Source of the DNA: Leclercia pneumoniae
Lineage (GTDB): Bacteria > Pseudomonadota > Gammaproteobacteria > Enterobacterales > Enterobacteriaceae
Assembly (NCBI RefSeq): GCF_017348915.1
Contig: NZ_CP071383.1
Coordinates: 744,001-808,000, forward strand
Direction of reading: 5' to 3'
DNA length: 64,000 nt
The stretch's first letter is position 1; the number at the start of each line of letters is the position of its first letter. The notes beneath the pieces are model-generated. The model saw only the letters and a list, made by a program, of their open reading frames with translations. It searched no databases and was not told the DNA's origin. Shown piece after piece: positions 1-64,000 of the stretch. The position numbers were made by a program, and so were the translations under genes.

Positions 1-1370
1 TTGGCGCGGTTCTGGTTGATGCGCTGCTGAACATCACGTTGCTGCCCGGAGTGTGAAACCCGATTTTCGGGGCTGCGTGCCAGGGGCTCGCGGCGCGCAT
101 GTTGCGCCGTTTGATGACCGCTGTCGTAGCCACGGTAGTTGTTGCGCCGGGAGATCTGCCTGAGCTGTTCCGTAGACGCCTGGCGCTGCGCGTCCCGGGT
201 GGCTGGTCGCACGGTCTGCGCAAGGGTTTTGCCGGTCGATTTCTCCATCTGGTTCAGGGCTGCCTGACGCTGACCCTCCCTGTTGACCGGTTTTTGCTGT
301 GTCGAACTCAGCCCGGCAGTCGCGTGGGTGGAGTGAAAACGATCGCTGAGCTGGCTGGTAGGATAGGGTATCCCCTCCCGATAGGCCGGATTATGTTGCC
401 AGCGACGGCTGGCGTCCGTCAGGTGCTGTCCGCTGATTTTGTTGAAATTATTAACGTTGATATTGATGTTGTTATCACCGTTGCGGTTATAGCCGCCGTG
501 ATGATCCCAGTCATCATCGTGATGATGGTGATCCCAGTCGTCATCCCAGTTGATATTGCTGAAGAGGGCATAGGTGGTCGCCACGCCCAGGCTGAAGCCT
601 AAACCTTTCACCAGGCTGTTAGTGAACTGCTCGCCGGGGGAAGGGGGTAAATAGACCGGCGGATAAGCGCTGTTGGGCCAGGTGCCATACAGAGTGTTGG
701 GATTATAGGTTGGAACATACACGACCTGCGGGTCGGCCGATTCAATCTTAATCACCGTTGGGCTTGCGGTGGGTGTGGCTATCTGGCTGGCGGCCGTTGT
801 CGCCGGGGCCGATTTTGTCACTGTGGTGACTTTTTGCTGTGGTGTCGATTGTAATGCTCCGGCCTGTTGCGCCAGTAAACGCAGGCGTTGCACCGAGTCC
901 ATCACATCTTTCGGTTGTGCAAGAAACGCATCGCCCAGGTTTTGTACCCAGGGCGGGTTTTCACCCATCAGGGACATGAGCTGTGGAAATGCCACCAGCG
1001 ATTTTACTGACGGGTCCCACGGTTGCGCAGCAACGGCCCGAATAGCTGCATCGCCCTGCATTCTGGGATTGTCTTTTGACCATTGCGCCGCCTGCAGGAC
1101 ATTGGTCGGATAGGTCGAGGCCATCAAAATTTGCGACAGCAGGGCATCCGGGTAGAGCGCGATGGGGGCAACCCACTGATCGATCTGCGCGGCTGTGAAG
1201 GCTGGCGCAACGACGGGATCGGTGACAGGGGCCGCAGGTTGTGCCGCTGTGGGTTGTGCTGCTGGTGCTGGTGGGGTTGTGCGGCTGTTAACGAACATCG
1301 CGCCTGAGGCGGCGAACAGCCCGGCACTGCACAGAAGGACAAGCAGAGGGGGCTTAAAGGGCATCTTCAT
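1..1370 (-). CDS. yacH: DUF3300 family protein YacH (partial, 3' end outside window)
   Basis: The first 456 codons are present; the frame is open at the window edge, so the C-terminus is missing. Residues about 8-27 form a hydrophobic signal peptide or anchor. A proline/alanine-rich linker follows, then a DUF3300 domain from about residue 58 (motif WVAPIALYPDALLSQIL). Around residues 275-310 lie Asp/Trp/His clusters (DDDWDHHHHDDDWDHH) and an alternating Asn/Ile run; the tail is Gln/Arg-rich. This fits YacH of E. coli, which also lies divergent to acnB. The start is the ATG at 1370; a second ATG two codons in cannot be excluded. An exported protein of unknown function; the His/Asp stretch could bind metal, which is inference. 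Confidence 0.85.
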   Translation of the reverse strand, partial: MKMPFKPPLLVLLCSAGLFAASGAMFVNSRTTPPAPAAQPTAAQPAAPVTDPVVAPAFTAAQIDQWVAPIALYPDALLSQILMASTYPTNVLQAAQWSKDNPRMQGDAAIRAVAAQPWDPSVKSLVAFPQLMSLMGENPPWVQNLGDAFLAQPKDVMDSVQRLRLLAQQAGALQSTPQQKVTTVTKSAPATTAASQIATPTASPTVIKIESADPQVVYVPTYNPNTLYGTWPNSAYPPVYLPPSPGEQFTNSLVKGLGFSLGVATTYALFSNINWDDDWDHHHHDDDWDHHGGYNRNGDNNININVNNFNKISGQHLTDASRRWQHNPAYREGIPYPTSQLSDRFHSTHATAGLSSTQQKPVNREGQRQAALNQMEKSTGKTLAQTVRPATRDAQRQASTEQLRQISRRNNYRGYDSGHQTAQHARREPLARSPENRVSHSGQQRDVQQRINQNRA

Positions 1371-1548
1371 AATATGACTCCAACGAGACCAGCGCTGTGT
1401 CGCGCGGCGTTACGGTTGGCGCGAGTATTATTCACCCGCCTTTTTACTTTTTGACTTTTATTGGTAATGGCCCGGTACATCCGGATAAAGAGTGTGAGTA
1501 TTTATTACGCATTGATAATGAATGGCAGGGTTATAGGGAAAATCAGAT

Positions 1549-1568
1549 GGCCGCTCTGGCGAGCGGCC
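1549..1568 (-). terminator. Rho-independent terminator of the small ORF
   Basis: A perfect 8-bp stem (GGCCGCTC/GAGCGGCC) with a 4-base loop lies six bases past the stop codon of the 38-codon ORF. On the minus strand it is followed by ATCTGATTTTCCC. Its position right after a short ORF supports a real short minus-strand transcript. Confidence 0.65.
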
Positions 1569-1573
1569 AACAG

Positions 1574-1690
1574 CTAGTTGCCGAGGTTAACAACAAACAG
1601 CACCGTGATGTCGGATATGCTCCAGCCACCGTGCAGTGCGGTAAGCAGTAAACCGGTCACAACGATCAGCGCATAAATTCGCATCTCCAT
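1574..1690 (-). CDS. Candidate small membrane peptide (38 aa), possible type I toxin
   Basis: Not recognised. The ORF has 38 codons starting MEMRIYALIVVTGLLL, with one strongly hydrophobic segment (about residues 5-19) and a second weaker one (28-36). A GGGA motif lies about 8 bases upstream of the ATG. A terminator hairpin follows the stop directly. It lacks the cysteines typical of Hok and does not match TisB, DinQ, Ldr or Ibs as I remember them. A 45-codon frame (1587-1724, minus) overlaps it in another phase, recalling mok/hok or tisA/tisB leader frames. Its leader shares three blocks with the divergent candidate RNA at 1970-2051. Coding status rests on the terminator and hydrophobicity only. 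Confidence 0.45.
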   Translation of the reverse strand: MEMRIYALIVVTGLLLTALHGGWSISDITVLFVVNLGN

Positions 1691-1754
1691 TGCGTGCGTT
1701 CCCATTCAGGCTACGCGGGTTCATTCTTCACCGGGAAAGGCAGAACCAGGCAAA

Positions 1755-1815
1755 TTGGGGTTTTGCCACGTAGAGGAAGGAACTGCTCCCGGGCCCGGTG
1801 ACTGGTTGCTACACC
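1755..1815. repeat. Repeat copy B in the small-ORF leader
   Basis: On the plus strand this segment contains TTGGGGTTTTGCC (1755-1767), GCCCGGTG (1793-1800) and TGCTACACC (1807-1815). The same three blocks occur in the same order at 1971-2013, with 13/13 and 8/8 identity and one inserted base in the third. Transcribed from the minus strand it would form the leader about 65-125 nt before the small ORF start. Confidence 0.65.
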
Positions 1816-1969
1816 AGCGAAGCAGGCCGTGGAAAAGCGTAGTGGATTTAAAGGATGTGAAGAGGAGAAAAACAGCGTTTACATAGGGTTTCATCGAAAA
1901 CGGGAAGGCGCCGCGCAGAATAAAAAAATCACCTTGCAAGTCGATATGAAGGGGAGCAATATTCTCTGC

Positions 1970-2051
1970 GTTGGGGTTTTGCCGCAAATCTGCCAGCCCG
2001 GTGTGCTACCACCCTAAGGCAACAAATTAACCGCTTTTAGGCGGTTTTTTT
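1970..2051 (+). ncRNA. Candidate small RNA, possible antitoxin
   Basis: Inferred transcript of about 80 nt. A modest promoter is visible: TTGCAA (1934-1939), 18-bp spacer, AATATT (1958-1963). A terminator ends the unit at 2029-2051. The 5' part holds repeat copy A (1971-1983, 1996-2003, 2004-2013), complementary to the leader of the minus-strand small ORF over 13, 8 and about 9 bases. The size, divergent placement and 5' pairing region resemble IstR-1 of the tisB system. No LexA box was seen. The promoter match is weak and there is no expression evidence, so this is a hypothesis. Confidence 0.4.
2029..2051 (+). terminator. Rho-independent terminator
   Basis: Six-base-pair stem AACCGC/GCGGTT with a 6-base loop, followed by five further T. 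It lies about 210 bases upstream of acnB and belongs to no annotated gene, so something short must be transcribed rightwards into it. Confidence 0.65.
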
Positions 2052-2088
2052 GTGCCCTGAACATACCCTCTCTCCCTGCTATACCATT

Positions 2089-2103
2089 CTTAACGATTCA
2101 GCA
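2089..2103. promoter_or_regulatory. Cra (FruR)-like operator upstream of acnB
   Basis: The complement reads GCTGAATCGTTAAG, close to the Cra consensus half GCTGAAWCG. It sits about 45 bases upstream of the -35 box proposed for acnB. E. coli acnB is reported to be controlled by Cra, CRP, ArcA and Fis; only the Cra-like motif is read here. Confidence 0.45.
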
Positions 2104-2134
2104 AAGTATTTAATGTTGCTTTTTTGTAAACAGA

Positions 2135-2163
2135 TTAACACTGTGCAGAAATCCTGCTATGCT
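2135..2163 (+). promoter_or_regulatory. acnB promoter
   Basis: TTAACA (2135-2140), 17-bp spacer, TATGCT (2158-2163), with TGC immediately before the -10 box. The start of transcription would be near 2170, leaving a leader of about 95 nt before the GTG of acnB. Confidence 0.5.
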
Positions 2164-2263
2164 GCCCGACGCGGTATCGGGCATTTACCCTACAAACTGC
2201 TGTCTCACAGGAGCGTGAAGAGAACGCCGGCCGCATATGACAATGAGAGCGAGGAGAACCGTC

Positions 2264-4861
2264 GTGCTAGAAGAATACCGTAAGCACGTAGCAGAACGTG
2301 CCGCCGAGGGAATTGTACCCAAACCTTTAGATGCAACCCAAATGGCCGCGCTCGTCGAGCTGCTGAAGAATCCGCCTAAGGGCGAAGAAGAATTCCTGTT
2401 AGATCTGTTGATCAACCGTGTACCGCCTGGCGTAGATGAAGCTGCCTATGTCAAAGCCGGATTCCTTGCCGCCATTGCTAAAGGCGATGCGACCTCCCCC
2501 CTGGTTACTCCTGAAAAAGCGATTGAACTGCTCGGCACCATGCAGGGCGGCTATAACATTCATCCGCTGATTGATGCGCTGGATAACGACACGCTGGCAC
2601 CGATTGCCGCGAAAGCGCTCTCTTCAACGCTGCTGATGTTCGATAACTTCTACGATGTGGAAGAGAAAGCGAAAGCGGGCAACGTCTACGCGAAGCAGGT
2701 GATGCAGTCCTGGGCCGATGCTGAATGGTTCCTGAACCGTCCTGCGCTGGCTGAAAAAATCACCGTTACCGTCTTCAAAGTGACCGGTGAAACTAACACC
2801 GATGACCTCTCTCCGGCACCGGATGCGTGGTCTCGCCCGGACATCCCTCTGCACGCCCTGGCGATGCTGAAAAACGCCCGTGAAGGTATCGAGCCGGATC
2901 AGCCTGGCAGCGTGGGCCCGATCAAGCAGATCGAAGCCCTGCAGCAGAAAGGTTTCCCGCTGGCCTACGTTGGTGACGTTGTGGGTACCGGTTCTTCCCG
3001 TAAATCGGCAACCAACTCCGTGCTGTGGTTCATGGGCGATGATATCCCGCATGTGCCGAACAAACGCGGCGGCGGTCTGTGCCTCGGTGGCAAAATTGCC
3101 CCTATCTTCTTTAACACCATGGAAGATGCGGGCGCGCTGCCAATCGAAGTGGATGTTTCTAACCTGAACATGGGCGACGTGATTGACGTTTACCCGTTCA
3201 AAGGCGAAGTGCGTAACCACGAAACCAACGAACTGCTGGCCAGCTTCGCGCTGAAAACCGACGTGCTGATTGACGAAGTCCGCGCCGGTGGCCGTATTCC
3301 GCTGATCATTGGCCGTGGCCTGACCACCAAAGCGCGTGAAGCGCTCGGTCTGCCGCACAGCGATGTGTTCCGTCAGGCGAAAGACGTGGCTGAAAGCAGC
3401 CGTGGTTTCTCTCTGGCGCAGAAAATGGTTGGCCGCGCGTGCGGCGTCGCGGGCGTCCGTCCGGGCGCGTACTGCGAACCGAAGATGACCTCTGTCGGTT
3501 CTCAGGATACCACCGGCCCAATGACCCGTGACGAACTGAAAGACCTGGCGTGCCTGGGCTTCTCTTCCGATCTGGTGATGCAGTCCTTCTGCCACACGGC
3601 GGCCTATCCGAAGCCGGTTGATGTGACCACGCACCACACGCTGCCAGACTTCATCATGAACCGTGGCGGCGTCTCTCTGCGTCCGGGCGATGGCGTTATC
3701 CACTCCTGGCTGAACCGCATGCTGTTGCCAGATACCGTGGGTACCGGCGGTGACTCCCACACCCGTTTCCCAATCGGGATCTCCTTCCCGGCGGGCTCCG
3801 GTCTGGTGGCCTTCGCCGCTGCGACCGGCGTTATGCCACTGGATATGCCGGAGTCCGTGCTCGTGCGCTTCAAAGGCAAAATGCAGCCGGGTATCACTCT
3901 GCGCGACCTGGTTCACGCCATCCCGCTGTACGCTATCAAACAGGGCCTGCTGACCGTTGAGAAGAAGGGCAAGAAAAACATCTTCTCTGGCCGTATCCTG
4001 GAGATCGAAGGTCTGCCGGATCTGAAAGTGGAGCAGGCGTTCGAACTGACCGATGCCTCCGCTGAGCGTTCTGCTGCAGGCTGTACCATCAAGCTGAACC
4101 AGGCGCCGATTGAAGAGTATCTGACCTCCAACATCGTCCTGCTGAAGTGGATGATTGCCGAAGGCTATGGCGATCGTCGTACCCTGGAGCGTCGTATTCA
4201 GGGCATGGAAAAATGGCTGGCGGATCCGCAGCTGCTGGAAGCTGACGCTGATGCAGAATACGCGGCCGTGATCGACATCGATCTGGCTGATATCAAAGAG
4301 CCGATCCTCTGTGCACCGAACGATCCGGACGATGCGCGTCCACTCTCTGCAGTGCAGGGCGAGAAGATCGACGAAGTGTTCATCGGTTCCTGTATGACCA
4401 ACATCGGCCACTTCCGTGCTGCCGGTAAGCTGCTGGATACCCATAAAGGCCAGCTGCCAACCCGCCTGTGGGTGGCACCGCCAACCCGTATGGACGCGGC
4501 TCAGCTGACCGAAGAGGGCTACTATAGCGTGTTTGGTAAGAGCGGTGCGCGTATCGAAATCCCTGGCTGCTCCCTGTGCATGGGTAACCAGGCGCGCGTG
4601 GCGGACGGTGCGACGGTGGTCTCCACCTCTACCCGTAACTTCCCGAACCGTTTAGGTACCGGTGCAAACGTCTTCCTGGCCTCCGCGGAGCTGGCGGCGG
4701 TTGCGGCGCTGATTGGCAAGCTGCCAACGCCGGAAGAGTACCAGACCTTTGTGGCTCAGGTTGATAAGACGGCTGTTGATACCTATCGCTATCTGAACTT
4801 CGATCAGCTCTCTCAGTACACCGAGAAAGCGGACGGGGTTATCTTCCAGACGGCAGTATAA
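2264..4861 (+). CDS. acnB: Aconitate hydratase B (bifunctional aconitase / 2-methylisocitrate dehydratase)
   Basis: Interconverts citrate and isocitrate in the TCA cycle; AcnB also dehydrates 2-methylisocitrate and, without its cluster, binds mRNA. The product has 865 residues, as in E. coli. It has an N-terminal HEAT-like domain (about 1-160), a swivel domain (about 160-370) and the catalytic core. Cluster cysteines are visible in GSCMTNIGH and in PGCSLCMGN near the C-terminus. I chose the GTG at 2264 because the protein then begins with the [15 protein letters not shown] of AcnB; an upstream in-frame ATG would add nine non-homologous residues. Monocistronic, with its own promoter and a large inverted repeat downstream. 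Confidence 0.97.
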
Positions 4862-4867
4862 AAGCAT

Positions 4868-4957
4868 CCCCTCACCCCCAGCCCCTCTCCCCGGAGGGGC
4901 GAGGGGAGCCCAGTTTCCTCTCCCCTCTGGGGAGAGGGTTGGGTGAGGGGATTTTTT
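4868..4957 (+). repeat. Paired CCCTCACCC/CTCTCCCC inverted repeat, likely acnB terminator
   Basis: Two oppositely oriented arms (about 4868-4892 and 4929-4950) carry CCCTCACCC-CTCTCCCC and its complement GGGGAGAGGG-GTGAGGGG. They enclose smaller CTCCCC hairpins and are followed by ATTTTTTATTTT. The same core motif occurs at 9276, 35270 and 35361. Probably an intergenic dispersed palindrome that also terminates acnB. Confidence 0.7.
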
Positions 4958-5041
4958 ATTTTCATTCCTTCCCGCCTCCACGCTTTTTTTCTTCCTCTCT
5001 GCTGCGATAATTACCCTAATGGCTTTGCAGAGGAAAACACC

Positions 5042-5404
5042 ATGGATTACGAATTTCTGCGCGATATCACCGGTGTGGTGAAAGTGCGCATGTCGATGGG
5101 CCACGAAGTGGTCGGGCACTGGTTTAATGAAGAAGTGAAAGAGAACCTTGCCCTGCTGGATGAAGTGGAACAGGCGGCACGCACCGTGAAAGGCAGTGAG
5201 CGCTCATGGCAACGCGCCGGGCATGAATATACTCTGTGGATGGACGGCGAAGAGGTGATGGTTCGCGCTAATCAACTGGAGTTTTCCGGCGACGAAATGG
5301 AAGAGGGGATGAACTACTACGACGAAGAGAGCCTGTCGCTGTGCGGCGTAGAGGATTTCTTGCAGGTTGTGGCCGCTTACCGCGACTTTATGAAACAGAA
5401 ATAA
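5042..5404 (+). CDS. yacL: UPF0231 family protein YacL
   Basis: A 120-residue soluble acidic protein, same length as E. coli YacL, beginning [20 protein letters not shown]. No signal peptide, membrane segment or known catalytic motif. The function is unknown. The ATG at 5042 follows AGAGGAAAACACC; the frame extends 33 codons further upstream through the acnB terminator repeat, but those residues are not family-like. It stands between acnB and the convergent speED operon. Confidence 0.9.
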
Positions 5405-5407
5405 TGG

Positions 5408-5436
5408 ACCGGAGCATCCCTGCTCCCGGTGCCTTT
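5408..5436 (+). terminator. Terminator at the yacL-speD convergent end
   Basis: ACCGGAGCA and TGCTCCCGGT pair with one bulged base around a TCCC loop, followed by GCCTTTT. It lies exactly between the stop codons of yacL and speD. Confidence 0.6.
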
Positions 5437-6230
5437 TATACGGCCGGAATATTGCGGCCGTAATAAATCTCGCGCATCTCTTTCCAGAGCAGGTCGGTAA
5501 TGACCTTACGCTCTTCTTCGCTTAAATCTTCCGGTTTGGTATGGAACATGTAGTGCTTAAGGTCGAAATCCTTTAGCAACATTTTGGTATGGAAGATATT
5601 TTCCTGGTAAACGTTCACGTCCACCATGTCGTACAGCGCTTTCATATCTTCGGACATGAAGTTCTGAATCGAGTTTATTTCATGATCGATAAAGTGCTTC
5701 ATCCCGTTGATATCACGCGTAAAACCACGTACGCGATAATCGACGGTCACAATATCGGATTCAAGTTGATGAATCAGGTAATTCAGCGCTTTTAATGGTG
5801 AAATCACCCCGCAGGTCGAGACTTCAATATCTGCGCGGAACGTGCAAAGGCCGCCTTCAGGGTGGCTTTCCGGATAGGTATGTACGCAGATATGGCTTTT
5901 ATCGAGGTGAGCCACCACCGTTTCAGGTAGCGGACCTGGGTGTTCAGTCTGGTCAATAAGCTTGGGATCGATCGGCTCTTCGCTGACCAGAATGGTCACG
6001 CTGGCGCCTTGCGGTTCATAATCCTGGCGTGCAACGTTCAGGATATTGGCGCCGATAATTGAGCAGGTTTCTGACAAGATTTCAGTCAGGCGGTTGGCGT
6101 TGTAGAGTTCATCGATATAGGCGATATAACCATCGCGCTCTTCCGCTGTCTTTGCATAGCAGATATCGTAGATACAAAAACTCAGGCTTTTGGTCAGGTT
6201 GTTAAAGCCATGCAGTTTAAGCTTTTTCAA
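5436..6230 (-). CDS. speD: S-adenosylmethionine decarboxylase proenzyme
   Basis: Makes decarboxylated S-adenosylmethionine, the aminopropyl donor for spermidine. The product has 264 residues, the family length for the enterobacterial class. The proenzyme self-cleaves between Lys111 and Ser112 ([10 protein letters not shown]), turning the serine into the pyruvoyl cofactor; both residues are present. His/Cys residues of the active site follow ([22 protein letters not shown]). It starts one base after the speE stop codon, so speE-speD form one operon serving successive steps. Confidence 0.97.
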
Positions 6231-6231
6231 T

Positions 6232-7101
6232 TTAGCTCACCCCCTTAGATGTCAGTGCGTCTTTCAGATATTGTGGTAGTGCGAATGCTGCGGTATGAAC
6301 CGCGGGATTATAGTAGCGGCAGGTCAGATTAGCCTGATGGAAGCGCGCCTGGATAATTTCAGTGGAGAGGTGGCGCAGGGCTTCGTTATCCGTGGCCCAG
6401 GCAAACGTCATCACGCCGCCGTAGTAGGTCGGAATCGCCGCCTGGTAGAAGCTCACATCGCTAAAGTAGTTGCTCAATTTGCGGTGGCTATCGAGGGCTT
6501 CGTCCTGCTGCAGGAAGCAGACGCCATTCTGGGCAACAAAGATGCCGCCCGGTTTCAGGCAGCGCTTGCAGCCCTCATAAAATGCTGAGGTAAACAGGCT
6601 CTCACCGGGGCCGATAGGGTCGGTACAGTCGGAGATGATCACGTCAAAGGTCTGCGTGGTCTGATTAACAAAGTTAACCCCATCATCGATGACAAGGTTA
6701 AACCGCGGATCGTCGTAGCTGCCCGCGTTGTGGTTGGGTAAATACTGGCGACAGAAGGAGACCACGCCGGCATCAATTTCCACCATGGTGATGCTTTCAA
6801 TCGACTTATGACGCGAGACTTCACGCAGCATCGCGCCGTCGCCGCCGCCGATGATCAGAACATGTTTGGCGTGGCCGTGAGCCAACAGCGGGACGTGGGT
6901 CATCATTTCGTGATAGATGAATTCATCACGTTCGGTGGTTTGTACAACGCCATCCAGCGCCATCACGCGGCCAAAAGCCGTGTTCTCGAAGATAATCAGA
7001 TCCTGATGATCGGTCTTTTCATGATACAGCACGTTATCAACGGCAAAGTACTGCCCAAAGTGATCGTGCAGCGTTTCATGCCACAGCGCATTTTTGGTCA
7101 T
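6232..7101 (-). CDS. speE: Spermidine synthase (polyamine aminopropyltransferase)
   Basis: Transfers the aminopropyl group from decarboxylated SAM to putrescine. The product has 289 residues with a methyltransferase-like fold: [16 protein letters not shown] (nucleotide-binding loop), TMVEID, and the catalytic-region motif [11 protein letters not shown] chose the ATG at 7101 because AAAGGAGG lies 8 bases upstream and the protein then matches E. coli SpeE; an earlier in-frame codon at 7125 overlaps this ribosome site. First gene of the speED operon. Confidence 0.96.
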
Positions 7102-7207
7102 TGGTGATACCTCCTTTGTTAACACCCGAGAAAACCAGGCGCAACATCATAGCTAACAACCCCGGGGGTTGCACGGCCATAATTTCAACAAGGAGGCGTC
7201 AGAAAGG

Positions 7208-7555
7208 TTACTTTACGTAGGCAAGAAGACTCAACGAGTCGCGGGCCAGCGCTTTGCATTTTTTCGCGGTAGGAATGCCGATGCCGCTGAGATCGCGGTA
7301 GCTATCTTCACCGAGCGCCTTCATGTCAAAGCTATCGTAGTTGCTGAGATCCCACTGGTTTTGCTGGGCAAAAAAGACTAAAGCACGACGAATCTGTCCG
7401 TTGGGTAAATTCTGGTAGCCGCAATCGTTTTTCAGAAACACAAACACTGCCGTCAGATCCGCCATATCTTCGGCTTCATTTTCACTCAGCGCATAGCTAT
7501 TTGCGCAACTAATCATAAGGCTGCTGAACAGAATTGTGCGGAAAAACGTCTTCAT
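7208..7555 (-). CDS. yacC: YacC, PulS/OutS-like pilotin family protein
   Basis: A 115-residue exported protein like E. coli YacC. Signal peptide at residues 1-22 (MKTFFRTILFSSLMISCANSYA), ending in AYA; a cysteine at 17 is not in a clear lipobox. The mature part resembles type II secretion pilotins (PulS/OutS), with two cysteines (DCGY, KKCK) that may form a disulfide. No secretion genes are nearby, so its role here is unknown. The ATG at 7555 gives the signal peptide directly; the longer open frame to 7702 crosses the cueO promoter. Confidence 0.88.
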   Translation of the reverse strand: MKTFFRTILFSSLMISCANSYALSENEAEDMADLTAVFVFLKNDCGYQNLPNGQIRRALVFFAQQNQWDLSNYDSFDMKALGEDSYRDLSGIGIPTAKKCKALARDSLSLLAYVK

Positions 7556-7635
7556 TGCTTCTACCAATACGTCACGGAAATTCAACGTTAGCACACTTCC
7601 CGCCGGTGCGACGATCTTTATTCTGTCTGCACTTA

Positions 7636-7666
7636 TTGACCTTCCGCTAAGGGGAGGGTTTATGCT
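7636..7666 (+). promoter_or_regulatory. CueR-controlled cueO promoter
   Basis: TTGACC (7636-7641) and TATGCT (7661-7666) are separated by 19 bp, the long spacer typical of MerR-family promoters. Within it lies the dyad CCTTCC-GCTAAG-GGGAGG (about 7639-7659), matching known CueR sites. Copper-induced expression of cueO is expected. Confidence 0.85.
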
Positions 7667-7700
7667 CTGATACCCGTCTGCTGGAATTAAGGAAATGAAC

Positions 7701-9260
7701 ATGCAACGCCGTGATTTTTTAAAATATTCTGCTGCGCTGGGTGTCGCCAGCGCGCTTCCGATCTGGAGTCGTGCGGTATTTGCCGCCGACAGGCCCGCTT
7801 TGCCTATCCCTGACTTAATCGCTCCCGATGCACGAAATCAAATCCGTCTGGTCGTCCAGCAGGGGAAAACCACCTTTGGCCCACATCAGGCCACCACATG
7901 GGGCTATAACGGTAATCTGCTCGGCCCGGCTCTCCAGCTGCGCCAGGGTAAAGCTGTTACCGTTAATATTCACAATACCCTCGCTCAGGAGACCACGCTT
8001 CACTGGCACGGACTGGAGGTGCCCGGCGAGGTGGATGGTGGGCCGCAGGGGGTTATCAAACCAGGCGGTCAGCGCACGGTCTCTTTTACGCCGCAACAGC
8101 GTGCGGCAACCTGCTGGTTTCACCCCCATCAGCACGGCAAAACCGGCCATCAGGTGGCGATGGGATTAGCCGGGCTGGTGCTGATTGAAGACGATGAAAG
8201 CCGATTGCTGCGTCTGCCGAAGCAGTGGGGCATTGATGATGTGCCAGTGATTGTGCAGGACAAGAAGTTTACCGCCGACGGGCAGATCGATTATCAGCTC
8301 GACGTGATGAGCGCAGCCGTAGGCTGGTTTGGCGACACGCTGTTAACCAACGGTGCGGTTTATCCTCAGCACAGCGCACCCAAAGGCTGGCTGCGTCTGC
8401 GCCTGCTCAACGGGTGTAACGCCCGCTCCCTCAACTTTGCTACCAGCGACAAGCGCCCGCTGTATGTGGTGGCGAGCGACGGCGGTCTGCTGCCGGAGCC
8501 GGTTAAGGTAAGCGAGCTGCCGATGCTGATGGGCGAGCGCTTTGAGGTGTTGGTGGATATCAGCGACGGTAAGGCATTTGACCTGGTGACCCTGCCGGTC
8601 AGCCAGATGGGGATGGCCGTTGCGCCATTTGATAAGCCGCATCCGGTATTGCGCGTCCAGCCGCTCCTGGTGGCGGCCTCCGGCACGCTACCCGATAAAC
8701 TGGCTAGCCTGCCGGCGTTACCCGCTCTGGAGGGGCTTACAGAGCGTAAGCTGCACCTTTCGATGGACCCGATGCTCGATATGATGGGCATGCAGGCCCT
8801 GATGAAGCGCTATGGCCATCAGGCAATGTCCGGTATGCAGCACGGGCAGATGGAAGGCCATATGAATATGGATCACGGCAAGATGGGCGGCATGAACCAC
8901 GGCGGGCATGGATTCGATTTGCACAATGCCAATATGATCAACGGCAAAGCTTTCGATATGAACACCCCGATGTTCGCGGCGACCAAAGGGCAGTATGAAC
9001 GCTGGTTCATCTCCGGCGAGGGGGACATGATGCTGCACCCGTTCCACATCCACGGTACCCAGTTCCGCATTCTCTCGGAAAACGGCAACGCGCCTGCCGC
9101 GCATCGTTCAGGCTGGAAAGATACCGTGAAGGTAGAAGGGGGCGTGAGCGAGGTGCTGGTGAAGTTTGATCACGATGCACCGAAGGCGTTTGCTTATATG
9201 GCGCACTGTCATCTGCTGGAACATGAAGATACGGGAATGATGCTGGGGTTCACGGTTTAG
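7701..9260 (+). CDS. cueO: Multicopper oxidase CueO
   Basis: Periplasmic laccase-like enzyme that oxidises Cu(I) to Cu(II) and protects against copper. It has 519 residues with a twin-arginine signal (QRRDFLKYS, cleaved after VFA). Copper ligands are visible: [22 protein letters not shown] and the type 1/type 3 motif [13 protein letters not shown] Met/His-rich insert (about residues 355-410) is the CueO copper-binding segment. I chose the ATG at 7701 because AAGGA lies 7 bases upstream; the ATG six bases earlier is too close. The CueR promoter lies directly upstream. Confidence 0.97.
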
Positions 9261-9275
9261 CTCTGAGCTGACTGA

Positions 9276-9348
9276 TGCCCTCACCCTGGCCCTCTCCCAT
9301 GGGGAGAGGGGACAAACACTAAAAACGGCAACCGAGGTTGCCGTTTTG
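9276..9348. repeat. Composite dispersed repeat: CTCTCCC palindrome plus AACGGCAACC hairpin
   Basis: GCCCTCACCCTGG, then the palindrome CCCTCTCCC-ATG-GGGAGAGGG (9290-9310), the linker ACAAACACTAA and the hairpin AACGGCAACC/GGTTGCCGTT. The complements of 35225-35319 and 35320-35400 show the same order, including the linker (ACAAATACTAA and ACAAACACTAA). The joint conservation of both hairpins and linker indicates one repeat unit. Confidence 0.75.
9321..9347. terminator. Bidirectional terminator between cueO and gcd
   Basis: AAAACGGCAACC-GA-GGTTGCCGTTTT, with A and T tracts on the two sides, so it can stop transcription from either convergent gene. It is one of six near-identical copies in the window. 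Confidence 0.8.
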
Positions 9349-9351
9349 CTT

Positions 9352-11742
9352 TTACTTTGTGTCGTCCGGCAGAGCATAAGCAACAATGTAGTCGCCCATC
9401 TTCGTACCAAACGAACCGTGACCACCTGCAGAGATGACAACATACTGCTTGCCATTCACTTCATAGGTCATCGGCGTGGCTTGTCCACCCGCTGGCAGAC
9501 GGCCTTGCCACAGCTTCTCACCGTTGGTCATGTTGTACGCACGCAGGTAGTTATCTGCGGTTGCGGCAATGAACAGCACGTTACCGGCGGTAGAGATTGG
9601 GCCACCCAGCATTGGCATACCCATATTGAACGGCACAGGAACCGGCATCGGGAACGGCATGCTGTCCTGCGGCGTACCAATACGTTTTTTCCAGACAACC
9701 TGATTGGTTTTCAGATCCAGCGCAGAGATGTAACCCCAGGCAGGCTGTTTACACGGCAGGCCAAACGGAGAGAGGAACGGGTTCAGCGTCACGCCATACG
9801 GCACGCCATACTGCGGCTGAATACCGGCTTCGGTACCGCTGCCTTTCGCATCTTTCGGCTGCTCCATTGGGTTGCCCGGGCCGCGCGGAATCAGTTTCGA
9901 GACAAACGGCAGCGCCATCGGGTTAGCAATTGCCACCTGACGGTTAGGGTCAACGGAGATCCCGCCCCATTCAAACATCCCCAGGTTACCCGGGAAGACC
10001 AGCGTGCCCTGTTCAGACGGCGGAGTGAAGATACCTTCATAGCGCAGCTGATGGAACATCACGCGGCACACCAGCTGGTCAAACATGGTGGCACCCCACA
10101 TGTCTGCACCGCTGAGGTCTTTCTTCGGACGGAAGCTCAGGTCAGAGAACGGCTGCGTTTTGCTGACGTAGTCGCCTTTGGCTGCGCCCTGTGGAACCGG
10201 TTTTTCCGGAGCAGGGACGACCAGCTTACCGTTGCTGCGATCCAGCACGAAGATGTTGCCGGTTTTCGCCGGAGCGTAGATCACCGGAACGGTTTTACCG
10301 TTAACGGTAATGTCCGCCAGCGTCGGCTGGGACGGCATATCCATATCCCACAGATCGTGGTGAACGGTCTGATAGCTCCACGCCAGCTTACCGGTGGTCG
10401 CGTTCAGCGCCACGATGGCGCTCGCGTAGCGCTCTTGCTCCGGCGTACGATTGCCGCCCCAGATATCCGGCGTGGACACGCCCATTGGCAGGTAGACCAG
10501 GTCCAGCTTCGCGTCATACGCGGCAGGGGCCCAGGAGTTTGGCGAGTTAAAGGTAAAGGTGTGTTCGTCTGATGGGATCGCGTTTGGATCTTTCGCGCCC
10601 GGGTCGAAGGCCCACAGCAGTTTACCGGTATTCACGTCAAAACCACGGATAACGCCCGAGGTTTCGCGGGTAGAGAAGTTATCCGTTACCGAACCGGCAA
10701 TCACGATGGTTTTATCGGTGATGATTGGTGGAGAGGTCGGCTCATACAGACCCGGCGTGGTATCCGGCATGTTGGTCTGCAGATTCAGGATACCCTTGTT
10801 AGCGAAGGTTTCGCACAGCTTGCCCGTTTCGGCGTTGATGGCAAACAGACGACCATCGTTGACCGGCAGCATAATGCGGCGCGGACAGTCGGCAATGACT
10901 TCCGGGCTGGCATTATCGGCACGCGCTTCGTGGTAAGAGACACCGCGGCAGGTAACGTGCTGGAACGACGGGTTGGAGTTCAGCTGTGGATCGAAGTGCC
11001 ATTTCTCTTTACCGGTGGCCGCGTCGAGCGCGAACAGACGCTGGTGCGCCGTACACAGGTAGAGCATGTTGCCCACTTTGATTGGCGTCACTTCGTTGGT
11101 CAGCTCGCCCGGATCGTTAGGCATTTTCAGGTCGCCAGTACGGAAGACCCAGGCTTCTTTCAGATCTTTAACGTTATCGGCGTTGATCTGTTTTAACGGA
11201 GAGTAACGCTGACCTTCCTGGTTACGCCCGTAGGCCGGCCAGTCGCCATCAGCCACCTGCGAAATCGCTGCGGCAGGCGTCGATTCGCTGCTCAGGGTGC
11301 CTTTGACTTCCTGCGGATCGTTAAAACCCGCCCATGTCAGGATGCCACCGCTGATTAACAGCGCCACGACCAGCGCCGCAACGGCACCGCTGGACGGCAC
11401 CCAAAGACGGCGCCAGACGAATGGCAGGATCAGCCAGATGCCAAAGAAGACCAGGATGTCACTGCGCGGGGTCAGTGCCCAGAAATCGAAACCGACTTCC
11501 CAGACGCCCCAAATCATTGTTGCAAGGAGCAGGGCGGCATACAGCCACAGTGCTGATTGCTTTCTACGCCACAGCAGGACGGTGACGCCAACCATAACCA
11601 GACCCGCGATCGGGTAGTACCAGGAGCCGCCAATTGCGACCAGCCAGACGCCACCGATTAACAGATACAGCGCGCAGAAAGCTGCGAACACCGCCGTTAA
11701 TGTCACCAGTAGACGGGGCTGTTGAGATTTTGTTTCAGCCAT
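9352..11742 (-). CDS. gcd: PQQ-dependent membrane glucose dehydrogenase
   Basis: Oxidises glucose to gluconolactone in the periplasm and passes electrons to ubiquinone. The product has 796 residues, as in E. coli. Five hydrophobic segments fill about residues 10-145; the rest is an eight-bladed quinoprotein propeller starting near DWPAYGRNQEGQRYSPL. Typical motifs include WVFRTGD, GGPISTAGNVLFIAATADNYLRA and SAGGHGSFGTKMGDY near the C-terminus. No PQQ synthesis genes are in the window, so holoenzyme may depend on genes elsewhere or on external PQQ. A symmetric CRP site lies 63 bases upstream. Confidence 0.97.
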   Translation of the reverse strand: MAETKSQQPRLLVTLTAVFAAFCALYLLIGGVWLVAIGGSWYYPIAGLVMVGVTVLLWRRKQSALWLYAALLLATMIWGVWEVGFDFWALTPRSDILVFFGIWLILPFVWRRLWVPSSGAVAALVVALLISGGILTWAGFNDPQEVKGTLSSESTPAAAISQVADGDWPAYGRNQEGQRYSPLKQINADNVKDLKEAWVFRTGDLKMPNDPGELTNEVTPIKVGNMLYLCTAHQRLFALDAATGKEKWHFDPQLNSNPSFQHVTCRGVSYHEARADNASPEVIADCPRRIMLPVNDGRLFAINAETGKLCETFANKGILNLQTNMPDTTPGLYEPTSPPIITDKTIVIAGSVTDNFSTRETSGVIRGFDVNTGKLLWAFDPGAKDPNAIPSDEHTFTFNSPNSWAPAAYDAKLDLVYLPMGVSTPDIWGGNRTPEQERYASAIVALNATTGKLAWSYQTVHHDLWDMDMPSQPTLADITVNGKTVPVIYAPAKTGNIFVLDRSNGKLVVPAPEKPVPQGAAKGDYVSKTQPFSDLSFRPKKDLSGADMWGATMFDQLVCRVMFHQLRYEGIFTPPSEQGTLVFPGNLGMFEWGGISVDPNRQVAIANPMALPFVSKLIPRGPGNPMEQPKDAKGSGTEAGIQPQYGVPYGVTLNPFLSPFGLPCKQPAWGYISALDLKTNQVVWKKRIGTPQDSMPFPMPVPVPFNMGMPMLGGPISTAGNVLFIAATADNYLRAYNMTNGEKLWQGRLPAGGQATPMTYEVNGKQYVVISAGGHGSFGTKMGDYIVAYALPDDTK

Positions 11743-11804
11743 AGAAAATGTACTCGTCAGTTTTGTTAATTATTTGCTAGCAATTAATTATAGGTATTAA
11801 CAAG

Positions 11805-11820
11805 TGTGATCGGAATCACA
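11805..11820. promoter_or_regulatory. CRP-binding site between gcd and hpt
   Basis: TGTGA-TCGGAA-TCACA is a full match to both half-sites of the CRP consensus. It lies 63 bases upstream of gcd and 47 bases upstream of the hpt -10 box. In E. coli gcd is reported to be under cAMP-CRP control. Confidence 0.75.
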
Positions 11821-11863
11821 AATTTTGCTTTTTATATCTCATGCGCCAGGGCTATCCATTTGC

Positions 11864-11872
11864 TGTTATAAT
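11864..11872 (+). promoter_or_regulatory. Extended -10 promoter of hpt
   Basis: TGTTATAAT: a perfect TATAAT (11867-11872) preceded by the TG of an extended -10. No good -35 box is seen at the expected distance. Confidence 0.55.
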
Positions 11873-11949
11873 GGCCCGCTTGTGAATCGATGACGGACGC
11901 AGGTTCATCCGCATTGAGAGATGTGTTTTACAATCAAACGGTTAGTAAT

Positions 11950-12486
11950 ATGAAACATACTGTTGAAGTGATGATCCCGGAAGCGGAGATCAAAGCGCGT
12001 ATCGCCGAGCTGGGCCGTGAAATTACCGCGCATTATAAAGACAGCGGTTCTGATATGGTGCTGGTGGGGCTGTTACGCGGTTCCTTCATGTTTATGGCCG
12101 ACCTGTGCCGTGAAGTCCAGGTATCCCATGAAGTCGATTTTATGACCGCCTCCAGCTATGGCAGCGGCATGTCGACAACCCGCGATGTGAAAATCCTCAA
12201 AGATCTGGATGAGGATATTCGCGGTAAAGATGTACTGATCGTTGAGGACATCATCGACTCTGGCAACACGCTCTCCAAAGTGCGCGAAATCCTGAGCCTG
12301 CGTGGGCCGAAATCCCTCGCCATCTGTACCCTGCTGGATAAACCGACCCGTCGTGAAGTGGACGTGCCGGTAGAGTATATCGGTTTCTCTATCCCGGATG
12401 AGTTCGTTGTGGGCTACGGTATCGACTACGCTCAGCGTTATCGCCATCTGCCTTACATCGGCAAAGTGGTGCTACTGGACGAGTGA
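11950..12486 (+). CDS. hpt: Hypoxanthine phosphoribosyltransferase
   Basis: Salvages hypoxanthine (and weakly guanine) to the nucleotide using PRPP. The product has 178 residues, as in E. coli. The PRPP loop is [20 protein letters not shown] is the flexible loop. The ATG at 11950 gives [15 protein letters not shown], the E. coli N-terminus; an upstream in-frame ATG at 11890 would add 20 unrelated residues. No strong ribosome site is seen before 11950. Confidence 0.96.
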
Positions 12487-12512
12487 TCGGCTGGATGAGA
12501 TCCGTAAGAGAC

Positions 12513-12545
12513 AAACGGCAACACTGAGGTTGCCGTTTTGTTTTT
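12513..12545. terminator. Bidirectional terminator between hpt and can
   Basis: AAACGGCAAC and GTTGCCGTTT pair around ACTGAG, followed by TGTTTTT. Same core sequence as the other five convergent-end hairpins; the CTCTCCC palindrome is not attached here. Confidence 0.75.
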
Positions 12546-12552
12546 CGGGCGC

Positions 12553-13215
12553 TTACTTGTGATTAACGTGCTTCTGTCTCAGGTTGGCAATCCCGGAACG
12601 ATAGCGTTGCTCCAGCGTCTCGCGGTTGGTGGCGGTCACTTCCAGATTGCGCAGCAAGCCATCATGAATTCCGTACGCCAGGCCGTGAATGGTCACCTTT
12701 TGCCCGCGCTTCCACGCTGACTGCATGATTGTTGAGTGGCCCAGGTTGTACACCTGCTCCATGACGTTGAGTTCACACAGGGTATCGAGGCGGCGCTCCT
12801 GCGGCATTTCTCCCAGCAGTGAGCTATGTTTGAACCAGATATCGCGGATGTGCAGCAGCCAGTTGTCAATCAGCCCCAGTTCCGTGTTTTCAACCGCCGC
12901 CTGAACGCCGCCGCAGCCGTAGTGGCCACAGATAATGATATGTTCGACTTCCAGAACATCGACGGCATATTGCACGACAGAGAGACAGTTAAGGTCGGTA
13001 TGGATGACCAGGTTGGCGACGTTACGGTGGACAAAAAGTTCGCCGGGTTCAAGGCCGGTGAGCCGCTCAGCAGGAACGCGGCTGTCAGAACACCCTATCC
13101 ATAAAAAGCGCGGTTTCTGCGCCTGCGCCAGCGTTTCGAAAAAGCCGGGATCCTCTTCCACCAGCATTTTTGACCATAGTGCATTATTGCTGATGAGTGT
13201 ATCTATGTCTTTCAT
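12553..13215 (-). CDS. can: Beta-class carbonic anhydrase
   Basis: Hydrates CO2 to bicarbonate, needed for growth in air. The product has 220 residues, as in E. coli Can. Zinc ligands are Cys42 and Asp44 (GCSDSRVP) plus His and Cys in [10 protein letters not shown]. The ATG at 13215 gives [17 protein letters not shown]; the open frame continues 40 codons upstream through the divergent yadG promoter region and is not family-like. Divergent to yadG. Confidence 0.97.
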
Positions 13216-13322
13216 GGCGGTTAACGGCCTGTAACCAAGTGAGTGCGTTGCGCTAATATAGGGCAACGTGATTTTTTTTAAAACCACACTCGATGTGAAA
13301 GAACTTAAGGTAAGTCTAATCC

Positions 13323-14249
13323 ATGACGATTGCACTGGAGCTTGAACAGCTTAAGAAAACCTATCCCGGCGGCGTTCAGGCGCTCCGTGGTATAGATCTG
13401 AAGGTGGAGGCCGGTGATTTTTACGCGCTTCTGGGGCCTAACGGGGCAGGAAAATCCACCACTATCGGCATTATCAGCTCACTGGTTAATAAAACCTCTG
13501 GCCGGGTCAGCGTCTTCGGCTACGACCTGGAAAAAGATGTCGTCAATGCCAAGCGTCAACTGGGGTTGGTGCCGCAGGAGTTCAACTTCAACCCGTTCGA
13601 GACCGTACAGCAGATCGTCGTAAACCAGGCGGGCTATTACGGGGTTGAGCGCAAAGATGCCGTTGAGCGTAGCGAAAAATACCTGAAACAGCTCGACCTG
13701 TGGGAAAAGCGCAATGAGCGTGCACGGATGCTCTCCGGCGGTATGAAGCGCCGTCTGATGATTGCCCGTGCGCTGATGCACGAGCCAAAGCTGCTGATAC
13801 TTGATGAACCGACCGCGGGTGTCGATATCGAGCTGCGTCGTTCCATGTGGGGGTTCCTGAAAGATCTGAACGACAAAGGCACCACCATTATTCTGACAAC
13901 TCACTACCTCGAAGAGGCGGAGATGCTGTGCCGTAATATCGGCATCATTCAGCATGGCGAGCTGGTGGAAAACACCTCCATGAAAAATCTGCTCTCAAAG
14001 CTGAAGTCAGAGACCTTTATTCTCGATCTGGCGGCGAAAAGCGCGCTGCCGAAGCTGGAAGGCTATCAATACCGGCTGGTGGATACGTCCACGCTTGAAG
14101 TGGAAGTTCTGCGTGAGCAGGGAATTAATAGCGTATTTAGTCAACTGAGTGCTCAGGGAATTCAGGTGTTGAGTATGCGTAACAAAGCCAACCGACTGGA
14201 AGAGCTGTTCGTCTCGCTGGTCCATCAGAAACAAGGAGAAAGCGCATGA
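13323..14249 (+). CDS. yadG: ABC transporter ATP-binding protein YadG
   Basis: ATPase subunit of an exporter-type ABC transporter whose substrate is unknown. It has 308 residues with Walker A (GPNGAGKST), Q-loop (LVPQEF), signature LSGGMKRR, Walker B ([12 protein letters not shown]) and a switch His in LTTHYLEE. The C-terminal extension after about 220 resembles drug/polysaccharide exporters. It overlaps yadH by 4 bases (ATGA), so both are co-translated. Confidence 0.94.
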
Positions 14250-15016
14250 TGCAGCTTTACTGGGTGGCGCTGAAGAGTATCTGGGCCAAAGAGATCAATC
14301 GCTTTATGCGTATCTGGATCCAGACGCTGGTGCCGCCGGTGATCACCATGACCCTCTATTTCATCATCTTCGGCAATCTGATTGGGTCGCGAATTGGTGA
14401 GATGCACGGCTTTACTTACATGCAGTTCATCGTGCCAGGTTTGATTATGATGGCGGTGATCACCAACGCCTACGCCAACGTGGCATCGTCGTTCTTCAGC
14501 GCCAAGTTCCAGCGCAACATTGAAGAGTTGCTGGTGGCACCGGTACCGACGCATGTGATCATCGCCGGTTACGTAGGGGGCGGGGTAGCGCGTGGCTTGT
14601 GCGTAGGGGTATTGGTAACAGCAATTTCACTGTTCTTTGTGCCGTTCCAGGTACACTCCTGGCTGTTTGTCGGGCTGACGCTGCTGTTAACGGCAGTACT
14701 CTTCTCGCTGGCAGGCCTGCTCAATGCTGTCTTTGCGAAAACCTTTGATGATATCAGCCTGATCCCCACGTTCGTGCTGACGCCGCTGACCTACCTCGGC
14801 GGGGTATTCTACTCGCTGACGCTGCTGCCGCCGTTCTGGCAGGCGCTGTCACACCTGAACCCCATCGTCTACATGATTAGCGGTTTCCGTTTCGGTTTCC
14901 TTGGCATCTCTGATGTGCCGTTGGTGACGACAGTGGGCGTGCTGGCGATCTTTATCGTGGCGTTTTATCTGCTCTGCTACACCCTGATTCAACGGGGACG
15001 CGGCCTGCGTACCTAA
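14246..15016 (+). CDS. yadH: ABC-2 type permease YadH
   Basis: Membrane partner of YadG. It has 256 residues with six predicted hydrophobic segments and the ABC-2 permease motif near FDDISLIPTFVLTPLTYLGGVFY. Same length as E. coli YadH. The start overlaps the yadG stop. Substrate unknown. Confidence 0.94.
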   Translation: MMQLYWVALKSIWAKEINRFMRIWIQTLVPPVITMTLYFIIFGNLIGSRIGEMHGFTYMQFIVPGLIMMAVITNAYANVASSFFSAKFQRNIEELLVAPVPTHVIIAGYVGGGVARGLCVGVLVTAISLFFVPFQVHSWLFVGLTLLLTAVLFSLAGLLNAVFAKTFDDISLIPTFVLTPLTYLGGVFYSLTLLPPFWQALSHLNPIVYMISGFRFGFLGISDVPLVTTVGVLAIFIVAFYLLCYTLIQRGRGLRT

Positions 15017-15024
15017 CCTTCCTG

Positions 15025-15046
15025 CCCGGCGGCGCCCGCCGCCGGG
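15025..15046. repeat. GC-rich hairpin (REP-like) after yadH
   Basis: A perfect 9-bp stem CCCGGCGGC/GCCGCCGGG with a GCCC loop, 9 bases after yadH. No T-run follows directly. It looks like a REP-type element that may protect the upstream mRNA. Confidence 0.5.
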
Positions 15047-15129
15047 TCATGAGATACGGTTTTTTGACGGTCATCACCCCTGCAAATCCCGGCTCCCGCT
15101 ACACTACGCCTCTGCAAAAGGAGAATTGT

Positions 15130-15570
15130 ATGCTGGGTTGGGTAATCACATGCCATGATGAACAAGGGCAGGCGCTCCTGGATCAACTGACGGCCAGCTT
15201 TGGACCGCTGGTACAGTGCCAGGTGGTCAACTTCTGGCGTGGTCTGAGCACTAACATGCTGAGCCGCATGATGTGCGATGCGCTACACCATACCGACAGC
15301 GGAGAGGGTGTCATCTTCCTGACCGATATCACCGGCGCCGCGCCGTATCGCGCAGCGGCACTGCTCAGCCATAAACACCGCAACTGTGAAGTGATCACCG
15401 GGATCAGCTATCCGCTTCTGGAGGCGATGTATCCACTGCGTGAATCCCTGGACAGTGCGACCTTTCGCGATCGCATCGTGGCCCAGGGTGCGCCGCTTGT
15501 TAGCAGCCTCTGGCATCAGCAGCAAAAAAATCCCCCCTTTGTCCTGCTAAACGACCCGTACAAACATTAA
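15130..15570 (+). CDS. yadI: PTS EIIA type-4 (mannose family) domain protein YadI
   Basis: A single EIIA-Man domain of 146 residues beginning MLGWVITCHDEQGQALLDQL. The phospho-acceptor would be His9 in the family position. GEGVIFLTDITGAAPYRAAALL is the conserved EIIA-Man core. No EIIB, C or D genes are near, so it may have a regulatory role or work with a distant PTS. The ATG at 15130 follows AAAAGGAGAATTGT, a strong ribosome site, so the in-frame upstream codons are excluded. Confidence 0.92.
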   Translation: MLGWVITCHDEQGQALLDQLTASFGPLVQCQVVNFWRGLSTNMLSRMMCDALHHTDSGEGVIFLTDITGAAPYRAAALLSHKHRNCEVITGISYPLLEAMYPLRESLDSATFRDRIVAQGAPLVSSLWHQQQKNPPFVLLNDPYKH

Positions 15571-15573
15571 TCA

Positions 15574-15601
15574 TTGGTATCAGCGTCGCTTTTGTTACAA
15601 T
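15574..15601 (+). promoter_or_regulatory. yadE promoter
   Basis: TTGGTA (15574-15579), 16-bp spacer, TACAAT (15596-15601), about 33 bases before the yadE start. Confidence 0.45.
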
Positions 15602-15633
15602 GACGCCAGTTTTTAGCTCCCGATTAAGCTCTT

Positions 15634-16881
15634 ATGTTCTCGCGAATTGTTCTTCTGTTATTGCTGCTGCTCTCAGGTGGCGCGACCGCCAGCCTGTTAA
15701 GCCAGCAAGGGCTTCCCACCCGCTATATGCAAACCACCGAAGATGCGGCGATTTGGGCGCAGGTCGGCAACGGGGTGATTAACGTCGGCAATATTCGCGC
15801 CGGACAGATTCTGGCCGTCGTGCCTACCGCGGCCGATTACTTTGAATTCCGCTTTGGCTTCGGCACCGGTTTTATTGATAAAGGCCATCTGGAAGAGGTG
15901 CAGGGGAAGCAGCGCGTAGAAGACAGCCTCGGCGATCTGAATAAACCCCTCAGTAATCAGAATCTGATCACCTGGAAAGACACCCCGGTTTATAATGCGC
16001 CAAATGCCGGCAGCGCCCCCTTTGGCACTCTGGCAAATAACCTGCGTTATCCCATTCAGAGCAAGCTGAAAGATCGTTTAAACCAGACCTGGTTCCAGAT
16101 TCGTATCGGTAATCGCCTCGCGTGGGTCAGTAGCCTGGATGCGCAGGAAGATAACGGCCTGCCGGTACTCACTTATCACCACATTTTGCGTGATGAAGAG
16201 AACACCCGTTTTCGCCATACCTCCACCACGACCAGCGTACGTGCGTTTAATAACCAGATGGCGTGGCTGCGCGATCAGGGCTACACCACGCTGAACCTCT
16301 ATCAGTTGGAAGGGTATGTCCGTAACAAGATTAACCTGCCCGCGAAGGCAGTAGTGATTACGTTTGACGACGGTTTAAAATCGGTGAGTCGCTATGCTTA
16401 CCCCATTCTGAAAGCGTACGGGTTCAACGCCACCGCGTTTATTATCTCGTCGCGTATTAAACGCCATCCGCAGAAGTGGGATCCCAAAGCGCTGCAGTTT
16501 ATGAGCCTCTCCGAGCTACGTGAAATTCAGTCGGTGTTTGATTTCCAGTCACATACCCATTTTCTGCATCGGGTAGATGGCTATCATCATCCGATTCTGC
16601 TGAGCCGCAGTTACCATAATATTGTGATGGACTTTAAACACTCACGGCGGGCACTGGCGCAGTTCAACCCGCACGTGCTGTACCTCTCGTATCCGTTTGG
16701 TGGTTATAACGATAAAGCGGTGAAGGCGGCGAACGACGCCGGTTTTCATCTGGCGGTGACAACGGTGAAAGGGAAGGTGAAGCCGGGGGATAATCCGTTT
16801 TTACTCAAACGGTTATATATTCTCAGGACGGACTCTCTGGAGACGATGTCGCGGCTGATCAGCAATCAGCCGCAGGGGTAA
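15634..16881 (+). CDS. yadE: Polysaccharide deacetylase family protein YadE
   Basis: Exported protein of 415 residues. Signal peptide about 1-19. An SH3-like region (about 110-165) precedes a NodB-type deacetylase domain from about 180. VVITFDDG supplies the metal-binding Asp pair, FQSHTHFLH the His ligands and [11 protein letters not shown] a further motif. Substrate unknown; a periplasmic or surface N-acetylated glycan is likely. Convergent with panD, with only three bases between stop codons. Confidence 0.92.
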
Positions 16882-16884
16882 TAC

Positions 16885-17265
16885 TCAGGCAACCTGGACC
16901 GGGATGGCCTTCGCGGTACGTTTCATTTCGTTGTCGCCTTCGAAATAGGCGACTTTTGGCTGCCAGCGGCGCGCTTCTTCATCGGACATCATGACAAAGC
17001 TGGCGATAATGACAATATCACCGACGTTAGCGCAGTGCGCAGCGGCACCGTTAACGGAGATGATTTTAGACCCCCGTTCAGCCGCAATGGCATAGGTGGA
17101 GAAACGGTTGCCGTTGCTCACGTTCCAGATATCAATGGCTTCGTTTTCAAGAATACCCGCCGCGTCGAGAAAATCCTGATCGATCGCGCAGGAGCCTTCA
17201 TAGTGCAGGTCGGCCTGGGTGACTTTGACACGGTGCAGCTTACCTTGCAGCATTTTGCGAATCAT
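16885..17265 (-). CDS. panD: Aspartate 1-decarboxylase proenzyme
   Basis: Makes beta-alanine for pantothenate. It has 126 residues. Self-cleavage occurs between Gly24 and Ser25 (HYEGSCAID), generating the pyruvoyl group; Lys9, Tyr22 and Tyr58 family residues are in place. The ATG at 17265 matches E. coli. It lies upstream of no yadD: panC starts 86 bases away, whereas E. coli has yadD between the two. Confidence 0.96.
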
Positions 17266-17351
17266 TACGTTTACCTTTACTCTCTGTCGTAACCCGCCGA
17301 TCAATAAGCGGGAGGGGTAACTAATCCGTTAGCTCTCTATCGGCTCAGCCA

Positions 17352-18206
17352 TTACTGAGCCAGTTCAACTACTGTGTTATCAATCAGCCGCGCCTGACCC
17401 AGCCAGGCGGCAACCAGAATGACTGCGCGTTTGCTGGTTGTCGAAAGCGCCAACAGCGTATCGGCATCCCGAATCTGGATATCATCCGCGCGAAAGCCCT
17501 TGTCATTCAATGCCTGCTCAGCGATGGCAATAATCTCTTCGCTGCTCAATGCTTTTTGCTGCAGCTGCTCGACCATGTCGCTCATAACTTTATACAGACC
17601 CGGTGCCAGTTTGCGCTGGTCTGCGGTGAGGTAACCATTGCGTGAACTCAGGGCCAGGCCATCTTTCGCGCGCACAATTGGCACGCCGACAATCTCGATG
17701 TCGTAACCCAGATCCTCAACCATCTTGCGAATCAGCGCCAGCTGCTGGAAATCTTTCTCACCAAAGCAGGCGATATCCGGCTGGACCAGATTGAATAGCT
17801 TACTGACGACGGTAGAGACCCCGCGGAAGTGGCCAGGGCGGCTGGCACCTTCGAGCATTGTGGAGATGCCAGGGACGTCGACGTAGGTGGTCTCCTCGGT
17901 CCCTTTCGGCCAGACTTCGTTCGGTGCCGGGGCGAAGACCAAATCAACGTGACGCTTATTCAGCTTCTCGCAATCCTCCTGCAACGTACGCGGATACCGC
18001 GCCAGGTCGTCGACGCGGTCAAACTGCATCGGGTTCACGAAGATACTCACCACCACCACATCGGCGCGGGCTTTGGCTTCGTCTACCAGCTTCATATGCC
18101 CGTCGTGCAGGTTGCCCATTGTAGGCACCAGCGCGATACGTTTACCTTCCTGACGCAGACGACGGATGTGCTGACGGAGCAGCGGCAGGGTTTCAATGAT
18201 TAGCAC
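17352..18206 (-). CDS. panC: Pantothenate synthetase
   Basis: ATP-dependent condensation of pantoate and beta-alanine. It has 284 residues. [10 protein letters not shown] carries the HxxH-type nucleotide motif; [23 protein letters not shown] (KMSKS-like) and GHFRGV are conserved. It lies 11 bases downstream of panB, forming a panBC operon. Confidence 0.97.
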
Positions 18207-18217
18207 AACGAGACTCC

Positions 18218-19009
18218 TTAATGGAAACTGTGTTCTTCAGCCGGGTAAACACCGGATTCAACCTCGGTAATATACTGCCTGACTGCGGCGCGCATGTCGC
18301 CCGCTTCACTGAGGAAATTCTTTGCAAATTTTGGAATGTGACCGCCGGTAATACCGAAGGCGTCGTGCATCACCAGGATCTGGCCGTCGGTCACATTGCC
18401 CGCGCCAATCCCGATAACGGGGATAGAGAGCGCATCGGTAATACGTTTCGCCAGTTCAACCGGCACGCATTCAAGTACCAGCAGCTGTGCGCCCGCGGCT
18501 TCGATGGCCTTCGCGTCGTCGAACAACGTCTGGGCTGCGTCGCCGCGCCCCTGCACTTTATAGCCGCCAAAGATATTGACCGACTGCGGCGTAAGCCCCA
18601 GATGACCACAGACAGGTACGGCACGGTCGGTGAGCATTTTGATGGTATCGATAAGCCAGGCACCACCTTCAATTTTGACCATATTCGCCCCGGCACGCAT
18701 CACGGTTGCTGCGTTTTCAAAGGCCTGCTCCGGCGTCGCATAAGCCATAAACGGCAGGTCAGAGAGCAGCAAGCAAGCCGGAGCACCACGGCGCACGGCG
18801 CGTGTGTGATAAGCAATATCTTCAACCGTTACCGGCAGAGTTGAATCATGTCCCTGGACCGTCATCCCTAACGAATCGCCCACCAGCATGACGTTGATGC
18901 CCTCTTCGGCGAAGAGTTTGGCGAAGCTGTAGTCATAGGCGGTGATGGTCGCGAAGCGCTGCTTTTCCTGTTTGCATTTCTGCAATGCGGAGATGGTGGT
19001 TGGTTTCAT
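18218..19009 (-). CDS. panB: 3-methyl-2-oxobutanoate hydroxymethyltransferase
   Basis: First step of pantoate synthesis, using methylene-THF. It has 263 residues in a TIM barrel. VGDSLGM carries a Mg-binding Asp, KIEGG a binding Lys/Glu and GIGAGN the C-terminal motif. The ATG at 19009 gives [14 protein letters not shown]; the frame extends 21 codons upstream into non-homologous sequence. E. coli has one more residue. Confidence 0.97.
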
Positions 19010-19086
19010 ACTGTTTCCTGATAGCCCAAAGCAAATCTTTGCGCATTCTAACAGTAAGATTCGGGGGAACAATGATTTTAGCTAAG

Positions 19087-19117
19087 CGATTAACCATAAA
19101 TTATCTATGGTTAATCG
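19087..19117. repeat. Perfect 12-bp inverted repeat between panB and folK
   Basis: CGATTAACCATA and TATGGTTAATCG are exact complements separated by AATTATC. It lies 77 bases upstream of the panB start and 14 bases past the folK stop. There is no T-run, so a simple terminator is doubtful; it could be an operator or a recombination scar. E. coli carries the yad fimbrial cluster at this junction. Confidence 0.7.
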
Positions 19118-19131
19118 ACGAAGAAAGACGG

Positions 19132-19611
19132 CTACCAGCGTGCCGGTTTTTCGGCGTTCAGCCGTTGCAGCAGGGCGGTAAGGGACTCACCGTCCGGAAA
19201 GGTTAACTGCGGGGCGATTTCAGCCAGCGGCCAGAGCATAAACCCGCGATTTTTCATATCGTAATGCGGCACGGTCAGGCGTTCGGTGGCGATCACCGCA
19301 TCCCCAAACAGCATGATATCAAGATCCAGGGAGCGGGGTCCCCAGCGTTCGGCTTTACGCACGCGGCCTTGCTGTAACTCAATGCGCTGGGTGTGGTCGA
19401 GCAACGCGTCGGGGCTGAGCGCGGTCTCCAGCGCAACAGCGGCATTGAGGTAATCGGGCTGATCCTGCGGGCCAAGCGGAGGTGTACGGTAGAAAGCGGA
19501 AAGGGCGACAATACGACTTTGCGGGATGTCGCCCAGCGCCTGAACGGCAGCATTAACCTGCTCCAGCGGAGAGGCCAGATTGCTGCCGATAGCGATATAC
19601 GCCAGGGTCAT
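19132..19611 (-). CDS. folK: 6-hydroxymethyl-7,8-dihydropterin pyrophosphokinase
   Basis: Transfers pyrophosphate from ATP to hydroxymethyl-dihydropterin in folate synthesis. It has 159 residues, the family length. AYIAIGSNL is the N-terminal motif and [15 protein letters not shown] carries the two Mg-binding aspartates. Its ATG overlaps the pcnB stop by 4 bases, so folK is translationally coupled to pcnB. Confidence 0.97.
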
Positions 19612-21005
19612 GCTGCCCCTTCGCGACGCGGAGCACGCTTACGCGGACGGCGATGACGGCGGCGGGGTTCCGGATCGTCACCCAGGTCGGTCAACATATC
19701 TTTCTGCTCCGGCGGCGCAGAGACCTGAAACTCACCCCACCACTGCGCCAGACGCTGCAGCTCGTGGTTATTCTCAGCCTCGGCACGCAGGGCCAGCAGA
19801 TCGTAAGCCGCGCGGAATTTTGGATGTTCCATCAGCTTCCAGGCGCGTTTACCCTGGCGGCGTGACATACGCAGCTGGAGCTGCCAGATATCACGGATAA
19901 GGGTGGTAATGCGTTTTGGAATGGCCAGCGAACGGCAGGCTTCGTCCAGCACGTCGTTCGTTGCCAGCGCAAAGGCGTCGTAATAGGCGAGACCGCTCTC
20001 CTGCGCAATTTTCTGCGCCGTTTCCAGCAACGGATACCAGAACATCGCCGCAAAGAGGAAGGCCGGGTTAACGCGCATATCGCTGTGAATGCGGGTGTCG
20101 GTATTCTTCAGCACCTGATTGATGATGCGCTCCATGGCGCTATCACCCTGCTCGGTGAAGTTGCGGGTAATGATCGGGAACAGCGGCTGGAACAGGCTGT
20201 ATTCACGCAGCAGCTTATAGGTTTCGAAGCCGTAGCCTGCCTGCAGCAGTTTCAATGCCTCTTCAAACAGACGTGCCGGCGGCACATCGTTGATAAGCGT
20301 CGCCAGACGTGGGATCGGCTCGGCGGTTTCCGGGCTGATACGCATTCCGAGCTTAGCGGCGAAACGTACCGCGCGCAGCATGCGCACCGGATCTTCTCGA
20401 TAGCGGGTTTCAGGATTGCCGATCAGGCGAATCATTCCCTCTTTCAGATCCTGCATACCGCCGACGTAATCGCGAACGGTAAAGTCCGCCACGCTGTAGT
20501 AAAGGCTGTTGATGGTAAAGTCGCGGCGCTGGGCATCTTCTTCGATATTGCCGAAGATATTGTCACGCAGCAGCATACCGTTCTGGCCGCGCTGGGAGGT
20601 CGTGCGGTCAGTTGGCGTGCCTTCGTGGTGCCCACGGAAAGTGGCGACTTCAATGATTTCTGGCCCAAACATAACGTGGGCGAGACGGAAGCGACGACCT
20701 ACCAGCCGGCAGTTACGGAATAATTTACGCACCTGCTCCGGCGTGGCACTGGTGGTCACGTCGAAATCTTTTGGTTTTTTGCCAAGCAGCAGATCGCGCA
20801 CGCCACCCCCTACGAGATAAGCTTCGTAACCCGCTTTATTCAGGCGATAAAGTACCTTGAGGGCATTTTCACTGATATCTTTGCGGGAAATAGCATGCTG
20901 CTCGCGCGGAATAACCGACATAGAGTGTTGAGCAATGACGTCGTCCGCCATGCTCTCATCGCGGCTTAGCACCTTACGGCAAAAATTAGCGACTCGGGTA
21001 AAAAT
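19608..21005 (-). CDS. pcnB: Poly(A) polymerase I, with AUU start codon
   Basis: Adds 3' poly(A) tails that target RNA for decay and controls ColE1-type plasmid copy number. The nucleotidyltransferase motifs are [18 protein letters not shown]; the C-terminus is Arg/Lys-rich. Reading upstream of the first GTG (20972), the frame continues with [10 protein letters not shown] after an ATT at 21005, matching the E. coli N-terminus and giving 465 residues, the E. coli length. E. coli pcnB is known to start at AUU, which limits expression. GAGGTG lies 5 bases before the ATT. I therefore place the start at 21005. Confidence 0.9.
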
Positions 21006-21059
21006 AGTGCACCTCGGTAGTGTGTGTGTCAGGCTTCAGGACAAAAAAATAGCGGCTAA

Positions 21060-21950
21060 TCATAGCTCAGCGAGACGCGTTTGAGAATGCTGGATTTTCG
21101 GCACGCTATTTAGCGTCCAGCCTGCAATGGCTTTTTGCAGCAATTCTTCGGTTCGCAAATCCTGCCACTCATGTGTTACATCCTGGTTGAGAAATTGTAA
21201 AGCATTGATAAGCACAGGGCGAGGATCGCCTTTCGGCAATGCCGGGGCATGGTTCTGCTTTGATAACTTTAACCCTTCGCGATTCAATGCTAACGGCAGA
21301 TGGACATAATCAGGGATCGCCCAGCCGAACTGCTGATAGAGCGAAATCTGGCGCACGGTGGGTTCAATCAGATCGGCACCGCGCACAATTTCCGTCACCC
21401 CCTGGAAATGATCATCGACCACCACCGCCAGGTTATAAGCAAACAACCCGTCACGACGATGTACGATAAAATCTTCGCGCGCCAGCCGCGCGTCTGCGTG
21501 GATTTCGCCAAGCAGACCATCATGAAACTGGGTCACAGGGTGGTGCTGCATTAATCGAACGGCAGCGTTTTCGGGGCCATTATTCAGGGTACGACAATGG
21601 CCATCATACACGCCGCCCACGCTCTGAATACGGGCGCGGGTGCAGGTGCAATAGTATGAAAAACCTTGCTCGCGTAGCCAGGCCAGGCGTTCACGGTAGG
21701 CTTCATGGCGCTGAGATTGCCAAAGGATGTCGCCATCCCAGTGCAGGCCGTAATGTTCCAGCTGACGCAGAATGGTCTCTGCCGCACCGGGAACTTCACG
21801 CGGGGGGTCGATATCTTCAATACGCACACGCCAGATACCGCGGCGGGCTCGCGCTTGCAGATAGCTGCCGAGGGCAGCGATAAGGGAACCGAAATGCAGC
21901 TCACCCGAAGGCGAGGGGGCAAAGCGGCCAATATAGTCAGATTCAGGCAT
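21060..21950 (-). CDS. gluQ: Glutamyl-Q tRNA(Asp) synthetase
   Basis: Attaches glutamate to queuosine in the wobble position of tRNA-Asp. It has 296 residues: a truncated glutamyl-tRNA synthetase without anticodon domain. The HIGH-like motif is HFGSL, the KMSKS-like motif KLSKQN. CTCTRAR and the YDGHC cysteine form the zinc site. A terminator separates it from dksA upstream. Confidence 0.95.
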
Positions 21951-21973
21951 GGTACCGGGAGACTAAAAGTAAC

Positions 21974-21996
21974 AAGGCGGGAGAGACTCCCGCCTT
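21974..21996 (-). terminator. Terminator after dksA
   Basis: AAGGCGGGAG and CTCCCGCCTT form a 10-bp stem around AGA, followed on the minus strand by GTTACTTTT. It sits between dksA and gluQ, probably allowing partial read-through into gluQ. Confidence 0.65.
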
Positions 21997-22021
21997 TGTG
22001 AACGTGCTGACAGAGCGGGGA

Positions 22022-22477
22022 TTAACCCGCCATCTGTTTTTCGCGGATCTCTGCCAGTGTTTTGCAGTCGATGCACAGGTCGGCTGTAGGACGCGCTTCC
22101 AGACGACGAATGCCGATTTCGACACCACAGGATTCGCAAAAGCCGAAATCTTCGTCTTCGACTTTTTTCAGCGTTTTCTCGATCTTTTTAATCAGTTTGC
22201 GTTCGCGGTCACGGTTACGCAGCTCGAGGCTGAACTCTTCTTCCTGAGCGGCACGGTCTACCGGATCCGGGAAGTTTGCAGCTTCGTCCTGCATATGTGT
22301 AACGGTGCGATCCACTTCATCCCTAAGTTGATTACGCCATGCTTCAAGGATTCGCTTGAAGTGCGACAGCTGGGCTTCGTTCATATACTCTTCGCCCGGC
22401 TTCTCTTGATACGGCTCCACCCCAGCGATGGCGAGAATACTCAGGGACGATGTTTTACGGTTTTGCCCTTCTTGCAT
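22022..22477 (-). CDS. dksA: RNA polymerase-binding transcription factor DksA
   Basis: Binds the RNA polymerase secondary channel and potentiates ppGpp. It has 151 residues. The coiled-coil tip carries DPVDRAAQ with the key aspartates. The zinc finger is CESCG...CIDCK. The ATG at 22477 has AAGGAGAAGC upstream and yields [11 protein letters not shown] as in E. coli. Confidence 0.98.
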
Positions 22478-22535
22478 GTTGCTTCTCCTTAACACGCACT
22501 ATCGATCCCCGGTTGGGGGAAAAATCAGGCCGCTA

Positions 22536-22564
22536 TAAATAGCAGATGCTTTTCCGGATGGCAA
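22536..22564 (-). promoter_or_regulatory. Candidate dksA promoter
   Basis: On the minus strand TTGCCA, 17-bp spacer, TATTTA with a preceding TGC. It lies about 60 bases before the dksA start. Matches are partial. Confidence 0.35.
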
Positions 22565-22652
22565 TTATCTAAACGTAACACTTGACAAGCCTGTGAGGAA
22601 AAGCGTATTTGCGCACACGACCAGAATACTTAATAGTCAATCGACTAGCCCC

Positions 22653-23357
22653 TTAAAACGTAACGGGAAGAGCCGATCTCAGAGTCATATTATCGGCAGA
22701 AAGTTCCGCTTTATAAGCGAAAACCTCCACCCCCTGCTTTTGTGCCTCATTCAACAGTTGCGCGTATTTGGGGTCAATATGGCGGGCAGGTGAAAATCGT
22801 TCAATTGCTGAGTGTAAAACCGCAAACAGCAACACGGCGCGTTTGCCCGCCGCCGCTACACTTATCAACTCCCGGAGATGCTTTTGACCGCGCAGGGTCA
22901 CCGCGTCCGGAAAATAGCCGTTATCTTGGTCAGCTAACGTCACTGATTTCACTTCAATATAGCACTCGGGGCGATCCTCTGCCTGTAACATAAAGTCAAT
23001 TCTGCTGCCCTCTGCGCCATACTTCACTTCACTTTTGATGCTGCTGTAGCCACCCAGTTCGGCAAGCATATCAAGGGCGATCGCCTCTTTTACCAGCTGG
23101 TTTGCCCGTAGCGTATTGACGCATATAAACGCCCCCTGCGTGGTTTGGGTAATTTCCCAGGTATGCGGATATTTGCGTTTGGCATTAAGCGAGGTGGAGT
23201 ACCAGACGGTATCGCCCGGCGTGGCGCAACCGGTCATCGCGCCGGTATTCGGGCAGTGCAGGGTGAGGGTCTCCCCCTCGGGCGTGACCACATCGGCAAG
23301 AAAGCGTTTGTAGCGCTGAACCAGGGTAGCGGGTTGTAAGGCCGGGATAAACTGCAT
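22653..23357 (-). CDS. sfsA: Sugar fermentation stimulation protein A
   Basis: A 234-residue DNA-binding family protein first linked to maltose fermentation in E. coli; exact function unclear. GAMTGC, SRIDFML and [10 protein letters not shown] are typical SfsA motifs, the latter resembling a nuclease fold (D-ExK). It lies 12 bases downstream of thpR. Confidence 0.94.
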
Positions 23358-23369
23358 GTAAATTCCTTA

Positions 23370-23900
23370 TTACTCGTTCAGCGTCCAGCGCTGAAGCGGC
23401 GTATAGCGGGTGCGCCCGCGGGCGAACACGCTCTCATAAAGTACGAAATCTGTGACCGGAAAGTGCCAGGAAAACCCCGGCGGCGGAATGGCTACCGCGT
23501 GGCTGGCATCGCGCAGCAGAGTGATATGCGGATGAAATGGCTGGGGGCTTTGATAACAGCCGCTGCGTGCAGCCTGCGCCCGCAGCATACTGGCGAGTTG
23601 CAATAAACCGCGCGGCGGCTGGCGAGTGCCCAGCCAGACGACGCGGGAACGCAGCCACTGTCCGGCATCGTCAAGCTGCAGGGTAAACCCCGGCTGGCGA
23701 ATACGACCCGCCATGGCTGCCAGCGCCTGCCGCTTTTCATCGCTCACCTCGCCGAGGAAAGCCAGCGTCAAGTGCAGATTCGCTGCCTGCACCGGACGTC
23801 CTGCCTCAGGTACGAAGTTCTCGGCGCGCCAGCGCACAATCTTACGCTGCAGCGGGGCGGGCAGTTCAATGGCGAAAAAAAGCCTTTTCGTCTCAGACAT
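23370..23900 (-). CDS. thpR: RNA 2',3'-cyclic phosphodiesterase (ThpR/LigT)
   Basis: Opens 2',3'-cyclic phosphate RNA ends and can reversibly ligate tRNA halves in vitro. It has 176 residues with the two 2H-family motifs HLTL and HITL. The ATG at 23900 yields MSETKRLFFAIELP; the open frame to 24128 runs into hrpB on the other strand and is rejected. Divergent to hrpB, probably co-transcribed with sfsA. Confidence 0.94.
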   Translation of the reverse strand: MSETKRLFFAIELPAPLQRKIVRWRAENFVPEAGRPVQAANLHLTLAFLGEVSDEKRQALAAMAGRIRQPGFTLQLDDAGQWLRSRVVWLGTRQPPRGLLQLASMLRAQAARSGCYQSPQPFHPHITLLRDASHAVAIPPPGFSWHFPVTDFVLYESVFARGRTRYTPLQRWTLNE

Positions 23901-23973
23901 TCGGGGTGCTCGGTTATGGTTTGAGGCGATGCTACAATGTACGCCCGCTAATGTTAACCCTCTGGAGCCAAAC

Positions 23974-26403
23974 GTGTCCTCGTTGCCGGTCGCCGCAGTC
24001 CTTCCTGAACTTCTCACCGCCTTACAACACGCGCCGCAGATATTGCTCAATGCCCCTACTGGCGCAGGTAAGTCGACGTGGCTACCGCTGCAAATCCTCA
24101 ACCAGGGTCTCATTCCGGGCAAAATCATACTGCTGGAGCCAAGACGGCTCGCTGCCCGTAACGTGGCGCAACGTCTGGCCGAACTTTTGGGCGAGAAGCC
24201 GGGCGAGACGGTAGGTTATCGAATGCGCGCCGAAAGTTGCGTCAGTGACGTCACCCGGCTGGAGGTGGTGACCGAAGGGATCCTCACCCGTATGCTGCAG
24301 CAGGATCCTGAGCTGACGGGCATCGGTCTGGTGATCCTTGACGAGTATCACGAACGCAGCCTGCAGGCCGATCTGGCGCTGGCACTGCTGCTGGATGTGC
24401 AGCAGGGGCTGCGCGACGATCTGAAATTGTTAATCATGTCGGCGACGCTGGATAACGATCGTCTGCAACGGCTATTACCGGATGCGCCAGTTATCACTTC
24501 TGAAGGACGCACCTTTCCGGTGGAACGCCGCTATCAGGCGCTTTCCGCGCAACTGCGCTTCGACGAGGCCGTCGCCGTTGCCACCGCGGAGCTGCTGCGT
24601 CAGGAGAGCGGGTCCGTGTTGCTATTTTTGCCCGGCACCCGAGAGATTCAGCGCGTGCAGGAACATCTCGCCTCCCGGGTGGGAAGCGATGTGCTGCTTT
24701 GTCCACTCTACGGCGCCTTAACGCTCGCCGAGCAGCGTAAAGCGATCCTGCCGCCTGCGCAGGGGATGCGTAAAGTGGTGCTGGCCACCAATATTGCCGA
24801 AACCAGTCTGACCATTGAAGGGATCCGTCTGGTGGTCGACACCGCCCAGGAGCGCGTAGCTCAGTTCGATCCGCGCACCGGGCTAACGAAGCTTATCACC
24901 CAGCGTGTCAGTCAGGCGTCGATGACCCAGCGCGCAGGCCGCGCCGGTCGTCTGGAGCCGGGCATCTGTCTGCATCTGATCCCATTTGAGCAGGCAGAAC
25001 GCGCGGCGGCGCAAGCCACGCCGGAGATCCTGCAAAGCGATCTGAGTGGCCTGCTGCTGGAGCTATTGCAGTGGGGGTGTCAGGATCCGACCCAGCTCTG
25101 CTGGCTGGATCACCCCCCAGCCGTCAACCTGCTTGCCGCACGGCGCTTGCTTACCCAGCTTGGGGCGCTGGCCGGCGAGCGGCTCACCGCCTTTGGCCAG
25201 AAAATGGCGGCGCTGGGCAATGACCCGCGGCTGGCTGCAATGCTGGCTGGCGCAAAGGGCGACGATGAAATCGCCACGGCGGCGAAACTGGCGGCTATTC
25301 TTGAGGAGCCACCGCGTGGAGGGAATAGCGATCTGGCGCTGGCATTTTCGCGCCATCAGCCAGGCTGGCAGCAGCGCGCTAAAACGCTGATGAAGCGTTT
25401 GAACAGTAACGGCGGATCGCCCGATGCTGCCAGGATCCCGGCGCTGCTGGCCAGGGCCTTTCCGGATCGCCTGGCGCGGCGTCGCGGGCTGGAAGGCCGT
25501 TACCAGCTGGCGAATGGCATGGGGGCGATGTTGGATCGTGATGACGGGTTAACGCGGCATGAGTGGCTCATTGCGCCACTCTTATTACAGGGCAGCCAGT
25601 CCCCAGACGCCCGCATCCTGCAGGCCGTTGCCGTAGATATCGAGGCGCTGGTCAGCCGCTGCCCGCAGCTGGTTGAGCAGTCCGATACCATTGAGTGGGA
25701 CGAGACACAGGGCACGCTAAAAGCGCTGCGTCGGGCGCAAATCGGCCGCCTGACCCTGAGCGTAAAGCCGCTGGCTAAACCTTCTGAAGAGGAGTTGCAC
25801 CAGGCGATGCTGAACGGCATCCGCGATAAGGGGCTGGAAGTATTGACCTGGAGTCCGCAGGCCGAACAATTTCGTCTTCGTCTGCTGTGTGCGGCTCGCT
25901 GGCTGCCCGAATATGACTGGCCTGCCGTAGATGATGCCTCGCTGCTGGCCAACCTCGAAAACTGGTTACTGCCGCAAATGGGTGGCGTACACTCTTTGCG
26001 CGCCCTGAAAGCGCTGGATGTTAAGGCAGCGTTACAGAATCTGACCGACTGGTCATTACGTCAACGGCTGGATACTGAGCTGCCAGAGCATTACACTGTG
26101 CCAACCGGAAGCCGGATAGCCATTCGTTATCATGAAGATAATCCACCCGTGCTGGCCGTGCGAATGCAGGAGATGTTCGGTGAAGCCACTACCCCGGCAA
26201 TTGCGCAGGGGCGTGTCCCGCTGGTACTGGAGCTGCTTTCACCGGCGCAGCGTCCGCTGCAGATCACCCGCGATCTGAGCGCATTCTGGGCAGGAAGCTA
26301 CCGTGAGGTGCAAAAAGAGATGAAGGGGCGTTACCCTAAACATGTCTGGCCGGACGATCCGGCGAACGCGGCACCGACACGACGGACGAAGAAATATTCG
26401 TAG
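23974..26403 (+). CDS. hrpB: ATP-dependent RNA helicase HrpB
   Basis: DExH-box helicase of 809 residues, as in E. coli. Walker A GAGKST, LDEYHERS (E. coli has F for Y), SATLDN, NIAETSLTI and QRAGRAGR are in order, followed by HA2 and a C-terminal HrpB domain. I chose the GTG at 23974 (SSLPVAAVLPELLTAL follows; TCTGGAG upstream). The open frame from 23626 overlaps thpR in antisense and is not homologous. Role in RNA processing is not well defined. Confidence 0.95.
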   Translation: MSSLPVAAVLPELLTALQHAPQILLNAPTGAGKSTWLPLQILNQGLIPGKIILLEPRRLAARNVAQRLAELLGEKPGETVGYRMRAESCVSDVTRLEVVTEGILTRMLQQDPELTGIGLVILDEYHERSLQADLALALLLDVQQGLRDDLKLLIMSATLDNDRLQRLLPDAPVITSEGRTFPVERRYQALSAQLRFDEAVAVATAELLRQESGSVLLFLPGTREIQRVQEHLASRVGSDVLLCPLYGALTLAEQRKAILPPAQGMRKVVLATNIAETSLTIEGIRLVVDTAQERVAQFDPRTGLTKLITQRVSQASMTQRAGRAGRLEPGICLHLIPFEQAERAAAQATPEILQSDLSGLLLELLQWGCQDPTQLCWLDHPPAVNLLAARRLLTQLGALAGERLTAFGQKMAALGNDPRLAAMLAGAKGDDEIATAAKLAAILEEPPRGGNSDLALAFSRHQPGWQQRAKTLMKRLNSNGGSPDAARIPALLARAFPDRLARRRGLEGRYQLANGMGAMLDRDDGLTRHEWLIAPLLLQGSQSPDARILQAVAVDIEALVSRCPQLVEQSDTIEWDETQGTLKALRRAQIGRLTLSVKPLAKPSEEELHQAMLNGIRDKGLEVLTWSPQAEQFRLRLLCAARWLPEYDWPAVDDASLLANLENWLLPQMGGVHSLRALKALDVKAALQNLTDWSLRQRLDTELPEHYTVPTGSRIAIRYHEDNPPVLAVRMQEMFGEATTPAIAQGRVPLVLELLSPAQRPLQITRDLSAFWAGSYREVQKEMKGRYPKHVWPDDPANAAPTRRTKKYS

Positions 26404-26491
26404 TCATTATATTTGAGAGATTTCTTCTTTCTCCTACGGGATTAAGAACAGAGAATCGGGCCTTTGCGCCTGATAGTTGCGGAGAAAAAGC

Positions 26492-29017
26492 ATGGCGGGG
26501 AATGACCGCGAGCCTATTGGACGTAAAGGGAAACCGACGCGTCCGGCAAAAGAGAAAGTAAGCCGTCGTCGACTCAGAAATGAAGAGCGCGACGATGACT
26601 ATGAAGACGATTATGAGGATGAAGAACCGATGCCGCGCAAAGGAAAAGGCAAAGGGCGTAAGCCTCGTGGAAAACGCGGCTGGTTCTGGCTGCTACTGAA
26701 GCTCTTTATTGTGTTTATCGCCCTGATGGCGATCTATGGCGTCTATCTGGATCAAAAAATCCGTAGCCGTATCGACGGTAAAGTATGGCAACTGCCTGCG
26801 GCCGTTTACGGGCGGATGGTGAACCTTGAGCCGGACATGTCCATCAGCAAGAACGAGATGGTCAAATTGCTGGAGGCGACGCAGTATCGTCAGGTGACGA
26901 AAATGACGCGTCCTGGCGAATTTACCGTGCAGGCGAAGAGCATTGAGATGATCCGCCGTCCGTTCGATTTCCCGGACAGCAAAGAGGGGCAGGTGCGCGC
27001 GCGTCTGACCTTCGATGGCGATCATCTGGATACCATCGAGAACATGGATAATAACCGCCAGTTCGGTTTCTTCCGTCTCGATCCGCGCCTGATCACCATG
27101 CTCTCTTCGCCGAACGGCGAGCAGCGCCTGTTTGTGGCGCGAAATGGCTTCCCGGATCTGCTGGTCGATACTCTGCTGGCAACCGAAGACCGTCATTTCT
27201 ACGAGCATGACGGGGTGAGTCTTTACTCTATTGGCCGTGCGGTACTGGCCAACCTGACGGCCGGCCGCACGGTGCAGGGGGCGAGTACCCTGACCCAGCA
27301 ACTGGTGAAAAACTTGTTCCTCTCCAGCGAGCGCTCGTACTGGCGTAAGGCTAACGAAGCCTACATGGCAGTCCTGATGGATGCCCGCTACAGCAAGGAT
27401 CGTATCCTTGAACTGTATATGAACGAGGTGTACCTCGGTCAGAGCGGCGATAACGAGATCCGTGGTTTCCCGCTGGCGAGCCTGTACTACTTTGGCCGTC
27501 CGGTCGAAGAGCTGAGCCTTGACCAACAGGCGCTGCTGGTGGGCATGGTGAAAGGGGCGTCGATCTACAACCCATGGCGCAACCCGAAACTGGCGCTGGA
27601 GCGCCGTAACCTGGTGCTGCGCCTGCTGCAACAGCAGCAAGTGATCGACCAGGAGCTGTATGAAATGCTGAGCGCACGTCCGCTGGGCGTACAGCCGCGC
27701 GGTGGCGTTATCTCCCCGCAGCCTGCGTTTATGCAGATGGTTCGTCAGGAGTTGCAGGCGAAGCTTGGCGATAAAGTGAAAGATCTCTCCGGCGTGAAGA
27801 TCTTCACCACGTTCGACTCCGTGGCGCAGGATGCTGCGGAAAAAGCGGCCGTGGAAGGTATTCCGGTCCTGAAGAAACAGCGTAAGCTGAGCGACCTGGA
27901 AACCGCGATGGTGGTGGTTGACCGCTACAGCGGTGAAGTGCGCGCCATGGTAGGCGGGGCAGAGCCGCAGTATGCCGGTTATAACCGTGCCATGCAGGCG
28001 CGTCGTTCGATTGGTTCTCTGGCGAAACCGGCCACCTATCTGACGGCGCTGAGCCAGCCGAACCAGTATCGCCTGAACACCTGGATTGCGGATGCGCCGA
28101 TCTCTCTGCGCCAGCCGAATGGCCAGGTCTGGTCGCCGCAGAACGACGATCGTCAGTTCAGCGGACAGGTGATGTTGGTGGATGCGTTGACGCGTTCCAT
28201 GAACGTACCGACGGTAAACCTGGGTATGGCACTTGGCCTGCCGGCGATTACCGATACCTGGGTAAAACTGGGTGTGCCTAAAAACCAGCTGCATCCGGTT
28301 CCGGCGATGATCCTCGGCGCACTGAACCTGACGCCAATCGAAGTGGCGCAGGCGTTCCAGACCATCGCCAGCGGCGGTAATCGCGCTCCTCTCTCTGCGC
28401 TGCGTTCGGTCATTGCCGAAGACGGTACGGTGCTGTATCAGAGCTTCCCGCAAGCGGAGCGTGCCGTTCCGGCGCAGGCAGCATACATGACGTTGTGGAC
28501 CATGCAGCAGGTTGTGCAGCGTGGTACGGGGCGCCAGCTGGGCGCGAAGTATCCGGGGCTGCATCTGGCGGGTAAAACCGGTACCACCAATAACAACGTC
28601 GACACCTGGTTTGCCGGTATTGATGGACGTGAAGTGGTGATTACCTGGGTGGGTCGTGATAACAACCAGCCCACTAAGCTGTACGGTGCCAGCGGTGCGA
28701 TGTCTATCTATCAGCGCTATCTCACTAACCAGTCGCCAGTGCCGTTAGTTCTGACGCCACCGGAAGATATCGTGGATATGGGCGTGGATGAGTCGGGTAC
28801 CTTCGTCTGTGGCGGCGGGATGCGAAGCCTGCCGGTCTGGACCAGCAATCCAGATTCACTGTGTCAGCAGGCCGCTCCGGAACCCACTGGTAACCCGTTC
28901 GAGCAATCTTCTCAGCCGCAACAGCAGCCGCAACAACAGCAGCCGCAGCAGCAGAATGAGAAGAAAGAGAGCGACGGTGTCGCTGGCTGGATTAAGGATA
29001 TGTTCGGCGGTAATTAA
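26492..29017 (+). CDS. mrcB: Penicillin-binding protein 1b
   Basis: Bifunctional peptidoglycan glycosyltransferase/transpeptidase. It has 841 residues: an acidic/basic cytoplasmic tail, a membrane helix (about 63-86), a UB2H domain that binds LpoB, a GT51 domain with catalytic Glu232 ([11 protein letters not shown]), and the transpeptidase with SLAK serine near 509 and KTGTT. Compared with E. coli, two residues are missing around RQFSGQVM. The C-terminus is Gln-rich before [15 protein letters not shown] at 26492 with CGGAG upstream. Confidence 0.97.
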
Positions 29018-29026
29018 CGTGCCAGA

Positions 29027-29050
29027 CCCCCTCTTCGAGAGGAGAGGGGG
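29027..29050 (+). terminator. Hairpin after mrcB
   Basis: CCCCCTCT pairs with AGAGGGGG around an inner CTCTTCGAGAG loop. Only a short T-stretch follows (ATTTCAC), so termination may be weak. Confidence 0.45.
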
Positions 29051-29199
29051 ATTTCACGTAAAACAAACATTTCTCTAACCGGTTTATTCCCTCTTTATAA
29101 CCCCCGTTTTTCTCTTGTTTATTTCTTATCCCCTCAATTTCCGTAGGGCCGCTATTCGCTTGCTATGCCGCCAGCGTTTCGCATAATATGCTGCGGTCA

Positions 29200-29230
29200 T
29201 AATAATAATTCTCGTTTACGTTATCATTCA
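29200..29230. promoter_or_regulatory. Fur-box region of fhuA
   Basis: Overlapping hexamers of the Fur type (ATAATAATT, TTATCATTC) flank CTCGTTTACG, closely similar to the fhuA operator of E. coli. It lies 22 bases upstream of the ATG. Iron-repressed expression is expected. Confidence 0.7.
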
Positions 29231-29251
29231 CTCTTGCTCAGAGAGATACCA

Positions 29252-31507
29252 ATGGCGCTTTCAAAAACTGCTCAGCCAATCAATTACTCACTGCGTAAAA
29301 TCGCAGTGGTTGTAGCCACAGCGGTTAGCGGCATGTCTGCCTATGCACAGGCCGCTGAAACCCCGAAAAAAGAAGAGACGATTACCGTTACCGCAGCGCC
29401 AGCTCCACAGGAGAGCGCATGGGGACCCGCTGCGACCATCGCGGCACGGCAATCTGCCACCGGGACCAAGACCGACACCTCTATTGAGAAGGTGCCGCAG
29501 TCCATTTCCGTCGTGACGGCGGAAGAGATGGCATTGCATCAGCCTAAGTCTGTCAAAGAAGCACTTAGCTATACGCCGGGTGTTGCAGTAGGCACCCGTG
29601 GCGCCTCCAATACCTATGATTATTTGATTATCCGTGGTTTCGCTGCTGATGGCCAAAGTCAGAACAACTATCTGAACGGCCTGAAAATGCAGGGCAACTT
29701 CTATAACGACGCGGTGATCGATCCTTATATGCTCGAACGCGCCGAAGTGCTGCGCGGCCCGGTTTCAGTCCTGTACGGCAAGAGCAACCCGGGCGGCTTG
29801 CTGAATATGGTCAGTAAGCGTCCAACGACTGAACCCCTGAAAGAGATTCAGTTCAAAGCGGGTACTAACAGCCTGTTCCAGACCGGCTTTGACTTCAGCG
29901 ATGCGCTGGATGACGACGGCGTTTACTCATACCGTTTAACCGGTCTGGCGCGTTCTGCCAATGCTCAACAGAAGGGGGCAGAAGAGCAGCGTTATGCCAT
30001 TGCGCCGTCGTTCAACTGGCGTCCGGATGACAAAACCAATTTCACCTTCCTCTCCTATTTCCAGAACGAACCAGAAACGGGCTATTACGGTTGGCTACCA
30101 AAAGAGGGCACGGTAACAAAACTGCCTAATGGCAAACGTCTCTCTACCGATTTCAACGAAGGTGCTGACAATAACACCTACTCTCGTAACGAGAAAATGG
30201 TGGGATATAGCTTTGACCACGAATTCAACGAGACTTTCACGGTGCGCCAGAACTTGCGTTACGCCGAAAACAAGGTCTCGCAGAACAGTGTATACGGCTA
30301 TGGCATGTGCTCCGATCCTTTGTATTCCAACGATCCGGCTAACAGTCCTTGCGCGAATATCGCACCGTCAGAATGGGATCACTTCCTGACCCGTCGATAC
30401 GTAGATGATAACGAAAAACTTCAGAACTTCGCTGTTGATACCCAGCTGCAGAGTAAATTTGCGACGGGCTCAGTCGAACACACCTTACTGACGGGCATCG
30501 ATTTCATGCGTATGCGCAATGACATCGACTCCTGGTTTGGTTGGGCAGGATCTGTTCCATCTTCTGATATCTACAATCTCGATCGTAGCGACTTCGATTT
30601 TGGTGCACATCCTGGCCCAGGCGCCGCTTACCGCGTAATGAATAGACAGAAGCAAACAGGTCTCTATGCGCAGGATCAACTGCAATGGGATAAAGTATTG
30701 GTAACGCTTGGTGGCCGTTATGACTGGGCAAAACAAGATTCGCTGAACCGTGTTTCTGGGGTGGAAGACTCCCGCGATGATAAACAGTTCACCTGGCGTG
30801 GGGGCATCAATTACCTGTTTGACAACGGGGTAACGCCTTACTTCAGCTACAGTGAGTCTTTCGAACCGGCTTCCACGGTGGGCGAAGATACTAAAATTTT
30901 CGCACCTTCCAAGGGTAAGCAATACGAGGCAGGGGTAAAATACGTCCCGAGCGATCGTCCGATTGTGTTCACCGGTGCGGTTTATCAACTCACTAAAACC
31001 AACAACCTGATGGGGGACCCTGCGGGTTCATTCTTCTCGGTTGAAGGCGGCGAAATTCGTTCTCGCGGCGTTGAGCTCGAAGCGAAAGCAGCCCTGTCTG
31101 CAAGCGTCAACCTGGTAGGTTCTTATACCTACACGGATGCTGAATACACCACTGATACCAATTACAAAGGCAATACCCCTGCACAGGTGCCTAAACATAT
31201 GGCGTCATTGTGGGCGGATTACACCATCTATGACGGTGCGCTCTCTGGCCTGACGCTGGGTACGGGTGGTCGTTACTCTGGCTCCAGCTATGGCGATGCA
31301 GCAAACAGTTTCAAAGTGGGCAGCTACACCGTAGTTGATGCGCTGGTCCGTTACGATCTGGCTCGCCTTGGTATGGCCGGCTCTAACGTAGCGCTGCACG
31401 TCAACAACCTGTTCGATCGTGAATACGTCGCAAGCTGCTTCAATACCTACGGCTGCTTCTGGGGTGCTGAACGCCAGGTTGTCGCCACCGCGACCTTCCG
31501 CTTCTAA
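29252..31507 (+). CDS. fhuA: Ferrichrome outer-membrane receptor FhuA
   Basis: TonB-dependent receptor for ferrichrome; in E. coli also the receptor for phages T1, T5 and phi80 and for colicin M. It has 751 residues. The signal peptide ends around AQA, near residue 35; the TonB box is ETITVTA. A plug domain and a 22-strand barrel follow, ending in F (TATFRF). The extracellular loop with CSDPLYSNDPANSPC and the segment around SWFGWAGSVPSSD differ strongly from E. coli. ATG at 29252, after the Fur box. Confidence 0.97.
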   Translation: MALSKTAQPINYSLRKIAVVVATAVSGMSAYAQAAETPKKEETITVTAAPAPQESAWGPAATIAARQSATGTKTDTSIEKVPQSISVVTAEEMALHQPKSVKEALSYTPGVAVGTRGASNTYDYLIIRGFAADGQSQNNYLNGLKMQGNFYNDAVIDPYMLERAEVLRGPVSVLYGKSNPGGLLNMVSKRPTTEPLKEIQFKAGTNSLFQTGFDFSDALDDDGVYSYRLTGLARSANAQQKGAEEQRYAIAPSFNWRPDDKTNFTFLSYFQNEPETGYYGWLPKEGTVTKLPNGKRLSTDFNEGADNNTYSRNEKMVGYSFDHEFNETFTVRQNLRYAENKVSQNSVYGYGMCSDPLYSNDPANSPCANIAPSEWDHFLTRRYVDDNEKLQNFAVDTQLQSKFATGSVEHTLLTGIDFMRMRNDIDSWFGWAGSVPSSDIYNLDRSDFDFGAHPGPGAAYRVMNRQKQTGLYAQDQLQWDKVLVTLGGRYDWAKQDSLNRVSGVEDSRDDKQFTWRGGINYLFDNGVTPYFSYSESFEPASTVGEDTKIFAPSKGKQYEAGVKYVPSDRPIVFTGAVYQLTKTNNLMGDPAGSFFSVEGGEIRSRGVELEAKAALSASVNLVGSYTYTDAEYTTDTNYKGNTPAQVPKHMASLWADYTIYDGALSGLTLGTGGRYSGSSYGDAANSFKVGSYTVVDALVRYDLARLGMAGSNVALHVNNLFDREYVASCFNTYGCFWGAERQVVATATFRF

Positions 31508-31516
31508 TCTTCCTTC

Positions 31517-31540
31517 GGGCACGGTTCGCCGTGCCCTTTT
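31517..31540 (+). terminator. Attenuator between fhuA and fhuC
   Basis: GGGCACGG-TTCG-CCGTGCCC-TTTT: a perfect 8-bp stem with a UUCG tetraloop and a short T-run. It lies 15 bases before fhuC, so it should reduce transcription of fhuCDB relative to fhuA. Confidence 0.75.
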
Positions 31541-31555
31541 ACTAAGTTGGCTACG

Positions 31556-32353
31556 ATGCAGGACAAAACAACGCAATCCGATACAACCTTTTCGCTAAAT
31601 GCCACCTCCTTTCGCGTGCCTGGGCGCACGCTGCTGCACCCCCTTTCGCTGACCTTTCCTGCAGGCCAGGTCACCGGTCTGATCGGCCATAACGGCTCCG
31701 GCAAATCCACCTTACTGAAAATGCTTGGTCGTCATCAGCCGCCATCAGAAGGCGATATTTTGCTGGACGGACAGCCGCTGGAAAGCTGGAACAATAAGGC
31801 CTTTGCCCGCAAGGTGGCCTATCTGCCGCAGCAATTGCCGCAGGCCGAAGGGATGACCGTGCGCGAGCTGGTCGCGATTGGGCGTTATCCGTGGCATGGG
31901 GCGTTGGGACGTTTTGGCGTAGCCGACCGTGAAAAAGTGGAAGAAGCCATCGCCCTGGTGGGATTAAAACCACTGGCACATCGCCTGGTTGATAGCCTCT
32001 CTGGCGGTGAACGTCAGCGGGCGTGGATCGCGATGCTGGTGGCGCAAGATAGCCGTTGTCTGCTGCTGGATGAACCTACCTCCGCACTGGATATCGCCCA
32101 TCAGGTCGATGTGCTGGCATTGGTACATCGTTTAAGCCAGCAGCGTGGGCTGACGGTCATTGCGGTGCTGCATGATATCAACATGGCTGCCCGCTACTGT
32201 GATTATCTGGTGGCGCTGCGCGGGGGGGAAATGATTGCCCAGGGCACGCCTTCAGAGCTGATGCGCAGTGAGACGCTGGAAACCATTTACGGTATTCCGA
32301 TGGGCATTCTGCCGCACCCTGCCGGGGCGGCACCGGTGAGCTTTGTCTATTGA
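31556..32353 (+). CDS. fhuC: Ferric hydroxamate ABC transporter ATPase FhuC
   Basis: Drives hydroxamate siderophore import through FhuB. It has 265 residues with Walker A (GHNGSGKST), signature LSGGERQR and Walker B (LLLDEPTSALD). ATG at 31556; an in-frame TTG nine bases earlier is less likely. No clear ribosome site, so translation may be weak. Its TGA overlaps the fhuD ATG (TGATG). Confidence 0.97.
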   Translation: MQDKTTQSDTTFSLNATSFRVPGRTLLHPLSLTFPAGQVTGLIGHNGSGKSTLLKMLGRHQPPSEGDILLDGQPLESWNNKAFARKVAYLPQQLPQAEGMTVRELVAIGRYPWHGALGRFGVADREKVEEAIALVGLKPLAHRLVDSLSGGERQRAWIAMLVAQDSRCLLLDEPTSALDIAHQVDVLALVHRLSQQRGLTVIAVLHDINMAARYCDYLVALRGGEMIAQGTPSELMRSETLETIYGIPMGILPHPAGAAPVSFVY

Positions 32354-33243
32354 TGTCTGATTTAACGATTAGCCGCCGTCGGTTGTTGACGGCGATGGCC
32401 CTTTCGCCGTTGCTCTGGAAAATGGGCACCGCGCATGCCGCAGCCGCCATCAATAACGACCGTATTGTCGCCCTGGAGTGGCTGCCCGTTGAGCTGTTGC
32501 TCGCGCTCGGCGTCACGCCTTATGGCGTTGCGGATATCCCCAACTATCGGCTGTGGGTAAACGAGCCCAGCCTCCCTGACTCGGTCATCGACATCGGTTT
32601 GCGCACCGAGCCCAATCTCGAATTGCTGACGCAAATGAAACCCTCCTATCTGGTGTGGTCGGCAGGGTATGGCCCCTCAGAGGAGAAGCTGGCGCGGATT
32701 GCGCCAGGCCGGGGGTTCTCGTTTAGCGACGGGAAAGCTCCGCTAACGCAAGCGCGTCACTCGCTTAACGAGATGGCCCAGTTGTTAAACCTGGAGGCCG
32801 CTGCCCGTCAGCATCTTGATCACTTCGACAGCGTCATTGATAGCTACAAACCGCGCTTTGCCGGGCGCGGCGATCGGCCTCTGCTGATGATTACGCTGCT
32901 GGACGCCCGCCACGTACTGGTGTTCGGCAAAAACTGCCTCTTCCAGGAGGTGATGGATCGCTACGGAATAAATAATGCCTGGGAAGGGGAGATGACCTTC
33001 TGGGGCAGCACCGCGATAGGCATTGACAGGCTGGCGGCGTTTCGTGATGTCGATGTGCTCTGTTTTGATCATGGCAATGAGCGTGAAATGCAGACATTGA
33101 TGAAAACCCCGCTATGGCAGGCGATGCCCTTTGTCCGCCAGCAGCGTTTCCAGCGCGTACCGGCCGTGTGGTTCTACGGCGCGACCCTGTCGGCGATGCA
33201 CTTTGCCCGGGTACTGGATAGCGCACTGGGAGGCAAAGCATGA
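32353..33243 (+). CDS. fhuD: Periplasmic hydroxamate-binding protein FhuD
   Basis: Carries ferrichrome and related siderophores to FhuB. It has 296 residues with a twin-arginine signal (ISRRRLLTAMAL, cleaved near AHA). The fold is that of single-helix class III binding proteins. Overlaps fhuC by one base and fhuB by four, so translation is coupled. Confidence 0.96.
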   Translation: MSDLTISRRRLLTAMALSPLLWKMGTAHAAAAINNDRIVALEWLPVELLLALGVTPYGVADIPNYRLWVNEPSLPDSVIDIGLRTEPNLELLTQMKPSYLVWSAGYGPSEEKLARIAPGRGFSFSDGKAPLTQARHSLNEMAQLLNLEAAARQHLDHFDSVIDSYKPRFAGRGDRPLLMITLLDARHVLVFGKNCLFQEVMDRYGINNAWEGEMTFWGSTAIGIDRLAAFRDVDVLCFDHGNEREMQTLMKTPLWQAMPFVRQQRFQRVPAVWFYGATLSAMHFARVLDSALGGKA

Positions 33244-35222
33244 AATCACGGATAACATTGCTGCCGGGGCTACTGCTGGTCGCGCTGTTTGTGCTGGCGC
33301 TGGGTTTAACCTGGAGCAACCTGACGACCGCGTTGCCGCGAGCCCAGTGGGGCGAAGCGGTTGTTGCGCCAAATATTGATAAGATCGAACAGATGATCTT
33401 CCACTACAGCCTGTTACCGCGTCTGGTGATCTCGCTGCTGGTGGGGGCGGGCCTGGGCCTGGTGGGGGTACTGTTCCAGCAAGTGCTACGCAATCCCCTG
33501 GCGGAACCCACCACCCTGGGGGTGGCGACCGGCGCGCAGTTGGGGATGACTATCGCCACCCTGTGGGCGTTGCCGGGCGCACTGGCACCGCAGTTCGCGG
33601 CGCTGATTGGCGCCTGCGTAGTCGGTGCGCTGGTCTTTGGCGTGGCCTGGGGCAAGCGGTTATCACCGGTGACGCTGATCCTTGCCGGTCTGGTCGTCAG
33701 TCTTTACTGCGGTGCGATCAACCAGCTGCTGGTGATCTTCCATCACGATGAATTGCAAAGCATGTTCCTCTGGAGTACCGGTACGCTAACGCAGACCGAC
33801 TGGAGCATTGTGCAGCGGCTGTGGCCACAACTGCTGGGCGGCGTCTTGCTCACGCTGTTACTGCTGCGCCCGCTGACGTTGATGGGGCTGGATGATGGCG
33901 TGGCGCGTAATCTCGGGCTGGCGCTGTCGCTGGCGCGTCTGGCCGCGCTGACGCTGGCGATTGTGATCAGCGCCCTGTTGGTCAACGCCGTCGGGATCAT
34001 TGGTTTTATCGGCCTGTTTGCGCCATTGCTGGCGAAAATGGTTGGTGCCCGTCGCCTGCTAACCCGGCTGCTGGTCGCTCCCCTGATTGGGGCCCTTATC
34101 CTCTGGCTGTCAGATCAGATTATTTTGTGGCTAACCCGCGTATGGATGGAGGTCTCGACTGGCTCGGTGACGGCGATCGTGGGGGCACCGCTGCTGCTGT
34201 GGCTCCTGCCGCGCCTGCGAAGCATGAGCGCGCCCGCGATGAACGCCGGGAACCATGTTGCTGCCGAACGTCATCACGTGCTGTGGTATGCCCTGGGGGG
34301 CGGCCTGCTGCTGTTACTGGCGGTGATGGCCGCGCTGGCCTTTGGGCGTGATGCCACAGGCTGGCATTGGGCGAGCGGGGCGCTGCTGGATGAGCTGATG
34401 CCGTGGCGCTGGTCGCGGGTCATGGCGGCGCTGATTGCCGGGGTAATGCTGGCGGTCGCGGGCTGTATTATTCAGCGCCTGACCGGCAACCCGATGGCGA
34501 GCCCGGAAGTGCTGGGTATCAGCTCTGGCGCGGCCTTCGGCGTCGTCTTAATGCTTTTCTTCGTCCCTGGCAATGCCTTCGGCTGGCTGATGCCGGCGGG
34601 CAGCTTGGGTGCGGCGGTAACCCTGCTGATCATTATGGTCTCGGCCGGGCGCGGGGGCTTTTCGCCTCACAGAATGCTGCTGGCCGGGATGGCGCTCAGC
34701 ACTGCCTTTACCATGCTGTTAATGATGCTGCAGGCCAGTGGTGACCCGCGTATGGCGCAGATCCTCACCTGGCTTGCGGGGTCTACCTATAACGCCTCTA
34801 CCGCGCAGGTGGTGAGCACGGGCATCGCGCTGGTGGTGCTTATGGCTATCGTGCCACTTTGTCGTCGCTGGCTGACGGTGCTGCCGCTGGGGGGCGACAC
34901 CGCCCGGGCGGTAGGCATAGCGCTGACGCCGTCTCGCGTGGGCTTACTCTTACTGGCGGCGTGCCTGACCGCCACGGCGACCATGACCATCGGCCCTTTA
35001 AGCTTTATCGGCCTAATGGCGCCGCACATTGCCCGTATGATGGGTTTTCGTCGTACGATGCCGCACATTGTGATGTCGGCGCTGACGGGGGGTATTTTGC
35101 TGGTGTTCGCGGACTGGTGCGGGCGAATGGTGCTTTTCCCTTATCAGATCCCGGCTGGGCTGCTGTCAACCTTTATCGGCGCGCCGTACTTTATCTGGCT
35201 GCTGAGAAAGCAGAGCAGGTGA
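33240..35222 (+). CDS. fhuB: Ferric hydroxamate permease FhuB
   Basis: Inner-membrane permease of 660 residues made of two fused FecCD-type halves (about 1-325 and 340-660). Each half has the coupling motif that contacts FhuC (GFIGLFAP and SFIGLMAPHIAR). Starts within the fhuD stop (ATGA). Two tandem terminator/palindrome units follow. Confidence 0.97.
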   Translation: MKSRITLLPGLLLVALFVLALGLTWSNLTTALPRAQWGEAVVAPNIDKIEQMIFHYSLLPRLVISLLVGAGLGLVGVLFQQVLRNPLAEPTTLGVATGAQLGMTIATLWALPGALAPQFAALIGACVVGALVFGVAWGKRLSPVTLILAGLVVSLYCGAINQLLVIFHHDELQSMFLWSTGTLTQTDWSIVQRLWPQLLGGVLLTLLLLRPLTLMGLDDGVARNLGLALSLARLAALTLAIVISALLVNAVGIIGFIGLFAPLLAKMVGARRLLTRLLVAPLIGALILWLSDQIILWLTRVWMEVSTGSVTAIVGAPLLLWLLPRLRSMSAPAMNAGNHVAAERHHVLWYALGGGLLLLLAVMAALAFGRDATGWHWASGALLDELMPWRWSRVMAALIAGVMLAVAGCIIQRLTGNPMASPEVLGISSGAAFGVVLMLFFVPGNAFGWLMPAGSLGAAVTLLIIMVSAGRGGFSPHRMLLAGMALSTAFTMLLMMLQASGDPRMAQILTWLAGSTYNASTAQVVSTGIALVVLMAIVPLCRRWLTVLPLGGDTARAVGIALTPSRVGLLLLAACLTATATMTIGPLSFIGLMAPHIARMMGFRRTMPHIVMSALTGGILLVFADWCGRMVLFPYQIPAGLLSTFIGAPYFIWLLRKQSR

Positions 35223-35229
35223 TAAAAGC

Positions 35230-35256
35230 AAAACGGCAACCTCTGGTTGCCGTTTT
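35230..35256. terminator. Bidirectional terminator after fhuB (copy 1)
   Basis: AAAACGGCAACC-TCT-GGTTGCCGTTTT, 8 bases after the fhuB stop. Confidence 0.8.
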
Positions 35257-35324
35257 TAGTATTTGTACCCTCTCCCTGTGGGGGAGGGCCAGGGTGAGGG
35301 CATCAGACCGCACCGGGTCAAAGC

Positions 35325-35351
35325 AAAACGGCAACCTCAGGTTGCCGTTTT
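35325..35351. terminator. Bidirectional terminator before the hemL end (copy 2)
   Basis: AAAACGGCAACC-TCA-GGTTGCCGTTTT, identical to copy 1 except in the loop. Confidence 0.8.
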
Positions 35352-35405
35352 TAGTGTTTGTACCCTTTCCCCGTAGGAGAGGGTCAGGGTGAGGGCACCA
35401 GGCCC

Positions 35406-36686
35406 TTAGAGCTTCGCGAACACTCTGCGCGCCGCATCAATGGTGTTGTTGATATCCTCAACGCTATGTGCAACTGACATAAAGCCCGCCTCAAACGCAG
35501 ATGGCGCCAGGTAGACACCCTCTTCCAGCATCAGGTGGAAGAAACGTTTGAAACGCTCCACGTCGCACTTCACAACATCCTGATAGCAGGTCACGGTTGC
35601 GGCATCGGTAAAGAAGAGGCCGAACATGCCGCCCACATGGTTTACCACCAGCGGGATACCGGCTTCTTGTGCCGCTTCCAGCAGGCCGTTTGCCAACTGC
35701 GTGGTCAGGTCGCTCAGGGTCTCATGAACCCCCGGCTGGGCCACTTCGGTCAGGCAGGCAAAGCCCGCCGCCATCGCAATCGGGTTGCCGGAAAGCGTGC
35801 CCGCCTGGTAGACCGGCCCGGTAGGCGCCAGCGCATCCATCACCTCTTTACGGCCACCAAAGGCCCCTACCGGCATACCGCCGCCGATGATTTTACCGAG
35901 GCAGGTCAGGTCTGGCACCACGTTGTAGTAAGACTGGGCACCCGCTAATGCGACACGGAAACCGGTCATCACTTCATCGATGATCAGCAGGGCATTAAAC
36001 TCGTCGCACAGGGCACGCAGGCCAGGCAGGAATTCAGGCTGCGGTGGAATGCAGTTCATATTGCCGGCAACAGGCTCTACGATGATACAGGCAATCTCCT
36101 GCGGGTATTGCTCAAAGGCCGCGCGCACGGAGTCGAGATCGTTATAGGTGCAGGTCAGGGTATGCTTCGCGAAATCCGCCGGAACGCCCGGCGAGTTCGG
36201 CTGACCGAGAGTCAGGGCACCGGAACCGGCTTTGACCAGCAGGCAGTCAGCGTGGCCGTGGTAACAACCTTCAAATTTGATGATCTTGTCGCGACCAGTA
36301 AAGCCACGCGCCAGGCGGATTGCGCTCATGGTCGCTTCGGTACCAGAGTTCACCATGCGCACCATATCCATGGTCGGAACCAGCTCGGTGACCAGGGCGG
36401 CCATTTTGACCTCCATTTCGGTCGGGGCGCCGAAGCTTAAGCCGCGCTGCGCAGCTTCAATCACCGCGTTGCGAATGGTCGGGTGGTTGTGTCCCAGCAC
36501 CATCGGGCCCCACGAGCCGACGTAGTCGATATAGGCTTTACCATCCACATCGTACAGGTATGCGCCGTCCGCACGTTCAATAAACAGCGGCGTACCGCCT
36601 ACGCCGGTAAAAGCGCGTACTGGGGAGTTAACACCACCCGGGATAAGTTCGCGGGCAGCGCTGTAAAGCGTTTCTGACTTGCTCAT
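35406..36686 (-). CDS. hemL: Glutamate-1-semialdehyde 2,1-aminomutase
   Basis: Makes 5-aminolevulinate for heme in the C5 pathway; PLP-dependent. It has 426 residues. The PLP lysine lies in [17 protein letters not shown] and the cofactor aspartate in [11 protein letters not shown]. The ATG at 36686 gives [18 protein letters not shown]; the 12 extra upstream codons are not homologous. Confidence 0.97.
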
Positions 36687-36748
36687 GGCGTCGTTCCTGG
36701 TTCGTATAAAATGATTAAGCACACTATTCTAAGTTATTCGCAGAAGGT

Positions 36749-36845
36749 TATATACCCGTGATACCTCAAGTTGCTTGTGCGTTGGCCTTACTACCCGGCT
36801 CGTCCCTGCATTTTTTGCCCGGCCGCCCGAATGATTGGGGTAAAC
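36749..36845. repeat. Degenerate ERIC-like palindromic repeat remnant
   Basis: The left end (TATACCCGTGATACCTCAAGTTGC, seen in two parts at 36751-36772) and following TGCGTTGGC resemble a dispersed enterobacterial palindromic repeat that I recall from related genomes. The right end CCGAATGATTGGGGTAAA resembles its other terminus. The centre appears deleted. Identification is from memory and tentative. Confidence 0.35.
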
Positions 36846-36890
36846 ATTTTAGCCACATTCATTTGCGATTTTATTCAGCACTTTTGCAGG

Positions 36891-36909
36891 CCAGACGGGA
36901 TACGTCTGG
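36891..36909. other. Hairpin upstream of clcA
   Basis: Perfect 7-bp inverted repeat CCAGACG/CGTCTGG with a GGATA loop, 42 bases before the clcA ATG. No T-run follows. Could be an operator or mRNA leader structure. Confidence 0.45.
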
Positions 36910-36951
36910 TAGAATCTCTCTGGCTATTTGTATGATCAATAAGAACAGACC

Positions 36952-38340
36952 ATGAAAACAGATACTCCCTCTTTTGAACAACAGCAGCTGGCACGTGCCC
37001 GGCAGCGTATCAGCATACGCCGCTTGCTTAACCGTGATAAAACGCCTTTGGCGATCCTGCTTGCCGCTGCGGTGGTGGGAACCCTGGCAGGGTTCGTTGG
37101 CGTCGCTTTCGAAAAAGCGGTCAACATAGTGCTGAACTGGCGTATTGGCACCGTGGCAAGCTATGCCGATCGCAGCTGGCTGGTGTGGGGCATGGCCTTT
37201 GGGCTATCCGCGCTCCTGGCGGCGACAGGTTATTTCCTGGTGCGTAAGTTTGCCCCTGAAGCGGGGGGGTCGGGCATTCCGGAAATTGAAGGCGCGCTCG
37301 AAGAGTTGCGCCCGGTGCGCTGGTGGCGCGTACTGCCCGTCAAGTTTATCGGCGGTATGGGAACGCTCGGTGCCGGTATGGTGCTTGGGCGAGAAGGGCC
37401 CACGGTTCAACTGGGCGGGAACGTGGGGCGCATGGTGGGTGATATTTTTCGCATGCGTAGCCCGGAAGCACGCCATACCCTGTTGGCTACCGGGGCTGCG
37501 GCAGGCCTTAGCGCCGCGTTTAATGCGCCGCTGGCAGGCATCTTATTTATCATTGAAGAGATGCGCGCCCAGTTTCGTTACAACCTGATCTCTATTAAGG
37601 CGGTCTTTACCGGCGTGATTATGTCGAGCATCGTCTTTCGTATCTTCAATGGCGAAGGGGCGGTGATAGAGGTGGGCAAGCTGACCAACGCGCCGGTGAA
37701 TACGCTGTGGCTCTATCTGGTGTTGGGGATGATTTTTGGCATCGTCGGCCCGCTTTTTAATACGCTGATATTGCGGGCGCAGGATATGTTCCAGCGTATC
37801 CATGGCGGAAACACTACCAAATGGGTGCTGGTTGGCGGCCTGCTCGGGGGGATATGCGGTATCCTGGGGTTTATCGAACCGAATGCTGCAGGTGGCGGTT
37901 TTGGCTTAATCCCGATTGCGGCCGCCGGTAATTTCAGCATCGGCCTGCTGCTGTTTATGTTTCTCTCCCGCGTCGTTACCACGGTGTTGTGCTTTTCGTC
38001 AGGCGCGCCTGGCGGAATTTTTGCGCCCATGCTGGCGCTGGGCACGCTGTTGGGTACCGCGTTTGGCATGGCCGCTGCGGCTGGATTTCCGGCGTATCAC
38101 CTTGATGCCGGGACCTTTGCCATTGCCGGAATGGGGGCGTTGCTGGCGGCCTCTTTACGCGCACCTCTGACCGGCATTGTGCTGGTGCTGGAGATGACCG
38201 ACAACTATCAGCTCATTTTGCCAATGATCATTACCTGCCTCGGCGCGACACTATTAGCCCAATTCCTGGGCGGTAAACCGCTATACTCCACCATTCTTGC
38301 GCGCACACTGGCGAAGCAAGAGGCAGAGCAGAATACTTGA
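36952..38340 (+). CDS. clcA: H+/Cl- exchange transporter ClcA
   Basis: Exchanges two chloride ions for one proton; linked to extreme acid resistance. It has 462 residues. Selectivity motifs GSGIPE and GREGPTV (gating Glu148) and the proton glutamate Glu203 (IIEEMR) are in the E. coli positions. The C-terminal tail after LAKQEAEQ is about 11 residues shorter than in E. coli. Monocistronic. Confidence 0.96.
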
Positions 38341-38420
38341 TTGCTATACCAGGGTATTAGATAATGACAACAAGAATTGGGTGATTTTTAACCCGATAGC
38401 AGTATTCATGGGAGCATAAA

Positions 38421-38765
38421 ATGAGTGATGACATCGCGCTGCCGCTGCAATTTACTGAAGCAGCAGCTAAAAAAGTAAAAGACCTGATCGCCGATGAAGA
38501 TAACCCGGCGCTGAAATTGCGTGTTTATATTACCGGTGGCGGTTGTAGCGGCTTCCAGTATGGATTTACCTTTGACGATCAGATTAACGATGGCGATATG
38601 ACCATTGAGAAGCAGGGCGTGGCCCTGGTGGTCGACCCGATGAGCCTGCAATATCTGGTGGGTGGTGCGGTGGACTACACCGAAGGCCTGGAAGGCTCCC
38701 GTTTCGTGGTAACTAACCCGAACGCCAAAAGCACCTGCGGGTGCGGCTCCTCCTTCAGCATCTAA
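38421..38765 (+). CDS. erpA: Iron-sulfur cluster insertion protein ErpA
   Basis: A-type carrier that delivers Fe-S clusters, essential for IspG/IspH maturation in E. coli. It has 114 residues; cluster cysteines are Cys42 (GGGCSGFQY), Cys106 and Cys108 (TCGCGSSF). GGGAGCATAAAATG gives the start. Confidence 0.97.
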
Positions 38766-38786
38766 AATTGCACGGTGCAGAAGACA

Positions 38787-38814
38787 AAAACGGCAACCTC
38801 AGGGTTGCCGTTTT
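38787..38814. terminator. Bidirectional terminator between erpA and yadS
   Basis: AAAACGGCAACC-TCAG-GGTTGCCGTTTT, followed by GCTTTT. Another copy of the shared hairpin. Confidence 0.8.
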
Positions 38815-38819
38815 GCTTT

Positions 38820-39443
38820 TCAGCGCCCGTTTTCGTCCAGCGCAAAAGTAGGTAGCTTCAGGTGCCAGCGAATAGCCGCCAGACGAATGGTCAAGGTGAC
38901 CACCATCCCTAGCATGGCAGCGCTTTCAAGCGGCATGCCGAAGGTATACCAGGCGGTGGCGTGAACGATGCCGCCAACGATACAGGCTGTGGCGTAAATT
39001 TCAGTGCGCAAAATCATGGGCACCTCGCGGGCCAGAATATCGCGAATAATCCCGCCACCGACCCCGGTCAATACACCCATGCAGATAGCGACCATCGGAC
39101 CGGTTCCTGCCATAAAGGCTTTGTTCACGCCAATGCCGACGAAGACCGCCAGCCCCACGGCATCCAGCACGGGCAGAATCCACTTCGGTAGACGTCGCGG
39201 CTGACGCACCAGTACGATGGTAAGCAGGCAGGTAACCATTGCCACCACCAGGTCGGTAGGATCTTTCACCCAGAATACCGGACCATGATCGAGCGCCATA
39301 TCGCGGATAGTGCCACCGCCCACGGCTGTAACCACCCCTAACACCAGAACGCCAAACGGGTCCATGCGTAATTTACCGGCCAGCAGAACGCCGGAAATCG
39401 CAAAAACGGCTGTACCGAGAATATCCAGCCAGTAAACGAGCAT
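38820..39443 (-). CDS. yadS: TRIC-type membrane protein YadS
   Basis: A 207-residue inner-membrane protein with about seven hydrophobic segments and two copies of the UPF0126/TRIC domain, each with a GGG-x-x-RD motif (VGGGTIRDM, VGGGIIRDI). Related proteins form cation channels or carry glycine; the substrate here is not known. Twenty bases downstream of btuF. Confidence 0.93.
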   Translation of the reverse strand: MLVYWLDILGTAVFAISGVLLAGKLRMDPFGVLVLGVVTAVGGGTIRDMALDHGPVFWVKDPTDLVVAMVTCLLTIVLVRQPRRLPKWILPVLDAVGLAVFVGIGVNKAFMAGTGPMVAICMGVLTGVGGGIIRDILAREVPMILRTEIYATACIVGGIVHATAWYTFGMPLESAAMLGMVVTLTIRLAAIRWHLKLPTFALDENGR

Positions 39444-39463
39444 CGTTAAATCCCCGAAAGTGA

Positions 39464-40264
39464 TTAATGACTCTGCGCCAGCGCAGAACAGAGTTGTTTT
39501 GCGGCGAGGATAATACGCGGGCCTGCACGCTCAAACCAGTCGCTGGTGAGTGGAATCACGGGTATTTTTAGCTGGCTATGCCAGTATTGCTCGATTTTGG
39601 GAATTTCGCCTGCCCCACCGGCAACGACAATCGCCTGAGGATGGCGCATCAACACCTGTTCGCGGCTCACCTGCGGCCAGGGCACCCGGCTTTCAGCGAA
39701 GATATTCTCCCCGCCACACAGCTCCAGAACCTGGTGCTGCAGTGATCCGGCACCCGTGGTAAACAGGGGCTGGCTGCCGAACTGTAAGAAGACGCGTTTG
39801 CGCGATGGCGTGTTGTATTTCGCTTTTAACGCCTGATAGTCATCCAGCAGTTGTTGGGCTGCGCGTTCCGCTTTTTGCGGCGTTGGACTATAGGGGGCGA
39901 GATCGCGAATCGCTTGCGCGACCTGTTCGATATTGATGGCGTCAACCCAGACGACCTTAATGCCCAGGGAGGAGAGTTGATTGATCTGCCTCTCGGCATT
40001 CCCTCCGCGCCAGGCCAGCACCAGATCCGGTTTTAGCGCCACAATGCGTTCGACGTTCATCCCCTGCCAGGTAGCAACCTGCTCGATAGTTTTCGCGGCG
40101 GGCGGATAGTCGGAATAGCTACTCACGCCAACCGGCGTGATGCCAGCGGCAAAGGCCAGCTCGGTATTGGCAGGGGAGAGGGTAATAACACGCGGCGCAG
40201 CATTCAGCCACGCCGGTGTGAGCAGAAGCAGGGCGAAGAGCGCCCTGTATAGCGACTTAACCAC
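39464..40264 (-). CDS. btuF: Vitamin B12-binding periplasmic protein BtuF
   Basis: Delivers cobalamin to BtuCD. It has 266 residues, with signal peptide about 1-22 (ending NAA) and a class III binding-protein fold. I chose the GTG at 40264 ([11 protein letters not shown] follows), which lies inside the last codons of mtn (8-base overlap) and gives the E. coli length; the codons upstream lie in mtn. Confidence 0.95.
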
Positions 40265-40955
40265 GCGCCAGTTTCTGCACCAGGGTCTCAACCATCAGGC
40301 TGGACTGCTTAGCCGCCACGACGAGGAACTCATCGAAACTCAGGTGAGATTGCTGATCGGCCACGTCGGAGATGGCGCGAACCACCACAAACGGCACCTT
40401 AAAGTTATGACAAACATGGGCAATAGCGGTCGCTTCCATCTCCACGGCAATCGCCTGTGGGAAATTATGGCGGATCTTCGCCAGGGAGACGGAACCGTTG
40501 ATGAAGGCATCGCCGCTGACAATCAGGCCACGTACCGCGTTCAGGTTCAGCTCAGCGATGCAGTTTTCTGCTGCGGTAACCAGCTTCTCATCGGCCTTGA
40601 AGCCTGCCGGGCAGCCAGGGAGTTGACCCAGCTCGTAACCAAAGGCGGTGACGTCGGCATCGTGATAACGCGCTTCATCAGAGACGACGATATCGCCCAC
40701 TTTCAGAGTCGGCGCCAGGCCGCCAGCGGAGCCAGTATTGATAATCACGTCCGGCTTGCAGCACTCTAACAGCAGCGTTGTGCCCAGCGCGGCCGCCACT
40801 TTACCAATACCGGATTTCAGCAGAGCAACTTCAGTTCCGTTCAGCAGGCCGGTATAGATCTCGCAGCCGCCCAGGGTGAGGGTCTGACGGTTCTTAATTT
40901 TGTCACGCAGCAGCGTAACTTCTTCTTCCATTGCTCCAATAATACCGATTTTCAT
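40257..40955 (-). CDS. mtn: 5'-methylthioadenosine/S-adenosylhomocysteine nucleosidase
   Basis: Cleaves adenine from MTA and SAH, recycling by-products of spermidine and methylation chemistry. It has 232 residues; the catalytic glutamate near the N-terminus (AMEEEV), [10 protein letters not shown] and AISDVAD at the C-terminus are conserved. First gene of mtn-btuF-yadS; also linked in function to speED here. Confidence 0.97.
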
Positions 40956-41038
40956 AGATTTACTCGCGATGTGCCATGATTAGAGGCATAGTCTATCATG
41001 CGCTTCAGGGGAAACGCATTTTCCGCGCGGGAGAGCAC

Positions 41039-42553
41039 ATGTCACATATCGATTTTCGCAACAAAATTAACTGGCATCGGCGTTACCGCTCGCCGCAAGG
41101 TCATAAAAGCGAACATGAGATCCTGCGGATCTTCGAAAGCGATCGCGGGCGCATTATCAACTCAGCGGCAATCCGCCGACTGCAACAAAAAACGCAGGTT
41201 TTTCCCCTCGAACGTAACGCTGCCGTGCGTACGCGTCTCACCCATTCGATGGAGGTCCAGCAGGTTGGCCGCTACATCGCGAAAGAGGTGTTAAGCCGCC
41301 TCAAAGAGCAGCGTCTGCTGGAGGCCTACGGTCTGGATGAACTGACGGGGCCGTTCGAAAGCATCGTTGAGATGGCCTGTCTGATGCACGATATCGGTAA
41401 CCCGCCGTTTGGCCATTTTGGTGAGGCCGCTATCAACGACTGGTTCCGCCAGCGTTTGTTCCCGTCGGATGCCGCCAGCCAACCGCTGAGCGAGGATCGC
41501 TGTATTGTGCGCGACCTGCGCCTGCGGGAGGGCGAAGAGGCGCTGAATGAACTGCGGCGCAAGGTTCGCCAGGATCTCTGTCATTTTGAGGGTAACGCGC
41601 AGGGGATACGCCTGGTGCACTCTCTGATGCGCATGAACCTCACCTGGGCCCAGGTGGGCTGTATTTTAAAATATACGCGTCCAGCCTGGTGGCAAGGGGA
41701 ACCTCCTGCCAGCCATCATTATTTGATGAAAAAGCCTGGCTATTACCTCTCGGAAGAGGCCTATATCGAACGGTTGCGTAAAGAGTTGTCGCTGACGCCT
41801 CATGGCCGTTTTCCATTGACCTGGATTATGGAGGCTGCGGACGATATCTCCTACTGCGTGGCCGACCTGGAGGATGCGGTTGAAAAAAGAATCTTCAGCG
41901 TAGAGGAGCTTTATCAGCATCTTTATGACGCCTGGGGGACGCATGAAAAAGGATCGCTATTTTCTCAGGTTGTAGAAAATGCCTGGGAGAAATCGCGCGC
42001 GAATTCCCTGCGGCGCAGCGCTGAAGATCAGTTCTTTATGTATTTGCGCGTCAATACGCTTAATAAGCTGGTGCCCTATGCGGCAAACCGCTTTATTGAT
42101 AATTTGCCGATGATTTATCGCGGCGACTTTAATCAGGCTCTGCTTGAAGATGGCAGTGATTTTAGTCAATTGCTTGATTTGTATAAAAATGTTGCACTTC
42201 GCCATGTATTTAGTCACCCGGATGTTGAACAGCTCGAATTACAGGGATACCGCGTTATTAGCGGTTTGCTGGAGATCTATCGTCCCTTATTGCAATTATC
42301 GACCGATGAGTTTAGCGAGCTGGTAGAAAAAGAGCGGGTGCGACGTTTACCTATTGAATCACGTTTATTTCAGAAACTCTCCACCCGCCATCGGCTGGCC
42401 TACATTGAGGCCGTCGGGAAATATGATCGACAGGCGTTAGACTGGCCAGTATATGAATACTATTATCGTTGTCGCCTGATTCAGGATTATATCAGCGGCA
42501 TGACAGACCTATATGCCTGGGATGAATACCGCCGTTTAATGGCGGTTGAATAA
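41039..42553 (+). CDS. dgt: Deoxyguanosinetriphosphate triphosphohydrolase
   Basis: Hydrolyses dGTP to deoxyguanosine and triphosphate. It has 504 residues; the HD-domain metal site is RLTHSMEV ... [15 protein letters not shown]. The ATG at 41039 follows GGGAG and gives [18 protein letters not shown]; the earlier ATG at 40976 adds 21 non-homologous residues. Divergent to mtn. E. coli Dgt is known to restrict T7, which overcomes it with gp1.2. Confidence 0.96.
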
Positions 42554-42565
42554 AGCGTGAGTTTT

Positions 42566-42590
42566 GTAAAGATGGACAATAAATTTTTAC
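42566..42590. promoter_or_regulatory. Possible CpxR region of degP
   Basis: GTAAAGATGGACAATAAATT lies at the place where E. coli degP has its CpxR site, and the sequence is nearly the same. Only one GTAAA half is clear. Confidence 0.4.
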
Positions 42591-42611
42591 TTTTCCTGAG
42601 ATCGTAATACT

Positions 42612-42639
42612 GGAACTTCGCGCTATAAAACGAATCTCA
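42612..42639 (+). promoter_or_regulatory. Sigma-E promoter of degP
   Basis: GGAACTT (42612-42618), 16-bp spacer, TCTCA (42635-42639). This fits the sigma-E consensus GAACTT-N16-TCTGA with one -10 mismatch and matches the position in E. coli. Confidence 0.75.
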
Positions 42640-42684
42640 TGTACACAGCAATTGTGCGTTACTGGCAAATCGAGATTGAGAAAG

Positions 42685-44112
42685 ATGAAAAAAACCACAT
42701 TAGCAATGAGTGCATTAGCGTTGAGTTTAGGATTGGCGTTGTCTCCACTTTCTGCATCAGCTGCAGAGACCGCTTCGGCAACCACCGCCCAGCAGATGCC
42801 AAGCCTGGCACCGATGCTGGAAAAGGTGATGCCATCGGTGGTGAGCATTAATGTTGAAGGCAGCACCGCGGTAAACACCCCGCGTATGCCGCGTAACTTC
42901 CAGCAATTCTTCGGCGACAACTCGCCGTTCTGTCAGGACGGTTCGCCGTTCCAGAGTTCGCCATTCTGCCAGGGCGGTCAGGGCGGCGGTGACGGCGCAG
43001 CGCCGCAGCAAAAATTCATGGCACTGGGTTCCGGTGTCATCATCGATGCGGCTAAAGGCTACGTCGTGACGAACAACCACGTGGTGGATAACGCCAACAG
43101 CATTAAAGTGCAGATGAGCGATGGCCGTAAGTTTGACGCCAAAGTGGTGGGTAAAGATCCGCGCTCCGATATCGCCCTGATCCAGATTCAGGATCCGAAA
43201 AACCTGACCGCGATTAAGCTTGCCGATTCCGATGCTCTGCGGGTGGGTGACTATACGGTAGCCATCGGTAACCCGTTCGGCCTTGGCGAGACAGTCACCT
43301 CCGGTATTGTCTCCGCGCTGGGTCGTAGCGGCCTCAATGCAGAAAACTATGAAAACTTCATCCAGACCGATGCGGCGATTAACCGCGGTAACTCCGGCGG
43401 TGCGCTGGTCAATCTGAATGGTGAACTGATCGGTATCAACACCGCGATTCTGGCCCCGGACGGCGGCAATATCGGTATCGGCTTTGCTATTCCGAGCAAC
43501 ATGGTTAAAAACCTGACCAGTCAGATGGTTGAGTTTGGCCAGGTGAAACGCGGCGAACTGGGGATTATGGGGACTGAGCTGAACTCGGAACTGGCGAAAG
43601 CGATGAAAGTCGATGCTCAGCGCGGTGCCTTTGTCAGCCAGGTGATGCCGAACTCTTCCGCTGCGAAAGCCGGTATTAAAGCGGGTGACGTTATTACCAC
43701 CCTGAACGGCAAGCCAGTAAGCAGCTTTGCCGCGCTGCGTGCGGAAGTGGGCTCTATGCCAGTTGGCAGCAAAGTCTCGCTGGGCCTGCTGCGTGAAGGT
43801 AAGCCAGTCAACGTGACACTGGAACTGCAGCAGAGTAGCCAGAGCCAGGTCGATTCCAGCTCTATCTTCAGCGGCATCGAAGGCGCTGAGATGAGCAATA
43901 AAGGGCAAGATAAAGGCGTGGTGGTGAGTAACGTGAAAGCCAACTCTCCGGCTGCGCGCATTGGCCTGAAGAAAGGTGACGTGATTATGGGCGCTAACCA
44001 GCAGCCGGTGAAAAACATCGCTGAGTTGCGCAAAATTCTCGACAGCAAGCCTTCGGTGCTGGCGCTGAATATCCAGCGTGGCGACACCTCTCTCTATTTG
44101 TTAATGCAGTAA
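42685..44112 (+). CDS. degP: Periplasmic serine endoprotease/chaperone DegP
   Basis: Degrades and refolds misfolded envelope proteins. It has 475 residues, with signal peptide 1-26 (ASA). The catalytic triad is His132 (NNHVVD), Asp162 (RSDIAL) and Ser237 (GNSGGA) in precursor numbering. The LA loop carries CQDGSPFQSSPFC with its disulfide cysteines. Two PDZ domains follow. ATG at 42685 after AGATTGAGAAAG. Confidence 0.98.
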   Translation: MKKTTLAMSALALSLGLALSPLSASAAETASATTAQQMPSLAPMLEKVMPSVVSINVEGSTAVNTPRMPRNFQQFFGDNSPFCQDGSPFQSSPFCQGGQGGGDGAAPQQKFMALGSGVIIDAAKGYVVTNNHVVDNANSIKVQMSDGRKFDAKVVGKDPRSDIALIQIQDPKNLTAIKLADSDALRVGDYTVAIGNPFGLGETVTSGIVSALGRSGLNAENYENFIQTDAAINRGNSGGALVNLNGELIGINTAILAPDGGNIGIGFAIPSNMVKNLTSQMVEFGQVKRGELGIMGTELNSELAKAMKVDAQRGAFVSQVMPNSSAAKAGIKAGDVITTLNGKPVSSFAALRAEVGSMPVGSKVSLGLLREGKPVNVTLELQQSSQSQVDSSSIFSGIEGAEMSNKGQDKGVVVSNVKANSPAARIGLKKGDVIMGANQQPVKNIAELRKILDSKPSVLALNIQRGDTSLYLLMQ

Positions 44113-44117
44113 TCTCC

Positions 44118-44150
44118 AAAGCCCCTGCGTCCGGTGATGCAGGGGCTTTT
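44118..44150 (+). terminator. degP terminator
   Basis: AAAGCCCCTGC and GCAGGGGCTTTT pair over 11 bases around GTCCGGTGAT, followed by CTTCTTTCT. Confidence 0.8.
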
Positions 44151-44266
44151 CTTCTTTCTGTGACCCTTTCCACAAGTCCATACATCTTCCCCCCTTTTTG
44201 TGCATTCGCACAATGCAGCCTCTGCTGAACTTCCCTATGCTTGAGCTCTGCTCAGAGGAGGACGAC

Positions 44267-45424
44267 ATGGCTGGCTGGCATCTTGATACCAAAATGGCGC
44301 AGGATATCGTGGCACGAACGATGCGCATTATTGATACGAACATCAACGTTATGGATGCCCGTGGGCGGATCATAGGCAGCGGCGATCGTGAGCGTATTGG
44401 GGAATTGCACGAAGGCGCACTGCTGGTGCTTTCTCAGGGGCGCGTGGTGGACATCGACGATGCGGTGACCCGCCATCTGCACGGCGTGCGACAGGGTATT
44501 AACCTGCCGCTGCGTCTCGAAGGCGAAATTGTTGGCGTTATCGGGCTGACCGGCGAGCCAGAGTCATTGCGCAAGTATGGCGAGCTGGTGTGCATGACCG
44601 CCGAGATGATGCTGGAACAATCCCGCCTGATGCACCTGCTGGCTCAGGATAGTCGTCTGCGTGAAGAACTGGTGATGAACCTGATTCAGGCTGAAGAACA
44701 CACCCCGGCGCTAACCGAATGGGCGCAGCGTCTGGGTATCGATCTGAATCAACCGCGCGTGGTCGCGGTGATTGAGGTCGACAGCGGTCAGCTGGGCGTA
44801 GACAGTGCCATGGTTGAACTGCAGCAACTGCAAAATGCGCTGGCGACGCCAGAGCGCAACAACCTCGTCGCGATTGTTTCGTTAACGGAGATGGTGGTGT
44901 TAAAACCGGCGCTCAATCAGTTTGGACGCTGGGATGCCGAAGATCATCGTCGTCGGGTTGAGCAGCTTATTGCCCGTATGAAAGAGAACGGTCAACTGCG
45001 TTTTCGCGTGGCGCTGGGAAACTACTTCACCGGCCCGGGCAGCATTGCCCGCTCCTGGCGCACTGCACGGACTACCATGATGGTTGGGAAACAGCGGATG
45101 CCCGAGAGCCGCAGCTATTTCTATCAGGATTTGATGCTACCGGTACTGCTCGACAGTCTGCGCGGGGGCTGGCAGGCGAATGAACTGGCCCGCCCGCTGA
45201 CGCGTCTGAAGGCGATGGACAACAATGGGCTTTTGCGCCGTACGTTACAGGCATGGTTCCGTCACAACGTGCAACCGCTGGCGACTTCCCGGGCGTTGTT
45301 TATTCACCGTAATACGCTGGAGTATCGTCTTAACCGTATCTCGGAGCTGACGGGGCTGGACCTGGGGAATTTTGACGACAGACTGTTGCTGTATGTGGCA
45401 TTGCAGCTGGATGAGCAGAGATAA
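44267..45424 (+). CDS. cdaR: Carbohydrate diacid regulator CdaR
   Basis: Transcriptional activator of glucarate, galactarate and glycerate utilisation. It has 385 residues, as in E. coli: an N-terminal sugar-diacid recognition domain, a GGDEF-like middle and a PucR-type C-terminal helix-turn-helix (HRNTLEYRLNRISELTG). The ATG at 44267 has AGAGGAGG upstream. No diacid catabolic genes are in the window. Confidence 0.96.
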   Translation: MAGWHLDTKMAQDIVARTMRIIDTNINVMDARGRIIGSGDRERIGELHEGALLVLSQGRVVDIDDAVTRHLHGVRQGINLPLRLEGEIVGVIGLTGEPESLRKYGELVCMTAEMMLEQSRLMHLLAQDSRLREELVMNLIQAEEHTPALTEWAQRLGIDLNQPRVVAVIEVDSGQLGVDSAMVELQQLQNALATPERNNLVAIVSLTEMVVLKPALNQFGRWDAEDHRRRVEQLIARMKENGQLRFRVALGNYFTGPGSIARSWRTARTTMMVGKQRMPESRSYFYQDLMLPVLLDSLRGGWQANELARPLTRLKAMDNNGLLRRTLQAWFRHNVQPLATSRALFIHRNTLEYRLNRISELTGLDLGNFDDRLLLYVALQLDEQR

Positions 45425-45432
45425 CGCAAAGC

Positions 45433-45457
45433 AAAACGGCAACCAGGTTGCCGTTTT
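45433..45457. terminator. Bidirectional terminator between cdaR and yaeH
   Basis: AAAACGGCAACC-A-GGTTGCCGTTTT, then TTTGACCGCACCCGG, a phrase that also follows the first repeat unit near fhuB (GACCGCACCGGGT at about 35307). Confidence 0.75.
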
Positions 45458-45479
45458 AAAGGTTTGACCGCACCCGGTA

Positions 45480-45869
45480 TTATTTATTACGGGTCAGCTT
45501 CTCAAGATCCGCTTCGATTTCACTGATCTTGTTGGTGACCACGCTCTCCAGGTGGCGAAGATCGTCGAGGATTTTACGCTTGAGATCGACTTCGGTGCGA
45601 TCGCGCTGGCAAATCTGATCGAGTTCATCGATCACATAGCGCAGATTCGGGCTGATCTCCTGCACTTCTTTGTAACCCTGACCAACGCCATCCGCCACAA
45701 CGGTTTTACGTTGACGTGGGTATTTGAACTTCACGCTCTTGGCGAAGAACTCGCCCTTATCCTTGTGGAAATAGATTTTCAGGATATCGTTGTTGGCTTC
45801 CTGCCGGAGGCTGTAACGATCAATTTCATCAGGATTGGTAATGCCCAGACTTTTTAGATTATCGTACAT
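45480..45869 (-). CDS. yaeH: DUF3461 family protein YaeH
   Basis: A 129-residue cytoplasmic protein, one residue longer than E. coli YaeH. Charged, with a likely coiled C-terminal helix ([20 protein letters not shown]). Function unknown. E. coli has yaeI between yaeH and dapD; here only 111 bases with a terminator remain. Confidence 0.92.
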
Positions 45870-45943
45870 AGCGGTACCCTTGATCTCAACATAACCTATG
45901 AATAATTAACGAAAAAATCTATTCTCGCCACCAGCAGATACAA

Positions 45944-45969
45944 AAAAAGCGGGGTAGCCCCCGCTTTTT
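45944..45969 (-). terminator. Terminator after dapD
   Basis: GCGGGG-TAGC-CCCCGC flanked by A- and T-runs on both sides, so it works in either direction; it lies 11 bases past the dapD stop. Confidence 0.8.
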
Positions 45970-45980
45970 GTTATACCTGA

Positions 45981-46805
45981 TTAATCGATGGTACGCAGCA
46001 GTTCGTTGATGCCGACTTTGCCACGGGTTTTCGCATCGACTTTCTTCACGATCACCGCGCAGTACAGGCTGTATTTGCCATCTTTCGAAGGCAGGTTGCC
46101 GGAAACCACTACGGAGCCCGCTGGCACACGGCCGTAGTGCACTTCGCCGGTTTCACGATCGTAAATACGGGTGCTCTGGCCGATGTAAACGCCCATGGAG
46201 ATCACCGAGCCTTCTTCAACGATCACGCCTTCAACCACTTCGGAGCGTGCGCCGATGAAGCAGTTATCTTCGATGATGGTTGGGTTAGCCTGCAGCGGCT
46301 CCAGAACGCCACCGATGCCTACGCCACCAGAAAGGTGAACGTTTTTACCGATCTGGGCGCAAGAGCCCACGGTCGCCCAGGTATCTACCATGGTGCCTTC
46401 GTCAACGTACGCACCGATGTTCACATAGGACGGCATCAGTACGGTGTTACGTGCGATAAAGGCGCCCTGGCGAACAGCGGCTGGCGGTACCACGCGGAAA
46501 CCTTCTTTCTGGAAGCGCGCTTCGTCGTAATCGGCGAATTTCATCGGGACTTTATCGAAGTAGCGGCTTTCTGCGCCATCAATAACCTGGTTGTCGTTGA
46601 TACGGAAAGAGAGCAGCACGGCTTTCTTCAGCCACTGGTGAGTGACCCACTGACCGTCGATTTTTTCTGCCACACGCAGCGCGCCGGAATCCAGCAAAGA
46701 AATCACCTGGTTAACCGCTTCGCGGGTTACGGTATCCACATTTGCCGGAGTGATCTCGGCGCGACGCTCAAAGGCGGACTCAATAACGTTCTGTAACTGC
46801 TGCAT
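45981..46805 (-). CDS. dapD: Tetrahydrodipicolinate N-succinyltransferase
   Basis: Succinylates tetrahydrodipicolinate in lysine and diaminopimelate synthesis. It has 274 residues with a left-handed beta-helix of hexapeptide repeats (about 105-240; for example [10 protein letters not shown] and [11 protein letters not shown]). Follows glnD with a 32-base gap. Confidence 0.97.
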
Positions 46806-46837
46806 TGTTTACTCTTTCCATTTCACTAAAAAACACG

Positions 46838-50370
<3,533 letters not shown>

Positions 50371-50491
50371 GTAATCTGTCCATCGGTGTCGATTTTTTCG
50401 ACAATACTAGTCTGAGTGCTGTCAATGGTATCAGTCAGGCGTACTGCCTGCCAAATTGAGAATCAGAAGCAGCACGCACGGCCAACAACAG

Positions 50492-50521
50492 TTGGTTTCT
50501 GGTGGCGTTTTGTGGTATAAA
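50492..50521 (+). promoter_or_regulatory. rpsB-tsf promoter
   Basis: TTGGTT (50492-50497), 18-bp spacer, TATAAA (50516-50521), with the GC-rich discriminator GCGCGCC typical of stringently controlled ribosomal promoters. Confidence 0.6.
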
Positions 50522-50527
50522 GCGCGC

Positions 50528-51417
<890 letters not shown>

Positions 51418-51453
51418 TAAGGTTTTACCCCTTATTAGTACCGTGTATGAATA

Positions 51454-51478
51454 GGGGCCCATTACCGGCCCCTTTTTT
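51454..51478 (+). terminator. Attenuator between rpsB and tsf
   Basis: GGGGCC-CATTACC-GGCCCC-TTTTTT. Strong stem and T-run; it should lower tsf relative to rpsB, as in E. coli. Confidence 0.85.
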
Positions 51479-51534
51479 CAATTTATACTGTTTGGCCTCC
51501 GGCCGGGCAGTTCACATCTCCCGAGGATTTAAGA

Positions 51535-52386
51535 ATGGCTGAAATTACCGCATCCCTGGTAAAAGAGCTGCGTGAGCGTACTGGCGCAGGCATGATGGAT
51601 TGCAAAAAAGCGCTGACTGAAGCGAACGGCGACATCGAGCTGGCAATCGAAAACATGCGTAAATCCGGTGCGATCAAAGCAGCTAAAAAAGCAGGCAACG
51701 TTGCTGCTGACGGCGTGATCATCACCAAAATCGACGGCACCTACGGCATCATTCTGGAAGTTAACTGCCAGACTGACTTCGTTGCTAAAGATGGCGGTTT
51801 CCAGGCATTTGCGAACAAAGTACTGGACGCAGCTGTTGCTGGCAAAATCACTGACGTTGAAGTGCTGAAAGCTCAGTTCGAAGAAGAGCGTGTTGCGCTG
51901 GTTGCTAAAATCGGTGAGAACATCAACATCCGTCGCGTTTCTTCTCTGGAAGGCGAAGTACTGGGTTCTTACCAGCACGGCGCACGTATCGGTGTTCTGG
52001 TTGCGGCTACAGGCGCTGACGAAGAGCTGGTTAAACAGCTGGCAATGCACATCGCTGCAAGCAAACCAGAATTCGTTAAGCCAGAAGACGTGTCTGCTGA
52101 AGTGGTAGAGAAAGAGTACCAGGTTCAGCTGGACATCGCGATGCAGTCTGGTAAGCCAAAAGAGATCGCAGAGAAAATGGTTGAAGGCCGCATGAAGAAA
52201 TTCACCGGCGAAGTTTCTCTGACTGGTCAGCCTTTCGTAATGGACCCAAGCAAGTCTGTTGCTCAGCTGCTGAAAGAGCACAACGCTGACGTAACTGGCT
52301 TCATCCGCTTCGAAGTGGGCGAAGGCATTGAGAAAGTTGAGACTGACTTCGCAGCAGAAGTTGCTGCAATGTCCAAGCAGTCTTAA
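51535..52386 (+). CDS. tsf: Elongation factor Ts
   Basis: Nucleotide exchange factor for EF-Tu. It has 283 residues with the N-terminal UBA-like domain ([17 protein letters not shown]) and the TDFVAKD motif of the core. Confidence 0.99.
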
Positions 52387-52394
52387 TCAGCGAA

Positions 52395-52424
52395 AAGAAG
52401 CCGCCTGAGGGCGGCTTCTTTTTG
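52395..52424 (+). terminator. tsf terminator
   Basis: AAGAAGCCGCC-TGAG-GGCGGCTTCTT-TTTG, an 11-bp stem. Confidence 0.9.
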
Positions 52425-52536
52425 TCACCCGTCATATAAAATCAGACTGGCTCTAGTATCGCTGTTCTGGTTTGCGGCTTAACATGTCGCCAGAATTAAC
52501 CCCCATCTTAATCGTTGACAGTCTCAGGAAAGAAAC

Positions 52537-53262
52537 ATGGCTACCAATGCAAAACCCGTGTACAAACGCATTCTGCTTAAGCTGAGTGGCGAAGCGCTGC
52601 AGGGATCAGAAGGCTTCGGTATTGACGCAAGCATCCTTGACCGCATGGCACAGGAAATCAAAGAACTGGTCGAACTGGGTATCCAGGTTGGCGTGGTCAT
52701 TGGCGGTGGTAACCTTTTCCGTGGTGCTGGTCTGGCGAAAGCGGGGATGAACCGCGTTGTGGGCGACCATATGGGAATGCTGGCTACCGTGATGAATGGT
52801 CTGGCCATGCGTGACGCTCTGCACCGTGCCTATGTGAACGCGCGCCTGATGTCTGCGATTCCGCTGAATGGCGTGTGCGACAATTACAGCTGGGCAGAAG
52901 CAATTAGCCTGCTGCGTAACAACCGTGTGGTGATCCTCTCCGCCGGTACCGGTAATCCGTTCTTTACTACCGATTCCGCCGCCTGCCTGCGCGGTATCGA
53001 AATCGAAGCCGATGTGGTGCTGAAAGCCACCAAAGTGGATGGCGTGTTTACTGCCGATCCGGCAAAAGATCCTTCAGCCACCATGTACGATCAGCTGACT
53101 TACAGCGAAGTGCTGGATAAAGAGCTGAAAGTAATGGATCTTGCCGCCTTCACGCTGGCTCGTGACCACAAACTGCCGATTCGTGTCTTCAACATGAACA
53201 AGCCTGGCGCGCTGCGTCGCGTCGTGATGGGCGAAAAAGAAGGCACTTTGATCACGGAATAA
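52537..53262 (+). CDS. pyrH: UMP kinase
   Basis: Phosphorylates UMP to UDP; also regulates carAB in E. coli. It has 241 residues of the amino-acid kinase fold: [15 protein letters not shown], and [12 protein letters not shown]. Own promoter region upstream. Confidence 0.98.
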
Positions 53263-53430
53263 TTTCCGTCGGCGACAAATACAGGTAAGATTCCGCTTTA
53301 CTTTGTAGTGAATTCTCACCTGGACGCGCCTTTGGCGCTGTCATGATTTAAACGCGACTATACTTAGCACAGCCTGTGAGGCCGTGCTGGCGGATAGTCT
53401 GCCTGAGACAAGTTTTCAAGGATCCGTAAC

Positions 53431-53988
53431 GTGATTAGCGATATCAGAAAAGATGCTGAAGTGCGCATGGACAAATGCGTAGAAGCGTTCAAAAACCAAA
53501 TCAGCAAAGTGCGCACCGGTCGTGCTTCCCCAAGCCTGCTGGATGGCATTGTTGTTGAATACTACGGTACGCCAACTCCGCTGCGCCAGCTGGCGAGCGT
53601 CACGGTAGAAGATACCCGTACGCTGAAAATCAACGTCTTCGATCGTTCTATGGGTCCAGCCGTTGAGAAAGCGATCATGGCCTCCGACCTGGGTCTGAAC
53701 CCAAGCTCTGCGGGTACTGATATCCGCGTTCCGCTGCCTCCGCTGACGGAAGAGCGTCGTAAAGAGCTGATCAAAGTTGTTCGTGGTGAAGCTGAAGGCG
53801 CGCGTGTCGCCGTACGTAACGTACGTCGTGATGCGAACGACAAAGTGAAAGCCCTGCTGAAAGAAAAAGAGATCAGTGAAGATGATGATCGTCGTTCTCA
53901 GGACGATGTTCAGAAGCTGACTGACGCTGCTATCAAAAAAGTCGATGCGGCGCTGGCAGACAAAGAAGCGGAACTGATGCAGTTCTGA
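53431..53988 (+). CDS. frr: Ribosome recycling factor
   Basis: Splits post-termination ribosomes with EF-G. It has 185 residues; [15 protein letters not shown] and [13 protein letters not shown] are conserved. GTGATTAGC start (GTG at 53431), as in other enterobacteria the initiator may be ATG or GTG; the family N-terminus [10 protein letters not shown] fits. Confidence 0.97.
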
Positions 53989-54006
53989 TTTCTGACGTAA
54001 TCTGAT

Positions 54007-54051
54007 AAAACGCCGTCCAGAAGGCCTTTATGGCTTTGCTGACGGCGTTTT
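54007..54051. terminator. frr terminator
   Basis: AAAACGCCGTC and GACGGCGTTTT pair over 11 bases, enclosing a smaller AAGGCC/GGCTTT stem; followed by GCTTTG. Symmetric A/T tracts. It ends 33 bases before dxr. Confidence 0.75.
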
Positions 54052-54083
54052 GCTTTGCTGGTTTCACTATTTCCGGACATCTC

Positions 54084-55283
54084 ATGAAGCAATTAACTCT
54101 TCTCGGCTCAACCGGCTCCATTGGTTGCAGCACCCTCGACGTCGTTCGCCATAATCCTGAACACTACCGCGTTACTGCGCTGGTGGCGGGGAAGAATGTC
54201 TCGCGCATGGTCGAACAGTGTCTGGAATTCACACCCCGCTATGCGGTGATGGATGATGACGAGAGCGCACGTCAAGTGAAACGGCTGCTGTCAGAGCAGG
54301 GGAGCCGCACTGAGGTGTTAAGTGGCCAGCAGGCGGCGTGCGAAATGGCAGCGCTGGATGACGTCGATCAGGTTATGGCGGCGATTGTGGGCGCGGCGGG
54401 CTTGTTGCCTACGCTTGCGGCAATTGACGCCGGTAAAACGGTTTTACTGGCGAATAAAGAGTCGTTAGTCACCTGTGGGCGATTGTTTATGGAGGCGGTG
54501 AAACAGAACGGCGCCAGCTTGTTGCCGGTGGATAGCGAACATAACGCGATTTTTCAGAGTTTACCGCAACCTTTTCAACAGAACCTGGGGTACGCTGATC
54601 TGGAGCAAAATGGGGTCTCCTCCATATTGCTTACCGGGTCTGGTGGCCCTTTTCGCGACACGCCTTTGTCCGATCTGAGCGCAATGACGCCCGATCAGGC
54701 TTGCCGTCATCCGAACTGGTCGATGGGACGTAAAATTTCCGTCGATTCCGCCACCATGATGAATAAAGGTCTGGAATACATTGAAGCCCGATGGTTGTTT
54801 AATGCCTCTGCAAAGCAGATGGAGGTATTGATTCATCCGCAATCGGTGATCCACTCGATGGTGCGTTATCTGGACGGCAGCGTGTTAGCGCAATTAGGCG
54901 AACCGGATATGCGTACGCCTATCGCGCATACGATGGCGTGGCCAAATCGCGTAGTCTCTGGTGTGAAGCCGCTCGATTTTTGCAAATTAAGTTCGTTAAC
55001 GTTTAATGCGCCTGATTACCAACGCTACCCTTGCCTTAAACTGGCAATGGAGGCTTTTGATCAAGGCCAGGCCGTAACGACGGCGCTTAATGCCGCCAAT
55101 GAAATCGCGGTGGCCGCGTTTTTAGCGCAACAGATCCGCTTCACGGATATTGCCGAATTAAATCAGCGGGTGCTTGAAACGATGGATTTACGCGAACCGC
55201 AAAGTGTCGATGATGTGCTGGCCGTAGATGCGCAAGCAAGGGGAGTGGCGCAAAAAGCGGTGACCCACCTCGCAAGCTGGTGA
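54084..55283 (+). CDS. dxr: 1-deoxy-D-xylulose 5-phosphate reductoisomerase
   Basis: First committed step of the MEP isoprenoid pathway, target of fosmidomycin. It has 399 residues (E. coli 398). NADPH loop [11 protein letters not shown]; metal and substrate residues in [13 protein letters not shown] and [21 protein letters not shown] at 54084; the upstream open frame covers the frr terminator. Confidence 0.97.
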
Positions 55284-55310
55284 TAAACCAGCCACTAGTG
55301 GTCATGCTAT

Positions 55311-55339
55311 TTGTTAGCGTTGGGCTTCAGTGATATAGT
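55311..55339 (+). promoter_or_regulatory. Promoter between dxr and uppS
   Basis: TTGTTA (55311-55316), 17-bp spacer, TATAGT (55334-55339) preceded by TGA. Start of transcription would be near 55346. Confidence 0.55.
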
Positions 55340-55345
55340 CTGCGC

Positions 55346-55408
55346 CACCCAATCGCACGTATTTGGCTTATCGTGATTGGGGCAGCCGTGGTTGAACACG
55401 GCTTTTTT
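55346..55408 (+). ncRNA. Candidate short leader or small RNA before uppS
   Basis: From the inferred start, the RNA forms a hairpin CCCAATCGCACG/CGTGATTGGG (55348-55381) and then a terminator stem GCCGTG-GTTGAA-CACGGC with six T (55385-55408). Promoter, hairpin and terminator in 100 bases suggest an attenuated leader of uppS or a free RNA of about 62 nt. Confidence 0.4.
55385..55408 (+). terminator. Terminator/attenuator upstream of uppS
   Basis: GCCGTG-GTTGAA-CACGGC-TTTTTT. It lies 102 bases past dxr and 60 before uppS. Confidence 0.75.
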
Positions 55409-55468
55409 ACGTAAAGGCTTCAGTATTCCTGAGTACCGTTAAATCCTTTCAGGGACTAAAAACGCGTT

Positions 55469-56227
55469 ATGTTGTCTGCGAATCAACCAATGAGCGAAAA
55501 CTTGCCAGCACATGGCTGTCGCCATGTAGCAATCATCATGGATGGCAATGGCCGCTGGGCGAAAAGACAAGGGAAGATCCGAGCCTTTGGGCATAAAGCT
55601 GGGGCGAAATCTGTGCGCCGTGCCGTTTCTTTTGCCGCCAATAACGGCATTGATGCGTTAACGCTCTATGCTTTCAGCAGTGAAAACTGGAATCGACCGG
55701 CGCAGGAAGTAAGCGCGTTGATGGAATTGTTTGTGTGGGCGCTAGACAGCGAAGTAAAAAGCCTGCACCGCCACAACGTTCGCCTGCGCGTCATTGGTGA
55801 TACCAGTCGTTTTAATGCACGTCTGCAAGAACGCATTCGTAAAGCGGAAGCGCTAACCGGACAAAACACCGGCCTGACGCTGAATATCGCGGCGAATTAC
55901 GGTGGACGGTGGGATATTATCCAGGGCGTTCAGCATTTGGCTGAACAAGTTCAGGAAGGGCTGTTACGGCCGGACCAGATTGATGAAGAGGCGCTGAGCA
56001 AGCAAATCTGCATGAGTGAACTTTCTCCCGTGGATTTAGTAATTAGGACAGGGGGAGAACATCGCATTAGTAACTTTTTGCTTTGGCAAATTGCCTATGC
56101 CGAACTTTACTTTACAGATGTTCTTTGGCCCGATTTTGACGAACAAGACTTTGAAGGTGCGCTACATGCCTTTGCCAATCGAGAGCGTCGCTTCGGTGGC
56201 ACCGAGCCTGGTGGCGACGACGCCTGA
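55469..56227 (+). CDS. uppS: Undecaprenyl diphosphate synthase
   Basis: Makes C55-PP, the lipid carrier for peptidoglycan and O-antigen. It has 252 residues. IIMDGNGRWAK holds the catalytic aspartate; YAFSSENW and RTGGEHRISNFLLWQ are conserved. Only a weak ribosome site precedes the ATG. Also called ispU. Begins the envelope gene run. Confidence 0.97.
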   Translation: MLSANQPMSENLPAHGCRHVAIIMDGNGRWAKRQGKIRAFGHKAGAKSVRRAVSFAANNGIDALTLYAFSSENWNRPAQEVSALMELFVWALDSEVKSLHRHNVRLRVIGDTSRFNARLQERIRKAEALTGQNTGLTLNIAANYGGRWDIIQGVQHLAEQVQEGLLRPDQIDEEALSKQICMSELSPVDLVIRTGGEHRISNFLLWQIAYAELYFTDVLWPDFDEQDFEGALHAFANRERRFGGTEPGGDDA

Positions 56228-56239
56228 TGGGGGTAGCTT

Positions 56240-57097
56240 TTGCTGAAGTATCGCCTGATTTCTGCTTTTGTTTTAATACCCATTGTCATCGCGGCGCTGT
56301 TTCTATTGCCTCCGGTGGGATTTGCCATTGTTACGCTGGTTGTCTGTATGCTGGCAGCGTGGGAATGGGGGCAACTTAGTGGTTTTACTTCGCGCTCACA
56401 GCGGGTATGGCTGGCGGTACTCTGCGGCCTGATTCTGGCGCTGATGCTGTTTATGCTGCCGGAGTATCATCATAATATCCATCAACCTCTGGTCGCGGGA
56501 TCGCTGTGGCTATCGCTGGTCTGGTGGCTGGCTGCGCTATTGCTGGTGCTCTTCTATCCGGGTTCGGCAGCGCTATGGCGTAACTCTAAAACGCTGCGCC
56601 TGATTTTCGGGCTCTTCACCATCGTTCCCTTCTTTTGGGGAATGCTCGCGCTGCGAGCCTGGCACTATGACGATAACCACTACAGCGGCGCAATCTGGTT
56701 GCTTTATGTGATGATTCTCGTCTGGGGGGCTGACTCCGGTGCCTATATGTTTGGTAAACTGTTTGGCAAACATAAACTGGCACCAAAAGTGTCACCGGGT
56801 AAGACCTGGCAGGGGTTCATCGGCGGGCTGTTTACCGCAGCGATTATCTCCTGGGGATATGGCGTTTGGGCCAACCTCGAGGTGGCTCCGCTAACATTGC
56901 TGGTTTGCTCTATTATTGCGGCTCTGGCCTCCGTGCTGGGCGATTTAACCGAGAGCATGTTCAAGCGTGAAGCAGGGATTAAAGACAGTGGCCATCTGAT
57001 TCCGGGGCACGGTGGTATCCTGGATCGTATAGACAGCCTGACAGCAGCCGTTCCGGTGTTTGCTTGCCTGTTTTTGCTGGTATTTGGAACGATTTAA
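56240..57097 (+). CDS. cdsA: Phosphatidate cytidylyltransferase
   Basis: Makes CDP-diacylglycerol, precursor of all phospholipids. It has 285 residues, about eight membrane segments and the family signature [20 protein letters not shown]. The start is a TTG at 56240 with GGGGGT upstream; the protein then matches E. coli from the first residue. Confidence 0.96.
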
Positions 57098-57108
57098 CGG
57101 AAGGTTTT

Positions 57109-58461
57109 ATGCTTAGCATTCTCTGGAATCTGGCGGCATTCATCGTTGCACTGGGTGTGTTAATTACCGTGCATGAATTTGGCCATTTCTGGGTTGCTCG
57201 GCGCTGTGGCGTGCGGGTAGAGCGTTTCTCTATCGGCTTTGGTAAGGCTCTCTGGCGCCGTACCGATCGCCAGGGAACAGAATTTGTAATCGCCCTTATT
57301 CCGCTCGGGGGTTACGTTAAAATGCTTGATGAGCGCGTAGAGCCGGTCGCACCCGAAATGCGCCACTACGCGTTCAATACCAAATCTGTCGGCCAGCGCG
57401 CCGCCATCATCGCTGCCGGTCCGGTAGCAAACTTTATCTTCGCCGCTTTCGCCTACTGGCTGGTGTTTATCATCGGTGTCCCTGGTGTTCGTCCGGTTGT
57501 TGGTGAAATAACTCCCAACTCCATCGCGGCGAGCGCGCAAATTGCCCCAGGCATGGAACTTAAAGCGATTGATGGTATCGAAACCCCTGATTGGGATGCG
57601 GTGCGGTTGCAGCTGGTTGCCAAAATTGGTGATGAGCAGACCACGCTAAGCGTTGCAAACTTTGGCGATAACCAGCGTCAGAATAAGGTTCTGGATTTAC
57701 GCCACTGGGCATTCGAACCAGATAAAGAAGATCCCGTTGCTGCATTGGGTATCCGTCCGCGCGGTGCGCAGATTGAATCCGTGCTTGCAGAAGTACAGGA
57801 TGGGTCCGCCGCAAGCAAAGCAGGTTTGCAAGCGGGCGATAGGATCGTTAAAGTCGATGGTCAGCCATTAACGCAGTGGATGACCTTTGTTAATCTGGTG
57901 CGCGATAATCCAGGTACGCCGTTGGCGCTGGAGGTTGAAAGGCAGGGGAGTCCGCTCTCCTTAACGCTTATCCCGGATACTAAATCGGGTGGCGGAAAGG
58001 CTGAGGGGTTTGCTGGCGTGGTGCCAAAAGTGATCCCGCTGCCTGATGAGTACAAGACAATACGCCAGTATGGGCCGTTCAGCGCCATTCTTGAAGCCAC
58101 GGATAAAACATGGCAAATGATGAAGCTGACGGTTCAAATGCTGGGGAAATTGATTACTGGTGACGTAAAACTGAACAACCTCAGTGGGCCGATTTCGATC
58201 GCTCAGGGGGCTGGGATGTCAGCAGAGTTCGGGGTGATTTACTACCTGATGTTTCTTGCGCTCATTAGCGTGAACCTCGGGATAATCAACCTGTTCCCAC
58301 TTCCGGTGTTAGACGGGGGGCATCTGCTGTTTTTAGCGATTGAGAAGCTAAAAGGCGGGCCGGTGTCCGAGCGAGTTCAAGACTTTAGTTATCGCATTGG
58401 CTCGATTTTGCTGGTGCTGTTAATGGGGCTTGCACTTTTCAATGATTTTTCTCGGTTGTAA
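57109..58461 (+). CDS. rseP: Site-2 protease RseP
   Basis: Intramembrane zinc protease that cleaves RseA in the sigma-E pathway and clears signal peptides. It has 450 residues. HEFGH at 22-26 gives the zinc ligands and catalytic Glu; two PDZ domains lie about 115-310; the third ligand is in [13 protein letters not shown] at 57109 with GGAAGG upstream. Substrate degP promoter output is in this window. Confidence 0.97.
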
Positions 58462-58474
58462 TAGAGATAGTTAG

Positions 58475-60910
<2,436 letters not shown>

Positions 60911-61028
60911 TTATCCGCAGCAAAGGAATGTGATGGCAGTGTAGCGCTGACAACTGGCGATCGCATGATCGCCTTGCCACGCAAAGAACGGTACCTTCGG
61001 GTGCCAATGGGATGGTAAGGAGTTAATT

Positions 61029-61523
61029 GTGAAAAAGTGGTTATTAGCTGCAGGCCTCGGTTTAGCGATGGCTACCTCTGCTCAGGCAGCGGACAAAATT
61101 GCAATCGTGAACATGGGTAACCTGTTCCAGCAGGTTGCGCAGAAAACCGGTGTTTCTGCAACACTGGAGAACGAGTTCAAAGGCCGTGCTGGCGAACTTC
61201 AGCGCATGGAAAACGATCTGCAATCTAAAATGCAGCGTCTGCAGCGTGATGGTTCTACCATGAAAGCAAGCGAGCGCAGCAAGCTGGAGAAAGACGTAAT
61301 GGCTCAGCGCCAGACCTTCTCTCAGAAAGCACAGGCTTTCGAGCAAGATCGTCAACGTCGCTCTAACGAAGAACGTGGCAAACTGGTTACCCGTATCCAG
61401 TCAGCTGTGAAAAGCGTTGCTGCCGATCAGAGCATCGATCTGGTTGTAGATGCTAACGCCGTTGCCTTCAACAGCAGCGATGTAAAAGACATCACCGCTG
61501 ATGTACTGAAACAGGTTAAATAA
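61029..61523 (+). CDS. skp: Periplasmic chaperone Skp
   Basis: Holds unfolded outer-membrane proteins for BamA. It has 164 residues: signal peptide 1-20 (AQA), then long coiled-coil arms around the centre. GTG start at 61029 with TAAGGAG upstream. E. coli Skp has 161 residues. Confidence 0.97.
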
Positions 61524-61526
61524 GTA

Positions 61527-62552
61527 ATGCCTTCAATTCGACTGGCTGATTTAGCTCAGCAGTTGGATGCAGAATTACACGGTGATGGCGATATCGTCAT
61601 CACCGCTGTTGCGTCCATGCAATCCGCTAAAGCAGGCAATATCACTTTCATGGTAAGTCCTAAATACCGTGAACATCTGGCTCAATGCCAGGCGTCTGCT
61701 GTCGTGCTGACGATGGACGATCTGCCTTTTGCCTCCGGAAGCGCGCTGGTAGTAAAAAACCCCTACCTGACGTATGCCCGTATGGCACAAATTCTTGATA
61801 CCACGCCGCAGCCAGCGCATAACATCGCACCCAGTGCGGTGATTGACCCGACGGCGCAGCTGGGTAATAACGTTTCTATCGGCCCGAATGCGGTTATTGA
61901 ATCAGACGTTGTGCTGGGCGATAACGTGGTCATCGGCGCGGGTTGCTTCGTAGGTAAAAAAACCAAAATTGGCGCAGGTTCTCGCTTGTGGGCCAACGTC
62001 TCGGTTTACCATGAGATTGAAATTGGCGAAAACTGCCTAATCCAGTCCAGCACCGTTATCGGTTCGGATGGGTTCGGTTATGCCAACGATCGCGGCAACT
62101 GGGTGAAGATCCCGCAGTTGGGGCGCGTGATCATCGGCGATCGCGTTGAAATCGGCGCATGCACCACAATCGACCGTGGCGCGCTGGATGACACGATAAT
62201 CGGTAATGGTGTTATCATCGATAATCAATGCCAGATTGCACATAATGTAGTGATTGGCGACAATACTGCCGTTGCTGGTGGCGTGATTATGGCTGGCAGC
62301 CTGAAGATTGGCCGTTACTGTATGATTGGCGGTGCCAGCGTCATTAACGGGCATATGGAAATATGCGACAAAGTGACGGTGACCGGGATGGGTATGGTTA
62401 TGCGTCCTATCACCGAGCCGGGCGTATATTCCTCGGGCATTCCGCTGCAACCTAATAAGGTGTGGCGTAAAACAGCTGCTCTGGTGATGAATATTGATGA
62501 TATGAGCAAGCGCCTCAAGGCTATTGAGCGCAAATTCGATCAACAAGACTAA
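61527..62552 (+). CDS. lpxD: UDP-3-O-(3-hydroxymyristoyl)glucosamine N-acyltransferase
   Basis: Third step of lipid A synthesis. It has 341 residues: an N-terminal uridine-binding domain, a left-handed beta-helix (about 100-300) and a C-terminal helix. The catalytic-type His lies in [11 protein letters not shown]. Three bases after skp. Confidence 0.97.
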
Positions 62553-62580
62553 GCGTTCATTCATGTAACGCAAACTTCCC

Positions 62581-62612
62581 GGCCTGTCGGCTTTCTTTTA
62601 AACCGGCAGGCC
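62581..62612. other. Hairpin between lpxD and fabZ
   Basis: GGCCTGTCGG and CCGGCAGGCC pair with one G-T. Followed by GTGTTATTATTG, not a T-run. It may be a processing site or weak terminator. Confidence 0.4.
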
Positions 62613-62655
62613 GTGTTATTATTGCTATTCAGAATTTTTAGACAGGAAGAGTATT

Positions 62656-63111
62656 TTGACTACTGACACTCATACTCTGCATATTGAAGAGATTTTAGAG
62701 CTTCTGCCTCACCGCTACCCGTTCTTACTGGTAGATCGTGTGCTGGATTTTGAAGAAGGTCGTTTTCTGCGCGCAGTGAAAAATGTCTCCGTAAATGAGC
62801 CATTCTTCCAGGGGCATTTCCCTGGTAAGCCTATCTTCCCGGGTGTATTGATCCTGGAAGCAATGGCTCAGGCAACCGGTATTCTGGCGTTTAAAAGCGT
62901 GGGTAAACTGGAGCCGGGTGAATTGTATTACTTCGCTGGTATCGATGAAGCGCGCTTTAAGCGCCCAGTCGTACCAGGTGATCAGATGATCATGGAAGTG
63001 ACTTTTGAGAAAACGCGTCGCGGCCTGACTCGCTTCAAAGGTGTTGCTCTGGTTGACGGCAAAGTTGTTTGCGAAGCTACCATGATGTGTGCGCGTAGCC
63101 GGGAGGCCTGA
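62656..63111 (+). CDS. fabZ: 3-hydroxyacyl-ACP dehydratase FabZ
   Basis: Dehydrates beta-hydroxyacyl-ACP in fatty acid synthesis. It competes with LpxA for the hydroxymyristoyl-ACP pool. It has 151 residues; catalytic His and Glu lie in [20 protein letters not shown]. The start is TTG (62656) with AGGAAGAG upstream, as in E. coli. Confidence 0.97.
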
Positions 63112-63114
63112 TAC

Positions 63115-63903
63115 GTGATTGATAAATCCGCCTTTATTCATCCAACCGCCATTGTGGAAGAGGGTGCCGTTATTGGTGCCAATGTCCATATTGGCCCGTT
63201 CTGTATTGTTGGACCCCATGTCGAAATTGGTGAGGGTACCGTACTGAAATCTCACATTGTCGTTAATGGTCATACGATCATTGGACGCGATAATGAGATT
63301 TATCAGTTCGCCTCCATCGGTGAAGCTAATCAGGATCTTAAATATGCTGGTGAGCCGACCCGTGTGGAAATCGGCGATCGTAACCGCATTCGCGAAAGCG
63401 TCACCATTCATCGTGGCACAACTCAGGGTGGTGGATTGACGAAGGTGGGCAGCGATAACCTCTTTATGGTCAATGCGCATATTGCGCACGACTGTACGGT
63501 AGGCAACCGCTGCATCCTCGCCAACAATGCAACGCTGGCGGGACACGTATCGGTTGACGATTTCGCAATCATTGGTGGCATGACCGCAGTCCATCAGTTC
63601 TGCATCATTGGTGCACACGTGATGGTCGGCGGCTGCTCCGGTGTGGCGCAAGATGTCCCGCCGTATGTGATTGCGCAGGGCAACCACGCAACGCCGTTTG
63701 GCGTCAATATCGAAGGTCTGAAGCGTCGTGGCTTTACGCGCGAAGCCATTACCGCGATCCGCAATGCGTACAAAATTATGTACCGTAGCGGTAAAACGCT
63801 GGAAGAGGCTAAGCCGGAAGTTTCTGCCCTGGCGGAACAGCACCCTGAGGTGAAGGCGTTCACCGAGTTCTTTGAACGCTCAACCCGCGGCCTGATTCGT
63901 TAA
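63115..63903 (+). CDS. lpxA: UDP-N-acetylglucosamine acyltransferase LpxA
   Basis: First step of lipid A synthesis. It has 262 residues of hexapeptide repeats plus a C-terminal helical domain. The catalytic His is in [11 protein letters not shown]. Starts with GTG three bases after fabZ; its stop overlaps lpxB. Confidence 0.98.
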
Positions 63904-64000
63904 TGGTTGATAACCGCCCGCTTACGATAGCCCTGGTCGCCGGAGAAACCTCCGGCGATATTCTTGGTGCCGGCCTTATTCGCGCGCTCAAAGCCCGCGT
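63903..64000 (+). CDS. lpxB: Lipid-A-disaccharide synthase LpxB (partial, 5' end only)
   Basis: The first 32 codons, [19 protein letters not shown] and on, match LpxB, a GT19 glycosyltransferase. The ATG overlaps the lpxA TAA by one base. The rest lies beyond the window. Confidence 0.95.

What the first reader, a model, noticed from the sequence alone, without database searches (positions are those of the whole stretch)
1549..2051. Possible type I toxin-antitoxin module between yacH and acnB
A 38-codon hydrophobic ORF on the minus strand (1574-1690) is followed at once by a terminator. On the plus strand a transcript ending at the terminator 2029-2051 would carry TTGGGGTTTTGCC, GCCCGGTG and TGCTACCACC. 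The complement of the same three blocks lies in the same order in the ORF's leader, 65-125 nt before its start. Divergent sRNA, interrupted trans-complementarity to a distant leader site, and a tiny membrane peptide are the hallmarks of tisB/istR-1, zorO/orzO and dinQ/agrB. The peptide does not resemble those I know. The duplicated 13-mer within 220 bases is unlikely by chance. Promoters are weak and no LexA box is seen.
Basis: partly seen in the sequence, partly recalled or inferred. Interest (0 to 1): 0.78.

Follow-up and report, generated by a model that had tools for sequence, protein, structure and literature searches.

The report
Divergent TimPR toxin-antitoxin locus near acnB
The stretch holds a diverged copy of a known bacterial self-toxin and the small RNA that silences it, and comparing relatives suggests that this RNA grips the toxin message at two places rather than the one place described so far.

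Summary
The minus strand of 1830-1543 is a diverged timP (ryfA) mRNA; the plus strand of about 1967-2051 is its TimR antitoxin. This is a TimPR-type type I toxin-antitoxin, not a tisB/zorO/dinQ relative. Rfam's ryfA model aligns over its full length (E 1e-5, 32.9 bits, cut-off 80); NCBIfam's TimP model misses the peptide.

The module is nearly full length in 24 of 61 same-genus genomes; all 24 keep the 38/39-codon frame. TimR block 1 and its target hairpin SL2 change in step (21 haplotypes; first 12 positions paired in 24 of 24; 0 of 20,000 permutations as good). The published four stem-loops and the SL1-SL3 pseudoknot are conserved.

The SL1 apical loop, beside the pseudoknot strand, is complementary to a TimR hairpin loop, and both covary across the family (121 of 135 positions paired; 0 of 20,000 permutations; 16 of 18 later copies; one genus is an exception). 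The text I could read describes only the SL2 contact and calls unresolved how TimR breaks the pseudoknot. Block 2 is weakly supported. No expression data were available.

The parts
1543..1830 (-). predicted timP (ryfA) mRNA; both ends inferred from the Rfam alignment
   Evidence: RF00126 full length 1-296, 32.9 bits, E 1.1e-5, below cut-off 80
1574..1690 (-). TimP-like 38-aa toxin frame
   Evidence: kept in 24 of 24 intact same-genus copies; codon-position diversity .049/.048/.165; profile match to TimP, hhalign 96.9
1783..1825 (-). leader stem-loop SL1, with an inner hairpin at 1802-1817
   Evidence: consensus fold of 23 acnB-type leaders; coordinates
1807..1812 (-). SL1 apical loop GUAGCA, proposed site of the TimR loop-loop contact
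   Evidence: covaries with the TimR hairpin loop
1794..1800 (-). SL1 strand of the pseudoknot, CACCGGG
   Evidence: complementary to 1729-1735; same in 24 of 24 same-genus copies
1749..1767 (-). leader stem-loop SL2; TimR block-1 target at 1755-1767
   Evidence: covariation with TimR; fold
1718..1747 (-). leader stem-loop SL3, holding the pseudoknot strand CCCGGUG at 1729-1735
   Evidence: fold and pair counts
1701..1710 (-). leader stem-loop SL4 over the Shine-Dalgarno region
   Evidence: both-side changes in 2 of its 3 pairs; 91.3% of cells paired
1548..1569 (-). timP terminator
   Evidence: terminator scan
1967..2051 (+). TimR antitoxin RNA; 5' end inferred, not mapped
   Evidence: conserved element before a terminator, with block 1 complementary to SL2
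1971..1983 (+). TimR block 1, antisense to SL2
1991..2021 (+). TimR internal hairpin; loop UGCUAC at 2004-2009 (block 3)
   Evidence: minimum-energy fold; loop covaries with the SL1 loop
   Evidence: changed in 2 of 24 copies; not kept in most other genera
2029..2051 (+). TimR terminator
1934..1962 (+). weak TimR promoter candidate, TTGCAA-17-CAATAT
   Evidence: read by eye, coordinates; not found by the scan

Best explanation
The locus is a TimPR-family type I toxin-antitoxin. timP (1830-1543 minus) makes a structured mRNA for a 38-aa membrane peptide. Its ribosome site lies in SL4 and, by analogy with Salmonella, translation needs the SL1-SL3 pseudoknot. TimR (about 1967-2051 plus) is transcribed divergently and silences it by two contacts: its 5' tail (block 1) zips into the loop and 5' arm of SL2, and the loop of its internal hairpin kisses the apical loop of SL1. 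Held at both sites, SL1 cannot keep the pseudoknot with SL3, so the toxin is not made. Shown here by comparison: homology, reading frame, leader structure, pseudoknot complementarity, covariation of both contacts. Inferred: transcription, toxicity, pseudoknot dependence in this copy, and that the kissing contact is what breaks the pseudoknot.
For: ryfA model full length; peptide profiles match TimP; frame kept in 24 of 24 and coding-type diversity; block 1 and SL2 covary, cognate -28.7 against -20.3 kcal/mol, 0 of 20,000 permutations, first 12 positions paired in 24 of 24, 16, 17 and jointly 18 changes on an acnB tree of the 23 copies with acnB in reach; four stem-loops and pseudoknot, 98.1% of 805 cells paired; SL1 loop and TimR loop covary, 121 of 135, 0 of 20,000 permutations, 16 of 18 later copies; six loci keep TimR after loss of the timP frame.
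Against: Rfam score below its cut-off and no NCBIfam hit. In 9 of 21 haplotypes some other allele's partner binds more strongly than the own one. The loop-loop contact is 4 bp in K-12 and fails in one genus, g127. Published probing mentions no change at the SL1 loop, and the commentary says TimR binding does not overlap the pseudoknot region. RNAalifold did not find the TimR hairpin on the MAFFT alignment, and some TimRs fold otherwise. The measure 'further pair types' does not exceed shuffles (19 against 19.7). No expression data.
Confidence: 0.7

Rival explanations
1. Ordinary TimPR with a single functional contact: TimR pairs with SL2 only, as published, and the loop-loop match is a relic or serves something else, such as TimR stability or protein binding.
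For: Changing the SL2 site alone abolished rescue by TimR in Salmonella; no SL1 change was mentioned in probing; K-12 has only 4 bp and genus g127 lacks the match.
Against: The two loops change together across the family and the TimR motif sits in a hairpin loop although the stems differ.
Confidence: 0.22
2. The pair is homologous to TimPR but is not a toxin-antitoxin in practice: the peptide is a harmless membrane protein at native levels, or the RNA acts mainly as a regulator, as proposed for RyfA in Shigella and E. coli.
For: Deleting timR in Salmonella raised TimP without slowing growth; RyfA was studied as a regulatory RNA (passages); the module is often lost in the genus.
Against: Coding constraint and kept antitoxin matching; TimR persists without timP in six loci, and no frame without a matching TimR was seen in the 60 of 61 same-genus genomes whose locus I had.
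Confidence: 0.06
3. The repeats are chance or are kept alike by gene conversion between direct repeats, with no RNA pairing.
For: 26 of 5,000 simulations hold a 13-mer repeat; the two blocks are direct repeats on the DNA.
Against: One-sided differences inside the core are G-U pairs rather than mismatches in 24 of 24 copies; a 13-mer does not explain the matching loop elsewhere.
Confidence: 0.01
4. A member of tisB/istR-1, zorO/orzO or dinQ/agrB.
For: Same divergent layout and distant leader target; Rfam istR gives a sub-threshold match (21.3 bits, cut-off 45) on the minus strand of 1547-1625, covering the timP terminator.
Against: That match covers the end of the frame and the terminator of the toxin gene, not the sRNA; ryfA matches over its full length and the peptide is homologous to TimP.
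Confidence: 0.01

Closest known systems
timPR (ryfA/timR) of Salmonella Typhimurium and E. coli, at sseA-sseB
   Same: 38-aa (K-12: 41-aa) hydrophobic peptide, divergent sRNA whose 5' end pairs with a leader hairpin far upstream of the start, four leader stem-loops, SL1-SL3 pseudoknot
   Different: Genomic place (yacH-acnB); peptide and RNA fall below NCBIfam and Rfam cut-offs; an extra helix closes over SL2 and SL3 in the consensus fold; 6-bp loop-loop contact against 4 bp in K-12; block 1 is 12-14 bp against 18 nt
RyfA1/RyfB1 and RyfA2/RyfB2 of Shigella dysenteriae
   Same: Sibling copies whose short variable region overlaps the antisense site and sets specificity (passages only)
   Different: Described as regulatory RNAs; two siblings in one genome, against many alleles at one place in a genus here
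AapA1/IsoA1 of Helicobacter pylori
   Same: Antitoxin RNA contacts the toxin mRNA by kissing loops (one passage of a review)
   Different: Not homologous as far as known (recalled); there the mRNA is processed first
tisB/istR-1, zorO/orzO, dinQ/agrB
   Same: Divergent sRNA, distant leader site, small membrane peptide
   Different: No homology found here; tisB, zorO and dinQ mRNAs need processing, timP is reported not to

Membership tests
TimPR | Toxin peptide homologous to TimP | tested here: met
   Profile-profile match, hhalign probability 96.9 to canonical TimP and 98.4 to an intermediate group; the NCBIfam TimP model itself gives no hit at E up to 1
TimPR | timP RNA matches the ryfA model at its curated cut-off | tested here: not met
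   Full-length alignment but 32.9 bits against 80. This is a detection threshold rather than a biological feature; acnB-linked relatives L046-L048 pass it
TimPR | Divergent sRNA with terminator whose 5' part is complementary to the timP leader | tested here: met
   24 of 24 same-genus copies; in the wider set 60 of 65 distinct copies score 10 or more in a fixed window, four of the other five reach 10.2-17.8 in a wider one, L041 does not; L037, L049 and L118 had been dropped without a clear block 1
TimPR | Leader of four stem-loops with the Shine-Dalgarno in SL4 | tested here: met
TimPR | SL1-SL3 pseudoknot | tested here: met
   7-bp helix, 99.4% of cells paired in 23 leaders, mostly invariant
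TimPR | Peptide is toxic when overexpressed and enters the inner membrane | not testable with these tools
   No experiment; hydrophobic N-terminus kept in relatives
TimPR | Both RNAs are transcribed and TimR blocks translation | not testable with these tools
   No expression data
tisB/istR-1 | Antitoxin matches the istR model | tested here: not met
   21.3 bits, cut-off 45, and on the toxin gene's strand rather than the sRNA
zorO/orzO and dinQ/agrB | Toxin peptide homology | not tested
   No direct comparison made; Pfam and NCBIfam list no family for the window peptide

The most novel reading that the evidence does not exclude
Across the TimPR family TimR is a two-point clamp: a fast-evolving 5' tail that sets which timP it recognises, and a hairpin loop that kisses the apical loop of SL1 next to the pseudoknot strand. 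The kiss explains why TimR prefers the pseudoknotted message and how it breaks the pseudoknot. The two block-1 elements sit at the inner edges of the divergent genes, so one recombination event can swap both at once, giving partly orthogonal alleles within a genus.
Probability: 0.6. Interest if true: 0.75.

Novelty: new variant of a known kind. Interest (0 to 1): 0.6.

Why it matters
The 2024 study of timP states that why TimR prefers the pseudoknotted message and how it destabilises the pseudoknot are unresolved. The covarying loop-loop contact gives a concrete answer that a few loop changes in E. coli K-12 could test. The locus also shows that the family is wider than Rfam and NCBIfam cut-offs report, and that antitoxin specificity diversifies quickly within one genus.

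Tried and rejected
Block 2 as a pseudoknot mimic: attractive in the window, since it repeats the SL3 strand, but 2 of 24 copies have an uncompensated change and most other genera lack it (by eye); kept only as a genus-level possibility. RNAalifold on the MAFFT alignment of 21 TimRs found only the terminator; the hairpin rests on folding each TimR, with other minimum-energy folds or lower loop probabilities in L040 and L081 and, less so, in L032, L041, L083 and L116. My first automatic choice of the SL1 hairpin picked wrong stems in many rows and my first loop patterns missed rows; the counts used are those, whose patterns were tuned on those rows. One search used the same SL1 and TimR patterns on new loci, but on a longer upstream stretch with a terminator filter; L160 and L161 also gave a second pattern hit outside a TimR-like hairpin, which I set aside, and L158 gave two TimR-like hits, both GAA. 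Most of those 14 loci are kin of rows already seen, so the test is not independent by descent. Rows dropped before the count: L037, L049, L051, L118, L120 (no or weak block 1, or wrong frame); L053, L059, L061, L078, L088 gave no frame; L048 was lost by the TimR pattern though its loop reads GCTAA. In one search L172 and L174 gave no copy and L118 and L177 no block 1. The 94 ids hold duplicates: 65 distinct sequences, 46 units in the permutation. RF00126 hits outside family code f1 look like chance: 23-27 bits and short, and no frame in the two I examined, L111 and L113. YacH context lines used a mistranslated query and are not relied on; yacH was confirmed. A 'near' plasmid search of window 1000-3000 matched only its acnB part.

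Full report
What is there. The region lies between yacH (K-12 YacH aligns at 53% to 1370-81 minus) and acnB (95% from 2264; frame from 2237). Taken alone the 13-mer repeat is only mildly unlikely: 26 of 5,000 Markov simulations match it.

What it is. Rfam's ryfA model aligns over its full length, 1-296, to 1830-1543 minus at 32.9 bits, E 1.1e-5, under the curated cut-off of 80; it is the one match at E up to 1 in the genome. ryfA is now known as timP, the mRNA of a 38-aa toxic inner-membrane peptide, repressed by the divergent sRNA TimR (PMC7667032, parts 1-4 of 7 read; PMC11228461, parts 1-4 of 5 read). NCBIfam's TimP model does not see the window peptide at E up to 1, but a profile of 12 acnB-type peptides matches a profile of 10 canonical TimPs, K-12 included, with hhalign probability 96.9, and an intermediate group of six with 98.4. 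L046 and L047 of that intermediate group, and L048, are themselves acnB-linked and pass Rfam's cut-off.

Spread. DNA of the module matches in 34 of 61 same-genus genomes; in 24 of them, the window's own included, the match covers at least 495 of 518 bases. The peptide is found in 22 of 295 family genomes, 13 of 154 genera; ryfA itself in 46 of 392 family genomes at E up to 1e-8, 35 of them over the cut-off. A scan of named genomes gave 18 acnB-linked loci, three of them partial, in Enterobacter, Huaxiibacter, Leclercia, Lelliottia, Atlantibacter, Trabulsiella, Cedecea and one unnamed Enterobacteriaceae; eleven are identical to unnamed loci already counted. K-12 has 354 bases between yacH and acnB and no such genes annotated there.

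Loss. In 30 further same-genus genomes the yacH-acnB gap is 286-508 bases against 865 in the window; a pattern search found no timP-like frame in 30 of 30, and 7 of 30 keep a piece of the module that BLAST detects. In six partial loci (L026-L031) TimR reads complete while the timP frame is deleted (by eye). With the 24 intact copies this makes 60 of the 61 genomes (G043's locus was not fetched): none has the frame without a matching TimR.

Reading frame. All 24 copies keep a 38- or 39-codon frame from the ATG at 1690; the ATG at 1705 is not conserved and the second ATG of the frame is lost in L025. Diversity at codon positions 1, 2, 3 is .049.048.165.

First contact, block 1. TimR 1971-1983 pairs with the 5' arm and loop of SL2 (1755-1767). 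Among 24 copies there are 21 haplotypes; cognate pairs average -28.7 kcal/mol, non-cognate -20.3, and none of 20,000 permutations is as good. The own partner is the strongest, ties included, for 12 of 21 TimRs; for the other 9 some other allele's target binds more strongly, so specificity is by allele group rather than strict. In 24 of 24 the first 12 positions are Watson-Crick or G-U, and length changes are shared by both sides. On an acnB tree of the 23 copies with acnB in reach, TimR block 1 changes at least 16 times, SL2 17, the joint state 18; 9 of 25 inner branches of that tree are unresolved. Diversity is .185 and .265 in these two elements and about .4 between them, but .026 in SL1 and .048 in the TimR body. 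L017 looks recombinant: its peptide and TimR body resemble L005/L009, its block 1, middle and SL2 resemble L015/L020 (by eye). Likewise, among the 18 named loci, the window's acnB is nearest to E. quasihormaechei (94.4%) but its module to E. wuhouensis (90.1%). A published precedent is the variable region tied to RyfB1 specificity in Shigella (PMC5333039, passages only). In five genomes with several copies the own target was best for 10 of 11 TimRs compared (G087's fourth and G175's third copy were not included); L083's TimR prefers its tandem neighbour.

Leader. RNAalifold on 23 acnB-type leaders returns four stem-loops in the published order, SL4 over the Shine-Dalgarno region, plus a helix closing over SL2 and SL3. 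With the SL1-SL3 pseudoknot (CACCGGG with CCCGGUG) added, 98.1% of 805 cells pair; 25 cells have both sides changed against 7.9 in shuffles (0 of 500) and 7 pairs do against 3.2 (1 of 500), but the number of further pair types does not exceed shuffles (19 against 19.7). The pseudoknot helix hardly varies in this set, so here it rests on conservation; changes that keep it are seen in L081 and L083 (by eye).

Second contact, block 3. The apical loop of SL1 (GUAGCA) is the reverse complement of the loop of a TimR hairpin (UGCUAC). Across the family the three bases next to the shared GC read, SL1 against TimR: GTA/TAC, GTG/CAC, TTA/TAA, TAA/TTA, CTC/GAA (2 of 3 pair; K-12 is of this type), CTA/TAA (2 of 3) and, in one genus, CTT/TAA (1 of 3). 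In 46 units, 45 with a TimR read, 121 of 135 positions pair; no permutation of 20,000 reaches this and the best gives 97. It holds within acnB-like leaders (81 of 81) and within canonical ones (40 of 54) taken apart, 0 of 20,000 each. The permutation does not remove shared descent. On a tree of 48 peptides, poorly resolved, SL1 changes 9 times, TimR 7, jointly 9, so the TimR changes can all coincide with SL1 changes. In 14 new copies both near positions pair in 12; the two failures belong to the same genus code, g127, as before. Four more new copies read by eye (two tandem in L171, L175, L176) agree. The motif lies in a hairpin loop in most TimRs folded although the stems differ; L040 and L081 are clear exceptions.

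Mechanism proposed. By analogy the message needs the SL1-SL3 pseudoknot to be translated, and TimR disrupts it. The commentary says TimR binding does not overlap the pseudoknot region (PMC11295053, part 1 of 2), and the authors call the reason for TimR's preference and the way it destabilises the pseudoknot unresolved. A kiss on the SL1 loop, a few bases from the pseudoknot strand, together with block 1 on SL2, would hold SL1 away from SL3. This step is inference. Against it: published probing mentions no change at the SL1 loop, changing the SL2 site alone abolishes rescue, so the kiss cannot suffice by itself, and K-12 offers only 4 bp.

Novelty. Searches for TimP/TimR/ryfA (20 of 42 papers listed), TimP with TimR and kissing (the one hit uses kissing for Helicobacter), ryfA with Enterobacter and toxin-antitoxin and acnB/yacH/type I toxin showed no report of this locus or of an SL1-TimR contact in the listings and passages I saw. 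A 2026 paper on RyfA and TimR was searched by term only (PMC13188913). Supplements were not available. I therefore call the locus a new variant of a known kind.

Noticed in passing
L026-L031, yacH-acnB interval: Six same-genus loci keep a TimR with block 1, hairpin and terminator although the timP frame is gone: orphan antitoxins that might still silence incoming timP alleles.
   Followed up: partly
L045, L107, L108, L109 (same genus, other genomic places): A second TimPR type, over Rfam's cut-off (103-110 bits), occurs in some same-genus genomes; G010 holds both this type and the acnB type, with targets that do not cross-pair well.
   Followed up: partly
L122 (G247), L171 (G760), L123 (G349): Tandem timPR modules. 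In L122 and L171 the two copies differ in block 1 and each matches its own TimR; in L123 one TimR prefers the neighbour's target.
   Followed up: partly
L039, L085, L168, L169 (genus code g127): The one genus where the SL1 loop and TimR loop do not match although block 1 does (L039, L085): a natural test of whether the loop-loop contact is needed.
   Followed up: no
window 1788-1797 (minus strand): Self-complementary CCGGGCCCGG in SL1 of timP, which could let two messages dimerise.
   Followed up: no
L008 (G048) and L126 (G037): Both carry a shared short stretch (GTTGGATGTCCAACTTTCGGGGTTC) at the module, in L008 replacing part of the TimR terminator; looks like the end of an inserted element.
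   Followed up: no
L118 (G087): A fourth timP copy in G087 where a TimR-like hairpin and terminator lie where SL1 should be; no block 1 was found.
   Followed up: no
window 4866-4952: Long G+C-rich inverted repeat just after acnB; Rfam gives only chance-level microRNA matches there.
   Followed up: no
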